Source: Alphaproteobacteria bacterium (GTDB taxonomy: Bacteria; Pseudomonadota; Alphaproteobacteria; Bin95). From it: 47,186 bases of DNA. This document shows, one piece after another, positions 1-47,186 of the stretch (within the stretch, counting starts at the first letter, position 1; each line of letters starts with the position of its first letter). The position numbers and the translations under genes are program-made. The DNA lies in assembly GCA_022826185.1 (NCBI GenBank), contig JAJDVH010000125.1, positions 1-47,186 of the forward strand, in the 5' to 3' direction. Below the pieces are notes generated by a model. It saw only the letters and a program-made list of their open reading frames with translations. It had not been told where the DNA came from and did not search any database.

Positions 1-60
1 CCGGCGACCCGGCGACCCGGCGACCCGGCGACCCGGCGACCCGGCGACCCGGCGACCCGG
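1..60. repeat. 8-bp tandem repeat (CCGGCGAC)n
   Basis: Seven perfect head-to-tail copies of CCGGCGAC run from the window edge to base 56, followed by CCGGCCGG. The array is cut by the window start, so its true length is unknown. Read leftward, an 8-bp unit gives a 24-bp (8-residue) coding period, so the array could be translated without stops. There are no spacers, so it is not a CRISPR array. Confidence 0.95.
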
Positions 61-69
61 CCGGATAGA

Positions 70-83
70 TTGATTTTAATCAA
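70..83. promoter_or_regulatory. FNR/FixK-type palindrome
   Basis: TTGAT-TTTA-ATCAA matches the FNR/FixK-family consensus TTGAT-N4-ATCAA at all ten conserved positions. It sits just right of the 8-bp repeat array. No convincing gene starts rightward of it within 160 bases, so if functional it more likely serves a leftward gene beyond the window edge. A leftward GTG frame (125 to the edge) reads through the site, so a chance match in coding DNA remains possible. Confidence 0.4.
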
Positions 84-244
84 GCAAAGCGCGCGCAGCA
101 AGCCGCGAAACGAAATCACACTCACCGTAATCCCCTCTCGGCACATGTCATGTCGTCAACAGCCGCCTCCTAAGCGAACCGAAACCGTTCCGCAACACAA
201 TTTCACGCGCAAGCATGCCGGGCTCGCCGGATCGGGACCGGCGC

Positions 245-1042
245 TCAGAACAGCGCGCCCTGCTTCCGCGGTCCGGGTTCGGGCGGCGATCCCGTCTCGG
301 CACGGCCCGCCCGTTCCGGTCTCCCCGCAGCGCCGGGCGAATGCAAGGCCGGCGCGGTGGAGCCCGGCTCCGCAGGCTCCTCGCCGACCGGGGGTACAGG
401 ACAACTCTCCCTCGCATGGCCCGAGCCCGCAGGAGCCGGTGTTCCGGCATCGCGCGCCGCCGCAGTCCATTCCCGCATTCCGGACAACGCGGCCCCGCCA
501 TCCTCCGCACCGGAAAGCAGCGAACGCATATGCCGCGCCGCTTCCAGAAGTTCGCGCTGTTCCATGCCGCTGAGCGCCGGCAGCGGACCGCCATGCAGAC
601 CCGGAGCGCCACCGTCGGGCAACACGAGGCCGACAAGGTATCGGGAGACCGACAGCCCATGCCGCCGCGCCCGCTCCCGAATGGCCGTCCACTCCTCTTC
701 CGTCGCCGAGACCGAAAGACGCACCCGTTCCGCCGGCAACCGGCCGCCTTCCCCCAGGTCTTCGGAGACAGCCGTGCCGTCCCCGGGACCGTCCCCGGAA
801 CCGCCGGCGTCCACCGCTTCGCCCTTCACCATGCGCATAAATGCCACCAGCATGCGGAACCCGCCGAGCAGTTCCGCCATCTCCTCCGCCGTCAGCGCCC
901 CCCCGTCATGGCTGCCGGCTTCGGCGAAGGCGAGGTCGAGAACCAGGCGGGAGACCGGCACTCCCGCCGCCCTGGCCCGCGCCCGGATCGCTGCCCGCTC
1001 TTCAGGACGGCACCAGACGGTCCACGGACGCTTCAGCATCAT
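245..1042 (-). CDS. MobC-like mobilization/relaxosome accessory protein with duplicated DNA-binding segment
   Basis: This is a 265-residue protein. Residues 12-40 (RPEERAAIRARARAAGVPVS then RLVLDL) have the signature of MobC-like relaxosome or ribbon-helix-helix accessory proteins. The same pattern recurs at residues 107-136 (VRLSVSATEEEWTAIRERAR, HGLSVSRYLV), so the protein appears to carry two copies of the domain. The C-terminal third is rich in Pro, Gly, Glu and Ala, looks disordered, and ends QGALF. Family members bind near oriT and help a relaxase. No relaxase is visible beside it, so this may be an orphan left by an integrated plasmid or ICE. The start has two consecutive ATGs after a GGGGAGATGAGG stretch. 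The DNA-binding call is by motif resemblance; the mobilization role is inference. Confidence 0.6.
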   Translation of the reverse strand: MMLKRPWTVWCRPEERAAIRARARAAGVPVSRLVLDLAFAEAGSHDGGALTAEEMAELLGGFRMLVAFMRMVKGEAVDAGGSGDGPGDGTAVSEDLGEGGRLPAERVRLSVSATEEEWTAIRERARRHGLSVSRYLVGLVLPDGGAPGLHGGPLPALSGMEQRELLEAARHMRSLLSGAEDGGAALSGMREWTAAARDAGTPAPAGSGHARESCPVPPVGEEPAEPGSTAPALHSPGAAGRPERAGRAETGSPPEPGPRKQGALF

Positions 1043-1114
1043 GGCACCTCATCTCCCCCAAGCCTGCTCCCCTCCGGCAAAGGCGCCGAAAGCCGCCATC
1101 AACCTTGTGGCATG

Positions 1115-1191
1115 CTTATGGTGCCGCCTGCTTCCCCAAGGCGGCCATCGCGGCGGGACCGGATCGTCCGTTGGCACCCGTGCACCATAAG
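1115..1191. repeat. Inverted repeat pair with inner hairpin upstream of the MobC-like gene
   Basis: CTTATGGTGC at 1115-1124 is exactly inverted at 1182-1191 (GCACCATAAG), with 57 bases between. Inside, GCCGCC at 1123-1128 can pair with GGCGGC near 1140-1145. The structure lies 70-150 bases upstream of the leftward MobC-like gene and could be an operator pair or a nicking-region remnant. Function is not shown. Confidence 0.5.
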
Positions 1192-1199
1192 AAAAGCAT

Positions 1200-1824
1200 A
1201 AACACCGCAAGAATGACACAAGGCGACTTGCCTGCCTCGACGCCACAAGATCACCCCAAGAAACATAATTTTGCCATAAGGACAGTTTCGACGTTCGAGC
1301 ACCGGTCCAGGCCGTCGCTGTCCGTCCCTCCGAGGGTAGCGCTGTCGCACCAGACGGGCCGTTTCGGGCTCGCGGCGCTTTCATCAGAAGCCACGAAACC
1401 TATCGATAGTACATATGTATCAAAATATCGATATGTTCCAAATACTGTCATGATCGTTGATCACACGGACTCCAAGTCCAGCCTAGCCTTATATGATCCG
1501 GAAATCCCCTATCTGCAAATTATAGAGACACAAGTTCTACATTCATACAGCCCGGATTTTCCACAGATCGGCCTTCTCATGCCAATAACCCCATGCTATA
1601 CAGGGCTTTCTTGCGAGGAAACGCATCGCTACCCAAAGTGCCTACAAGCTGAGTTAGCGTTTAGAGCTTGGCACACCTCGGAGAAGGACGAATATTGCGC
1701 CGTCGAGGCGATCAGGAGCGCCGGCCTCGCTCCGGAGCCCGCCGGGCCCGACCCCGACTGGCGCGGCTCGTCGCTTTCCGACCGGTAGGAGGCGCCCCGC
1801 CCCGTCGTCGGCGGCCGGGGTCGC
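1200..1824. other. AT-richer island with palindrome cluster, no confident gene
   Basis: From about 1390 to 1700 the composition drops well below the surrounding high GC. Palindromes crowd the left part: TATCGATA (1401-1408), ACATATGT (1411-1418), ATATCGATAT (1425-1434) and TGATC-GTT-GATCA (1451-1463). One rightward frame is open from ATG 1450 to TAG 1788 (112 residues, starting MIVDHTDSKSSLALYDPEI), while the other frames are broken by stops. It has no good ribosome-binding site and no family I recognise. I read the stretch as acquired or decayed DNA with a weak hypothetical ORF. Confidence 0.45.
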
Positions 1825-2499
1825 TCATCCCTTGATGACGTGCTCCTTCGTCACGACGAAGGCAAGACGGGCTTCGTCGATGAAGGCGGCCTCGTCGGCG
1901 CGGGTAGTGGCGTATGCGTCCGAAGCGGCCGAGGCGCGCATGGCGTTGGTGTCGTCGAACCAGGTGATCGCGAGGCCGTCCAGCGCCGGCTGCCTTCCGT
2001 CCCGGTAGGCGCCGGGGCGAACGTGGTTCTGCACATAACGGCGTATCTGCTTGATCCCGGCGGCGACCGGGCCGTGGGTGCCGCGCCAGTACTCCTGGAA
2101 GGCGCCGACCTCCATGCCGGGCCTGCGCCGGATGAGCTCGATGTTCTTGACGCCGTCCGCGGGCCGCTCGCCGTCCACGATCACATGCTCCTCGACCAGC
2201 AGCGTCGCCATGCTCGCCCGGTCGATGAAGCGCGCCTCGTCCTCGCAGAGCGCCTGGAACTCCGGCAGCGCGGCGTTTCGGCGGAGCGTCTCCATGTCCT
2301 CCCACCAGGTCTCGGCCACGCCGTCGCAGGCGAGTTCGCCCTTGGCGTAGCCGCCGGGCAGCGGATGGTTCTGGCAGTAGCGCACCAGCCCCGGCATCTT
2401 CAGCACGGCCTTCGGGTGTTCGTTCAGCCAGTAGGAGCGGAACGCCTCCAGGTCCATGCCGGGCTTGCGCTTGAAGACGATGGCGGCCTTGACGGTCAT
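1825..2499 (-). CDS. EthD-domain protein, two tandem domains
   Basis: This 224-residue protein is two copies of the EthD ferredoxin-like fold. Residues 1-105 contain KAAIVFKRKPGMDLEAFRSY, then the WLNEHPK and VRYCQNHPL features. Residues 115-220 repeat the pattern with NIELIRRRPGMEV, FQEYWRGTHGP and RRYVQNHVRPGAY. EthD-fold proteins occur with catabolic oxidoreductases; their exact chemistry is often unknown. It lies 24 bases after the stop of an SDR gene on the same strand, so it is probably the last gene of an SDR-SDR-EthD operon. The function of the trio is inferred to be oxidation of a small alcohol or carbonyl compound, with no substrate indicated. Confidence 0.85.
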   Translation of the reverse strand: MTVKAAIVFKRKPGMDLEAFRSYWLNEHPKAVLKMPGLVRYCQNHPLPGGYAKGELACDGVAETWWEDMETLRRNAALPEFQALCEDEARFIDRASMATLLVEEHVIVDGERPADGVKNIELIRRRPGMEVGAFQEYWRGTHGPVAAGIKQIRRYVQNHVRPGAYRDGRQPALDGLAITWFDDTNAMRASAASDAYATTRADEAAFIDEARLAFVVTKEHVIKG

Positions 2500-2523
2500 G
2501 GCTGGTCCTTTCCCGCTGGGCGC

Positions 2524-3282
2524 TCAGATGGTGAGGTAGCCGCCGTCGGCGGCCAGGGTGACGCCGGTGACATATTGGGCCAGGTCCGAGACCAGGAAGA
2601 GCACCGGGCCGGCAATGTCCTCCGGCGTGCCGTGGCGGCCCATCGGAATGTGGCGCATCATCCGCTCCAGCGCTTCAGGCTTCTTCTGGATGCCTTCCTC
2701 GTTGATCGGCGTGAAGATGAGGCCGGGCGCGACCGCGTTGACGCGGATGCCGAACGGGCCGAGCTCCGCCGCCAGCCCCACGGTGAAATTCTTCACCGCG
2801 CCCTTGGAGGTCGTGTAGACGACCGAGTTGGGCGTGTGGACACTGGACTGGATCGAGCCGGTGTTGACGATCCGGCCCTTCGTTTCCTTCAGCTGCTCCA
2901 GGAAGGCGTGGGTCATGTAGAACAGCGCGTTCACATTGACCGCGATGGTGTCCTCCCAGTCCTGCCGCGCGGTGTTCGAGGAAAGCCCTGCCCGGCGCAC
3001 GATGCCGGCATTGTTGAACAGGATCGAGGCGGGGCCGATCTCGATATGCACCCTGCCGGCAAGCGCCTGGCAGGCGTCCGCATCGGTGACGTCCACCGGG
3101 TAGGCTCGGGCCGCCGGGCCGATTTCGCCGGCGACCGCCTCGGCCTTCGCGCCGTCCACATCCACGACCGCGACCCGCGCGCCCGCTTCCGCCAGCACAT
3201 GCGCCGTGCCCCGCCCGATGCCGGAGCCGCCGCCGGTGATGACGGCGACATGGCCGTCCAGCAGGCCCTTCGGAACGATCAT
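2524..3282 (-). CDS. Short-chain dehydrogenase/reductase (SDR)
   Basis: A 252-residue classical SDR. The Rossmann motif TGGGSGIG lies near residue 16, NNAG near residue 90, a catalytic Ser in NTGSIQSS, and the YxxxK pair in VVYTTSKGAV. The protein ends in the usual VTLAADGGY tail, so it is complete. The ATG at 3280-3282 overlaps the TGA of the upstream SDR by four bases (ATGA), which fixes this start although the frame is open much further upstream. Acidic residues after the second strand (VVDVDG) suggest NAD(H) preference. Substrate unknown. Confidence 0.9.
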   Translation of the reverse strand: MIVPKGLLDGHVAVITGGGSGIGRGTAHVLAEAGARVAVVDVDGAKAEAVAGEIGPAARAYPVDVTDADACQALAGRVHIEIGPASILFNNAGIVRRAGLSSNTARQDWEDTIAVNVNALFYMTHAFLEQLKETKGRIVNTGSIQSSVHTPNSVVYTTSKGAVKNFTVGLAAELGPFGIRVNAVAPGLIFTPINEEGIQKKPEALERMMRHIPMGRHGTPEDIAGPVLFLVSDLAQYVTGVTLAADGGYLTI

Positions 3283-4070
3283 CGCACCGCCTCCTCGTCC
3301 ACGGGGACCGTGTACATCAGCGGCAGGCGCCCGCCCTCGGCGTAGATCACCTGCCCGGTGACATAGGAGGACTCGTCGCTTGCGAGGAAGAGCGCGACGG
3401 AGGCGATCTCGTCGGGTTCGGCCGGGCGTCCGATAGGCGTGCGCGACATGACGGTGCGGCGCGCCTCCGGCGAGGAGAACACCATCTCGCGCATGAGTTC
3501 CGTGTTGGTGGAGCCGGGGCCGATGGCGTTGACGCGGATGCCCTTGCCGATAAGCGCGAGCGCCATGCCGGCCGTCATGTGGTTCACCGCCGCCTTGCTG
3601 GTGCAATAGGGGATCTGGGTCGGGATGACGCGCTTGCCGGCGATCGAGCCGATGGTGACAATGGCCCCGCCGCTGCCCTGGGCCGCCATCCGGCGCGCGG
3701 CCGCCTGGACGGTCAGCAGCACGCCGTTGACATTGACGCGCATCACCCGGTCGAAATCGGCCTCCTCCAGTTCGAGGAAATCCGCCTCGATGCCGATGCC
3801 GGCATTGGCGACCGCGATGTCGAGCCGCCCGTAGCGCTCGACGGCGAGCGCCACCATGTCCTTGATCTCGCCGGAGCGGGTCACGTCGCATGCGGTCGCC
3901 GAGGCCATCGCTGCCTCGTTCGAGATGGCGCGCGCGGCGGACTCGGCCTTGCCGCCGTCTATGTCGGAGAGCAGCACCTTCGCGCCCTCGCGCACGAACC
4001 GGGCGGCAATGGCCTTGCCGATCCCCTGTCCGGCTCCGGTGACGATGGCGACCTTGTTTTCGAGGCGCAT
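3279..4070 (-). CDS. Short-chain dehydrogenase/reductase (SDR)
   Basis: A 263-residue classical SDR with TGAGQGIG near residue 12, ANAG near residue 90, active-site Ser in TIGSIAG and YxxxK in IPYCTSKAAV. The C-terminus is slightly extended beyond the usual GG-containing end (YAEGGRLPLMYTVPVDEEAVR). SDIDGG after the second strand suggests NAD(H). It is the first gene of the leftward operon and is translationally coupled to the next SDR by an ATGA overlap. The two SDRs are not close copies, so they may catalyse different steps or form a heteromer. Substrate unknown. Confidence 0.9.
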   Translation of the reverse strand: MRLENKVAIVTGAGQGIGKAIAARFVREGAKVLLSDIDGGKAESAARAISNEAAMASATACDVTRSGEIKDMVALAVERYGRLDIAVANAGIGIEADFLELEEADFDRVMRVNVNGVLLTVQAAARRMAAQGSGGAIVTIGSIAGKRVIPTQIPYCTSKAAVNHMTAGMALALIGKGIRVNAIGPGSTNTELMREMVFSSPEARRTVMSRTPIGRPAEPDEIASVALFLASDESSYVTGQVIYAEGGRLPLMYTVPVDEEAVR

Positions 4071-4233
4071 GAACGGCTCCTTCAGGCGGTGATTTTCTCA
4101 GGCCGCCGCACTATAGCGGCGCAGCCCGGCGCAACAAATCCGCAGGCGAATCGCCCCGCCGGTGTCATAATGAACCGGGGAAACCCGGTGGACCGCCCGT
4201 CTCTCCGGCGGGCGGCAGGAAACGAGGTGGCTC

Positions 4234-6210
4234 ATGTCCGGTGCGGGGCCCGCGTTCGACCCGTCCCTGGCGATGGTTTATCGGCAGGCCCGGGAGGCGG
4301 CCGGATCGCCGATGTCCGAGATGGACAGCTGGACCCTGGAACTGCTGGTCGGTGTAGACAGCGGGCTGGAAGTCCTGGACGGGGCGCCGCCCGGCTTCGA
4401 TCCCCTGAAGCTGGCGGAGACGGTCGGGGACCGGACCGTCCGCCGCCATTCGGCATCGTGCCACCCGGTCGGCGGCGACCGCGTCCGGGTGCTGCCGTCC
4501 TGGTTGCTGGATGACGGGCGCAAGGGTTCCGCACGCAGCCTGTGCATCGTTTCCGGGCCGTTTGCGGCGAATATCCATATTGCGGACGCGCTGACCACGA
4601 AGCCGTTCCGGGCCAAGCGTTTGCGGCGCTATGCCCTGCGCCGCCGCCGGCCCTCCAAACGGCGCCGGCGGCGGCTGGCGGCGGAGGCGGAACATCTGCT
4701 CGATTGCCTGGAACGGGTCCTCGGCAAGGTTCCGGAGAGCGCCCTTGCCCTGCGGCGGATGGCCGAAGACCCGGCCGCGGCGGAAGGCGAAGCGCTGGCG
4801 GTCTGGAACGGGTTCGTGGACGAATGCCGGAACAGGCTGGGACGGCAGGCGGTCAGGGCCGGCATGACCGCCGAAGGGCTGGCGCTCCTCTCGCAGGGCC
4901 GCGTCGGGGGGAAGGACCGGCACTGGTTCCTCCAGCACTATCCCTGGGCCTTCGCTGCCGCTCTGGAAAGCGGGGATGGCGAACGTCTGCTCGGCCGCAT
5001 CGACAGGAACCGGGCCAGCGCCCGCGCCGTGGCCGAGCGCCTGCTCTGCTGCCGGCGGCTCGAGGAATGCCCGAAGGCGCGCTATCTGGCGCGGCGGATG
5101 CCGAAATACCGCGCCGACCCCGGCCTGCTGCATGTGCTCGGACGTTATGGCGGGGAGCGGGACACACGGTTCCGCGCCATCCTGCTGGAAGCGAATGCCC
5201 GCGACCGCGGCGAACTGCTGGCGCATGTCGTCCGCGGCAGCGCAAGAACGCGCAGGCAGCTGGAGTTTGCCGCGCAATCCATCCTGCGCGCAGGCGAGAT
5301 GGGGGGCGGCGCGCAGGCGCGCCACGAGGGCGGGGTGCTGGCGTTCCGCAGCTTCGCCTGGAGCCGCCAGGACCCGGGCGGCGTCGATCCGGCGCAGCTG
5401 GCCGAAGGGCTCGCCGCGATCTCGGTCGATTGCCTCGCCGGCTTCGCCGCCCGCCATATCGGAACGGCGGACCGTCCGGACGGCCCGGAGGACCCGGACC
5501 CGGTCGATTGCGGGATTCTCGCGCTGATCGCCTTGCTCGAAGGCGCCGGTCGGCCCGAACTGACCGGAAAGCAGCTGGTTGTGCTTGCAGCGGGGGCGGC
5601 GGCCCGCTGCATCCACCGCGTCGGTATTCTCGAACGCGCGGAGATCGGCTCGGAATGGCCGGACCCGCCTGGCTGGAATGCGGTGGCCGAACCCGCCGAA
5701 GCGCGGTTTCTGGCGAGTCCGGATGCGGTGCGCGCGGAAGGCAGGGACATGCAGAACTGCCTGCGCTACGCCGAGTCCTACATTCACGGGTCGGCCATGG
5801 GGCGCCTCGCCCTCTTTTCGATCCGGGCGGCCGACGGTTCGCGGGCCACGCTCAGCCTCGCGGCGCTGCAGAGCCTCGACAAGGGCGGCATCCGGGTCGA
5901 TGGATACGAAATCGACGAGCTTCGCGGCTTCCGCAACAGGGAGGCCGATGCTGCTTGCCGGGCGGTGGCGGAGAGGGTCGAAAGCGCCCTGAGCGACGGC
6001 TGTCCCCGCATTCTGCCGCCGGAAGAAGCGTCCCGCCGCGCCGAGGTCCGCCGGACGCTCAACGAGCGCCGCAGCTTCAACGAGGACCCCGAGGCCGCCG
6101 GGGAGCGCTGGCGCGAACTCTACCTCCCCCTTCTGCCGAGGCGCTTCGCCGAGCTTGCCCCGGAAGGGATCGTGGAAGACTGGTTCCGGGCGCGCGCCGG
6201 GAGTGCTTGA
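4234..6210 (+). CDS. PcfJ-domain protein
   Basis: This 658-residue protein carries a C-terminal PcfJ-like domain, recognised from EGRDMQNCLRYAESYIHGS around residue 503-521, followed by a beta-rich segment with FSIRAADGSRATLSL. An arginine-rich patch lies at about residues 125-150 and may bind nucleic acid. The middle region is helical and of unknown fold. The PcfJ family is named from the conjugative plasmid pCF10 and is also common on bacterial chromosomes; its biochemical role is not established. The gene stands alone on the plus strand, 163 bases from the divergent SDR operon. Together with the MobC-like gene it hints at a conjugative-element past, but that is inference. Confidence 0.75.
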   Translation: MSGAGPAFDPSLAMVYRQAREAAGSPMSEMDSWTLELLVGVDSGLEVLDGAPPGFDPLKLAETVGDRTVRRHSASCHPVGGDRVRVLPSWLLDDGRKGSARSLCIVSGPFAANIHIADALTTKPFRAKRLRRYALRRRRPSKRRRRRLAAEAEHLLDCLERVLGKVPESALALRRMAEDPAAAEGEALAVWNGFVDECRNRLGRQAVRAGMTAEGLALLSQGRVGGKDRHWFLQHYPWAFAAALESGDGERLLGRIDRNRASARAVAERLLCCRRLEECPKARYLARRMPKYRADPGLLHVLGRYGGERDTRFRAILLEANARDRGELLAHVVRGSARTRRQLEFAAQSILRAGEMGGGAQARHEGGVLAFRSFAWSRQDPGGVDPAQLAEGLAAISVDCLAGFAARHIGTADRPDGPEDPDPVDCGILALIALLEGAGRPELTGKQLVVLAAGAAARCIHRVGILERAEIGSEWPDPPGWNAVAEPAEARFLASPDAVRAEGRDMQNCLRYAESYIHGSAMGRLALFSIRAADGSRATLSLAALQSLDKGGIRVDGYEIDELRGFRNREADAACRAVAERVESALSDGCPRILPPEEASRRAEVRRTLNERRSFNEDPEAAGERWRELYLPLLPRRFAELAPEGIVEDWFRARAGSA

Positions 6211-6260
6211 CCGGCGCGCCTCCTGCTCCCCATATCGACGGGAAGGCGGAGGGAGGCGGC

Positions 6261-6974
6261 ATGGTGGACTTGTCCGGACTGGGCCGGAAGCGGCTGGAGC
6301 GCATGGCCGCCGCCGGCCGCGAGGTGCGAGAGGCCGCCCGCCTGCTGGCGGAAACCGGCGACAATGCGGTGAGCGAGGTGCTGCGCGGCCAGGACCCGTT
6401 CGAGGTCTGGGACCACTACCCCAAGGGCGACGTGTATGACTGGCAGACGCACAGCCAGTATTATTTCCACGCCCATCCGCCCTCGGAGAACCGCTTTCCG
6501 GAGCACGGGCATTTCCACACCTTCCTGCGCCCGAAGGGCATGCCCGTGGGCGTGAAGCCGGCGCCGGTCAGCGGCTTCGTCATGCCGGAGGACCCGAACG
6601 ACGCGCTGAGCCACCTGGTCGCGATATCGGTGGACGGGGACGGCCGGCCGCTGCGCCTGTTCACGACCAACCGCTGGGTGACGGGCGAGGTCTGGTACGG
6701 GTCCCGCGACGTCATCCGCATGCTGGACCTGTTCGACATGGGCCACGCCGAGCCCTCCCGGACGGCCGACCGCTGGGTGACGGCGATGGTGGCGCTGTTC
6801 CGCCCGCAGGTCGAGACCCTGCTGCGCGAACGCGACACCCGCATCGAACTCCACACCCGCCTCCGCCCCGGCGGCGATGTCCATGACGACCGGGAGCTGG
6901 AGGTGACCTCCGTCACCGACATTTCGGTGGACGAGCAGATCGAGTCGGTGGAGGCGGCGCTGGCTGCGGCTTGA
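6261..6974 (+). CDS. Conserved hypothetical protein (resembles DUF6969-type proteins)
   Basis: A 237-residue soluble protein without signal peptide or membrane segment. It starts at ATG 6261 after GGAGGGAGG. A distinctive His/Tyr/Trp-rich stretch in the first half (HYPKGDVYDWQTHSQYYFHA then HPPSENRFPEHGHFHTFLR) looks like a conserved, possibly metal-binding or catalytic region. The C-terminal third (DRWVTAMVALFRPQVETLLR) is helical. I believe this matches an uncharacterised family sometimes labelled DUF6969, but cannot verify the number. It lies 50 bases after the PcfJ-domain gene on the same strand and may be co-transcribed. No function can be given. Confidence 0.75.
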   Translation: MVDLSGLGRKRLERMAAAGREVREAARLLAETGDNAVSEVLRGQDPFEVWDHYPKGDVYDWQTHSQYYFHAHPPSENRFPEHGHFHTFLRPKGMPVGVKPAPVSGFVMPEDPNDALSHLVAISVDGDGRPLRLFTTNRWVTGEVWYGSRDVIRMLDLFDMGHAEPSRTADRWVTAMVALFRPQVETLLRERDTRIELHTRLRPGGDVHDDRELEVTSVTDISVDEQIESVEAALAAA

Positions 6975-7050
6975 CCGGTTTTTTGTTCGTTCCTGCCTTG
7001 CCCGCAGCCTTTCCTCGCCGGCCCGTTCCGCCAAAGCCGGAGGGCGCAGG

Positions 7051-7176
7051 ATGCACGAACGCATTTCACGAAAGCGCGCCGAGATTGCCGCCCTGTGCGG
7101 ACGCTATGGCGTCTTGCGAATGGAGGTCTTCGGGTCCGCTGCGCGCGGCCACGATTTCGATCCCGATCGCCCTCCT
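7051..7176 (+). pseudogene. Truncated MNT-type nucleotidyltransferase (5' fragment)
   Basis: From ATG 7051 the frame reads MHERISRKRAEIAALCGRYG, then VLRMEVFGSAARGHDFDPDR. This is the N-terminus of MntA-like minimal nucleotidyltransferases (the antitoxin partner in HepT/MntA systems), including the GSAARG motif. The downstream SDxD metal-binding aspartates that should follow within a few residues are missing. From about base 7172 the frame becomes unrelated low-complexity sequence with no recognisable continuation in other frames. A recombination or deletion seems to have fused the gene start to repeat-bearing DNA. Not expected to be active. The end coordinate marks where similarity fades. 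Confidence 0.6.
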
Positions 7177-7215
7177 TCGACAGGGCCGGGACGGCGGTGG
7201 AGACCCCTGCGGGGA

Positions 7216-7285
7216 TGTCATGGAGTGTCATGTTTTGTCATGAGGCGCGCCCGGCCTCCCTCGCGATGTGTCATGTTTTGTCATG
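7216..7285. repeat. Phased TGTCATG heptamers / 18-bp direct repeat
   Basis: TGTCATG occurs at 7216, 7226 and 7236 (exactly 10-bp steps) and again at 7269 and 7279 (10 bp apart). The last two copies of the first set and the second pair form an exact 18-bp direct repeat, GTGTCATGTTTTGTCATG, at 7225-7242 and 7268-7285. Spacing of one helical turn is typical of protein-binding arrays such as operators or iterons. No gene with a clear start lies just downstream. Confidence 0.75.
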
Positions 7286-7398
7286 TTCCGCATGCGCATG
7301 GGGCATATTGCGTGGCCGGTTCGGGCATATGGCGGTTCGCTCCTTGACCGCCTCCCCCCGGCCTTCGCAGGCGGGGTCCCCCGGCGGCGGCGCTGCGT

Positions 7399-7497
7399 TC
7401 ATGTCCTGCGCACAGGCTTCGGCAAGGCCGCGGCGGCGGGCGCGAGCCTTGCGGCCGGTTTCGCCGCCGGGCCGGGGCGGGGATCGGTTGCGGTCAT
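7399..7497 (-). CDS. Small ORF (32 aa) with strong ribosome-binding site
   Basis: Leftward ATG at 7495-7497, preceded by AAAGGAGG and seven bases, a near-perfect Shine-Dalgarno site. The product (MTATDPRPGPAAKPAARLAP plus 12 residues) is Ala/Pro-rich, has no recognised family and ends at TGA. A promoter-like sequence and a hairpin lie upstream on the same strand. It may be a genuine small gene or the stub of a longer gene lost by deletion. The excellent RBS is the only strong evidence. Confidence 0.35.
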   Translation of the reverse strand: MTATDPRPGPAAKPAARLAPAAAALPKPVRRT

Positions 7498-7698
7498 GCG
7501 TGCCTCCTTTCGGGCAAAGGGCGGGACGGGGCGTCCCTGTTTTGCGCGCGTTTCGCGTGCGGGCGCGGGCGGGTGTCGGCGCCGGCGCGGTTCGCGCACC
7601 TGATTGCGCGCGCGAGACGCAGGGCGCACCTCGCCCGTCCGTTCCCGCCGGGGCTTTTTCGCGGCCCCCAGCCGGTCGCTTTCTGCAGAAACGCCGAA

Positions 7699-7719
7699 AG
7701 GCGGCCCCGGAAGCCGCCT
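7699..7719 (-). other. GC-rich hairpin in a leftward leader
   Basis: AGGCGGC (7699-7705) and GCCGCCT (7713-7719) form a 7-bp stem with a 7-base loop. On the leftward strand it lies just after the promoter-like sequence at 7732-7758 and is followed only by a weak T-run, so it could be an attenuator or a 5' stabilising hairpin rather than a clear terminator. Confidence 0.5.
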
Positions 7720-7731
7720 CTCTCTACTTTC

Positions 7732-7758
7732 ATTCTACACCATACCGCCAAATGTCAA
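7732..7758 (-). promoter_or_regulatory. Leftward sigma-70-like promoter
   Basis: Reading leftward, TTGACA is followed after 15 bases by TAGAAT. The -35 hexamer is perfect and the -10 differs at one position, but the spacer is shorter than the usual 17. It would drive a transcript beginning with the hairpin at 7699-7719 and reaching the small ORF at 7399-7497. Confidence 0.45.
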
Positions 7759-7950
7759 GCCCGTCCGGGAACAAAAAATGAAATCACCGGAGATTTTTCA
7801 TGGAATGCCGGCGACGGGAACCGGAGCGGAGCCGTTTCGGACTGCCCGGCATTCGGACCGGGGCGGCGGTTTGGGGGCCATCTCCCATGAGTCGCAATCC
7901 GGCGCCGCTGGTATCGGTTCCGTTACCTCGCGCTTGACGCTGACGCCGTC

Positions 7951-7970
7951 TGGTGCTACTTGGTGCCACT
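7951..7970. promoter_or_regulatory. parD: Tandem 10-bp repeat, probable ParD operator
   Basis: TGGTGCTACT is followed directly by TGGTGCCACT (9 of 10 positions identical). It lies 22 bases before the parD start, downstream of a TTGACG sequence at 7934. ParD antitoxins are ribbon-helix-helix proteins that repress their own operon by binding repeats of this kind. The role is inferred from position. Confidence 0.5.
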
Positions 7971-7991
7971 GTCGTTCGGGAGGGTCTCCCA

Positions 7992-8198
7992 TTGACGGTC
8001 AAATCATCGGTTTCGCTGACAGACAGACAGTACGCCTTTGCCAGGACGCTGGTCGATGAAGGGCGCTATGCCAGCGTCAGCGCGGTTCTTCAGCAAGGCG
8101 TCGACCTGCTGGAGCAGCGCCTGGAGGCCGAAGAAATGGACGCCCGGTTGCAGCGGTTGATCGCCCGCAAGAAGCGCGCCCATGGCGTTTCGCCTTGA
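7992..8198 (+). CDS. parD: ParD-family antitoxin
   Basis: A 68-residue protein starting TVKSSVSLTDRQYAFARTLV after the initiator, the ribbon-helix-helix N-terminus of ParD antitoxins. It continues with DEGRYASVSAVLQQGVDLLE, the characteristic GRYxSxSxVLxxGLxLLE motif, and a charged C-terminal helix that should bind the toxin. The start chosen is TTG 7992, because GGGAGGG lies seven bases upstream and the family's N-terminus begins there; an upstream ATG at 7953 lacks such a site and would run through the operator. It overlaps parE by 17 bases, the usual arrangement. It neutralises ParE and represses the operon. Confidence 0.9.
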   Translation: MTVKSSVSLTDRQYAFARTLVDEGRYASVSAVLQQGVDLLEQRLEAEEMDARLQRLIARKKRAHGVSP

Positions 8199-8529
8199 GT
8201 TTTCGGCGGCCGCCGAGCGCGATTTCGATCTGATTTTCGACCATCTGTTCGAAAGCTATGTCGGCTTCGGCGAACGGACGGATAATGCTGTCGAGCACGC
8301 CGCAGCGCGAATTCTGGAAATCCGCTCGGCTGCGGATCGTATCCCGATCGCGCCGCACCGAGGCGAGCGTCACGACGATATTCTGTCGGGCGCCAGGCAC
8401 TTGTCTCTCGGTCGCGCAATATACTGGTTCGAAGTCGACGAGGGCCGGGAAACCGTCCGCATACCGGGCGTGTTTTTCGGTGGCCAGGACCATACCCGCC
8501 ACATGCTGGTCCGGCTCCTGGGGGACTGA
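8182..8529 (+). CDS. parE: ParE-family toxin
   Basis: A 115-residue RelE/ParE-superfamily toxin. FRLEFSAAAERDFDLIFDHL forms the first strand and helix; the middle has RIPIAPHRGERHDDILSGAR and the end has AIYWFEVDEGRETVRIPGVF then FGGQDHTRHMLVRLL, which is typical of ParE. Length is slightly above the usual 95-105. ParE toxins poison DNA gyrase; activity here is inferred from family. Both genes look intact, so this is probably a live module stabilising the accessory zone or domesticated on the chromosome. Confidence 0.9.
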   Translation: MAFRLEFSAAAERDFDLIFDHLFESYVGFGERTDNAVEHAAARILEIRSAADRIPIAPHRGERHDDILSGARHLSLGRAIYWFEVDEGRETVRIPGVFFGGQDHTRHMLVRLLGD

Positions 8530-8553
8530 ACGACCACGCTTCCGCCCGCGCGG

Positions 8554-9312
8554 CTATCGCAGGCCTCCCGTCACGAAGATCGTGTCGGCGGTGAGGTAGC
8601 TGGCGCCGTCGGAGCAGGCGAAAAGGACGGTCTCGGCGATCTCCTCGGGCTGGGCCATCCGGCCTATCGGCATCTGCTCGGCATAGGCCTGGAGCACTTC
8701 GGGCGGCGTGTTGTCGTGGAAGGGCGTGTCCACCAGCCCCGGCGAGATCGACAGGCAGCGCACGCCCCGGCTCGCGAACTCGCGCCCGATGCCGAGCGTC
8801 ATGGTGTGCACCGCGCCCTTGGACGAGGCGTAATGCACCGAGTTGCCGGCCCCGCCGATCCTCGCGGCCACGCTGGCGATATTGACGATCACGCCGCCGC
8901 CCTTCTCCAGCATGTGCGGCAGGATGGCCTGCGCGCCGTTGAAGGTGCCGCGCACATTGAGGGCGTAGGTGCGCTCCCAGAGCTCCTCGGTGATCTCCAG
9001 GAAGGGCTTCCGGGCGAGTGCCGCGCCTGCCGCGTTCAGCTCGAAATCCACCCGCCCGAAATCCGCGACGGCCTGCGCGACGGCTGCATCGACTTCGGCC
9101 CGGACGGTCACGTCGCAGGCGGCGAAGGTCGCCTTCGCGCCAAGCTGGATCACCTAGTTCGCCGTGCGCTCGGCGGCCTCCGGGTCGATATCGGCGCAGA
9201 CCACATTCGAGCCTTCCCGCGCAAACACCAGCGCCGTCGCGCGGCCGATGCCGCTGCCGGCGCCGGTAATCAGAATGGTCTTGTCCTTGAAGTAGTCGGG
9301 ATCTCTTGGCAT
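8554..9312 (-). pseudogene. SDR-family oxidoreductase interrupted by an in-frame amber codon
   Basis: From ATG 9310-9312 the frame reads [20 protein letters not shown] then [10 protein letters not shown], a normal SDR Rossmann start. TAG then falls at codon 53 (bases 9154-9156), between AERTAN and VIQLGAKATFAACDVT. The frame continues without shift to a full SDR end, including NAAG and the YxxxK in HYASSKGAV, and stops at 8554 after FVTGGLR. The total of 252 codons is the family's usual length. A single base change from GAG or CAG would explain the stop. Reinitiation at GTG 9153 would give 199 residues lacking the cofactor-binding glycines. It is the last gene of the liv/acyl-CoA-ligase operon and probably served its pathway. 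Confidence 0.8.
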
Positions 9313-9333
9313 GACGCCCTCCCCCGCCCGCAG

Positions 9334-10125
<792 letters not shown>

Positions 10126-10165
10126 CGCCTCATATCCGGGCCGCCCGTTTGAAAATAGCTAAAGC

Positions 10166-10187
10166 GGCGGGGCCCGAAGACCCCGCC
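10166..10187 (-). other. Intra-operon hairpin after the binding-protein gene
   Basis: GGCGGGG (10166-10172) pairs with CCCCGCC (10181-10187) around an 8-base loop. On the leftward transcript it follows the stop of the substrate-binding-protein gene and precedes a weak T-rich stretch. Such hairpins often lower transcription into later genes or stabilise the upstream message, matching the greater need for the periplasmic protein. Function inferred. Confidence 0.6.
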
Positions 10188-10206
10188 AAAGTCCTGTGAG
10201 CAAGCC

Positions 10207-11451
10207 CTACTGGCGGCTCGCATCCGCTTTCAGGAGTTCCACGACGGCGTCGCGGTAGCCGTGGAACCACTCGGTGACAGGCACGAATTTGGCGTCCTGA
10301 ACCTGGAAGATGCGCACCCAGCCGCCGCCTTCATGGTCGAAGCCGGTGATCTCCAGCGGCGGAAGCAGACCGCCAAGCGTGAAGCCCTTGATCTGCTCGA
10401 AGCCGTTCTTCACGTCCTCGCCGGTGATGTCGCCGGAGCCCTTCGCTTTGACGGCGTTCTCGATGGCTTTGAGATGGACGGCCGCCACAAAGACGCCGCG
10501 GTTGTAATAGACCGTGGAGGCCATTACCTCCGGCGCGTCCTTGCCCTGGGCCTTGTACATCTCGCGGATGTCGTTGAGAACCGGATAGTCGGTGCCGACG
10601 CCCGCGAACTGCATCGCCGAATAGCCTTCGACACGGTCGAAACCGCCTGCCGCTTCGATGTCGGCCTCGCCGCCGGCCCACACAAAGCCCAGCACCTTCT
10701 CGAGCGGATAACCGGCCCGCTTGAACTCCTTCATCGACACGGACGGCGCCCGCCCGAACAGGTGCGAGAGCACGTAGTCGGCGCGGTAGCGGCGCGTAAT
10801 GTCGAGCACCTGGGCGGACATCTCGATGCCGGGAGGCGGCACCGCGAACTCCTGCAGCTCGAAGCCGAGTTCGTCGCGCAGCTTGTGCAGCACCGGCAGC
10901 GGCTCGCGCCCTGCCGGGTTGTCATAGTAGATGTAGGCGATCTTCTTGCCCTTGAGGTCTCCGCCGAGCTGCGTGCGGGCGTATTCGACGCCCGCCGCCG
11001 CCTGGCTCCAGTAGGACGCCGCGATCGGGAAGATGTAGGGGAAGTTCTCGCCATTGGCCGCCGCCGCGGTGCCGAAGCCCGGAGACGTGCCGGGAATCTT
11101 GTCCTCGGTCAGCTTCTGCGTCAGCGCCTGGGTGTGCGGCGTGCCGTAGAGGGAGATCAGGACCGCGCCTTCCTTCTTGTGCAGCGCATAGGCCTCCACG
11201 CCCGCCGGGACCTTGTATTCGTGATCGACCTCAATGGGCTTGATCATGTTCCCCTCGACCCCGCCCCTAGAGTTCACGAGATTCACATAGTCGTGGTAGC
11301 CGGGGCACAGGTGAGTGCCAACGATCTGGGTCGGGCCGGTGCGGTCGCACTGCAGGCCGATGACGATCTCGGCCGCTCCGGCCGATGTCGCCGCCCCCGC
11401 CGCGGCCAGTGCGAGGCCCGCGCCGAAGAGCAGTTTGTCGAGACGTCTCAT
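10207..11451 (-). CDS. Periplasmic substrate-binding protein of a branched-chain-type ABC transporter
   Basis: A 414-residue Peripla_BP_6 protein. Residues 1-26 form a signal peptide (MRRLDKLLFGAGLALAAAGA then ATSAGA|AE). The mature part begins IVIGLQCDRTGPTQIVG, the usual start of this family, and continues with the two-lobed fold. The start has GGGAGG a few bases upstream. The ligand cannot be read from the sequence. Family members of this length near an acyl-CoA ligase often bind aromatic or fatty acids or related compounds rather than amino acids. It delivers ligand to LivH/LivM. Confidence 0.92.
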   Translation of the reverse strand: MRRLDKLLFGAGLALAAAGAATSAGAAEIVIGLQCDRTGPTQIVGTHLCPGYHDYVNLVNSRGGVEGNMIKPIEVDHEYKVPAGVEAYALHKKEGAVLISLYGTPHTQALTQKLTEDKIPGTSPGFGTAAAANGENFPYIFPIAASYWSQAAAGVEYARTQLGGDLKGKKIAYIYYDNPAGREPLPVLHKLRDELGFELQEFAVPPPGIEMSAQVLDITRRYRADYVLSHLFGRAPSVSMKEFKRAGYPLEKVLGFVWAGGEADIEAAGGFDRVEGYSAMQFAGVGTDYPVLNDIREMYKAQGKDAPEVMASTVYYNRGVFVAAVHLKAIENAVKAKGSGDITGEDVKNGFEQIKGFTLGGLLPPLEITGFDHEGGGWVRIFQVQDAKFVPVTEWFHGYRDAVVELLKADASRQ

Positions 11452-11479
11452 TCCACGTCCTCCCTTCGCGTTTCGAGGG

Positions 11480-12547
11480 CTAGTAGGAGAAAGGCCATAC
11501 CCGGAAGTAGTTCCGGATATTGAGCCACAGGCGGTTGAGGCCCTCGGGCTCCACCACCAGGAAGAACATGATCAGCGCGCCGAACAGGATGAGCCGGAAC
11601 TGCGCCGTCACCTGGGCGAGGATCACCGGGTCGAAGAAGAACGCGCCGATATTTTCCATGAAGATGCGCATTACGACGGGCAGCAGGGTGACGAATACCG
11701 CGCCGAAGACCGACCCCAGCACCGACCCCAGCCCGCCGATGATGACCATCGCCAGATAGTCGATGGAGACCACGATCAGGAACTGCTCGTAGTTGGCGAT
11801 GCTGAGATAGTAGGTGTAGAGCACGCCCGCCACGCCGGCGTAAAAGGACGAGATGGCGAAGGCGTAGAGCTTGTAGCGGAAGACGTTGATGCCGATGATC
11901 TCGGCCGCGATGTCCTGGTCGCGGATGGCGATGAAGGCGCGCCCGACGCGCGAGCGCACGAGGTTCATCGTCGCCACTATGGCGATGACCGCAAACGCCA
12001 TCAGGAAGTAGTAGAGCTCGATCTCGGTATCCAGTTTCTCGCCGAAGACGACCGGACGCGGCACCTCGATGGAGGCCTGCACGCCGCCGGAGATCGCCGG
12101 CGTGTGGTTGATGACCCACTCGATGATGAACTGCGCCGCGAGCGTGGCGATGGCGAGATAGAGGCCCTTGATGCGCAGCGAGGGAATGCCGAACAACGCC
12201 CCCACCGCCGCCGCCATGACGCCGCCCGACGGCACCGCGAGCCAGAACGGCCAGTCGAGCTTGGTAATGAGGTTGGCCGCGGTGTAGGCGCCCACCGACA
12301 TGAACGCCGCATGGCCGATGGAGATCTGGCCTGCGTAGCCCAGAAGGATGTTCAGCCCGAGCGCGCCGACGACAGCGATGGCGATCAGGCAGAGGATCGA
12401 GAGGTAGTAGGGGTCGAGGAACAGCGGCACCACGACCAGGAAGAGGACGCCGATCAGCGCGACCGACCACCGCCCGACGGGCAGCGGATAGAAGGCCATG
12501 TCCCCCTTGTAGGTCGTCTTGTAGTAGCCGCTCTCGCGATGGAACAT
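11480..12547 (-). CDS. livM: Branched-chain-type ABC transporter permease LivM
   Basis: A 355-residue polytopic membrane protein with many hydrophobic segments from about residue 28 on. The LivM hallmark GLNILLGYAGQISIGHAAFM lies near residue 64-83, and a cytoplasmic segment has RAFIAIRDQDIAAEIIGIN, the coupling region touching the ATPases. A soluble N-terminal tail of about 27 residues precedes the first segment. It pairs with LivH (gene seven bases upstream) to form the channel. It is followed after 28 bases by the substrate-binding-protein gene. Confidence 0.95.
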   Translation of the reverse strand: MFHRESGYYKTTYKGDMAFYPLPVGRWSVALIGVLFLVVVPLFLDPYYLSILCLIAIAVVGALGLNILLGYAGQISIGHAAFMSVGAYTAANLITKLDWPFWLAVPSGGVMAAAVGALFGIPSLRIKGLYLAIATLAAQFIIEWVINHTPAISGGVQASIEVPRPVVFGEKLDTEIELYYFLMAFAVIAIVATMNLVRSRVGRAFIAIRDQDIAAEIIGINVFRYKLYAFAISSFYAGVAGVLYTYYLSIANYEQFLIVVSIDYLAMVIIGGLGSVLGSVFGAVFVTLLPVVMRIFMENIGAFFFDPVILAQVTAQFRLILFGALIMFFLVVEPEGLNRLWLNIRNYFRVWPFSY

Positions 12548-12553
12548 GGGAGG

Positions 12554-13459
12554 TCAGATCCTCTCGATGATCGGCTTGCCGAACAGCCCGTAGGGCTTGA
12601 ACATCAGCATCAGGATCATGAGCACATAGGGCGTGAAGTCCTTGGTGCCGCCGCCCACCATCGGGTCCAGATAACCGGCGGCGAGGTTCTCGACGACGCC
12701 CACGATGATGCCGCCGACGATGACGCCGACGATCGAGTCGAGCCCGCCCAGGATCACCACCGGGAACACCTTGAGGCCGATGACCGCGAGCTGCGTATCG
12801 ACGCCGAGCAGGCTGCCCCAGATGACGCCGCCGAGCGCCGCCACGACGCCCGCCATCACCCAGGCGAGCGCGAAATAGCGCTGCACATTGATGCCCATGG
12901 CCATGGAGACCTGGTGGCTGTCGGCGACCGCGCGCATGGCGACGCCCTTGCGACTCTTGAGGAAAAACCAGCCGAAGCCGAGCAGGAAGAGCACCGCCGC
13001 CACGGCGCCGAGCAGGTGGATCGGGTTCAGGTAGATGAAATGGTCGCCTATGATGATCGGCGCGTCGTCGATCGGCAGGTTGAGCGCCCTCGTGCCGCTG
13101 CCGAAGAAGAACGGCCCGGCGCCGCGCAAGAGCGCCGCAAGGCCGATGGTCGCCATGATGATGGCAACGATGGGCCGCCCGATCATCGGGCGCAGCACCG
13201 TGCGCTCCAGCCCGACATTGAAGACCACCATGAAGCCGACCGAGAGCGAGATCGCGAGCCAGAGCGGCAGGCCGTAGGAAGCTACGCAGGCGCCGACGAT
13301 GATGCCCGCGATCATCACGAACTCGCCCTGGGCGAAGTTGATCGCGTCGGTGGACTTGTAGATCAGCACGAAGCCGAGCGCGATCAGCGAATACATCAGG
13401 CCGATCAGGACGCCGGACACCAGCAGCTCCAGGAAGAAGCCCCAATTGAAGTCTGCCAT
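12554..13459 (-). CDS. livH: Branched-chain-type ABC transporter permease LivH
   Basis: A 301-residue membrane protein typical of LivH. It opens with FFLELLVSGVLIGLMYSLIA and the family signature DAINFAQGEFVMIAG, and has the coupling sequence MRAVADSHQVSMAMGINV near residue 178 and a Gly-rich GGLDSIVGVIVGGIIVGVVE stretch. Seven or eight membrane segments are apparent. It forms a heterodimer with LivM in the inner membrane. It lies 16 bases downstream of the acyl-CoA ligase gene. Confidence 0.95.
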   Translation of the reverse strand: MADFNWGFFLELLVSGVLIGLMYSLIALGFVLIYKSTDAINFAQGEFVMIAGIIVGACVASYGLPLWLAISLSVGFMVVFNVGLERTVLRPMIGRPIVAIIMATIGLAALLRGAGPFFFGSGTRALNLPIDDAPIIIGDHFIYLNPIHLLGAVAAVLFLLGFGWFFLKSRKGVAMRAVADSHQVSMAMGINVQRYFALAWVMAGVVAALGGVIWGSLLGVDTQLAVIGLKVFPVVILGGLDSIVGVIVGGIIVGVVENLAAGYLDPMVGGGTKDFTPYVLMILMLMFKPYGLFGKPIIERI

Positions 13460-13475
13460 GGGGGATGCGCTCCTC

Positions 13476-15362
13476 TCAGGCCGCGTCTTGGATTTGCATG
13501 CGATTGTCGATGAGCGCCTCCCGCCCGTCCTCGAAGGTGACGGCGGTGCGCAGCTCGACGGAGGTCCCGCCGGAATAGAAGGCCTCGATCACATCGGCGT
13601 ATTTGTCGGCGATGAAGGACCGGCGCAGCTTGCGGGTGCGGGTGATCTCCGCATCGTCCGCGTCGAGGTCCTTGCCGAGCAGCAGGAAGCGCTTCACGCG
13701 GCCCGCCTCGGGAAGCCCGCGATTGATCCGTTCGATCTCGCTGCGGACGAGCTCGTAGGTCTCCGGCTTCTGGCTGAGGTCCATGTAATTGGTGTAGGCG
13801 AGCGCCTGGCGCTCCGCCCAGTTGCCGACCGTGTTGAGGTCGATCGCCACCATTGCGCAGATGAACGGGCGCTTGTCGCCGAAGGACACCACCTCGCTGA
13901 TATAGGGCGAGAATTTCAGCTTGTTCTCGATGAACTGCGGCGCATAGGCGGAGCCGTCGGAGAGCTGGCCGACATCCTTGGCCCGGTCGATCACGACGAT
14001 ATGGCCGCGCTCGTCCATGAGCCCGGCATCGCCGGTGCGGAACCAGCCCTCCTCGTCGAACGCCTCCTCCGTCGCCTCCTCGGCCTTGTAGTAGCCGTTG
14101 AACACGCCGGGGCTCTTGACGAGGATCTCGCCGGTGTCGGCGATGCGCACCGTCACCCCGTCGCAGACGGGGCCGACCGTGTCCGGATTGGCCTGCCCGT
14201 CCGGCTGCACCGAGATCACGCCGGTGACCTCGGTCGAGCCGTAGACCTGCTTCAGGTTGACGCCGAAGGAGCGGAAGAAGCGGAAGGTGTCCGGCCCCAG
14301 CGGCGCGCCGCCGGTCAGCGCCCAGCGCGTGCGGCGGAAGCCGAGCTGGTCGCGCACCGGGCCATAGACCAGGAATTCTCCCAGCCGGTACCGTAGACGG
14401 AGGCCCGAGGAAACCGGCCTGCCCTCGACCCGGCAGGTTTCCACCTGTTCGGCGACCTTGCGGAAATAGCCGAAGACCCGCCGCTTGAGCGCGGAGGAGT
14501 CGTTGGCGCGCACCAGGATGTCGGAGAGCATGGTCTCCCACATGCGCGGCGGCGCGATGATGCCCATGGGGCTGAGTTCGCGGAGGTCCCGGCGCAGGGT
14601 CTCGGGGCTTTCCGGGCAGTTGATCGCGGAGCCCACCATCAGCGCGGCGCACAGCCCGTAAAGCGAATCGCCGACCCAGGCCATCGGCAGATAGGCCAGG
14701 TAGTCGTCGCCCTCGCGCACATCCTCCGCCTTGCAGTAGATCTCCGCCGTCCGGACAAGGTTCTCATGGCTCAGCATGACGCCCTTGGGCCGTCCGGTCG
14801 TGCCGGAGGTGTAGCAGATGAGGCCGATATCCCCGGGCTTCACCTCCCTGCAGAGCGCCTCGAAATCGCCTTCTGCCGCCCTGCCTTCTTCCTGCAGGTC
14901 CGAAAACGAGACCAGGATGTCCTCGTCGTAATCCGTCATGCCGCGCGGGTCGGAATAGACGAGCAGTTCCAGGGCCGGCAGTTCGTCGCGGATCGAGAGG
15001 ATCTTGTCCGCCTGTTCCTGGTCTTCGGCGACGACGACCTTCGCCTCGGCATGGTTGAGCACGAAGGCGAGCTCGCGCGCGATCGAGTCCTGATAGACCG
15101 GCACGGCCGAGCCGCCCAAGCACATCGCGGCCAGTTGCGCCCAGTAGAGATGCGGGCGGTTGTCGCCGATGACGGCCAGCTTGTCGCCCTTGCCGAAACC
15201 GCGCGCCTGGAGGCCGAGCGCGCAGGCGCGTACATTCTCCTCGTAGCCCCGCCAGTCCCATGTCTCCCAGATGCCGTAGAGCTTCTCGCGGATCGCCGGC
15301 TTGTCGGGCCGCGTCTCGATATTGCCGAGCAGCAGCGCCGGAACCGTCCTTGCCTCGGCCAT
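13476..15362 (-). CDS. AMP-forming acyl-CoA synthetase (long-chain type)
   Basis: A 628-residue adenylate-forming ligase. The P-loop-like A3 motif LICYTSGTTGRPKGVMLSH lies near residue 178. VYGSTEVTGVISVQ is the A5 region, WFRTGDAG is the A7 motif and VIDRAKDVGQL corresponds to the A8 hinge. This layout and length match long-chain fatty-acyl-CoA synthetases. The reaction makes acyl-CoA, AMP and PPi from a carboxylate, ATP and CoA. It lies inside a liv-type transporter operon between livG and livH, so it probably activates the imported acid immediately after uptake. Chain type is unknown. Confidence 0.93.
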   Translation of the reverse strand: MAEARTVPALLLGNIETRPDKPAIREKLYGIWETWDWRGYEENVRACALGLQARGFGKGDKLAVIGDNRPHLYWAQLAAMCLGGSAVPVYQDSIARELAFVLNHAEAKVVVAEDQEQADKILSIRDELPALELLVYSDPRGMTDYDEDILVSFSDLQEEGRAAEGDFEALCREVKPGDIGLICYTSGTTGRPKGVMLSHENLVRTAEIYCKAEDVREGDDYLAYLPMAWVGDSLYGLCAALMVGSAINCPESPETLRRDLRELSPMGIIAPPRMWETMLSDILVRANDSSALKRRVFGYFRKVAEQVETCRVEGRPVSSGLRLRYRLGEFLVYGPVRDQLGFRRTRWALTGGAPLGPDTFRFFRSFGVNLKQVYGSTEVTGVISVQPDGQANPDTVGPVCDGVTVRIADTGEILVKSPGVFNGYYKAEEATEEAFDEEGWFRTGDAGLMDERGHIVVIDRAKDVGQLSDGSAYAPQFIENKLKFSPYISEVVSFGDKRPFICAMVAIDLNTVGNWAERQALAYTNYMDLSQKPETYELVRSEIERINRGLPEAGRVKRFLLLGKDLDADDAEITRTRKLRRSFIADKYADVIEAFYSGGTSVELRTAVTFEDGREALIDNRMQIQDAA

Positions 15363-15374
15363 GGCCCGTCCTCC

Positions 15375-16172
15375 CTAATGCGCGGTGCCGAGATAGGCCT
15401 GGATCACCTTGGGATCGGCGCGCACTTCGTCCGGCGTGCCCTCGGCGATCTTCTCGCCCATGTCCAGCACGGCGACGCGATCCGAGATGTCCATCACCAC
15501 GCCCATATCGTGCTCGATAAGCACAATGGTCGTGCCCCACTCGGCAGCGACATCGAGGACATAGCGCACCATGTCCTCCTTCTCTTCCTGGTTCATGCCG
15601 GCCATCGGCTCGTCCAGCAGCAGCAATGTTGGGTCCGACGCCAGCGCCCGGCCGAGTTCCACCCGCTTCTGGAGGCCGTAGGCGAGCGCCCCGGCCGGCG
15701 TCTTGCGCAGGTCCGAGAGCTTCAGGAAGTCGATGATCTCCTCGCAGCGCCGGCGATGGCGGATTTCCTCCCTCTGCGCCGGACCCCAGTAAAGGAGGGA
15801 CGAGAACACGCCGGACTTGAGCCGCACATGGCGCCCGAGCATCAGGTTGTCGAGCACCGTCAGCCCCCGGAACAGGGCGATATTCTGGAAGGTCCGCGCG
15901 ATGCCGAGTTCGGCGATCTCGTTCGGCTTCAACCGGCCGATGTCCCGGTCCCGAAACAGGATCGCGCCCTCATCCGGCTTGTAGAAGCCGGACACCATGT
16001 TCAGCAATGTGGTCTTGCCCGCGCCGTTGGGGCCGATAATGGCGAAGATTTCGCCCTTCCTGACGGCGGTGGAGACGTCCGCGACGGCGCGGACGCCGCC
16101 GAAATTCTTGCTCACCCCTTCGACCGACAGGGCCGGGCCGTCATCCGGCCCTCCATTCATGCCGTCTGGCAT
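15375..16172 (-). CDS. livG: Branched-chain-type ABC transporter, ATP-binding protein LivG
   Basis: A 265-residue ATPase with Walker A GPNGAGKTT near residue 43, Q-loop ARTFQN, signature LAYGLQKRVELGRAL, Walker B LLLLDEPMAG and H-loop IVLIEHDMGVVM. The C-terminal KIAEGTPDEVRADPKVIQAY then LG is the standard LivG ending. It is the first gene of the leftward operon; GGGGGAGG lies just before the ATG. It partners LivF. A binding-protein-dependent uptake system is complete in this operon. Confidence 0.95.
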   Translation of the reverse strand: MPDGMNGGPDDGPALSVEGVSKNFGGVRAVADVSTAVRKGEIFAIIGPNGAGKTTLLNMVSGFYKPDEGAILFRDRDIGRLKPNEIAELGIARTFQNIALFRGLTVLDNLMLGRHVRLKSGVFSSLLYWGPAQREEIRHRRRCEEIIDFLKLSDLRKTPAGALAYGLQKRVELGRALASDPTLLLLDEPMAGMNQEEKEDMVRYVLDVAAEWGTTIVLIEHDMGVVMDISDRVAVLDMGEKIAEGTPDEVRADPKVIQAYLGTAH

Positions 16173-16253
16173 CCTCCCCCCTTGCCGACTCGTAACTGCC
16201 GCCCGAACGCTAGACAGTTCCAGCGCAAACCGGAAGCCAAAAAATTCCGCCTG

Positions 16254-16994
16254 TCAGGCCAGCCGGCGCCGGTAGAGGGCGAACAGGCGCTCCCAGTGCC
16301 GCTCCGCCGCCGGCAGGTCGTAGCACCAGCGCTCGGGGAAGGCGAAGCCGTGATGCACGCCCGGATAGATCTCCAGCTCGCCCGGATTTCCCGAGGCGTC
16401 GAACAGCGTGCGCAGTTCGGCCACCATGTCCGGCGGCGCCAGGTCGTCATGCTCGGCGCAGGCGATGTAGAGTTCGCCCTTCGCGCGGCCCAGCGAAAGA
16501 TGCGGGCTCTCCTCGGCGTCCGAAACCAGCCAGGTGCCGTAGAAGGACGCCGCCGCGGCAATCCTGTCCGGATAGCGGGCTGCGGCCGCCAGCGTGTAAG
16601 GCCCGCTCATGCAATAGCCGTGCGCGCCCACCGGGCCGGGGGCTGCGTCGGCCTGCCCGTCGAGCCAGGCCAGCATGTCCCCCACATCTTCCATGACGGG
16701 AGGGATCGTCATCGCCGTGCGCACGGCCCGCATGGCGGCGTGGTCGTCACTGCCTGCCGTCAGCACGTCGGGACCGTATTTCGTGTCCCGGCCGGCGCGG
16801 TAATAGAGGTTCGGCAGCAGCACGAAGTAGCCCACCGACGCCAGCCGCCGGGCCATCCGGTACAGCTCCTCGCGAATGCCGGGCGCGTCCATCAGCATCA
16901 GCACGGGCGGGAACGGCCCGCCCCGCTCCGGCCGGCAGGTGAAGGTTTCCATCGCGCCCGCGCGCGTTTCGATATCGACGATGTTCTCGATCAT
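16254..16994 (-). CDS. Dienelactone hydrolase-family protein
   Basis: A 246-residue alpha/beta hydrolase. The nucleophile is Cys128 in GAHGYCMSGPYTLAA, replacing the usual Ser, as in dienelactone hydrolases. The oxyanion region is VLMLMDAPGIREE, and the catalytic His lies in YPGVHHGFAFPER. The acidic residue should fall in the segment around IACAEHDDLAPPD. Dienelactone hydrolases open lactone rings in aromatic catabolism, but many homologues have other substrates. The gene is divergent from the thiol-dioxygenase-like gene with 91 bases between the starts, and 81 bases upstream of livG on the same strand. Confidence 0.9.
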   Translation of the reverse strand: MIENIVDIETRAGAMETFTCRPERGGPFPPVLMLMDAPGIREELYRMARRLASVGYFVLLPNLYYRAGRDTKYGPDVLTAGSDDHAAMRAVRTAMTIPPVMEDVGDMLAWLDGQADAAPGPVGAHGYCMSGPYTLAAAARYPDRIAAAASFYGTWLVSDAEESPHLSLGRAKGELYIACAEHDDLAPPDMVAELRTLFDASGNPGELEIYPGVHHGFAFPERWCYDLPAAERHWERLFALYRRRLA

Positions 16995-17085
16995 GGCGGC
17001 CCCTCTCCCTCCGTTCCCGCCGCACTATACAGCGCCGGGGAAATGGGCCACCATTTTCTCCGGAACCGGACCGGAGGAGCGCCCG

Positions 17086-17643
17086 ATGCACGCCTCGGAT
17101 ATCGTCTTCGCCCTCAAGGAGGCCGCGGAAGGCCCGCATGCGCTCCAGAATGTCCGCCGCGTGCTGAACGACTGGCGCGGGCGCATCGACGAGATTGCGG
17201 CGGCGCTCGACTTCATTCCCGGCACTGACGGCAACGCCAACCAGGCCTTCTACCGCACGCCGGAGCTCAGCGTTCTCAAGGTGCTGTTCCCCTCCGGGCG
17301 GCGGACGCCGCCGCACGACCACGGCTCCTGGGCGGCGATCCTGGTGCTTTCGGGCTCGGAAAAGAACACAATCTACCGCCGCGGCGATGACGGCCTTGAA
17401 TACGCGAACGAGGCCGTGCTGACACCGGGCTCGCTGCTGACCATGCCGGCCGACGCCGCGCATGTGGCCGAATGCCTGGGGGACGAGCCGGCCATCGGGC
17501 TGCATGTCTATGGCGGCGACGTGCTGGGCGTCGAGCGCAGCATGTGGGACCCGGAGACGCTCGAAGAACACCCGCTCAAGTGGGACCATTACGAGGTCCT
17601 GGCGCAGAAGGCGTCCGGGGCCGGCAAGCCGCCGCTGACCTGA
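17086..17643 (+). CDS. Cysteine dioxygenase-like cupin (thiol dioxygenase family)
   Basis: A 185-residue cupin of the cysteine dioxygenase family. The three predicted iron ligands are His77 and His79 in PPHDHGSWA and His126 in DAAHVAEC. The N-terminal half is helical, as usual for this family. The enzymes oxidise a thiol (cysteine, 3-mercaptopropionate or related) to a sulfinate using O2 and Fe(II); which thiol is used here cannot be read. The start at ATG 17086 has GGAGGAGC upstream; a longer open frame through the divergent promoter region was rejected. It lies 53 bases before the selenocysteine peroxiredoxin gene on the same strand, suggesting a thiol/peroxide-related pair. Confidence 0.85.
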   Translation: MHASDIVFALKEAAEGPHALQNVRRVLNDWRGRIDEIAAALDFIPGTDGNANQAFYRTPELSVLKVLFPSGRRTPPHDHGSWAAILVLSGSEKNTIYRRGDDGLEYANEAVLTPGSLLTMPADAAHVAECLGDEPAIGLHVYGGDVLGVERSMWDPETLEEHPLKWDHYEVLAQKASGAGKPPLT

Positions 17644-17696
17644 CGCGCGCGTTCCGCGGCCGTTCCAATTTCCATTTCCCGTGCAGAAGGAGAGCC

Positions 17697-18143
17697 ATGC
17701 TCATGGCTGAAACCGGCAAACCCGCCCCGGCATTCCGGGTCGACAACCAGGACGGCGCGCCCGTCGGCCTGGAGGACTTCGCCGGGCGGAACCTGCTGAT
17801 CTGGTGGTATCCGAAGGCCGACACGCGCGGTTGAACCATCGAAGGCAACGGGTTCCGTGACCGAATCCAGGACTTCGAGGCCAAGAACACCGCAATCGTC
17901 GGGTGCAGTTTCGACACGCCGGAGGACAACAGGGCCTTCCGCGACAAGTTCTCCTTCCCGTTCGACCTGCTGAGCGATTCCGACAGGGCCATGTCGATCG
18001 CCTACGGCGCGGCGGCGGACGCCGGGGCCGAACGGCCGAAGCGCATCTCGGTGCTGGTCGGCCCCGACGGAAAGGTCGTCAAACGCTACGACGCGGTGAC
18101 GCCCGCCGACCACCCGGACGAGGTGCTCGCCGACCTGGGCTGA
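17697..18143 (+). CDS. Peroxiredoxin selenoprotein (Sec46 encoded by TGA)
   Basis: A 148-codon BCP/PrxQ-like peroxiredoxin read through an in-frame TGA at 17832-17834. The frame starts at ATG 17697 after AGAAGGAG and gives METGKPAPAF-type sequence, then LLIWWYPKADTRG-U-TIEGNGFRD. Peroxiredoxins have the peroxidatic Cys in exactly this place (TPGCTxE), so the TGA replaces the catalytic residue. The same frame then continues for 102 codons with family features (FDTPEDNRAF, FPFDLLSD, VLVGPDGKVVKRY) to TGA 18143. A SECIS-like hairpin follows at the right distance. A resolving Cys at U+5 is absent; the only Cys is Cys70. It should reduce peroxides using a thiol donor. The alternative is a nonsense pseudogene, but the codon identity and position make selenocysteine far more likely. 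Confidence 0.85.
17832..17878 (+). promoter_or_regulatory. Bacterial SECIS element downstream of the Sec codon
   Basis: GGGTTC (17850-17855) pairs with GAATCC (17863-17868), with one G-U pair, around the 7-base loop CGTGACC. A G is the second loop base and lies 23 bases past the TGA. An outer stem TCGAAG (17839-17844) with CTTCGA (17873-17878) extends it. Bacterial SECIS elements need a short stem with a G among the first two loop bases about 16-37 bases after UGA; this fits. SelB would bind here. Confidence 0.7.
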
Positions 18144-18153
18144 CCGGCGCGCG

Positions 18154-19317
18154 TCAGTCGAAGATGAAATGCGGGACGAAACAGGCGTCGTCGGTGGTGA
18201 CGGCGCCTTCGTCCTCGCGGATGCACATGCCGGCCGCCTCGCTCGCCACCAGCCAGACGCCGCACATCGGCCGCCGGCCGTCGAAGGACGGCAGCGGCGC
18301 ATATGCCTGGCGCACGAATCCCTCCGCGCCATAAGGCCCCTCGGGGCCCGTCACCGTCCGGCCGTTCGCCACGAGGACGATGTTCGCCCCCTCCCGCGAA
18401 AGGAGCGGCTTGCGGACATAGCGCCCGCCGAGCGCCTCCGCCCCCGGACCGCCCTCGAAATAGGTCGGCAACAGGTTCGGGTGGCCCTCGAACATTTCCC
18501 ACAGCAGCGCCAGCAGGCCCTTGTTGGACAGCACCGCCTTCCAGCCGGGTTCGATGAACCGGGCGCCCGACCGGGGAATGCGGCTGCCGAACTCCTCCTC
18601 CATCAGCCATTCCCACGGATAGAGCTTGAACAGCCAGCGGATCGGCTGGTCGTCGAGATCGGTAAAGCGCCCGTCTTCGGCAACGCCGATATCCTCGATG
18701 AACATCCGCTGCGTGGCGAGGCCTGCCTGCCGGGCGCAGTCTTCCAGATATTCGATCGTGCCGAGGTCCTCGTCGGTGTCGCGCGCGCAGGCAAGATGCA
18801 ACGGCCCCTCGACGCCGAACCGGCCGAAGGCGTCGACCAGCCGTTCGTGAAGCGAGTTGAACTGGTCGGACCCCTCGGGAATGAGGCCCTGCTCCATCGC
18901 CTGTTCCAGCCAGACCCACTGGAAGATCGCGCTCTCGTACAGCGAGGTCGGCGTGTCGGCATTGTATTCGTAGAGCTTTGCCGGACCCTGCCCGTCATAG
19001 CAAAAGTCCATACGGCCGTAGAGATTGCGTTCGCGGTTGCCCCAGCTATCGGCCACATACCCCCAGAACATTTCCGGGATCGCCAGCCGGCGCAGCAACT
19101 CCTCGTTCGCCACGGCCCGCTCGACGACCTCGAAGCACATCTGCTCCAGCTCCTCCGCCGGGTCTTCGAGGTCGTCCTCGATTTCCCGAAGCGTGAAGCG
19201 GTAGGCGTGGCTCTCGTCCCAGTAGCGCTCGCCATCGGGCGTATGGAAGCTGAAGCCGTGCTCGGCGGCCGTCCGCTGCCAGTTCTCGCGCGGCCTGACC
19301 GCCCGGCGCTCCATCAA
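18154..19317 (-). CDS. Glutathionylspermidine synthase-family ATP-grasp protein (YgiC-like)
   Basis: A 387-residue protein matching the C-terminal synthetase domain of glutathionylspermidine synthase, found alone in YgiC/YjfC-type proteins. Recognised parts are WDESHAYRFT, FCYDGQGPAKLYEYNADTPT near residue 106-125, FKLYPWEWLMEEEF, IEPGWKAVLSNKGLLALLW and the C-terminal YVRKPLLSREGANIVL nucleotide-binding loop. The family ligates a peptide-like acid to an amine with ATP; the true substrate of the stand-alone members is not established. It overlaps the YgiB-like gene by four bases, the same pairing seen in Escherichia coli ygiB-ygiC. Confidence 0.9.
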   Translation of the reverse strand: MMERRAVRPRENWQRTAAEHGFSFHTPDGERYWDESHAYRFTLREIEDDLEDPAEELEQMCFEVVERAVANEELLRRLAIPEMFWGYVADSWGNRERNLYGRMDFCYDGQGPAKLYEYNADTPTSLYESAIFQWVWLEQAMEQGLIPEGSDQFNSLHERLVDAFGRFGVEGPLHLACARDTDEDLGTIEYLEDCARQAGLATQRMFIEDIGVAEDGRFTDLDDQPIRWLFKLYPWEWLMEEEFGSRIPRSGARFIEPGWKAVLSNKGLLALLWEMFEGHPNLLPTYFEGGPGAEALGGRYVRKPLLSREGANIVLVANGRTVTGPEGPYGAEGFVRQAYAPLPSFDGRRPMCGVWLVASEAAGMCIREDEGAVTTDDACFVPHFIFD

Positions 19318-19850
19318 CCGCCGCCGCCGAAACCCGTGGCGCGCGCTCGCGCGCCGAACCCGCCGCGTTGCTGCGTGTAGAGTTTCTGGGCAGGCCGTCC
19401 GGCGGCGCGCTCGGAGACCTTCGTGCGGCCGACCTGGTTGCCGACCGAGCGGTTGTCGGCCGTGCGGAAGGACTTGCGGTCGTCCTGCGAACGGTAGAGA
19501 GGCTGCGTATAGGCCCTGCCGCCCATCATCTGCCCCATCATGAACCCCGCCATGAGGGGCATGAACACGCTGCCGCCGGCATTGGTCGTGTATGGCGAAA
19601 CCTCGCAGCCCTTAGCGCCGAAGTCGGCTTCGCAATCGGCCTGCGAGGCGTATTTGGGCGCAACCTCGGCGTGCTGCGCCTTCGCCGCATCGAACTCGCC
19701 GTAGCATTGCTCCGCGGTCAGCCCCTGCTCGGCGACGCATTGCTCCACGGTCTCGAAGATCGCCGCGTCGGTCTTCGGCTCCTCGCACGCGGTCAAGGTC
19801 AGCGCCGACGTGCCCATCATCACCAGGGCGATCCTGCCTGAGCGTTTCAT
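19314..19850 (-). CDS. DUF1190 (YgiB-like) lipoprotein
   Basis: A 178-residue exported protein. The start MKRSGRIALVMMGTSALTLT is followed by A-Cys22, a lipobox (LTAC), so it should be a lipoprotein. The body has paired cysteines in QCVAEQGLTAEQCYGEF and DCEADFGAKGCEVSP, then a Met/Gly-rich stretch (FMPLMAGFMMGQMMGG) and a Gly/Arg-rich tail with GFGGGG, as in YgiB. Function is unknown; some YgiB relatives have been linked to envelope properties. It is the first gene of the pair with the ATP-grasp gene, coupled by an ATGA overlap. Confidence 0.85.
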   Translation of the reverse strand: MKRSGRIALVMMGTSALTLTACEEPKTDAAIFETVEQCVAEQGLTAEQCYGEFDAAKAQHAEVAPKYASQADCEADFGAKGCEVSPYTTNAGGSVFMPLMAGFMMGQMMGGRAYTQPLYRSQDDRKSFRTADNRSVGNQVGRTKVSERAAGRPAQKLYTQQRGGFGARARATGFGGGG

Positions 19851-19878
19851 GGCATCTCCTTCCTGCGGTCCCGAAAGT

Positions 19879-21048
19879 TCAGCGCGCGAGCCGCATCTCG
19901 ACCAGATTGGCGAAATAGCTCGACCCCACGGGCAGGACCTCGTCGTTGAAGTCGTAGCGCGGATGATGCAGGCCGGGATCGTCCCCGGTCACGCCGCCGC
20001 CGAGCCAGATATAGGAGCCCGGCCTTTCCAGCAGCATGTAGGAGAAATCCTCACCGCCCATGACCGGCGCCACGGTTTCGTCCACTTTGGCTTCGCCGAC
20101 GGTCGCCACGGCAGCGGCGGCGGCGAACCCGGTCTCGCGTTCGTGGTTGACCGTCGGCGGATAGCCGCGCTCGTATTCGAAGCCGGCCTGCCCGCCCATC
20201 GCCGCCGCCACGGCCTCGGCGATGCGGGCCATGCCGGCCTCCATGTCGTCGCGCGTGCCGGGATCGAAGGTCCGCACCGTGCCGCACAGCGAGGCGGTAT
20301 CCGGTATGACGTTGAAGGCCGTGCCGGCGTGGAACATGGTCGTGCTGATGACGGCCGACTTGATCGGGTCGGCGGTGCGCGACACCAGGGTCTGCCAGGT
20401 CGTGACGATCTGCGCGCCGATGGCGACCGGATCGACGGAGAGATGCGGCATGGCGGCGTGCCCGCCCTTGCCCTGGACGGTCAGTTCAAACCGGTCGGCC
20501 GCCGCCATCATCGGACCCGGCACGACGCCGATGGTGCCGGCCGGAAGCATGGGCGCATTGTGCAGGCCGTAAACCTCGTCGCAGGGGAAGCGGTCGAACA
20601 ACCCTTCCTCGACCATCTTGAGCCCGCCGGCGCCGCCCTCCTCCGCAGGCTGGAAGATGACATGCACAGTGCCGTCGAAATTGCGCGTCTCGGCGAGATA
20701 TTTGGCCGCGCCGAGCAGCATCGTCGTGTGGCCGTCATGGCCGCAGGCATGCATCCGCCCCGGATTGACGGATTTCCACTCGGAGTCGTTCTCTTCGTCC
20801 ATCGCCAGGCAGTCCATATCGGCGCGCAGGCCGATGGTGCGCCCGGACGAGCCATTGCCGCGGATAACGCCGACCAGACCCGTGCCGGCGATGTTCCGCG
20901 TCACCTCGACGCCCCAGCTCTCCAGCCGCTCCGCGACAAGGTTCGAGGTGCGATGCTCCTCGTAGCCGAGCTCGGGATGCATGTGGAAGTCGCGCCGCCA
21001 CTCGGTCAGCTGCTCGTGGTCGGCGGCGATGGAATTGACGATCGGCAT
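19879..21048 (-). CDS. M20-family amidohydrolase (hippurate/N-acyl-amino-acid hydrolase type)
   Basis: A 389-residue M20D peptidase-family enzyme. Metal-binding features are the HACGHDGHTTMLLGAAKYL segment near residue 98, EEGGAGG near residue 132 and GLHN near residue 156, plus a late His near GEDFSYML. The start of the protein (HEQLTEWRRDFHMHPELGYEE) is also characteristic. It hydrolyses an N-acyl or amide bond of amino-acid conjugates or related molecules in the cytoplasm. The gene follows hemY by six bases on the same strand but is probably functionally unrelated. Substrate unknown. Confidence 0.92.
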   Translation of the reverse strand: MPIVNSIAADHEQLTEWRRDFHMHPELGYEEHRTSNLVAERLESWGVEVTRNIAGTGLVGVIRGNGSSGRTIGLRADMDCLAMDEENDSEWKSVNPGRMHACGHDGHTTMLLGAAKYLAETRNFDGTVHVIFQPAEEGGAGGLKMVEEGLFDRFPCDEVYGLHNAPMLPAGTIGVVPGPMMAAADRFELTVQGKGGHAAMPHLSVDPVAIGAQIVTTWQTLVSRTADPIKSAVISTTMFHAGTAFNVIPDTASLCGTVRTFDPGTRDDMEAGMARIAEAVAAAMGGQAGFEYERGYPPTVNHERETGFAAAAAVATVGEAKVDETVAPVMGGEDFSYMLLERPGSYIWLGGGVTGDDPGLHHPRYDFNDEVLPVGSSYFANLVEMRLAR

Positions 21049-21054
21049 GGGTGT

Positions 21055-22458
21055 TCAAGCCTCCCTGGGTGCTTCCGTTCCGGACGGAGCGGCAACGGCC
21101 GCCATGTTTTCCGTCTCGAGCTCCTGTTCGATAGCGGCGATCGCGGCTGCCTGGTCGGGCGCCGGCGGGGTCGGCGGGGTCGGCGGCCGCCATTCCAGAC
21201 TATCGAAAACTCCGCATTGGGGACAGGTGCCGCGCCATTCGGCGCTCACGGCGCTGCACGCCCGGCAGAACCAGGCCGGGTCCGCCGGCGCCAGTCTCGC
21301 CCGCGCCAGCCAGGTCCTGGCGCCTGCCGTGTCGCCCTCGCCGACCGCGACGCTCGCCATCTGGCGGCATATGCGCGCCGACGCCCCTTCGCCCGCCAGC
21401 GGCTCGACCAGCTTTCTCGCTTCCGCCTGCTGCCCGGCCGCCAGCGCCAGGTCGGCGAGCAGCGAGCGCGTCTCGGGCCGCTCGATATCGCCCTTCAACA
21501 GGCGCTGGCCCTGGGTGAAGCGCACGGCCGGCGTGAGCCGGCTCCACAACGCCTCCAGCGTCTCGCCCAGCAGCGGGTGCGGGGCCTTCGTCCATCCGTC
21601 GCGAAGAAGCTTCTCGGCCCGGCTGCCATGGCCGGCGGCGCCTTCGAGACGCGCAAGGCGGGCCGTCGCCGCCGGCAGGGCGGGATCGAGCTTCCAGGCG
21701 GTGCGGGCGTGACTCAACGCAGAACCCTTGTCTCCGCGTTCTTCCGCGAGACGGGACCGTTCCACGGCGATGACCGCGCGCCTGCGCCTCAGGTCTTCGC
21801 CGCGCACGAGCTTCCTGCCGGCCAGCGCCTCCAGCGCCGCCGACGCGCCGTTCCAGTCGCCGTTGGCCGTCCTGAGGTCGAACAGCGCTTCCAGGACCCA
21901 GGGGGTGCCGGGCCGTTCCTTCTGCGCGCGGGCCGCGATCGCGAGCGCCTCGTCCCGGTCGCCCGAACGGTTCGCCTGCGCCATCAGGCCCCGCAGGCCG
22001 AGCAGGCTGGTCTCCGGCTCGTCCACCATCGCCTGGAAGAACCGCCGGGCCGCACTGTCGTCGCCGTCGAGCTGTGCGGCCTGCGCCGCGAGCAGCAGGG
22101 TCAGCGGCGCGCCGTCGAGCAGCCGGTCGGCCTCGCGGGCCCGTCTCCTGGCCTCGTCGGCCGCGCCTGCCGCAACCGCGACCATGCCAAGGCTCAGCGC
22201 CCGGTATCCCTGCTCGCGGCGCCGCCCGGCCCGCCCGAACCGCATCGCCTGGGGCGCGCGGCGGATCGCGAGCCAGAAGCGGTAAGCGAAGGCGGCCAGC
22301 AGGCCGAAAAAGAGGAGGGCCACCAGAATTGCCCCCGTCGGGGCCTCGACGACCAGATTGCCCAGCCGCAGTTCGACGGCGCCGGGTCTCTGCGCAAGCC
22401 AGACCGCCGCCGCAACCACGACACCGATCTTGGCCAGCGTCCAGAGCAGGCGGATCAT
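21055..22458 (-). CDS. hemY: HemY-family membrane TPR protein with C-terminal zinc ribbon
   Basis: A 467-residue protein with two N-terminal membrane segments (about residues 4-22 and 41-61) followed by a long TPR-like helical region, as in HemY-N domain proteins encoded beside heme genes. The C-terminus has CRAC...CPQC (WFCRACSAVSAEWRGTCPQC), a zinc-ribbon-like pair, then a Pro/Glu-rich tail. This differs from oxygen-dependent protoporphyrinogen oxidase, which shares the symbol. The ATG at 22456-22458 overlaps the upstream gene's TGA by four bases and fixes the start. It may act as an assembly factor for heme enzymes; this is inferred. Confidence 0.85.
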   Translation of the reverse strand: MIRLLWTLAKIGVVVAAAVWLAQRPGAVELRLGNLVVEAPTGAILVALLFFGLLAAFAYRFWLAIRRAPQAMRFGRAGRRREQGYRALSLGMVAVAAGAADEARRRAREADRLLDGAPLTLLLAAQAAQLDGDDSAARRFFQAMVDEPETSLLGLRGLMAQANRSGDRDEALAIAARAQKERPGTPWVLEALFDLRTANGDWNGASAALEALAGRKLVRGEDLRRRRAVIAVERSRLAEERGDKGSALSHARTAWKLDPALPAATARLARLEGAAGHGSRAEKLLRDGWTKAPHPLLGETLEALWSRLTPAVRFTQGQRLLKGDIERPETRSLLADLALAAGQQAEARKLVEPLAGEGASARICRQMASVAVGEGDTAGARTWLARARLAPADPAWFCRACSAVSAEWRGTCPQCGVFDSLEWRPPTPPTPPAPDQAAAIAAIEQELETENMAAVAAPSGTEAPREA

Positions 22459-23723
22459 CTGCCGTCCCTGGCTGTGAACGCCTCCAACTCGGCGTCCGCG
22501 GCCAGCCGGTCCCTGGCGACGGCCAGCCAGGCATCGAAGGGCGCGGGCGCCTCGCTGCCCAGAGCCGAGACCGCGCCCGCGAGATCGCCTTCCTCGACAT
22601 GGGCTTCCGCACGACCGAGCGCCGCATCGACGCTTTCGCCCGGCAGGTCCTTGGAAACCCGGCGAACGCTCACGACTTCGGAAAGCCGCCCGATAACATC
22701 GTCGAGCCACGGCGTTCCGGTGGCGCCGTCCGGCGGCCGGACGGTGCGGGCGCGCGCCAGTTCCTTGAACCGCCGCGCCAGCGCATCCGACGTCGGCAGA
22801 CCCTGTTCGGCGCGCGCCGTCCATGAGCCGAAGCCGGGGCCGCCCGCAGCCTGCACCGCCGCAAGCTCCTCCCTGAACGAAGCGCCCGTATCGACTGCGA
22901 ATCTGAGGCGCGCCACAGCCAGATCGACCGCGGCATCGGCGCCGCCCGAGCGAGCCAGACTCGCGACGGCTTCGCGAAGCGAGGCGAGTTCCGCAAGCGC
23001 CTTGTCCGAAGCTGCTCCAGCCTCCGCGGCCGCGCGGTCCGCGGCCTCGACCCGCGCTGCCAGACCGTCTGTTCCGGGAGCTGCTTCCAGCCCCTCCACA
23101 CGCGCCTGCAACGCCGCAACCGCACTCCTGAGCGCCGCCAACCCCGGGTCCGCCGCGCTTCCCGCCGCGTCCTCGCGCATTGGCCGCGCCTCCAGGCCGG
23201 CGAGCCGCTCCTCGTGATCCGCAATGCGCCCGGCAATCGCCGGGTCCACCGGCGGCTCCGCCCCTTCAAGATCCGAAACACGCCTGTCGAGGTCTTCCAG
23301 CCGTAGGCCAACCCGTTCCTCGAACTGCTCCAGAGCGCTGCGCAACGCCGCCAATTCCCCGGCTGCTGTCCCGAACTGCTGGCGGGCAGCGTCGATCGCG
23401 GCCGATTGGGCGTCCATCTGCGCCCGGTCTGCCGATTCAGCCTCGACTTTCGACATCCGGTCGGCAAGGCGCTCAAGGTCCGCCGTGCTTGCCATGTCCG
23501 GCGGCTTGCCGGCGAGGAAGGCCGCGAGGCGCTCCGGCTGACCGGCGACCAGGTAGCCCAAAGCCAGGATAAGGACGACCGGGAGGAGCCAGAGCAGCAG
23601 GAACAGCCATCCGCGCCGGCGGCGGCGGGTGGCGGCCTTCTCTCCCGGGTCCGCTGCGGGTTCGCCCCCGGCGACTGCCTCGACCTCTATCGGCTCCGCC
23701 TCGTCTGCCGGTCGATCCGTCAT
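22455..23723 (-). CDS. Alphaproteobacterial Mic60/mitofilin-like protein
   Basis: A 422-residue protein. An acidic cytoplasmic N-terminus and a basic RRRRRG patch precede a single membrane segment at about residues 38-61. Then comes a long coiled-coil region (about 80-270, Glu/Ala/Leu-rich heptads) and a C-terminal helical domain of about 130 residues resembling the mitofilin domain. Alphaproteobacterial Mic60 homologues are known to be encoded next to heme genes and to help form intracytoplasmic membrane bends; the context here (hemC, hemD, this gene, hemY) agrees. The membrane-shaping role is from the family and not shown here. Confidence 0.75.
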   Translation of the reverse strand: MTDRPADEAEPIEVEAVAGGEPAADPGEKAATRRRRRGWLFLLLWLLPVVLILALGYLVAGQPERLAAFLAGKPPDMASTADLERLADRMSKVEAESADRAQMDAQSAAIDAARQQFGTAAGELAALRSALEQFEERVGLRLEDLDRRVSDLEGAEPPVDPAIAGRIADHEERLAGLEARPMREDAAGSAADPGLAALRSAVAALQARVEGLEAAPGTDGLAARVEAADRAAAEAGAASDKALAELASLREAVASLARSGGADAAVDLAVARLRFAVDTGASFREELAAVQAAGGPGFGSWTARAEQGLPTSDALARRFKELARARTVRPPDGATGTPWLDDVIGRLSEVVSVRRVSKDLPGESVDAALGRAEAHVEEGDLAGAVSALGSEAPAPFDAWLAVARDRLAADAELEAFTARDGR

Positions 23724-24466
23724 CGCGGTCCTTCGCCGGCAACGCCGGGCGCTTCCAGGATACGGTCCACTTCAGCCATCATCGCCTCGTGATCCGGCCG
23801 GCCGGCAACGCGGACCTCGCGCCAGGCAATGCCTTCCAGAGCCCGGCCCACGGCCTCGCTGAGGACGCAGGCATGAACGGAGCGGCACGAATCGCCGAGG
23901 CCGCTCCCGAGCGCCAATCTAGCAAAGACCGCCGCCGTGCGGGGAGAGAAAAACAGGGCGAGGCGCAGGCGGTCGGCGGCCAATTCCGCGGCAAGCGCCG
24001 GGCTGAACGACTCGACGGCGCGGGCGCGGTAGAGCGTCTCGCGCCGCACGGCGAAACCCGTTTCCTTCAGGCTGCCGACAAGGTCTCCCGCCACGGCCTC
24101 GCCGGAAACATGCAAAAGAGGCCCCTTTGAGGGTCGGCAGCGCGCCGACGCCAGCCGGGCCAGCGCCCGCACGTCGCCCGCGGCGCTCTCGACCCGGATG
24201 AAGCCCGCCGCGCGCGCCTCCCGCGCCGAGGCATCGCCTGTCGCGAATGCCGCCAGATCGCGCCTCGGCGAGGCCGCCGCAAAGGCGCGCACCCCGTTCG
24301 TGCTCGTGAACAGGAGCGCCTGAACCCCGGAAAGATCGAGAGCCGGCGCCGGCAGGAACCCGATCCTGAGCATCGGTTCCACCAGCGCTGTCACGCCGCG
24401 CGCCGCCAGCGCCTCTGTCGTGCGCCCGGCGTCCGGCAGCGGCCGGGTGACGAGGGCCCGGATCAC
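23720..24466 (-). CDS. hemD: Uroporphyrinogen-III synthase
   Basis: A 248-residue HemD. The start is GTG at 24464-24466, overlapping hemC's TGA by four bases; the frame is open far upstream, but the family begins at [31 protein letters not shown] and the [11 protein letters not shown] motif are characteristic, although sequence conservation in HemD is low. It closes hydroxymethylbilane with inversion of ring D to uroporphyrinogen III, the branch point for heme, siroheme and cobalamin. It overlaps the mic60-like gene by four bases. Confidence 0.9.
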
Positions 24467-25368
24467 GGATCGAGGGCGCCCGGCGGCGCATCGGCGCGGA
24501 GCGCCAGTCCGGCGTCGAAGCCGATTTCCCGGGCGTCGCCGGCGGGGCCGGAGCGGCAGACCTCCCGCATCTCCGCCCCGTCCGGCGTCAGCAGGCGGCC
24601 CCGAAGCACGAGCCCGCCGTCCTGCAACCGGGCGTAGGCCGCAATCGGCGTCCGGCAGGACCCGTCCAGCGCGGCAAGCAGGGCGCGCTCCGCCGCCACG
24701 CACGTCGAGGTCGGTCCGTGGTCGATGGCAGCCAGACGCACGCGCAACTCCGTATCCCCGGCGCGGCACTCGATGCCGACCGCGCCCTGCCCCGCCGCCG
24801 GCAACATGTCCTCTGCCGCAATCGGCGTTGCACTCTCAGCCATGCCGAGCCGCGCGAGGCCCGCCATCGCCAGGAAGGTCGCGTCGAACTCCCCGGCCCG
24901 CACCCGCTCCAGCCGCGTCCCGACATTGCCGCGGATGAGCGCCGGCACGAGGTCCGGGCGCCGGGCGAGCATCTGCGCCTGCCGCCGGAGCGAGGCCGTG
25001 CCGACGCGCGCGCCCGGCGGCAGCCCGGCCAGCGTTTGCGCACCGCCCGCCAGCCCGTCGCGGGGGTCGGCGCGCTCCAGCATCGCGGCCAGCACGAAAC
25101 CTTCCGGCAGGGCTGTCTCCAGGTCCTTCACGGAGTGGACGGCGGCGTCGATCCGCCCCTCTGCAAGCGCCGTTTCGATCTCTTTCGCGAACAGGCCCTT
25201 GCCGCCGATGTCGGCCAGCCGGCGGTCGCGAATCCAGTCGCCGGTCGTGCGGATCGTGACGATCTCGATATCGAGGTCCGGCTCGCGAGACTGCAATGTG
25301 GCGGCCGCCTCTTCCGCCTGCCGGAGAGCGAGCGGGCTGCCGCGCGTGCCGAGACGGATTTTCGCCAT
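24463..25368 (-). CDS. hemC: Hydroxymethylbilane synthase (porphobilinogen deaminase)
   Basis: A 301-residue HemC, complete. The N-terminus [20 protein letters not shown], the motif [20 protein letters not shown], the [15 protein letters not shown] stretch, the [12 protein letters not shown] segment and Cys238 in [13 protein letters not shown] (dipyrromethane cofactor attachment) are all present. It polymerises four porphobilinogen molecules to hydroxymethylbilane in the cytosol. The start ATG (25366-25368) is 84 bases from the divergent tsaD. It leads the operon hemC-hemD-mic60-like-hemY. Confidence 0.96.
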
Positions 25369-25415
25369 GGCCAGCGAGTTACCCGTTCTGGCCCCTCGGC
25401 GCAATCCGCCGCCGC

Positions 25416-25443
25416 TTGCGCGAGCGGACGGCGCCTGTATCGT
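25416..25443 (+). promoter_or_regulatory. Possible tsaD promoter
   Basis: TTGCGC (25416-25421), a 16-base spacer and TATCGT (25438-25443) lie just before tsaD in the divergent hemC/tsaD gap. The predicted transcription start would fall almost at the tsaD ATG, so the message would be nearly leaderless. Weak match. Confidence 0.25.
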
Positions 25444-25452
25444 CCTGCCGCC

Positions 25453-26484
25453 ATGCGGGTTCTCGGCATCGAAACGAGTTGCGACGAGACGGCGGCGGCC
25501 GTGGTGGACGCCGACCGGAGCATCCTGGCCGAACGGCTGCTGTCGCAGACCCGCGAACATGCGCCTTATGGCGGCGTCGTGCCCGAGATCGCGGCCCGCG
25601 CCCATCTCGACCATCTCGACCGGCTGGTGGCGGAGACGATGGCGGAGGCGGGCCTCGGCTTCGGCGACCTCGACGGCATCGCCGCCGCCGCCGGGCCGGG
25701 CCTGATCGGCGGGCTGCTGGTGGGCGCGACCGCGGCGAAGGCGATGGCGCTCGCGAGCGGGCGGCCTTTCCTCGCGGTCAACCATCTGGAAGCGCACGCG
25801 CTCACCGCGCGGCTCACCGACGGGCTCGACTTCCCCTATCTGCTGCTGCTGGTCTCCGGCGGGCACACGCAATTGGTGGCGGTGGAAGGCGTCGGTTGCT
25901 ACCGGCTTTACGGCGAGACCGAGGACGACGCGCTGGGCGAAGCCTTCGACAAGGCCGCGCGGCTGCTGGGGCTCGGATTTCCGGGCGGCCCGGCGGTAGA
26001 GAAGGCGGCGGAGGCGGGCGATCCGGCGCGGTTCCGCCTGCCCCGGCCGCTCGCCGGACGGCCCGGCGCCGGCTTCTCCTTCTCCGGCCTGAAGACCGCG
26101 CTCCGCCGCGCCGCCGAGGCGCTGCCCGCGCCCGGCCAACAGGACATCGCCGACCTCGCCGCCTCGTTCCAGGCCGCCGCCGCCGACACGCTGGCCGACC
26201 GCACCGGCAATGCCGCCGCCATGTTCCGGTCCGAATACCCGGCGGGCCGCGCGCTCGTCGCCGCGGGCGGGGTGGCGGCCAACCGCAGCCTCCGCGCCCG
26301 TCTGGAGCGGGTAGCGGCCAAGCACGGTCTTGAGTTCATCGCCCCGCCGCCGCGCCTCTGCACCGACAACGCCGCGATGGTCGCCTGGGCGGGGCTGGAG
26401 CGGCTGAGACTGGGCGGGCGCGACGGCCTCGACTTCCGGCCCCGGCCGCGCTGGCCGCTCGCATCCGCGAACGGCGCGCCATGA
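25453..26484 (+). CDS. tsaD: tRNA N6-adenosine threonylcarbamoyltransferase
   Basis: A 343-residue Tsa[21 protein letters not shown] is the diagnostic N-terminus. Metal ligands His111 and His115 lie in [14 protein letters not shown] follows, and [19 protein letters not shown] with [10 protein letters not shown] and the late [12 protein letters not shown] are conserved. It transfers the threonylcarbamoyl group to A37 of ANN-decoding tRNAs in the TsaB-TsaD-TsaE pathway. The start follows from the family N-terminus; the open frame extends antisense through hemC but is not coding there. It overlaps gpsA by four bases (ATGA). Confidence 0.97.
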
Positions 26485-27335
26485 TGGTCGGCGTGCTGGG
26501 CGCGGGCGCATGGGGCCGCGCGCTCGCGAAAACGGCAGAGCGCGCGGGGCACGGCGTCACGCTCTGGAGCCGGGCCGACGGCGACCGGCGCTTCGAGACC
26601 GCCGCCTCGGCCGAGGTCGTGGTGCTGGCGGTCCCGGCCCAGGCCATGACCGAGCTGGCGGACCGGCTCGACCCCGGAATGGCGCGCGGCGCGCTGGTGA
26701 TCGCCGCCAAGGGCCTGGAGCGCGGCACCGGCCGGCTGATGAGCGAGGTGCTCGGCTCCGGCTTCGCCGCAGGCGCGCTTTCCGGCCCCAATTTCGCCGC
26801 CGAGGTCGCAGCCGGCCTGCCGACGGCGGCCGTGCTGGCCGGCGGGCCGCAAGCGGCTTTCGCCACGAGCGGCTTCCGCGTCTATGAGAGCCGCGATGTC
26901 GTCGGCGTGCAGCTTTGCGGGGCGCTGAAGAACGTCATCGCCATCGCGGCGGGGATTACCGAGGGACGCCGGCTCGGCGAGAACGCCCGCGCCGCGCTGG
27001 TGACGCGGGGCCTCGCGGAAATCCGCCGCCTCGTCATCGCCGAGGGCGGCGAGGCGGAGACCGTCGCCGGGCTGGCCGGCCTCGGCGACCTGATGCTGAC
27101 CGCGACCAGCCCCACTTCCCGGAACTATGCCTACGGCGCGGCGCTGGGCAGGGGCGAGCCGCCGCCGGCCGCGCTTGCGGAAGGCGCGACCACGGCCGAG
27201 CCCGCCCTGCTCCGTGCGGCGCGCGCCGGCGTGGAGTTGCCGATAGCAGCGGCCGTCGCGGATATTGTCGCGGGGCGCGTCGATATCGAATCCGCCATGA
27301 AGCGGCTGCTCGCCCGCCCCGCCGGCCGCGAATAA
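26481..27335 (+). CDS. gpsA: Glycerol-3-phosphate dehydrogenase [NAD(P)+]
   Basis: A 284-residue Gps[14 protein letters not shown] is the Rossmann loop, LAVPAQAM the second nucleotide-binding part, [20 protein letters not shown] and [14 protein letters not shown] the active-site region with the catalytic Lys, and [20 protein letters not shown] the substrate loop. At 284 residues it is shorter than the usual 320-340, mainly because the segment between strands 2 and 3 is trimmed ([20 protein letters not shown]), but all catalytic parts remain. It makes glycerol-3-phosphate for phospholipids. Coupled to tsaD. Confidence 0.94.
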
Positions 27336-27361
27336 CCGGACATGGAAGAGGAAACCGCCCG

Positions 27362-27775
27362 ATGAATTACTGGCTGTTCAAGAGCGAGCCCGGCGCCTGG
27401 TCGTGGCAGGACCAGGTGGAGGCCGGCACGGCGGAGTGGGACGGCGTGCGCAACTACCAGGCCGCCAACAACATGAAGGCGATGAAGGTCGGCGACCGGG
27501 GCTTCTTCTACCACTCGGTCGGCGAGCGGGCGATTGTCGGCACGGTCGAGGTGGTGAAGGAATACTACCCCGACCCGACGGACGCCTCGGGCCGCTTCGG
27601 CATGGTGGATGTGCGCGCCGTCGAGAGCGCGGCCCGCCCGGTGACGCTCGCGGAGATCAAGGCCGACCCCGATTTCGCCGAACTTCCGCTCGTGCGCCAG
27701 TCGCGGCTGTCCGTCTCGCCGGTGCCGGCCCCGCTCTGGGCCAAGCTCTGCGCGATGGCCGGCGTCTCCGGCTGA
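27362..27775 (+). CDS. EVE-domain protein
   Basis: A 137-residue single EVE domain (PUA-like fold). MNYWLFKSEPGAWSWQDQV and WDGVRNYQAANNMKAMKVGD, GFFYHSV and VGTVEVVKEYYPD are diagnostic. The family binds modified bases in RNA or DNA; the bacterial chromosomal version near gpsA is common in alphaproteobacteria but its target is not established. The start follows an AAGAGGAAA purine stretch 26 bases after gpsA. Confidence 0.94.
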   Translation: MNYWLFKSEPGAWSWQDQVEAGTAEWDGVRNYQAANNMKAMKVGDRGFFYHSVGERAIVGTVEVVKEYYPDPTDASGRFGMVDVRAVESAARPVTLAEIKADPDFAELPLVRQSRLSVSPVPAPLWAKLCAMAGVSG

Positions 27776-27786
27776 CCCGCCGGCGC

Positions 27787-28662
27787 ATGGGCTGGCTCGA
27801 CCGAATCGCGGAGTGCAACCGGCACGACCTGTCCGGTTTCCTGCCCTTCGAGGTCGAGGGCAGGCGGATCGGCTGGGTCCGCCGCAGCCTGTGCGGGCAG
27901 CTGGCGGAACGACCGGAGGTCTTCGCCGTCACCGCCGAAGGGGCCGGCTTCGCGCCCGGCCTTGACACGCCCGGGCGGCGGAGTGCGGCGCTCGCCGATG
28001 TCGTCCGCGAATGGCACGGAAGCGGCCTGCTGCGCCGGGTCAGCGGGGAACTGCTTGCCGTCGGCGCGAGCCTCGCGGAGCCGCCGCTCTTCCTGATCGA
28101 CCGCTCCGCCGTGCAGGCCTTCTGCTTCAGCGCGGTGGGCGTGCATGTCAACGGCTATGTGCGCCGCGATGACGGCCTGCATGTCTGGATCGCCGAGCGC
28201 GCCGCCGGGCGCCACAGCTATCCGGGCATGCTCGACAACATGGTCGCCGGCGGGCAGCCGGCCGGCCTCTCGCTGATGGAGAATGTCGTCAAGGAAGCGG
28301 GCGAGGAGGCCGGCATCCCCTCTGCGCTCGCCGGGACCGCGCGCTCCGCCGGCGCCGTCACCTACTGCCTGGAGACCGAAGCGGGCCTGCGCCCGGACAT
28401 CCTCTATGTGTACGACCTCCAACTCCCCGCCGGCTTCCAGCCGCGCAACAGCGATGGCGAGGTTGCGCATTTCGAACTCTGGCCCGTATCGCGTCTGGCC
28501 GAAACCGTCCGCGACACCGCGCGGTTCAAGTTCAACTGCAATCTCGTCATCATCGACTTCCTCATCCGCTGGGGCGTTCTCGGCCCGGAAGAGCCGGACT
28601 ATGCCGCCATACTCGCCGGCCTCCGCCCCGCCCTGCCCATCGCCCCCTGGCGGTTGTGGTAG
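27787..28662 (+). CDS. DUF4743/NUDIX-domain hydrolase
   Basis: A 291-residue protein with an N-terminal DUF4743-type region (about residues 1-115, with LSGFLPFEVEGRRIGWVRRS) and a NUDIX domain. The Nudix helix is read in GGQPAGLSLMENVVKEAGEEAGI near residue 155-177, holding the REUxEExGU-like acidic residues (KEAGEEAG). The arrangement matches thiamine-pyrophosphokinase-related NUDIX proteins of plants, yeast and bacteria. It should hydrolyse a nucleoside-diphosphate-linked or similar pyrophosphate; substrate unknown. It starts 11 bases after the EVE gene. Confidence 0.9.
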   Translation: MGWLDRIAECNRHDLSGFLPFEVEGRRIGWVRRSLCGQLAERPEVFAVTAEGAGFAPGLDTPGRRSAALADVVREWHGSGLLRRVSGELLAVGASLAEPPLFLIDRSAVQAFCFSAVGVHVNGYVRRDDGLHVWIAERAAGRHSYPGMLDNMVAGGQPAGLSLMENVVKEAGEEAGIPSALAGTARSAGAVTYCLETEAGLRPDILYVYDLQLPAGFQPRNSDGEVAHFELWPVSRLAETVRDTARFKFNCNLVIIDFLIRWGVLGPEEPDYAAILAGLRPALPIAPWRLW

Positions 28663-28696
28663 GCTTTTTCCGGCACGGGCGAGGCGGGAGGCTCCG

Positions 28697-29590
28697 ATGG
28701 TCCACGAAGTCCTGAATGACGGTTTTCTCGAGGTCATCGACCCGGACGCCGCGCCGGAGCAGATTGGCAGCGGCTTCGATTTCACCGAGGGGCCCGTCTG
28801 GCATCCGCGCGAAAAGACGGTGGTCTTCTCCGACATGCCGGGCAACCGCATGCGCGTGTGGACCGAGGCCGGCGGCGTCGCCACCTTCCGCAAGCCGAGC
28901 AACATGGCGAACGGCAATGCCTACGACCTCGAAGGCCGGCTCGTCACCTGCGAGCACGCCACCAGCCGGGTGACGCGCACCGGCCATGACGGCGGCATCG
29001 AGGTGCTCGCCAGCCACTATGACGGCAGGGAACTGAACAGCCCGAACGACATCATCGTGGCCTCCGACGGCGCAATAATCTTCACCGATCCGGGCTTCGG
29101 CCGCATGGCCTATTACGGCGTCGAGCGCGATGCCGAACTGGACTTCCGCGGCGTTTACCGGCTGGAAGCGAGCGGCGGCGAGCCGCGCCTGCTCGCCTCC
29201 GATTTCGACCAGCCGAACGGCCTCTGCCTCTCGCTTGACGAGAAGCGGCTCTGGATCAACGACACCATGCGCGGCCATATCCGCGTCTTCGATGTCGGGG
29301 CCGACGGCGCGCTCTCGGCCGGCCGCGTCTGGGCGGAGGTTACCGGCGAGGGGCCCGGCGCGCCCGACGGCATGAAGATCGACGCGGAAGAGCGTATCTA
29401 CTGCACCGGCCCCGGCCCCGGCATCCACGTCTTCGCCCGCGATGCCACACCGCTGGGCGTCATCCGCATCCCGGAAGGCGTTGCCAATTTCTGCTTCGGC
29501 GGCGAAGACATGCGCACCCTCTTCGTAACCGCCTCCACCTCGCTTTACCGGGTGCCGCTGCGCGCTGCGGGGCCGGAATTGCGGTTCTGA
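28697..29590 (+). CDS. SMP-30/gluconolactonase-family protein
   Basis: A 297-residue six-bladed beta-propeller lactonase. The metal-binding positions are visible in FTEGPVWHP (Glu near residue 30), LNSPNDIIVASDGAIIFTDP (Asn-Asp) and the later PNGLCLSLDEKRLWINDT and APDGMKIDAEERIYCTG segments. Ca-dependent lactonases of this family hydrolyse aldono-lactones, and many relatives have other lactone substrates. No signal peptide is seen. A GGCGGGAGG site precedes the start. Last gene of the run from tsaD. Confidence 0.92.
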   Translation: MVHEVLNDGFLEVIDPDAAPEQIGSGFDFTEGPVWHPREKTVVFSDMPGNRMRVWTEAGGVATFRKPSNMANGNAYDLEGRLVTCEHATSRVTRTGHDGGIEVLASHYDGRELNSPNDIIVASDGAIIFTDPGFGRMAYYGVERDAELDFRGVYRLEASGGEPRLLASDFDQPNGLCLSLDEKRLWINDTMRGHIRVFDVGADGALSAGRVWAEVTGEGPGAPDGMKIDAEERIYCTGPGPGIHVFARDATPLGVIRIPEGVANFCFGGEDMRTLFVTASTSLYRVPLRAAGPELRF

Positions 29591-29654
29591 GGCGGGGCCG
29601 GACCGCCGGGGATAACGGGCAGGAAAGCACGCAACGACCACGTATAGCGGCAGA

Positions 29655-30164
29655 ATGAAGCCCACCGTCTATATCGATACTTCCGTCGTCAGCTACCTCA
29701 CGGCCCGGCCTTCCCGCGATCTCATAATCGCCGCCTATCAACAGGTTACGCGCGAATGGTGGGAATCGGCCGGCGACCGCTTTTCCCTTGCCGCTTCCGC
29801 TCTCGTTCGCGAGGAAGCCGCCCGGGGAGACCCCGGAGCCGCCCGCGCCCGGCTACAGGCCCTTGAGGGCATAGCGCTTCTCCAGGTGACGCAGGACGCA
29901 AGGCGCCTCGCAAGGAGCCTTCTGGCTATTGGCCTTATCCCCCGAACCGCCGCCATCGATGCTCTGCATATTGCGGTAGCCGCTGCCCACGGTCTCGATT
30001 ATCTGGTAACTTGGAATTTCCGGCATATCGCCAATGTTGCGGTCCATACACAGCTTGAGCGGACTTGTCGGGACGCGGGTTACGAGCCGCCTGTCATGTG
30101 CTCGCCGCATCAACTTCTGGAGATCGGCCATGGCGACCTGGAAACCCGACTCCGTGATTGCTGA
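29655..30164 (+). CDS. PIN-domain protein (VapC-like toxin)
   Basis: A 169-residue PIN domain. The acidic metal-binding set is visible: Asp8 in VYIDTSVVSYL, Glu residues in LVREEAARGD, and Asp in AAIDALHIAVAAAHGLDYLV, followed by TWNFRHIAN, a frequent PIN ending. PIN toxins cleave RNA. Unlike classic vapBC, the small partner follows rather than precedes it, overlapping by 35 bases. Such PIN-plus-small-protein pairs are widespread, though the partner's role is inferred. Confidence 0.88.
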   Translation: MKPTVYIDTSVVSYLTARPSRDLIIAAYQQVTREWWESAGDRFSLAASALVREEAARGDPGAARARLQALEGIALLQVTQDARRLARSLLAIGLIPRTAAIDALHIAVAAAHGLDYLVTWNFRHIANVAVHTQLERTCRDAGYEPPVMCSPHQLLEIGHGDLETRLRDC

Positions 30165-30318
30165 AGTCCGGGCCGTCAAGGATGCGTATGCGGCGGAATT
30201 CGACTTCGATATAGACGCGATCTGCGACCACCTCGCCGCAGTGGAGAAGGCTTCGGGGCGGACCTATGTCTCCTATCCGCCGCGCCGGGTTGCCGTTGAA
30301 ACTACAGACGGCGAGTAA
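30130..30318 (+). CDS. Small protein overlapping the PIN gene, probable antitoxin
   Basis: A 62-residue protein, MATWKPDSVIAEVRAVKDAY then AAEFDFDIDAICDHLAAVEK, ending SYPPRRVAVETTDGE. The pattern (EVRxVxDxxAxxFxxDxxAI and a terminal PPRR) recurs in small proteins placed just after PIN genes. ATG 30130 lies within the PIN gene's last codons, so translation is coupled. It has no obvious DNA-binding fold. It probably binds the PIN protein through its C-terminal Pro/Arg-rich segment; this is inference. Confidence 0.75.
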   Translation: MATWKPDSVIAEVRAVKDAYAAEFDFDIDAICDHLAAVEKASGRTYVSYPPRRVAVETTDGE

Positions 30319-30346
30319 ACGAGCGGCCGTGACACGGACGCCCGGG

Positions 30347-31243
30347 TCAGGGTGCGCGGACGAGGGCGGCGGCCTGGGCGGCGGAGAAGGCTTCGGCGCG
30401 GCCGCAGAACTGGCAGACCATCTCCAGCGAGCCGTCTTCCCGGCGCAGATCGTCCGTCTCGCCGGCGGAGAGCGCGCGGAGCACGGTTTCCATCCGCGCC
30501 CGGCCGCCGCAGCGGCAGCCGTCGCGGAGCGGGCGCTGGGGATCGACGCGCAGCTCGTCGCGGTGGAAGAGGCGTAGCAGCAGCGCATCGCCCGGCAGGG
30601 CGGGGTTCAGCAGCTCGTCCGGTCCGACGGTCTGCATGTAATGGCCGAGCCGGGTCCAGAGCTCGCCGGTTTCCTCCGACGGGTCCGGCTGTTCGTCCGG
30701 CAGCCGCTGGAGCATCAGCGCCGCCGCCCGCCAGTCGCCGCTGCGCCGGCCGCAGGCGGCCGCCAGGCAGGTGTCGATCTGCTCCGACTGGCGGAAATAG
30801 TGCAGCACGGAGGCAGTCAGGCCGCCTTCCGCCAGTTCGACCACGCCCTGGTAGCGCTCGCCGCCGTCCGCGGGGTCGAAGGTGAACGCCAGATAGCCGG
30901 ACCCGAAGGGCGCGCCGCCGGGCCCGTTCGAAGACGTATCGCCGTCGAAGCCCGCGAAGCCGCGCATGAGGCCGGAGGCGTCGATGTCCGCCACCAGCCG
31001 CCGGATCGGGCCCTTGCCCTCGACCTGGAGCGTGAAGATGCCGTCGGCCTTGAGCGATTGCGACAGCGCCGCAGCAATGGCCAGCGATTCGCCGAGCACC
31101 TCCGCCTGCGCGTCCGGATAGCCGTGCCGGTCGAGGATCTGCGCGACTTCCGGCCCGAGCCGCACGAGGCGGCCGCGCACCCTGGTGCCGCCGAGCCGGA
31201 AAGGGCGCACATAGTCGTCGCGAAACGCCGCCTGTCCGTCCAT
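30347..31243 (-). CDS. hslO: Redox-regulated chaperone Hsp33
   Basis: A 298-residue Hsp33. The N-terminal fold includes RGRLVRLGPEVAQILDRHGY and an ADGIFTLQVEGKGPIRRLVA stretch. The C-terminal redox switch has the zinc-binding cysteines Cys243 and Cys245 (CRCGG) and Cys277 and Cys280 (CQFCG), all present. On peroxide or hypochlorite with heat the zinc is released, the C-terminus unfolds and the holdase is activated. It lies 9 bases after argF and ends the argD-argF-hslO operon. Confidence 0.95.
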   Translation of the reverse strand: MDGQAAFRDDYVRPFRLGGTRVRGRLVRLGPEVAQILDRHGYPDAQAEVLGESLAIAAALSQSLKADGIFTLQVEGKGPIRRLVADIDASGLMRGFAGFDGDTSSNGPGGAPFGSGYLAFTFDPADGGERYQGVVELAEGGLTASVLHYFRQSEQIDTCLAAACGRRSGDWRAAALMLQRLPDEQPDPSEETGELWTRLGHYMQTVGPDELLNPALPGDALLLRLFHRDELRVDPQRPLRDGCRCGGRARMETVLRALSAGETDDLRREDGSLEMVCQFCGRAEAFSAAQAAALVRAP

Positions 31244-31252
31244 GCGCCGGCG

Positions 31253-32155
31253 CTACCGCCCGAGGCACCAGGCGAGGATGCCCTTCTGGGCGTGCAGCCG
31301 GTTTTCCGCCTCGTCCCAGACGACCGATTGCGGCCCGTCGATCACCGCGCCCGCCACCTCCTCGCCGCGATGCGCCGGCAGGCAGTGCAGGAAGATGGCG
31401 TCCGGCCGCGCCCGCGCCATCAGGCGTTCGTCCACCCGGTAGGGCGCGAGCAGATTGTGGCGGCTCTCTTCCTCGCCGTCGTTCATCGAGACCCAGACGT
31501 CGGTAACGACCGCATCCGCATTGCGCACGGCGGCGACCGGGTCGTCATGGACGCTTACCCGCGCGCCGTTCGCCTCCGCCCAGGCGAGCGCTTCCGCCGG
31601 CGGGCGGCGCTCCGGCGGGCAGCCGACGGCGAAATCGAAGTCGAAGCGCGCCGCGGCGTGAATCCAGCTCGTCGCGACATTGTTGCCGTCGCCGCTCCAG
31701 GCGATGCGCTTGCCGGCGATGGCGCCGCGCTGCTCCTCGAAGGTCATCACGTCCGCCATCAGCTGGCAGGGATGCGAGCGGTCCGTCAGGCCGTTGATGA
31801 CCGGCACTTCGGCATTTTCGGCAAGCTCGGTCAGCTTGTCGTGATTGTCGGTGCGGATCATGATCGCGTCGACATAGCGCGACAGCACCCTCGCCGTGTC
31901 CGCCCAGCTCTCGCCGCGCTTGACCTGGCTGTCCTGGCCCGAAAGCACGATGACATGCCCGCCGAGCTGGCGCATGGCGACCTCGAAGGAGACGCGCGTG
32001 CGGGTCGAGGGCTGCTCGAAGATCATGGCGAGCGTCCGGCCTTCGAGCGGACGCGCCGGGTCCCCCGCCTTGAAGGCGAGGGCCCGGTCGAGGATGCGGC
32101 GGAGCGAAGCCCCGTCGTAATCCTTGAGGTCCAGGAAGTGGCGCGGCGCGCTCAT
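31253..32155 (-). CDS. argF: Ornithine carbamoyltransferase
   Basis: A 300-residue OTCase. The carbamoyl-phosphate motif STRTRVSFE lies near residue 51, [11 protein letters not shown] near residue 130, and the ornithine/active-site motif [13 protein letters not shown] near residue 265 holds the catalytic Cys. It makes citrulline from ornithine and carbamoyl phosphate in arginine synthesis. It follows argD by five bases on the same strand. Confidence 0.97.
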
Positions 32156-32160
32156 GCCCC

Positions 32161-33342
32161 TCACGCAGCGGCGGCGGCGAATTCCCGGCAAGCGCCTTCG
32201 ACCATGCCGACCGCCTCGCCGACATGCGGGTCCCCGACGACCAGAGGCGGCAGCAGGCGCACGACATTCTCGCCCGCCGGCACCGCCAGCAGGCCCTGGC
32301 GGCGGAGCGCGCCGACGAACTCGCCATTGGCGGGGCCGACCCGGAGACCGACCATCATGCCGCTACCGCGCACTTCCAGGATCGTGTCCGGGTAGCGCGC
32401 CTTGAGCCCTTCCAGACGCCGGTGCAGGTCGGCCGCGCGGGCCTGCACGCCGTCGAGGAAGCCGTCCGCCAGCAGCGCGTCCAGCACGGCGTTGACCACG
32501 GCCGTCGCCAGCGGGTTGCCGCCGAAGGTCGAGCCGTGGGTGCCGGCGACCATGCCCGACGCCGCCTCTTCCGTCGCGAGGCAGGCGCCGACGGGGAAGC
32601 CGCCGCCGAGACCCTTGGCGAGCGCCATCACGTCCGGGCGGATGCCGGACCATTCATAGGCGAACAGCTTGCCGGTGCGGCCCATGCCGCACTGCACCTC
32701 GTCGAGGAACATGAGCAGGCCGAACTCGTCGCAGATCTCGCGCACGCCCTTCAGATAGTCGTCAGACATCGGACGGATGCCGCCCTCGCCCTGCACCGGC
32801 TCCACAAGGATGGCGCAGGTCTCGCCCGTGACGGCCGCGCGCAGCTCGTTGAGATTGCCGAAGGCCACCTGGTCGAAGCCCTCCGTCACCGGGCCGAAGC
32901 CCTTGTAGAGCTTCTCCTGGCCGGAGGCGGCGATGGAGGCGAGCGAGCGGCCGTGGAAGCAGCCCTCGACCGTGATGATGCGGAAGCGCTCCGGCTCGCC
33001 CTTGTCGGCATAGTGCTTGCGGACGAGCTTGATGCCGCACTCGATGGCCTCGAGGCCGGAATTGCAGAAGAAGACCGTGTCCGCGAAGCTGTTCTCGGTC
33101 AGTCGCCGCCCGGCTCGCTCCTGGTTCGGGATATTGTACAGGTTCGAGGTATGCCAGAGCCGGCCGGCCTGGTCCTGGAGCGCGGCGACAAGGCCGGGAT
33201 GGGCGTGGCCGAGAGCGGTCACGGCGATCCCGCCGCCGAAGTCCAGGAACCGCCGCCCGTCGGACGCGAAGAGGTAAGGGCCCTCGCCTTTCTCGAAAGC
33301 GATGTCCCGATCCCCGTAGGTCGGCATCAGGGGGGCGATCAC
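32161..33342 (-). CDS. argD: Acetylornithine aminotransferase
   Basis: A 393-residue class-III PLP aminotransferase. [37 protein letters not shown] and the PLP lysine in [12 protein letters not shown] are all seen, with the downstream [12 protein letters not shown]. It converts N-acetylglutamate semialdehyde to acetylornithine. I chose GTG 33340-33342 because AAGGAG lies eight bases upstream and the family starts at about [10 protein letters not shown]; an ATG at 33375 has no RBS and sits against a GC hairpin. The operon order argD-argF-hslO is typical of alphaproteobacteria. Confidence 0.94.
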
Positions 33343-33379
33343 GATCGGGTCTCCTTCGGATGGTTCTTCAAACATGCGT

Positions 33380-33400
33380 CCCCGCCGCAAGCCGGCGGGG
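33380..33400 (-). other. argD: GC-rich hairpin in the argD leader
   Basis: CCCCGCC (33380-33386) pairs with GGCGGGG (33394-33400) around a 7-base loop. It lies between the argD promoter-like sequence and the chosen GTG start. It could affect messenger stability or translation. Confidence 0.45.
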
Positions 33401-33406
33401 AAGCGC

Positions 33407-33437
33407 GCAATAGTGGTTGCCGGGCGCGGCTTGTCAA
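33407..33437 (-). promoter_or_regulatory. argD: Possible argD promoter
   Basis: Reading leftward, TTGACA (33432-33437) is perfect, followed after 19 bases by TATTGC (33407-33412); an alternative -10, CACTAT, gives 16 bases. It lies 65 bases upstream of the chosen argD start and just before the leader hairpin. Confidence 0.4.
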
Positions 33438-33730
33438 TGCCCCGGCGCGAGCGTGTCGTCAGCACGTGATGTGTCCGGTTCGGCTTCTCCACCGAGGAGG
33501 GACGCGGACGAACCGGACGGCATGGCTGCGGGAACGCAGGATGGAGACGCACGGGGACATGCCGGGCGGCTTCCATACCGTTGCGCTCCGCTCCCGCCCG
33601 GCGGGAGGGGGAAAACCGAACGCCCTCAATCTGGGTCCCGCATTGTGTGTCTTGGTATAAGAAATAAGAAGCACCCGCCGAGGCGGCGGGAAAAGCCGCC
33701 CGGAACGAGCACTGAGGGAGGTTGCGAGGC
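33438..33730. other. Intergenic region between argD and the alpha/beta hydrolase gene
   Basis: No gene is called here. GTCCGGTTCG (33473-33482) is exactly inverted at 33509-33518, forming a 10-bp stem with a 26-base loop that contains GAGGAGG. TATAAG at 33656-33661 is a possible -10 of a rightward promoter for the hydrolase, with a poor -35. A CCGCC-GA-GGCGG hairpin follows shortly after it. Confidence 0.4.
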
Positions 33731-34633
33731 GTGGAGCATCGCTGGGAGATTCCGGAGCCGGCGGATGTGCTGGAGGTCCGGACCCGCGACGGAGGCATCA
33801 TCCATGTCCGCCGGCACGGCGTTCCGCATGGGCCGCGCCTGCTCCTGACCCACGGGAACGGCATGGCCGCGGACGCCTATTTCCCGTTCTGGGGAGACCT
33901 CGCCGACCGGTTCGAGCTCTTCGTCCACGATCTGCGCAATCACGGCTGGAACCCGGTTGGCCGTCTCGAAGACCACCGGATCGCCAACCTGATCGACGAT
34001 GGCGGCCGGGTGGCGGAGGCCATCGAGCGGAACTTCGGGGGCAAGCCCCTGACCGGCGTGTTCCATTCCCTCTCCGGACTGCTCGGCCTCTGGCAATCCA
34101 TCGCGGGCGTAATCCGGTTCGACGCCATCGTGGCGTTCGACCTGCCGCTCGTGCCGCCCGGCCAGACCCGCAGCGACCTCGAAAGGGTGGGACAACACCT
34201 GGCCCGAATGGCGCGCAAGAGGCGCAGCAGCTACGCGACCCGGGACGCCTTTGCCCGGCGGCTGGCCCGGATGCCGGTGTTCAACCGGCTGCAGGCGAGG
34301 GACTTCGACCTGATCGCGCGAACGACGCTGAGGGAAGGGGCCGGCGGCGGATACGAACTCAGGTGCCCGCCGGAATACGAAGCGCAGATGTTCGGGGAAT
34401 ATTATTCTTGGTCGAGCATCACGGAAACGAGGGACGCGCCCTGCCCGGTGAAGGCGATCTCCGCCGACCCGACGATTTCCGGGACCTACCTTCCGGGGGA
34501 GGGAATGGAGGAACTGGTGCATGTGGACTACGACTTCGTCCCGGAAACCTCCCACCTGCACCAGATAGAAGCGCCGGACCGATGCCGCGAGGCGATGCTG
34601 GAGTTTCTGGACGAGATCGGCGTTCAGGGATGA
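33731..34633 (+). CDS. Alpha/beta hydrolase
   Basis: A 300-residue alpha/beta hydrolase. LLTHGNGMAADAYFPFW is the oxyanion region, the nucleophile is the Ser in GVFHSLSGLLGLW (the GxSxG motif is relaxed to FHSLS), and the catalytic His is probably in ETSHLHQIE. Start GTG 33731 is chosen because GAGGGAGG lies about nine bases upstream; the TTG at 33722 is too close to that site. The substrate class cannot be read. It converges on the dimethylamine dehydrogenase-like gene, their 3' ends overlapping by 10 bases. Confidence 0.88.
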   Translation: MEHRWEIPEPADVLEVRTRDGGIIHVRRHGVPHGPRLLLTHGNGMAADAYFPFWGDLADRFELFVHDLRNHGWNPVGRLEDHRIANLIDDGGRVAEAIERNFGGKPLTGVFHSLSGLLGLWQSIAGVIRFDAIVAFDLPLVPPGQTRSDLERVGQHLARMARKRRSSYATRDAFARRLARMPVFNRLQARDFDLIARTTLREGAGGGYELRCPPEYEAQMFGEYYSWSSITETRDAPCPVKAISADPTISGTYLPGEGMEELVHVDYDFVPETSHLHQIEAPDRCREAMLEFLDEIGVQG

Positions 34634-36654
34634 GCGTCGGCGCCCGCGGAGCGGGCGAATTCGTGGCCCGAATAGCAGGCCGCCGCGATGAGGCCCGGCG
34701 CGAGGCAATCGCCGATCCGCGTCACCGACCGGACGCCTGCGTCCTCCCACTCATGCCTGCAGGCGCTCAGCTCCTCCCATAGCCGGTCGTCCGGCAGGCG
34801 CGAGGTCACGGAAACCAGCGTCCCGCAATCCACTTCCTGCGTCCTGCCGGAATAGACGCATTCGACCCGGAGCCGGTCCGCCGACAGCCCGGCAAGCCCG
34901 TGCAGCGGCACGATCTCGACACCCAGCCCGATCAGCCGCGTCTGGATGCGCTCCTGCTCCAGCGTGTTTTCGGACCAGGGGGCGACGATGGGCGCCGGCG
35001 TCACGAAAATCGTGCGATGCCCGGCTCCCGCCGCCAGTTCCGCAAGAACGCTTCCCATGTAGAACCTGTCATCGTCGAAGATGGCGACGGGGCCGGGCGC
35101 CGCCGCGTCGATGCCGCGCGTCATCAGGTCGTCCGGGGTCAGCACGAGCTTGCCGGCCAGGAACGGCAGGGGCGTCCGGTGTTCCCGGCCGACCCCGTCC
35201 GCGCGCCAGGCCGCTCCGGTCGCCAGAACGACATGGGGGCTCCCGTGTTCGAGGATGTCGGCGGCCGTCAGCGGACTTTCGAGATACATCCGGGCGTTCG
35301 GGGATTGCCGCAATTGTCCGAGCCGCCAGTCGCGCACCCGCGCCCAGGCCGCGAGGCCGGGAAGGCGGCTCTCCCGCGAAACCCGCCCGCCCCATTCCGT
35401 CCCGGCCTCGGCAAGCGCCACCTCCGCGCCGCGCTGGACAAGCGCCCTGGCGGCTTCCAGTCCGGCCGGCCCGCCGCCCACGACCAGGTAAGGCCCCTTG
35501 TCTTCGAGTTCCGGGATGGTTTCCGGATGCCAGCCGCGCCGCCATTCCTCGCCCATTGTCGGGTTCTGGGTGCAGCGTATGGGCACCCGCGTCCGGTCTC
35601 CCGCAACGCAGATATTGCAGCCGATGCACTCCCGGATGTCGTCGATGCGCCCGTCGCGAATCTTGTTCGGGAGAAACGGGTCCGAAATCGAGGGCCGCGC
35701 CGCGCCGATGAGGTCCAGGATGCCGCTGCTGACGGCGCGCGCCATCGTGTCCGGCGAGGTATAGCGGCCCACGCCGACGACGGGCTTGTTCGTCAGGGAC
35801 TTCACGAAAGCGATGTAGGGCTCCTGGAATCCTTCCTCGGAAAAGCGCGAGGTCTGGCTGTCATTGGCCCAGTCGGAGAGGTTGACGTCCCATAGGTCCG
35901 GCTCGTCGGCGAGCGCCGCCACGATGTCGCGGCCTTCGCCGTCATGTGTCAGCCCGTCTTCGCCGAGCAGTTCATCGACGGCCAGCCTGATCGCGATCCC
36001 GCACTTGTCGCCCACCGCCTCCTTCGTGTCGGCAAGCACTTCCCGAAAGAGCCGCAAGCGGTTCTCGAACGAACCGCCATATTCGTCCGTGCGGCTGTTG
36101 TAGCGCTTCAGCAGGAAGTGCTGGAGAAGCGTCAGGTCGTGGCCGGCATACACATAGACGATGTCGAAACCGATTTCCCTTGCGAGCAGCGCGGCGTCCC
36201 GGTGCCAGCGGCGGAAGTCCGCGATGTCCGCCTTGTCCATGCCCCGGGCCTGCAAGGGATCGTCGCTGTCCACCACGGCATGAGACGGCGCCAGCGGAGG
36301 AACGCGGCTGTAGCGGTTGTTGGAGTGCAGCCCGTTATGGACGAGTTCGACAGCGGCGAGGCTTCCATGGGCGTGGATCGCGTCCACCGTCAGCCTGAGC
36401 GCCGAAACGCCCGCCTCGTCCCACAAGCGCGCCTGGTTGGAGGGCGAAACATCGGACGTCGGGTGGATTTCCGTCTCCTGGGTGGAGACCACGCCCCATC
36501 CCCCCTCGGCCTTGACGCCCCGAAGCGCGGCCTCCGACTGCGGGTAGCGATGGCCCATGCCGGTGCAGTGCGGCACCTGGTAGAAGCGGTTGGGCGCGGT
36601 GACGGGGCCGATCCTTACCGGCTCGAACAGGATGTCGTATCGGGGGTCCCGCAT
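34624..36654 (-). CDS. Trimethylamine/dimethylamine dehydrogenase-like iron-sulfur flavoprotein
   Basis: A 676-residue protein matching TMADH/DMADH throughout. The N-terminal old-yellow-enzyme TIM barrel starts RDPRYDILFEPVRIG. Cys30 (QVPHC) corresponds to the 6-S-cysteinyl-FMN attachment Cys, and a His is kept in VYVYAGHDL. The 4Fe-4S cluster ligands are Cys343, 346, 349 and 361 (ECIGCNIC...IRC). GGGPAGLEAARAL near residue 395 starts the nucleotide-binding part. The position of TMADH Tyr60 is not Tyr here (STQETEIHP against NTEYCSINP), so trimethylamine is not assured. It oxidatively demethylates an amine and passes electrons to an ETF in related enzymes; the ETF is not in this window. Confidence 0.88.
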   Translation of the reverse strand: MRDPRYDILFEPVRIGPVTAPNRFYQVPHCTGMGHRYPQSEAALRGVKAEGGWGVVSTQETEIHPTSDVSPSNQARLWDEAGVSALRLTVDAIHAHGSLAAVELVHNGLHSNNRYSRVPPLAPSHAVVDSDDPLQARGMDKADIADFRRWHRDAALLAREIGFDIVYVYAGHDLTLLQHFLLKRYNSRTDEYGGSFENRLRLFREVLADTKEAVGDKCGIAIRLAVDELLGEDGLTHDGEGRDIVAALADEPDLWDVNLSDWANDSQTSRFSEEGFQEPYIAFVKSLTNKPVVGVGRYTSPDTMARAVSSGILDLIGAARPSISDPFLPNKIRDGRIDDIRECIGCNICVAGDRTRVPIRCTQNPTMGEEWRRGWHPETIPELEDKGPYLVVGGGPAGLEAARALVQRGAEVALAEAGTEWGGRVSRESRLPGLAAWARVRDWRLGQLRQSPNARMYLESPLTAADILEHGSPHVVLATGAAWRADGVGREHRTPLPFLAGKLVLTPDDLMTRGIDAAAPGPVAIFDDDRFYMGSVLAELAAGAGHRTIFVTPAPIVAPWSENTLEQERIQTRLIGLGVEIVPLHGLAGLSADRLRVECVYSGRTQEVDCGTLVSVTSRLPDDRLWEELSACRHEWEDAGVRSVTRIGDCLAPGLIAAACYSGHEFARSAGADAHP

Positions 36655-36914
36655 GGGCGATGCCTTTCCCGAAAGCAGAGCCGTTCGGAGTTTAGTGGCA
36701 TATCCAACCCTGTCATGTCAGGAAAAGGCGACGCGGAGGTTGTGTCCCCCGGCGTGGTGCAGGAGTTCCGGCTTCGGTTGGTAGCTGTGGGTAACTAACC
36801 TGCCGCAGCGACCGTCGAGAGCGCGAACGGCCATGACCGCCTTAGCCGCCAGCCGACCGGCTCCAGGCTGCGTTTATCCTGGGCCTTTGCCGGTTTCTCC
36901 GGAACGCGACGCAG

Positions 36915-37037
36915 TTAATGCGCCGGCCCGGCCTTTTTTCCGCGCGACGATTTGCCGGGGTTCCCCGTCGCGTCCAGGACGACGACCGCCAAGCCCCCGA
37001 GAAACACCAGCAGCGCGACGACAACCAGCCACTCCAT
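36915..37037 (-). CDS. Small single-span membrane protein, 40 aa
   Basis: ATG at 37035-37037 follows GGAGGACCTGTG, a good RBS. The product is MEWLVVVALLVFLGGLAVVV at residues 1-20, one membrane segment, then a basic tail (TGNPGKSSRGKKAGPAH). Stop is TAA at 36915. It lies 43 bases downstream of the luciferase-like flavin enzyme gene and is probably its co-transcribed neighbour. Function unknown. The orientation expected is N-outside or in, with the basic tail cytoplasmic. Confidence 0.65.
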   Translation of the reverse strand: MEWLVVVALLVFLGGLAVVVLDATGNPGKSSRGKKAGPAH

Positions 37038-37079
37038 CACAGGTCCTCCAGTTCGGCGATTTTCCTCGCGGTTCCATCG

Positions 37080-38147
37080 TCAGCCGCGGCGGTGGATCGC
37101 GAAGTGCGGCGCGATTTCTTCCGTGAAGCGCGTCATCTGGTCCTTGACCTCTTCATGCGGCTTCAGGCCGTAGTTGAAGTAAAGCACGACCTCGTCGATG
37201 CCCGCCGCCTCCACCAGCTTGAGGTCTTCGACGATCTGCGCCGGCGGGCCGATCAGCACCGAGCGGTTGGTGAGCTTGTCGGGCGACATCTCGCGCAGCA
37301 GGCGGCAGATCTCGACGAAATAGCGGTAGCTGGGCGGCGCGGTCGCCGGGTCGCCGGGGAAGGCGGCCACCAGCGCATCCTGGAAATAGCGCACCAGCGC
37401 CTCGCGCCCCCGCAGGTCCTCCGCCGGCGTGTCGGCGATATGGATGAAATAGGAGCAGACCGCCCGGCGCGGCGGCCGGGCATGTTCGTCCTCGCAGGTC
37501 CGGCGGTAGATTTCCACGGCCTCGGCGAGCGAGCCATAAACCATGGCGGCGGCGAAGGGGGCATAGACGACATGCCAGTCGCGCCGGGCCGCGAGCTCCA
37601 TGCTGGGGCGGGAGAAACAGGCGACATGGGGCCTCAGCGGGCGCTGCGCCGGTTTCGGGCGCACATCCACATTCTCGAAGCGCCAGAACCGCCCGTCATG
37701 GGAGAACGGGCCGGTCTCGGTCCAGGCGCGCCAGACAATGTCCAGCCCCTCGGCGAACGCCTCGGCCGAGTCCTCGAACGGCGCGCCGAAGGGGCCGTAT
37801 TCCAGCCGGTCGTAGCCGCGTCCGGCAGCGAAATCGACGCGGCCGCCGGAGAGCAGGTCGAGCGTCGCCCAGTCCTCCGCCACCTGCAGCGGGTGGTGGA
37901 CCGGCAGCAGCACGACCGCAGGCGCCAACCGGATGCGCGAGGTGGCGCCGGCAAGCTGCGCCAGCAGCATGTGCGGCGAGGCGTTGACGCCCAGCAGGTT
38001 GAAATGATGCTCGCCGATCCAGGCGGAATCGAGGCCGACGGCTTCGGCGTGGAGCGCCTGTTCGTAGATTTCGCGGACCAGCGTTTCGGCCGAGCGCGTA
38101 TTGCCGGGATAGCGGTTGTCCGAGAGGGTGAAGTAGCCGAACTTCAC
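37080..38147 (-). CDS. Luciferase-like (LLM-class) flavin-dependent oxidoreductase
   Basis: A 355-residue bacterial-luciferase-like protein. The TIM-barrel start MKFGYFTLSDNRYPGNTRSA, the segment ALHAEAVGLDSAWIGEHHFN near residue 32-51, DLLSGGRVDFAAGRGYDRLEY near residue 118, and GPPAQIVEDLKLVEAAGIDEV near residue 298 are typical. Members use reduced FMN or F420 to oxidise substrates with O2 or hydride transfer. The gene follows a hydrolase gene by seven bases in a molybdenum-hydroxylase operon. Substrate unknown. Confidence 0.92.
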   Translation of the reverse strand: MKFGYFTLSDNRYPGNTRSAETLVREIYEQALHAEAVGLDSAWIGEHHFNLLGVNASPHMLLAQLAGATSRIRLAPAVVLLPVHHPLQVAEDWATLDLLSGGRVDFAAGRGYDRLEYGPFGAPFEDSAEAFAEGLDIVWRAWTETGPFSHDGRFWRFENVDVRPKPAQRPLRPHVACFSRPSMELAARRDWHVVYAPFAAAMVYGSLAEAVEIYRRTCEDEHARPPRRAVCSYFIHIADTPAEDLRGREALVRYFQDALVAAFPGDPATAPPSYRYFVEICRLLREMSPDKLTNRSVLIGPPAQIVEDLKLVEAAGIDEVVLYFNYGLKPHEEVKDQMTRFTEEIAPHFAIHRRG

Positions 38148-38154
38148 GGGGAGG

Positions 38155-39054
38155 CTACGGCGCGCCGGTGCGGGCCCGGATGAAGGCCGCCGCCTCGTCT
38201 ATGCCCTCCCTGGCGCGGTCGAGCAGGCGGTCGAACCAGTGCCAGACATGGATCATCTCGTCCGCCACGGTGAGTTGCACCTCGACGCCCGCGCGCCGGG
38301 CCGCCTCCGCCAGCGAGACCGAATCGTCGAGGAGCACTTCCTCGCTGCCGACCTGCACCAGCAGCGGCGGCAGGCCTTCGAGATCGGCGTAGAGCGGCGA
38401 AGCCCAGGGGTGGCGGCAGTCGGTCTCCGCGCCGAGATAGACGCCGGCCCAGCGCTCGATCTGGTCTTTCTTCACCATCGGGTCGGACCCGGCCTTGGCC
38501 GCGTAGGAATCGGCCTCCATCGTCATGTCCGTCCAGGGGGAGATGCAGAGCCCGCCGGCCGGCATGGGCAGCCCGTCGTCGCGCGCCTTGACGAGCGTTG
38601 CGACCGTCAGGCCGCCGCCCGCCGAGTCGCCGCCGATCACCGCATGGGCCGGGTCGATGCCGCTCTCCAGCAGGCCGTGCCATGCTGCCGCGCCGTCCTC
38701 GACGGCCGCGGGGAAGGGATGCTCGGGCGCGAGCCGGTAGTCGGCCGAGAAGGCATGGACGCCGGCGCCGGCCGCCAGCGCCGCGACCATGTGCCGGTGC
38801 GAGCGCGTCGAGCCCAGCACATAACCGCCGCCGTGGAAGTAGAGCAGGACGCGGCTCGCGTCCGCGCCCTCAGGCCGCAGCCATTCGCCCGGAACGCCGC
38901 CCAAGGTCCCCTCTTCGCGGGCCACGCCGTCCGGCAGCGGGAAGATCTCGACCGCGCGGTCGTATTCTTCCCGAAGGTCGGCGATGGCGGCGGTTGCGCC
39001 GTCGGGCCGTTCGGCAAGCTTCAGCCGCAATGCGGCGATCGAACGGTCTTTCAT
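38155..39054 (-). CDS. HSL-type alpha/beta hydrolase
   Basis: A 299-residue hormone-sensitive-lipase-family esterase. LYFHGGGYVLGSTRSH has the oxyanion HGGGY motif near residue 74, VIGGDSAGGGLTVA has the nucleophile Ser near residue 145, and the late ADEMIHVWHWF has the His. No signal peptide. It is the third gene of the molybdenum-hydroxylase operon, 22 bases after the MoaD/ThiS-like gene. It hydrolyses a carboxylic ester; which one is not readable. Confidence 0.94.
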   Translation of the reverse strand: MKDRSIAALRLKLAERPDGATAAIADLREEYDRAVEIFPLPDGVAREEGTLGGVPGEWLRPEGADASRVLLYFHGGGYVLGSTRSHRHMVAALAAGAGVHAFSADYRLAPEHPFPAAVEDGAAAWHGLLESGIDPAHAVIGGDSAGGGLTVATLVKARDDGLPMPAGGLCISPWTDMTMEADSYAAKAGSDPMVKKDQIERWAGVYLGAETDCRHPWASPLYADLEGLPPLLVQVGSEEVLLDDSVSLAEAARRAGVEVQLTVADEMIHVWHWFDRLLDRAREGIDEAAAFIRARTGAP

Positions 39055-39076
39055 GGGATTGCTTCCTTACGGCGGG

Positions 39077-39334
39077 TCAGCCGCCTTCCAGCTTCGGGAT
39101 GAAGAACACCTCGCCGCCCGGCGGCACGGGCTGGAAATAGGCGGTCTCGTGCATCATGCCGTCTATGGCGACGGTGGTCTCTTCCACCAGGCGCTCGCCG
39201 AGGCCGGGGAAGCGCTCGTTCATCGCGCGGATGACATCGCGCAGGAGGCGCGCCTCGACCTCGAATTCGCGCACGCCCCCGGTGAAGGCGCGCGCGAACC
39301 CTTCGGTGAACCGCACCTGGACGGTCGGGCCCAC
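39077..39334 (-). CDS. MoaD/ThiS-family ubiquitin-like protein
   Basis: An 85-residue beta-grasp protein ending LEGG, the double-Gly tail typical of ThiS/MoaD sulfur carriers. FTEGFARAFTGGVREFEVEA is the N-terminal strand region and a GGEVFFIPKLEGG end is seen. MoaD or ThiS provides sulfur for molybdopterin or thiamine after adenylation of the C-terminal Gly. It lies between the molybdenum-hydroxylase gene and a hydrolase gene, suggesting a dedicated carrier for that enzyme's cofactor or a sulfur step; inference only. Its ATG is 18 bases after the large-subunit stop. Confidence 0.82.
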   Translation of the reverse strand: MGPTVQVRFTEGFARAFTGGVREFEVEARLLRDVIRAMNERFPGLGERLVEETTVAIDGMMHETAYFQPVPPGGEVFFIPKLEGG

Positions 39335-39352
39335 GCGGCCCTGCTCCCGGCC

Positions 39353-41635
39353 TCAGTCGTCCCCGTCCGCCCCGTTCGCGTCCATGGCGGCCAGCAGCCT
39401 CGGCGGCGACATGGGCAGCTCGTACATCCGCGTGTCGACCGCCTGGTCGATGGCGTTGGCGATCGCGGCCATGGGCGGGCAGATATTCACCTCGCCCACG
39501 CCCTTGACGCCGTAAGGATGGCTCGGATTGGGCACCTCGACCAGGACCGCGTCGATCATCGGCAGATCGGAGGCCACCGGCACCCGGTAGTCGAGGAAGC
39601 CTGCATTCTCCAGCCGGCCCTTGTCGTCGTAGATATATTCCTCGTTCAGCGCCCAGCCGATGCCCTGCACGACACCGCCCTGGATCTGGCCCTCGACATA
39701 GGAGGGATGGATCGCGCGGCCCACATCCTGCGCCGCGATGAAACGCAACACCTGGACATGGCCGGTCTCGGGATCGACCTCGATATCGCAGAACTGGCTG
39801 GAGAAGCCCGGAGCCTGGGCGCCGGCATTGGTGGTGCCGGCCGCGCCGATCGGCCCGCCCGTCAGCGCCCGCTTGGCCGCGAGCTCGCCGATGGTGAGCG
39901 GCTCGAAATCGCCGACATTGGCGCCGGCGGGGTGGGCCGCGCCGTCCCGCCATTCGACGGCGTCCACATCGACATCCCAGATCATCGCGGCGCGCTGGCG
40001 CAAATCGTCGATCACCTTGTTGCAGGCCTGGTGGACGGCGATGCCGGTCGCGAAGGTCACGCGGCTGCCGCCGGTGACATGCGTGTAGCCGACCGACGCC
40101 GTGTCGGAGACGACGCAGCGCACCTTGTCGTAATCGACGCCGAAGGTCTCCGCCGCCATCAGCGCCATGCTCGCGCGCGACCCGCCGACATCGACGCTGC
40201 CGCTGCCGACGATCACCGTGCCGTCGTCGTTCACGTGGACGGTGGCGCTCGATTCGCCGCCGCCGTTGAACCAGAAGCCCGAGGCGACGCCGCGGCCCTG
40301 GTTCGGGCCGATGGGCTTCTTGTAGTCGGGATGGGCCATGAGCGCTTCCAGCGTCTCGACATAGCCGTCATGGCTGAGCTTCGGCCCATAGACCATCTGG
40401 GTGCCCTGGCGGGCGGCGTTCTTCAGGCGGAATTCCACCGGGTCCATGCCGGTCTTCTTCGCCAGCATGTCGAGCACGCTCTCGACCCCGAAGGCCGAGA
40501 TCGGCGAGCCGGGCGCGCGGTAGGCCGCCGCCTTCGGGCGGTTGCACACCACGTCGTAGCCGACCGTGCGCGCGTTCTCGATGTCGTAGGGGGCGAAGGC
40601 GCACATGCAGGCATTCACCACCGGCGAGCCGGGGAAGGCGCCCGCCTGGAAATTGAAGGTGGCGTCGGCGGCGGTGATCTTCCCGTCATCGGTGCAGCCG
40701 ATCTTGACGCTCATCGAGGCGCCGGAGGTCGGGCCCGTCGCCTTGAAGACCTCCTCGCGCGTCATCTGCATGCGCACGGGCTGGCTGCATTTCCGCGACA
40801 GCGCGGCCGCCAGCGGATCCAGATAGACGATGGTCTTGCCGCCGAAGCCGCCGCCGATCTCCAGCGCCGTCGCGCGGATATCGCCGGGGCTGATGCCCAG
40901 CAGCTTGGCGGTCATGGCGCGGACCACGAAATGGCCCTGGCTCGACGACCAGATCTCGCCCTGTCCGTCGGCGTCGAAGCGCGCCATGCAGGCATGGGTC
41001 TCGATATAGCCCTGGTGGACGGGCGCGGTCCTGAAGCTCTTCTCGACGATGTGGTCGGCCGCGGCGAAGCCGGCTTCCAGATCGCCGATGCCGAACTCCA
41101 CCCGCTTCGAGATGTTGGACGGCTTGTCGGGCGCGGGCTCGACGCCGCGCGTGGTCATGTCCTCGAACAGAAGCGGCGCGTCCGGCTTCATCGCCTCATC
41201 GACATCGATCACATGCGGGAGCACCTCGTAATCGACCTCGATGAGCGAGAGCGCCTCCTCGGCGACGGCGGCGCTCGGCGCAGCGACGGCGGCGACCGCA
41301 TGGCCCTCATAGAGCACCTTCTCGCGCGCCATGATGTTGCGGGTGATGTGCCAGAAGTTCTGCGCCACCCGCTCCGGGCCGATATAGGCGAAGGGGTGGT
41401 CCGGGAAGTCGGCGGAGGTGACCACCGCCCGGACGCCGGGCAGGGCCTCGGCCTTCGAGGTATCGATGCCCCGGATGCGCGCATGGGCGTGGGGGCTGCG
41501 CAACACCTTGCCGATCAGCTCGCCGGGCAGCCGGTAATCGGCGCCGTACTGGGCGCGGCCGGTGACTTTCGGCACGCCGTCCGGACGGACGGGGCGGGTG
41601 CCAACCCACTTGAACTCTTTCGCTTCGGCGCTCAT
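39353..41635 (-). CDS. Xanthine dehydrogenase-family molybdopterin-binding subunit
   Basis: A 760-residue large subunit. The start (RPVRPDGVPKVTGRAQYGAD) is typical, with RSPHAHARIRGIDTSKA, GGGFGGKTIVYLDPLAAALS near the Moco, CNRPKAAAYRAPGSP, and the C-terminal GVGEVNICPPMAAIANAI with the likely catalytic Glu. The family hydroxylates carbon atoms of purines, aldehydes, aromatic acyl-CoA or related compounds. No 2Fe-2S or FAD subunit lies beside it, so electron partners must be encoded elsewhere. It leads a leftward operon with MoaD/ThiS-like, hydrolase, LLM and small membrane-protein genes. The start ATG 41635 is chosen by family alignment. Confidence 0.93.
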   Translation of the reverse strand: MSAEAKEFKWVGTRPVRPDGVPKVTGRAQYGADYRLPGELIGKVLRSPHAHARIRGIDTSKAEALPGVRAVVTSADFPDHPFAYIGPERVAQNFWHITRNIMAREKVLYEGHAVAAVAAPSAAVAEEALSLIEVDYEVLPHVIDVDEAMKPDAPLLFEDMTTRGVEPAPDKPSNISKRVEFGIGDLEAGFAAADHIVEKSFRTAPVHQGYIETHACMARFDADGQGEIWSSSQGHFVVRAMTAKLLGISPGDIRATALEIGGGFGGKTIVYLDPLAAALSRKCSQPVRMQMTREEVFKATGPTSGASMSVKIGCTDDGKITAADATFNFQAGAFPGSPVVNACMCAFAPYDIENARTVGYDVVCNRPKAAAYRAPGSPISAFGVESVLDMLAKKTGMDPVEFRLKNAARQGTQMVYGPKLSHDGYVETLEALMAHPDYKKPIGPNQGRGVASGFWFNGGGESSATVHVNDDGTVIVGSGSVDVGGSRASMALMAAETFGVDYDKVRCVVSDTASVGYTHVTGGSRVTFATGIAVHQACNKVIDDLRQRAAMIWDVDVDAVEWRDGAAHPAGANVGDFEPLTIGELAAKRALTGGPIGAAGTTNAGAQAPGFSSQFCDIEVDPETGHVQVLRFIAAQDVGRAIHPSYVEGQIQGGVVQGIGWALNEEYIYDDKGRLENAGFLDYRVPVASDLPMIDAVLVEVPNPSHPYGVKGVGEVNICPPMAAIANAIDQAVDTRMYELPMSPPRLLAAMDANGADGDD

Positions 41636-41803
41636 CCACAGGGTCTCCAGAATCGGGGCGTAACGGTCGCGCCTATGCAAGCCCATCCGGCGGCCGCGCG
41701 CAAGTGCGCCGGCGCGCGCGGAGGGCAAGGGACTTGCCCCGGCCGGCGGTTTCGGCAAGCTGGCGGCAGGTGACCGTTTTATTGCACGGGGAGGCCGCCG
41801 GCG

Positions 41804-42652
41804 TTGCAGATCGTTCCGTTCGATGCCCCGCTTGGCGCAGAGATGCGCGGGCTGGACGCCGCGCAGCCGGTTGGCGCGGCGGAGGCGGAGGCGCTCCGCC
41901 GCGCGCTCGACGAACATCTCGTGCTGCTCGCGCGCGGCCAGCGGCTGGACGACCCGGCGCTGATGGCCTTCTCCCGCGTCTTCGGCGAGTTGGACCCGCC
42001 GGGGCCGAATCCCTATGGCGCGCCCTTCCTGCCCAAGTTCCCGGAGATCAACGTCATCTCCAACGTGGTCGAGAACGGCCGGCCCATCGGCAATCTGGGC
42101 GCGGGCGAGGCGGTCTGGCATGCGGACATGACCTATGTCGAAAAGCCGCCGAAGGCCGCGCTGCTTTATGCGCTGGAGGCGCCGGAAGGCGAGGGCGACA
42201 CCTGGTTCGCCAACCAGTTCGCCGCATGGGCCGCGCTTCCCGATGAGGACAAGGCGCGGCTCGAAGGGCTCCGCTGCGTCCATGACAGCGCGCATAACAG
42301 CGCCGGCATGCTGCGGCAAGGCTACCGGGAAACCGCAGGCCCGCGCGAGACGCCGGGCGCGCGCCAGCCGCTGGTGCGCACCGACCCGGCGACGGGCAGG
42401 AAGGCGCTCTTCCTCGGCCGGCGGCCCCATGCCTGGATCGTCGGGCTTGAGGTGGCGGAGAGCGATGCGCTGCTCGACCGCCTCTGGGCCCACGCTTCCG
42501 ACCGGCGCTTTGTCTGGCGCCATCGCTGGCGGCCGGGCGACCTGCTTGTCTGGAACAATCTGGGCGTGCTGCACCGCCGCGACGCCTTCGACGCCGGGGC
42601 CCGACGGATCATGCACCGCACCCAGATCCGGGGCGAACGGGAGATCGCCTGA
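41804..42652 (+). CDS. TauD/TfdA-family Fe(II)/2-oxoglutarate dioxygenase
   Basis: A 282-residue dioxygenase. The iron ligands are His106 and Asp108 (WHADMTY) and His257 (VLHRRD); Arg272 in MHRTQIRGER should bind 2-oxoglutarate. The start is TTG 41804 with GGGGAGG upstream, matching the family N-terminus QIVPFDAPLGAEMRGLD. Members hydroxylate sulfonates, aryloxy acids or similar molecules. It begins a rightward run with ATP12, acyl-CoA carboxylase beta and acyl-CoA synthetase genes. Substrate unknown. Confidence 0.92.
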   Translation: MQIVPFDAPLGAEMRGLDAAQPVGAAEAEALRRALDEHLVLLARGQRLDDPALMAFSRVFGELDPPGPNPYGAPFLPKFPEINVISNVVENGRPIGNLGAGEAVWHADMTYVEKPPKAALLYALEAPEGEGDTWFANQFAAWAALPDEDKARLEGLRCVHDSAHNSAGMLRQGYRETAGPRETPGARQPLVRTDPATGRKALFLGRRPHAWIVGLEVAESDALLDRLWAHASDRRFVWRHRWRPGDLLVWNNLGVLHRRDAFDAGARRIMHRTQIRGEREIA

Positions 42653-42656
42653 GACC

Positions 42657-43349
42657 ATGAAACGGTTCTACGAGCAGGCGAAGGCGGTGCCGCTCGACGC
42701 GGGCGGCTACGGCGTCGCGCTGGACGGCCGCCGGGTGCGCACGCCGGCGGGCCGGCCCTTCGCCCTGCCCAGCCGGGCGCTGGCGGCGGCGGTCGCGGGC
42801 GAATGGTCCGAACAGGGCGAGCGGGTCGAGCCCCGGACCATGGCGATGATGACGCTGTCCGCAACCGCGCTCGACCGGGTCGCGCCGCGCATGCGCGAGG
42901 TCGCCGCCGAGATCGCGCGCTACGGCGAGACCGACCTGCTCTGCTACCGGGATTCCGGCGACAGCGATCTTGCCCGGCGCCAGAACGCGGCCTGGCAGCC
43001 GGTGCTCGACTGGCTGGCCGAGGCCCACGGCGTACGCCTCACGCCGGTCGCGGGCGTAATGCCGGCGGCCCAGGACGGGACGGCGCTCGAAGCGCTCCGG
43101 CGCGCGGTGGACGCCCATGAGCCGTTCCGCCTGACGGCGCTGCACACGGCCGTTGCCGCCACCGGCTCCGCGGCGCTCGGCATGGCGCTCATCGGCGGCC
43201 GGCTGGATGCCTGCCGGACATGGCGCTGTGCGCGCATCGACGACGAGTGGCAGGCGGAGCGCTGGGGCGAGGAGGAAGATGCGCGCAAGCGGGGCGCGGC
43301 GCTGAGGGATGAACTCGCCGCCGTCGAGCGCTTCGCCGCGCTGCTTTAG
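42657..43349 (+). CDS. ATP12-family F1-ATPase assembly chaperone
   Basis: A 230-residue ATP12 homologue. KRFYEQAKAVPLDAGGYGVA, LDGRRVRTPAGRPFALPSRA and AGEWSEQGERVEPRTMAMM are diagnostic, followed by YGETDLLCYRD and later ALHTAVAATGSAALGMALIG. In mitochondria ATP12 binds the F1 alpha subunit; the protein is widespread in alphaproteobacteria. It starts four bases after the dioxygenase gene. Confidence 0.95.
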   Translation: MKRFYEQAKAVPLDAGGYGVALDGRRVRTPAGRPFALPSRALAAAVAGEWSEQGERVEPRTMAMMTLSATALDRVAPRMREVAAEIARYGETDLLCYRDSGDSDLARRQNAAWQPVLDWLAEAHGVRLTPVAGVMPAAQDGTALEALRRAVDAHEPFRLTALHTAVAATGSAALGMALIGGRLDACRTWRCARIDDEWQAERWGEEEDARKRGAALRDELAAVERFAALL

Positions 43350-43367
43350 ACAAGGAGGCCCGAGGCC

Positions 43368-44900
43368 ATGACCGACATAATGGACATGCTGGAAGCCAAG
43401 CGCGCCCGGGCCCGCCTCGGCGGCGGGGAGAAGCGTATCGAGGCGCAGCACCGGCGCGGCAAGCTGACAGCGCGCGAGCGCCTGGAAGTGCTGCTCGACG
43501 AGGGCTCCTTCGAGGAATACGACATGTTCGTGGAGCACCGCTGCGCCGATTTCGGCATGGAGGCGCAGCGCATTCCGGGCGATGGCGTGGTCACCGGCCA
43601 CGGCGCCGTCAACGGGCGGCTCGTCTTCGTCTTCAGCCAGGACTTCACCGTGTTCGGCGGCTCGCTGTCCGAGGCGCATGCGGAGAAGATCTGCAAGGTG
43701 ATGGACCGGGCGATGAAGGTCGGCGCGCCGGTCGTCGGCCTCAACGATTCGGGCGGCGCGCGCATACAGGAGGGCGTGGCCTCCCTCGGCGGCTATGCCG
43801 AGGTGTTCCAGCGCAATGTGCTGGCCTCGGGCGTCGTGCCGCAGGTCTCGGTCATCATGGGGCCCTGTGCGGGCGGGGCGGTCTATTCCCCGGCGATGAC
43901 GGATTTCATCTTCATGGTGGAGGACACCTCCTTCATGTATGTCACCGGCCCGGACGTGGTCAGGACCGTGACCCACGAGACGGTGACCCATGAGGAGCTG
44001 GGCGGGGCCCGCACCCATGCCAGGCGCTCCGGCGTCGCCGACCTTGCTCTCGACAACGACATCGAGGCGCTGCTGCAGGTCCGGCGGTTCCTGGGCTTCC
44101 TGCCCTCCTCGAACCGCGAGGCGCCGCCGCTGCGCCCCACCGAAGACCCGATCGAGCGCCGGGAGCCCTCGCTCGACAGCCTGGTGCCGGACAACCCGAA
44201 CAAGCCATACGACATCAAGGAGCTGATCCGGAAGACCGCGGATGAGGGCGTCTTCTTCGAGCTCCAGCCGGACTGGGCGGCGAATATCGTCATCGGCTTC
44301 GCGCGCTATGGCGGCCAGCCGGTCGGGGTCGTCGCCAACCAGCCGATGGTGCTGGCCGGCTGCCTCGACATCGACAGCGCGCGCAAGGGCGGGCGGTTCG
44401 TGCGCTTCTGCGACGCCTTCAACCTGCCCATCGTCACCTTCGTCGATGTGCCGGGCTTCCTTCCGGGCACCGTCCAGGAATATGGCGGCATCATCAAGCA
44501 CGGCGCGAAGCTGCTGTTCGCCTACGCCGAGGCGACGGTGCCGAAGGTCACGCTGATTACCCGCAAGGCCTATGGCGGCGCCTATGACGTGATGAGCTCC
44601 AAGCATCTGCGCGGCGACGTCAACTATGCCTGGCCGCAGGCGGAAATCGCCGTGATGGGCGCCAAGGGCGCGGTCGAGATCATCTTCCGCCAGGATATCG
44701 GCGACGAGGAGAAGATCGCCGGGCGCACGGCGGAGTATGCGGAGAAGTTCGCCAACCCCTTCATCGCCTCGGCGCGCGGCTATATCGACGACGTGATCCG
44801 CCCCCGCAACACCCGCTTCCGCATCTGCCGCTCGCTGGAGGTGCTGCGCAACAAGCGGTTGGAAAATCCCTGGAAGAAGCACGACAATATCCCGCTTTAG
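43368..44900 (+). CDS. pccB: Acyl-CoA (propionyl-CoA type) carboxylase beta subunit
   Basis: A 510-residue carboxyltransferase. The motifs [58 protein letters not shown] and later [40 protein letters not shown] are typical. It transfers CO2 from biotin to propionyl-CoA or a related acyl-CoA. The biotin-carboxylase (PccA) subunit is not in this window. It precedes an acyl-CoA synthetase gene by 23 bases on the same strand. Confidence 0.94.
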
Positions 44901-44923
44901 GGCGCTCGAGAGGGACGGCACGG

Positions 44924-46459
44924 ATGCAATTCGAGACCTTCGACTGGATCGCGCACAACGCCTCGCGGCGGCCGGAAAGCACTGCGCTGGTCGATCTCGC
45001 GAGCGGCCGCGAAATCGACTATGCGGAGATGGACCGGCGGGTCGGGAGTCTTGCGGGCTTCATGCGCGGCCGTCTGGGGGTCGAGCCCGGCGACCGCGTG
45101 GCCCTGCTGGCGGAGAATTCCACCGACTATCTGGAGATACAGTTCGCCTGCTTCCGCGCCGGCGCCGTGTTCGTGCCGCTCAACTGGCGGCTCACCGTAC
45201 CGGAGCTCAACTACATCGTCGGCGACGCCGCGCCGAAGGCGATGATCCACGACCGGGGCTTTGCCGAAACGGCCGCGGCCGTGCAGGCCGGGACGGGCTT
45301 CCGGCACCGGCTGGAGACCGCCGCCGACGGCAGCCCGTCGGACTATGAAGCGGCGATAGAGGAGGGGCCCTGCGAGGCCGAAATGGTCCCGCAGCAGATG
45401 TCGGACCTCTCGACCATCATGTACACCTCGGGCACGACCGGCCTGCCCAAGGGCGCGCGCATCACCCATGGCATGACCTTCGTCAACACGGTGAATATCG
45501 GCATCCCGCACCGTATCTCCGCCGATTCGGTCACGCTCACCGTGCTGCCGCTGTTCCACACGGGCGGCCTCAACGCCTATGCCAATCCCGTGCTGCATGC
45601 GGGCGGCAAGGTGGTGGTCGCGCGGAGTTTCGACCCCGAGCAGTGCCTTGCCCTGCTGGCCGACCCGGAAGCCGGCATCACCAACTTCCTCGGCGTGCCG
45701 GCCAATTTCCAGTTCATGTCGCAGCTTCCGGCCTTCGAGCAGGCGGATTTCAGCCATGTGACCGTGTTCGGCGTCGGCGCCGCGCCCACGCCGCATGCGC
45801 TGATCGAGGTCTGGGCGGCAAAGGGCGGGCCGCTCGCCCAGGCCTATGGCATGACCGAGACCGCGCCGCTGGTGATGGCGCTCGACCCCGTGGACGCCAC
45901 CCGCAAGATCGGCTCGGCCGGCAAGCCCGTGCTCTACACCCGCACGCGGGTGATGACCGAGGACGGCCGCGCGGCCGCGCCGGGCGAGCGGGGAGAGCTG
46001 CAGGTGGCGGGGCCGAACGTGACGCCCGGCTACTGGAACAAGCCGAAGGAAACCGCCGAGTCCTTCGACGGCGAATGGCTGAAGACCGGCGATGCCGTCT
46101 GGGTCGATGAGGAGGGCTACTACTACATCGTGGACCGCTGGAAAGACATGTACATCTCCGGCGGTGAGAACGTCTATCCGGCGGAGGTGGAGAATGTGCT
46201 CTACCGGCTGGACGGCATCGGGGAAGCGGCCGTGATCGGCATGCCGGACGAGCGCTGGGGCGAGGTCGGCTGCGCGGTGGTCGTCCGCCGCGAGGGCGCG
46301 GCATTGGAGCCGCAGCAGATCCTCGACCACTGCGCCGGCCAGCTCGCCCGCTTCAAGCAGCCCCGCCGCATCCTGTTCACCGACGCCCTCCCCCGCAACG
46401 CCACCGGCAAGGTCCTCAAGCACGAACTGCGCCGCATGCTGGCGGAGGGGGAACTTTGA
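44924..46459 (+). CDS. AMP-forming acyl-CoA synthetase
   Basis: A 511-residue adenylate-forming ligase. STIMYTSGTTGLPKGARITH is the A3 motif near residue 164, AYGMTETAPLVM is A5, LKTGDAVWVDEEGYYYIVDR with WKDMYISGGENVYPAEVE is A7-A8, and the catalytic Lys is in RNATGKVLKHELR. Length matches medium-chain or general acyl-CoA ligases. It converts an acid to its CoA ester. With the carboxylase subunit it suggests acyl-CoA catabolism. Confidence 0.94.
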   Translation: MQFETFDWIAHNASRRPESTALVDLASGREIDYAEMDRRVGSLAGFMRGRLGVEPGDRVALLAENSTDYLEIQFACFRAGAVFVPLNWRLTVPELNYIVGDAAPKAMIHDRGFAETAAAVQAGTGFRHRLETAADGSPSDYEAAIEEGPCEAEMVPQQMSDLSTIMYTSGTTGLPKGARITHGMTFVNTVNIGIPHRISADSVTLTVLPLFHTGGLNAYANPVLHAGGKVVVARSFDPEQCLALLADPEAGITNFLGVPANFQFMSQLPAFEQADFSHVTVFGVGAAPTPHALIEVWAAKGGPLAQAYGMTETAPLVMALDPVDATRKIGSAGKPVLYTRTRVMTEDGRAAAPGERGELQVAGPNVTPGYWNKPKETAESFDGEWLKTGDAVWVDEEGYYYIVDRWKDMYISGGENVYPAEVENVLYRLDGIGEAAVIGMPDERWGEVGCAVVVRREGAALEPQQILDHCAGQLARFKQPRRILFTDALPRNATGKVLKHELRRMLAEGEL

Positions 46460-46494
46460 CATGCGGCCGCCTTACCGCCGCCCTGACAGAAAGG

Positions 46495-46523
46495 TTGACC
46501 TGCCATGGGCGAGGCCCTACATA
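46495..46523 (+). promoter_or_regulatory. Strong rightward sigma-70-like promoter
   Basis: TTGACC (46495-46500) and TACATA (46518-46523) are separated by exactly 17 bases, 36 bases after the acyl-CoA synthetase stop. No recognised gene lies downstream. A 34-codon frame starting at ATG 46505 lies inside the promoter itself and so could not be read from it. The transcript may be a small RNA or a remnant. Confidence 0.5.
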
Positions 46524-46610
46524 AGTTTCCGACAGGCGCGCTTCCATTGTGGCGGGCCGGCGACAAAAGGATCAAGGCGATGACGGGACCCTGGCCACCT
46601 ATCATTTAGG

Positions 46611-46727
46611 TCACCCGGCGTTCAGTGTGCGTATGCGGACCGGGAAATCGTCATCGCGGAACCGTCTGGCGTCTTTCGCTAGTTGCTTGATTATCGCTTT
46701 TGAAATGTCTATTACTTGGGCTGGTAC
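46611..46727 (-). pseudogene. Leftward coding remnant
   Basis: A 38-residue open stretch in AT-richer DNA reads VPAQVIDISKAIIKQLAKDA, then RRFRDDDFPVRIRTLNAG, with natural-looking composition but no ATG, GTG or TTG start at its head. It is in the same frame as the next upstream remnant, from which it is separated by two TAA codons. It may be the decayed tail of that gene or of another one. No family recognised. Confidence 0.25.
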
Positions 46728-46736
46728 TTAAGAAAA

Positions 46737-47069
46737 TTATGAGTCTGTTCTGACTATCTCCGGGTCCGGGTCACCATTTGGAATCTGCATAAGCTCATCG
46801 TAGGTCTCGTTTATTCTATCAAGGTATTTGTGTTTGGACTTCATCGTTCTTATCAATTTTTCGGAAATAACTTCGAGATCACGCGCTAGGTCGAAAAGAG
46901 CGTTTATCACATTTGCCTTCCGTTTGTTGGAAAGACAAGAAAACTCCTCAGAACCTGTCTTGGCGTAGTATTTCTTGAATAAGCCCTTGTATTCCAGATA
47001 GGTGGATATTATGGCAATTTCCTCGTCCGTCAGAAATGCAATGTGATACCAACGGCCTCGATTTGGGAC
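46737..47069 (-). pseudogene. 5'-truncated hypothetical gene on AT-rich DNA
   Basis: A 110-codon leftward frame without stops in AT-rich DNA, where chance open frames of this size are unlikely. It contains FLTDEEIAIISTYLEYKGLF, KYYAKTGSEEFSC, NVINALFDLARDLEVISEKL and ends NGDPDPEIVRTDS. The composition is that of a real, mostly helical soluble protein, but I recognise no family. No ATG, GTG or TTG occurs at its head; the frame enters a stop at 47070-47072 next to the REP-like repeat. An ATG at 47071-47073 is in another frame. The 5' end was probably lost by repeat insertion or a frameshift. Confidence 0.5.
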
Positions 47070-47083
47070 TCATGTCTTCTTCT

Positions 47084-47169
47084 CGTCATGCCCGGACTTG
47101 TTCCGGGCATCTCCATCGGGGCCATCGCGGCGGCGGAAGTGGATGCCCGGAACAAGTCCGGGCATGACG
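47084..47169. repeat. REP-like element with perfect 28-bp inverted repeats
   Basis: The arm at 47084-47111 is exactly inverted at 47142-47169, with 30 bases between. Each arm also contains its own small hairpin (TGCCCGGA-CTTGT-TCCGGGCA). The sequence, beginning CGTCATGCCCGGA, is of the type dispersed many times in alphaproteobacterial genomes between genes. It can fold either as two small hairpins or as one long stem. It adjoins the truncated gene at 46737-47069. Confidence 0.9.
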
Positions 47170-47186
47170 GAAGAGCCTGTCCTGAA

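Follow-up and report, generated by a model that had tools for sequence, protein, structure and literature searches.

A conserved PrxQ-like peroxiredoxin gene with selenocysteine predicted at the peroxidatic position in marine-type Alphaproteobacteria

In the window analyzed here (the whole stretch of 47,186 nucleotides of contig JAJDVH010000125.1), the plus strand carries at 17697..18143 a gene, referred to as prx, whose predicted product is a peroxiredoxin of 148 amino acids with selenocysteine (Sec) at residue 46. The frame contains a single internal stop, the TGA at 17832-17834 (codon 46), which is followed by 102 sense codons up to the terminal TGA at 18141-18143. When Cys was substituted for the internal TGA, the translation matched the Pfam AhpC-TSA domain with 94.9 bits (cut-off 26) and Redoxin with 60 bits, in agreement with an earlier note on this DNA, which had described an unshifted frame of 102 codons with family features. 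Two start codons are available, ATG 17697 and ATG 17703; the latter is where several relatives start and, judging from the sequence, 17703 may be the true start. A likely Shine-Dalgarno motif (AAGGAG, 17687..17692, plus strand) was read 4 nt before the first ATG and 10 nt before the second. Scanning for promoters and terminators gave nothing above chance. A cupin-like gene (17086..17643, plus strand; Cupin_2 23.5 bits, below the cut-off of that family) ends 53 nt before prx and is a possible operon partner. This arrangement was present at loci L051-L057 and absent at L058-L077; as it does not extend beyond the genus, it was not used to assign a function. As context, the minus strand at 18154..19317 encodes a glutathionylspermidine synthase preATP-grasp protein (PF03738, 490.8 bits).

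The putative Sec-UGA codon (17832..17834, plus strand) lies in the motif PKADTRG-U-T and falls in the alignment column of the invariant peroxidatic Cys of Cys-BCPs, exactly where it had been placed before; the Cys homologs L071 and L077-L079 align with Sec in this same column. The sequence marks of a Sec-containing peroxiredoxin were found, namely the pfam00578 domain, the PxxxTxxU motif as given in PMC13188914 and a TGA at the peroxidatic position. All other same-genus (seven) and same-family (three) genomes that hold the gene yielded an ortholog with exactly one TGA, so that TGA stands at codon 46 in 11/11 same-family genomes when the genome of origin is included. The TGA form was also found in about 15 further genomes; about 24 genomes, each assembled separately, share this codon. 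Scanning named genomes returned 29 loci, some of which are repeats of the same genomes (L059 and G008 are one genome, judged by the selA position); nearly all of them have TGA at codon 46, whereas this codon is TGC in the close form L071 and encodes Cys in three distant BCPs. The comparison with homologous strains proposed in the earlier note thus returned TGA at the same codon and a preserved downstream frame. Within the genus, the pooled pN/pS was 0.17 before the TGA, about 0.13 after it and still 0.13 beyond the hairpin described below; by this measure, the part of the protein downstream of the TGA is under purifying selection. Since relatives carry the same codon and selection acts downstream of it, the TGA is not a nonsense mutation. 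A dead gene ended by such a mutation, or by a sequencing error, is what an in-frame TGA in a draft genome of 279 contigs looks like, but this explanation is extremely improbable and was regarded as refuted by the conserved TGA and the downstream selection, with the constraint on the hairpin and the presence of the Sec machinery also speaking against it.

A predicted bacterial SECIS element (bSECIS), which combines an outer helix with an apical hairpin, lies within the coding sequence at 17836..17880 (plus strand). In the RNA fold, the apical hairpin (17850..17868, plus strand) consists of a 6-bp upper stem, GGGUUC/GAAUCC, closing the loop CGUGACC, and the outer stem is also of 6 bp. According to the bSECIS rule, the loop lies 16-37 nt from the UGA and has a G at one of its first two positions, with G or U often coming next (PMC13188914); in prx, the distance from UGA to loop is 21 nt, the second loop base is G and the next one U. 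The folding energy of the hairpin by itself was ordinary (z -1.25); this score was dropped as a proof of SECIS because it is too weak, and comparative tests were used instead. The sequence evidence for the hairpin is thus comparative rather than energetic. Among 24 sequences, synonymous codon diversity was 0.28 in codons +1 to +16 after the TGA versus 0.45 elsewhere (Mann-Whitney p=0.002). Only TTC is used for Phe +7 and only ATC for Ile +11, Arg +8 is CGT in 23/24, and the 6-fold degenerate Arg codon +10 is CGA or AGA only, its paired letters being fixed and its unpaired first base free. Over 20 distinct sequences, 99% of the cells of the upper helix were paired; the pair changes seen were G-U to G-C, G-U to A-U and U-A to U-G, and no compensatory double change was found in this set. 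A Rfam scan of 17600-18200 gave chance matches only and no SECIS family. The SECIS-type hairpin claimed earlier was therefore recovered in all its parts, with the correct distance, the G as second loop base and the outer stem of 6 bp, and synonymous variation drops exactly at this place.

The genome encodes a tRNA-Sec (72.6 bits, anticodon tca), adjoining selA and selB genes, and a selD that is part of a 748-codon frame (G000:C206, locus L018). The Sec-decoding trait (selA, selB, selC and selD in one genome) is consequently complete, and the search for these genes suggested in the earlier note found them all. The 748-codon frame reads as a fusion of Ndh (NADH dehydrogenase-like) with SelD, in which the SelD active site has Cys, and a frame for a Prx6-type 1-Cys peroxiredoxin stands beside it on the opposite strand. 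Among the genomes reached through loci, selA was present in 15/15 with TGA and in 0/2 with Cys (Fisher p=0.007). In the same-family genomes with TGA, selA or selB scored above the cut-off in all except G003, a bin of 730 contigs that is 9% contaminated, in which neither was found; with the family and loci sets merged, selA or selB was present in 24/25 distinct TGA-bearing genomes. That TGA is decoded as an ordinary amino acid, through a code change or general read-through, would equally leave the frame open, as would any code with TGA as sense. This is nevertheless very unlikely, given that prx and most of its relatives terminate in TGA, that tRNA-Sec (anticodon tca) and SelB are present, and that codon 46 encodes Cys in the orthologs from selA-lacking genomes. 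A second predicted selenoprotein, SelW-like (Rdx) with the motif CVAU, was found at G000:C210:12954-13148 on the minus strand (locus L080); it has an in-frame TGA, MSERTLSIEYCVA-U-NYEP..., and behind it a hairpin with the loop CGUGC. A report of 2006 listed no selenoprotein other than formate dehydrogenase (FdhA) for Sec-decoding Alphaproteobacteria (PMC1794560); against this picture, at least two others, Prx and the SelW-like protein, are predicted in this lineage.

An AlphaFold model calculated from a 28-row alignment showed a Prx fold (pLDDT 96.5), whose nearest solved folds are the Bcp proteins 3drn and 5enu (TM 0.85-0.90). Bcp structures were also the nearest in a sequence profile search, which placed prx closer to BCP than to AhpE. 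The active-site motif has a Gly before the catalytic residue, a mark of PrxQ (PMC5302317). With BCP/PrxQ proteins (thioredoxin-dependent thiol peroxidases such as 3drn, 5enu and X. campestris PrxQ), prx shares the fold, this Gly-bearing motif and the order of strands and helices, but it has Sec in place of Cys and no Cys at +5 from the catalytic residue; it is also shorter than many BCPs by a stretch around WVEKSMYGRKYMG. The earlier comparison with a classical BCP bearing the +5 Cys is loose, as 9/19 Cys-BCPs sampled from the class lack the +5 Cys and the NCBIfam BCP equivalog cut-off (NF006960, 140 bits) was not reached (95.2 bits). In the tree, the Sec sequences and the Cys form L071 make up one group (support 99/95), which is separate from the ordinary Cys-BCPs of the class. 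This L071 ortholog (Rhodospirillaceae) belongs to the same subfamily and likewise has no +5 Cys; it differs by its TGC codon, by giving no such hairpin on folding and by a genome without selA. The viral contigs searched held no relative, and the plasmids searched gave only distant matches of Cys-BCP type, under 40% identity among the matches listed. We put at roughly 0.93 the probability that the prx product is a conserved AhpC/TSA (BCP/PrxQ-like) peroxiredoxin of marine-type alphaproteobacteria with Sec predicted at the peroxidatic position.

The kind is already known, since 'Peroxiredoxin (Prx), COG1225/pfam00578, TxxU' is a listed selenoprotein family with an experimental reference (PMC9312934, PMC13188914) and 253 sequences of it were found in the GOS ocean survey (PMC2398784). 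The literature on this family cites a Sec-peroxiredoxin of Eubacterium acidaminophilum (Sohling 2001). Thus prx joins a selenoprotein family with earlier records from bacteria and from ocean metagenomes; it shares with this family the peroxidatic Sec, the PxxxTxxU motif, the pfam00578 domain and a hairpin behind the UGA. It differs in that its genus has TRG-U and not TPG-U, in the lack of a +5 Cys and in its alphaproteobacterial lineage. The NCBIfam model peroxi_PrxU (NF040737) gave only 28.3 bits, below its cut-off of 270 bits.

The SelB/Sec-tRNA(Sec) pathway is established in E. coli. Its parts were found in this genome, where SelB carrying Sec-tRNA(Sec) would bind the hairpin, located 21 nt beyond the UGA, and would insert Sec at this codon without termination. 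Beyond this insertion in vivo, we infer a peroxidase activity in which the Sec46 selenolate would attack H2O2 or an organic peroxide to give a selenenic acid; glutathione, thioredoxin or glutaredoxin, as external thiol and electron donor, would then reduce this acid and close a 1-Sec cycle. The resolving Cys at +5 that defines a 2-Cys BCP/PrxQ is replaced by Asn51 in prx and is found in none of the Sec members; Cys70 is the sole Cys of the protein, as had been noted. It is present in 12/24 Sec members, and L060, L061, L063, L064, L067 and L074 are free of Cys. Since no resolving Cys is conserved, an external thiol appears as the likeliest reductant, in line with the earlier suggestion that the cycle may need one. 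Thioredoxin, glutathione or glutaredoxin regenerate 1-Cys peroxiredoxins (PMC5811025), and by analogy the same might hold for prx. With proteins such as AhpE and 1-Cys type PrxQ, prx has in common one conserved redox residue and the probable need for an external reductant; it differs by Sec instead of Cys and by a sequence closer to BCP than to AhpE.

In this genus, oxidized Sec46 might instead form a selenenylsulfide with Cys70, to be reduced by thioredoxin. Cys70 is indeed fixed in all 8 genus members as well as in L058, L059, L062 and L065, and in the AlphaFold model it lies at the end of the strand 65-71. In PrxQ, the resolving positions are +5 or helix alpha-3, and this site is not known to be one; moreover, Val, Ala or Ile takes its place in half of the Sec clade. 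Such a role is weakened because only half of the members have Cys70 and several have no Cys at all, and we consider it unlikely. To judge from the sequences, prx in this genus is probably a 1-Sec peroxidase. More tentatively, the clade may represent a distinct 'Sec-only' PrxQ with no partner thiol in the chain, kept over many genera. If so, its direct reductant would have to be a redoxin or a low-molecular thiol, in departure from the usual PrxQ disulfide logic. The Cys-free members lend themselves to a clean test of how a peroxiredoxin functions when selenium is the sole redox atom. The clade-wide absence of a resolving Cys is the only feature of added interest.

Among 385 genomes sampled evenly from the class, 12 carried the TGA form at E<1e-60; these 12 fall into four family groups. 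Weaker TGA-bearing matches occurred in a few more genomes. The TGA form is uncommon in the class but not unprecedented, which agrees with its earlier description as a less common alphaproteobacterial case of a kind known in bacteria. We found no paper devoted to a Sec-peroxiredoxin of sponge symbionts or of Alphaproteobacteria. Genes of this kind are split by automatic annotation, so that a functional antioxidant enzyme is missed in these genomes. A second, more divergent type of TGA-bearing peroxiredoxin match was seen in the class sample (G142, G238, G333, G386 and G404; E about 1e-42 to 1e-46), in some cases alongside the close form in one genome; a divergent match in G327 has a TAG in addition to the TGA. 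Finally, the gene on the contig NHFY01000054.1 (L072), which is recorded under Flavobacteriales, is almost the same as that of the alphaproteobacterial L067; this contig is probably misbinned.
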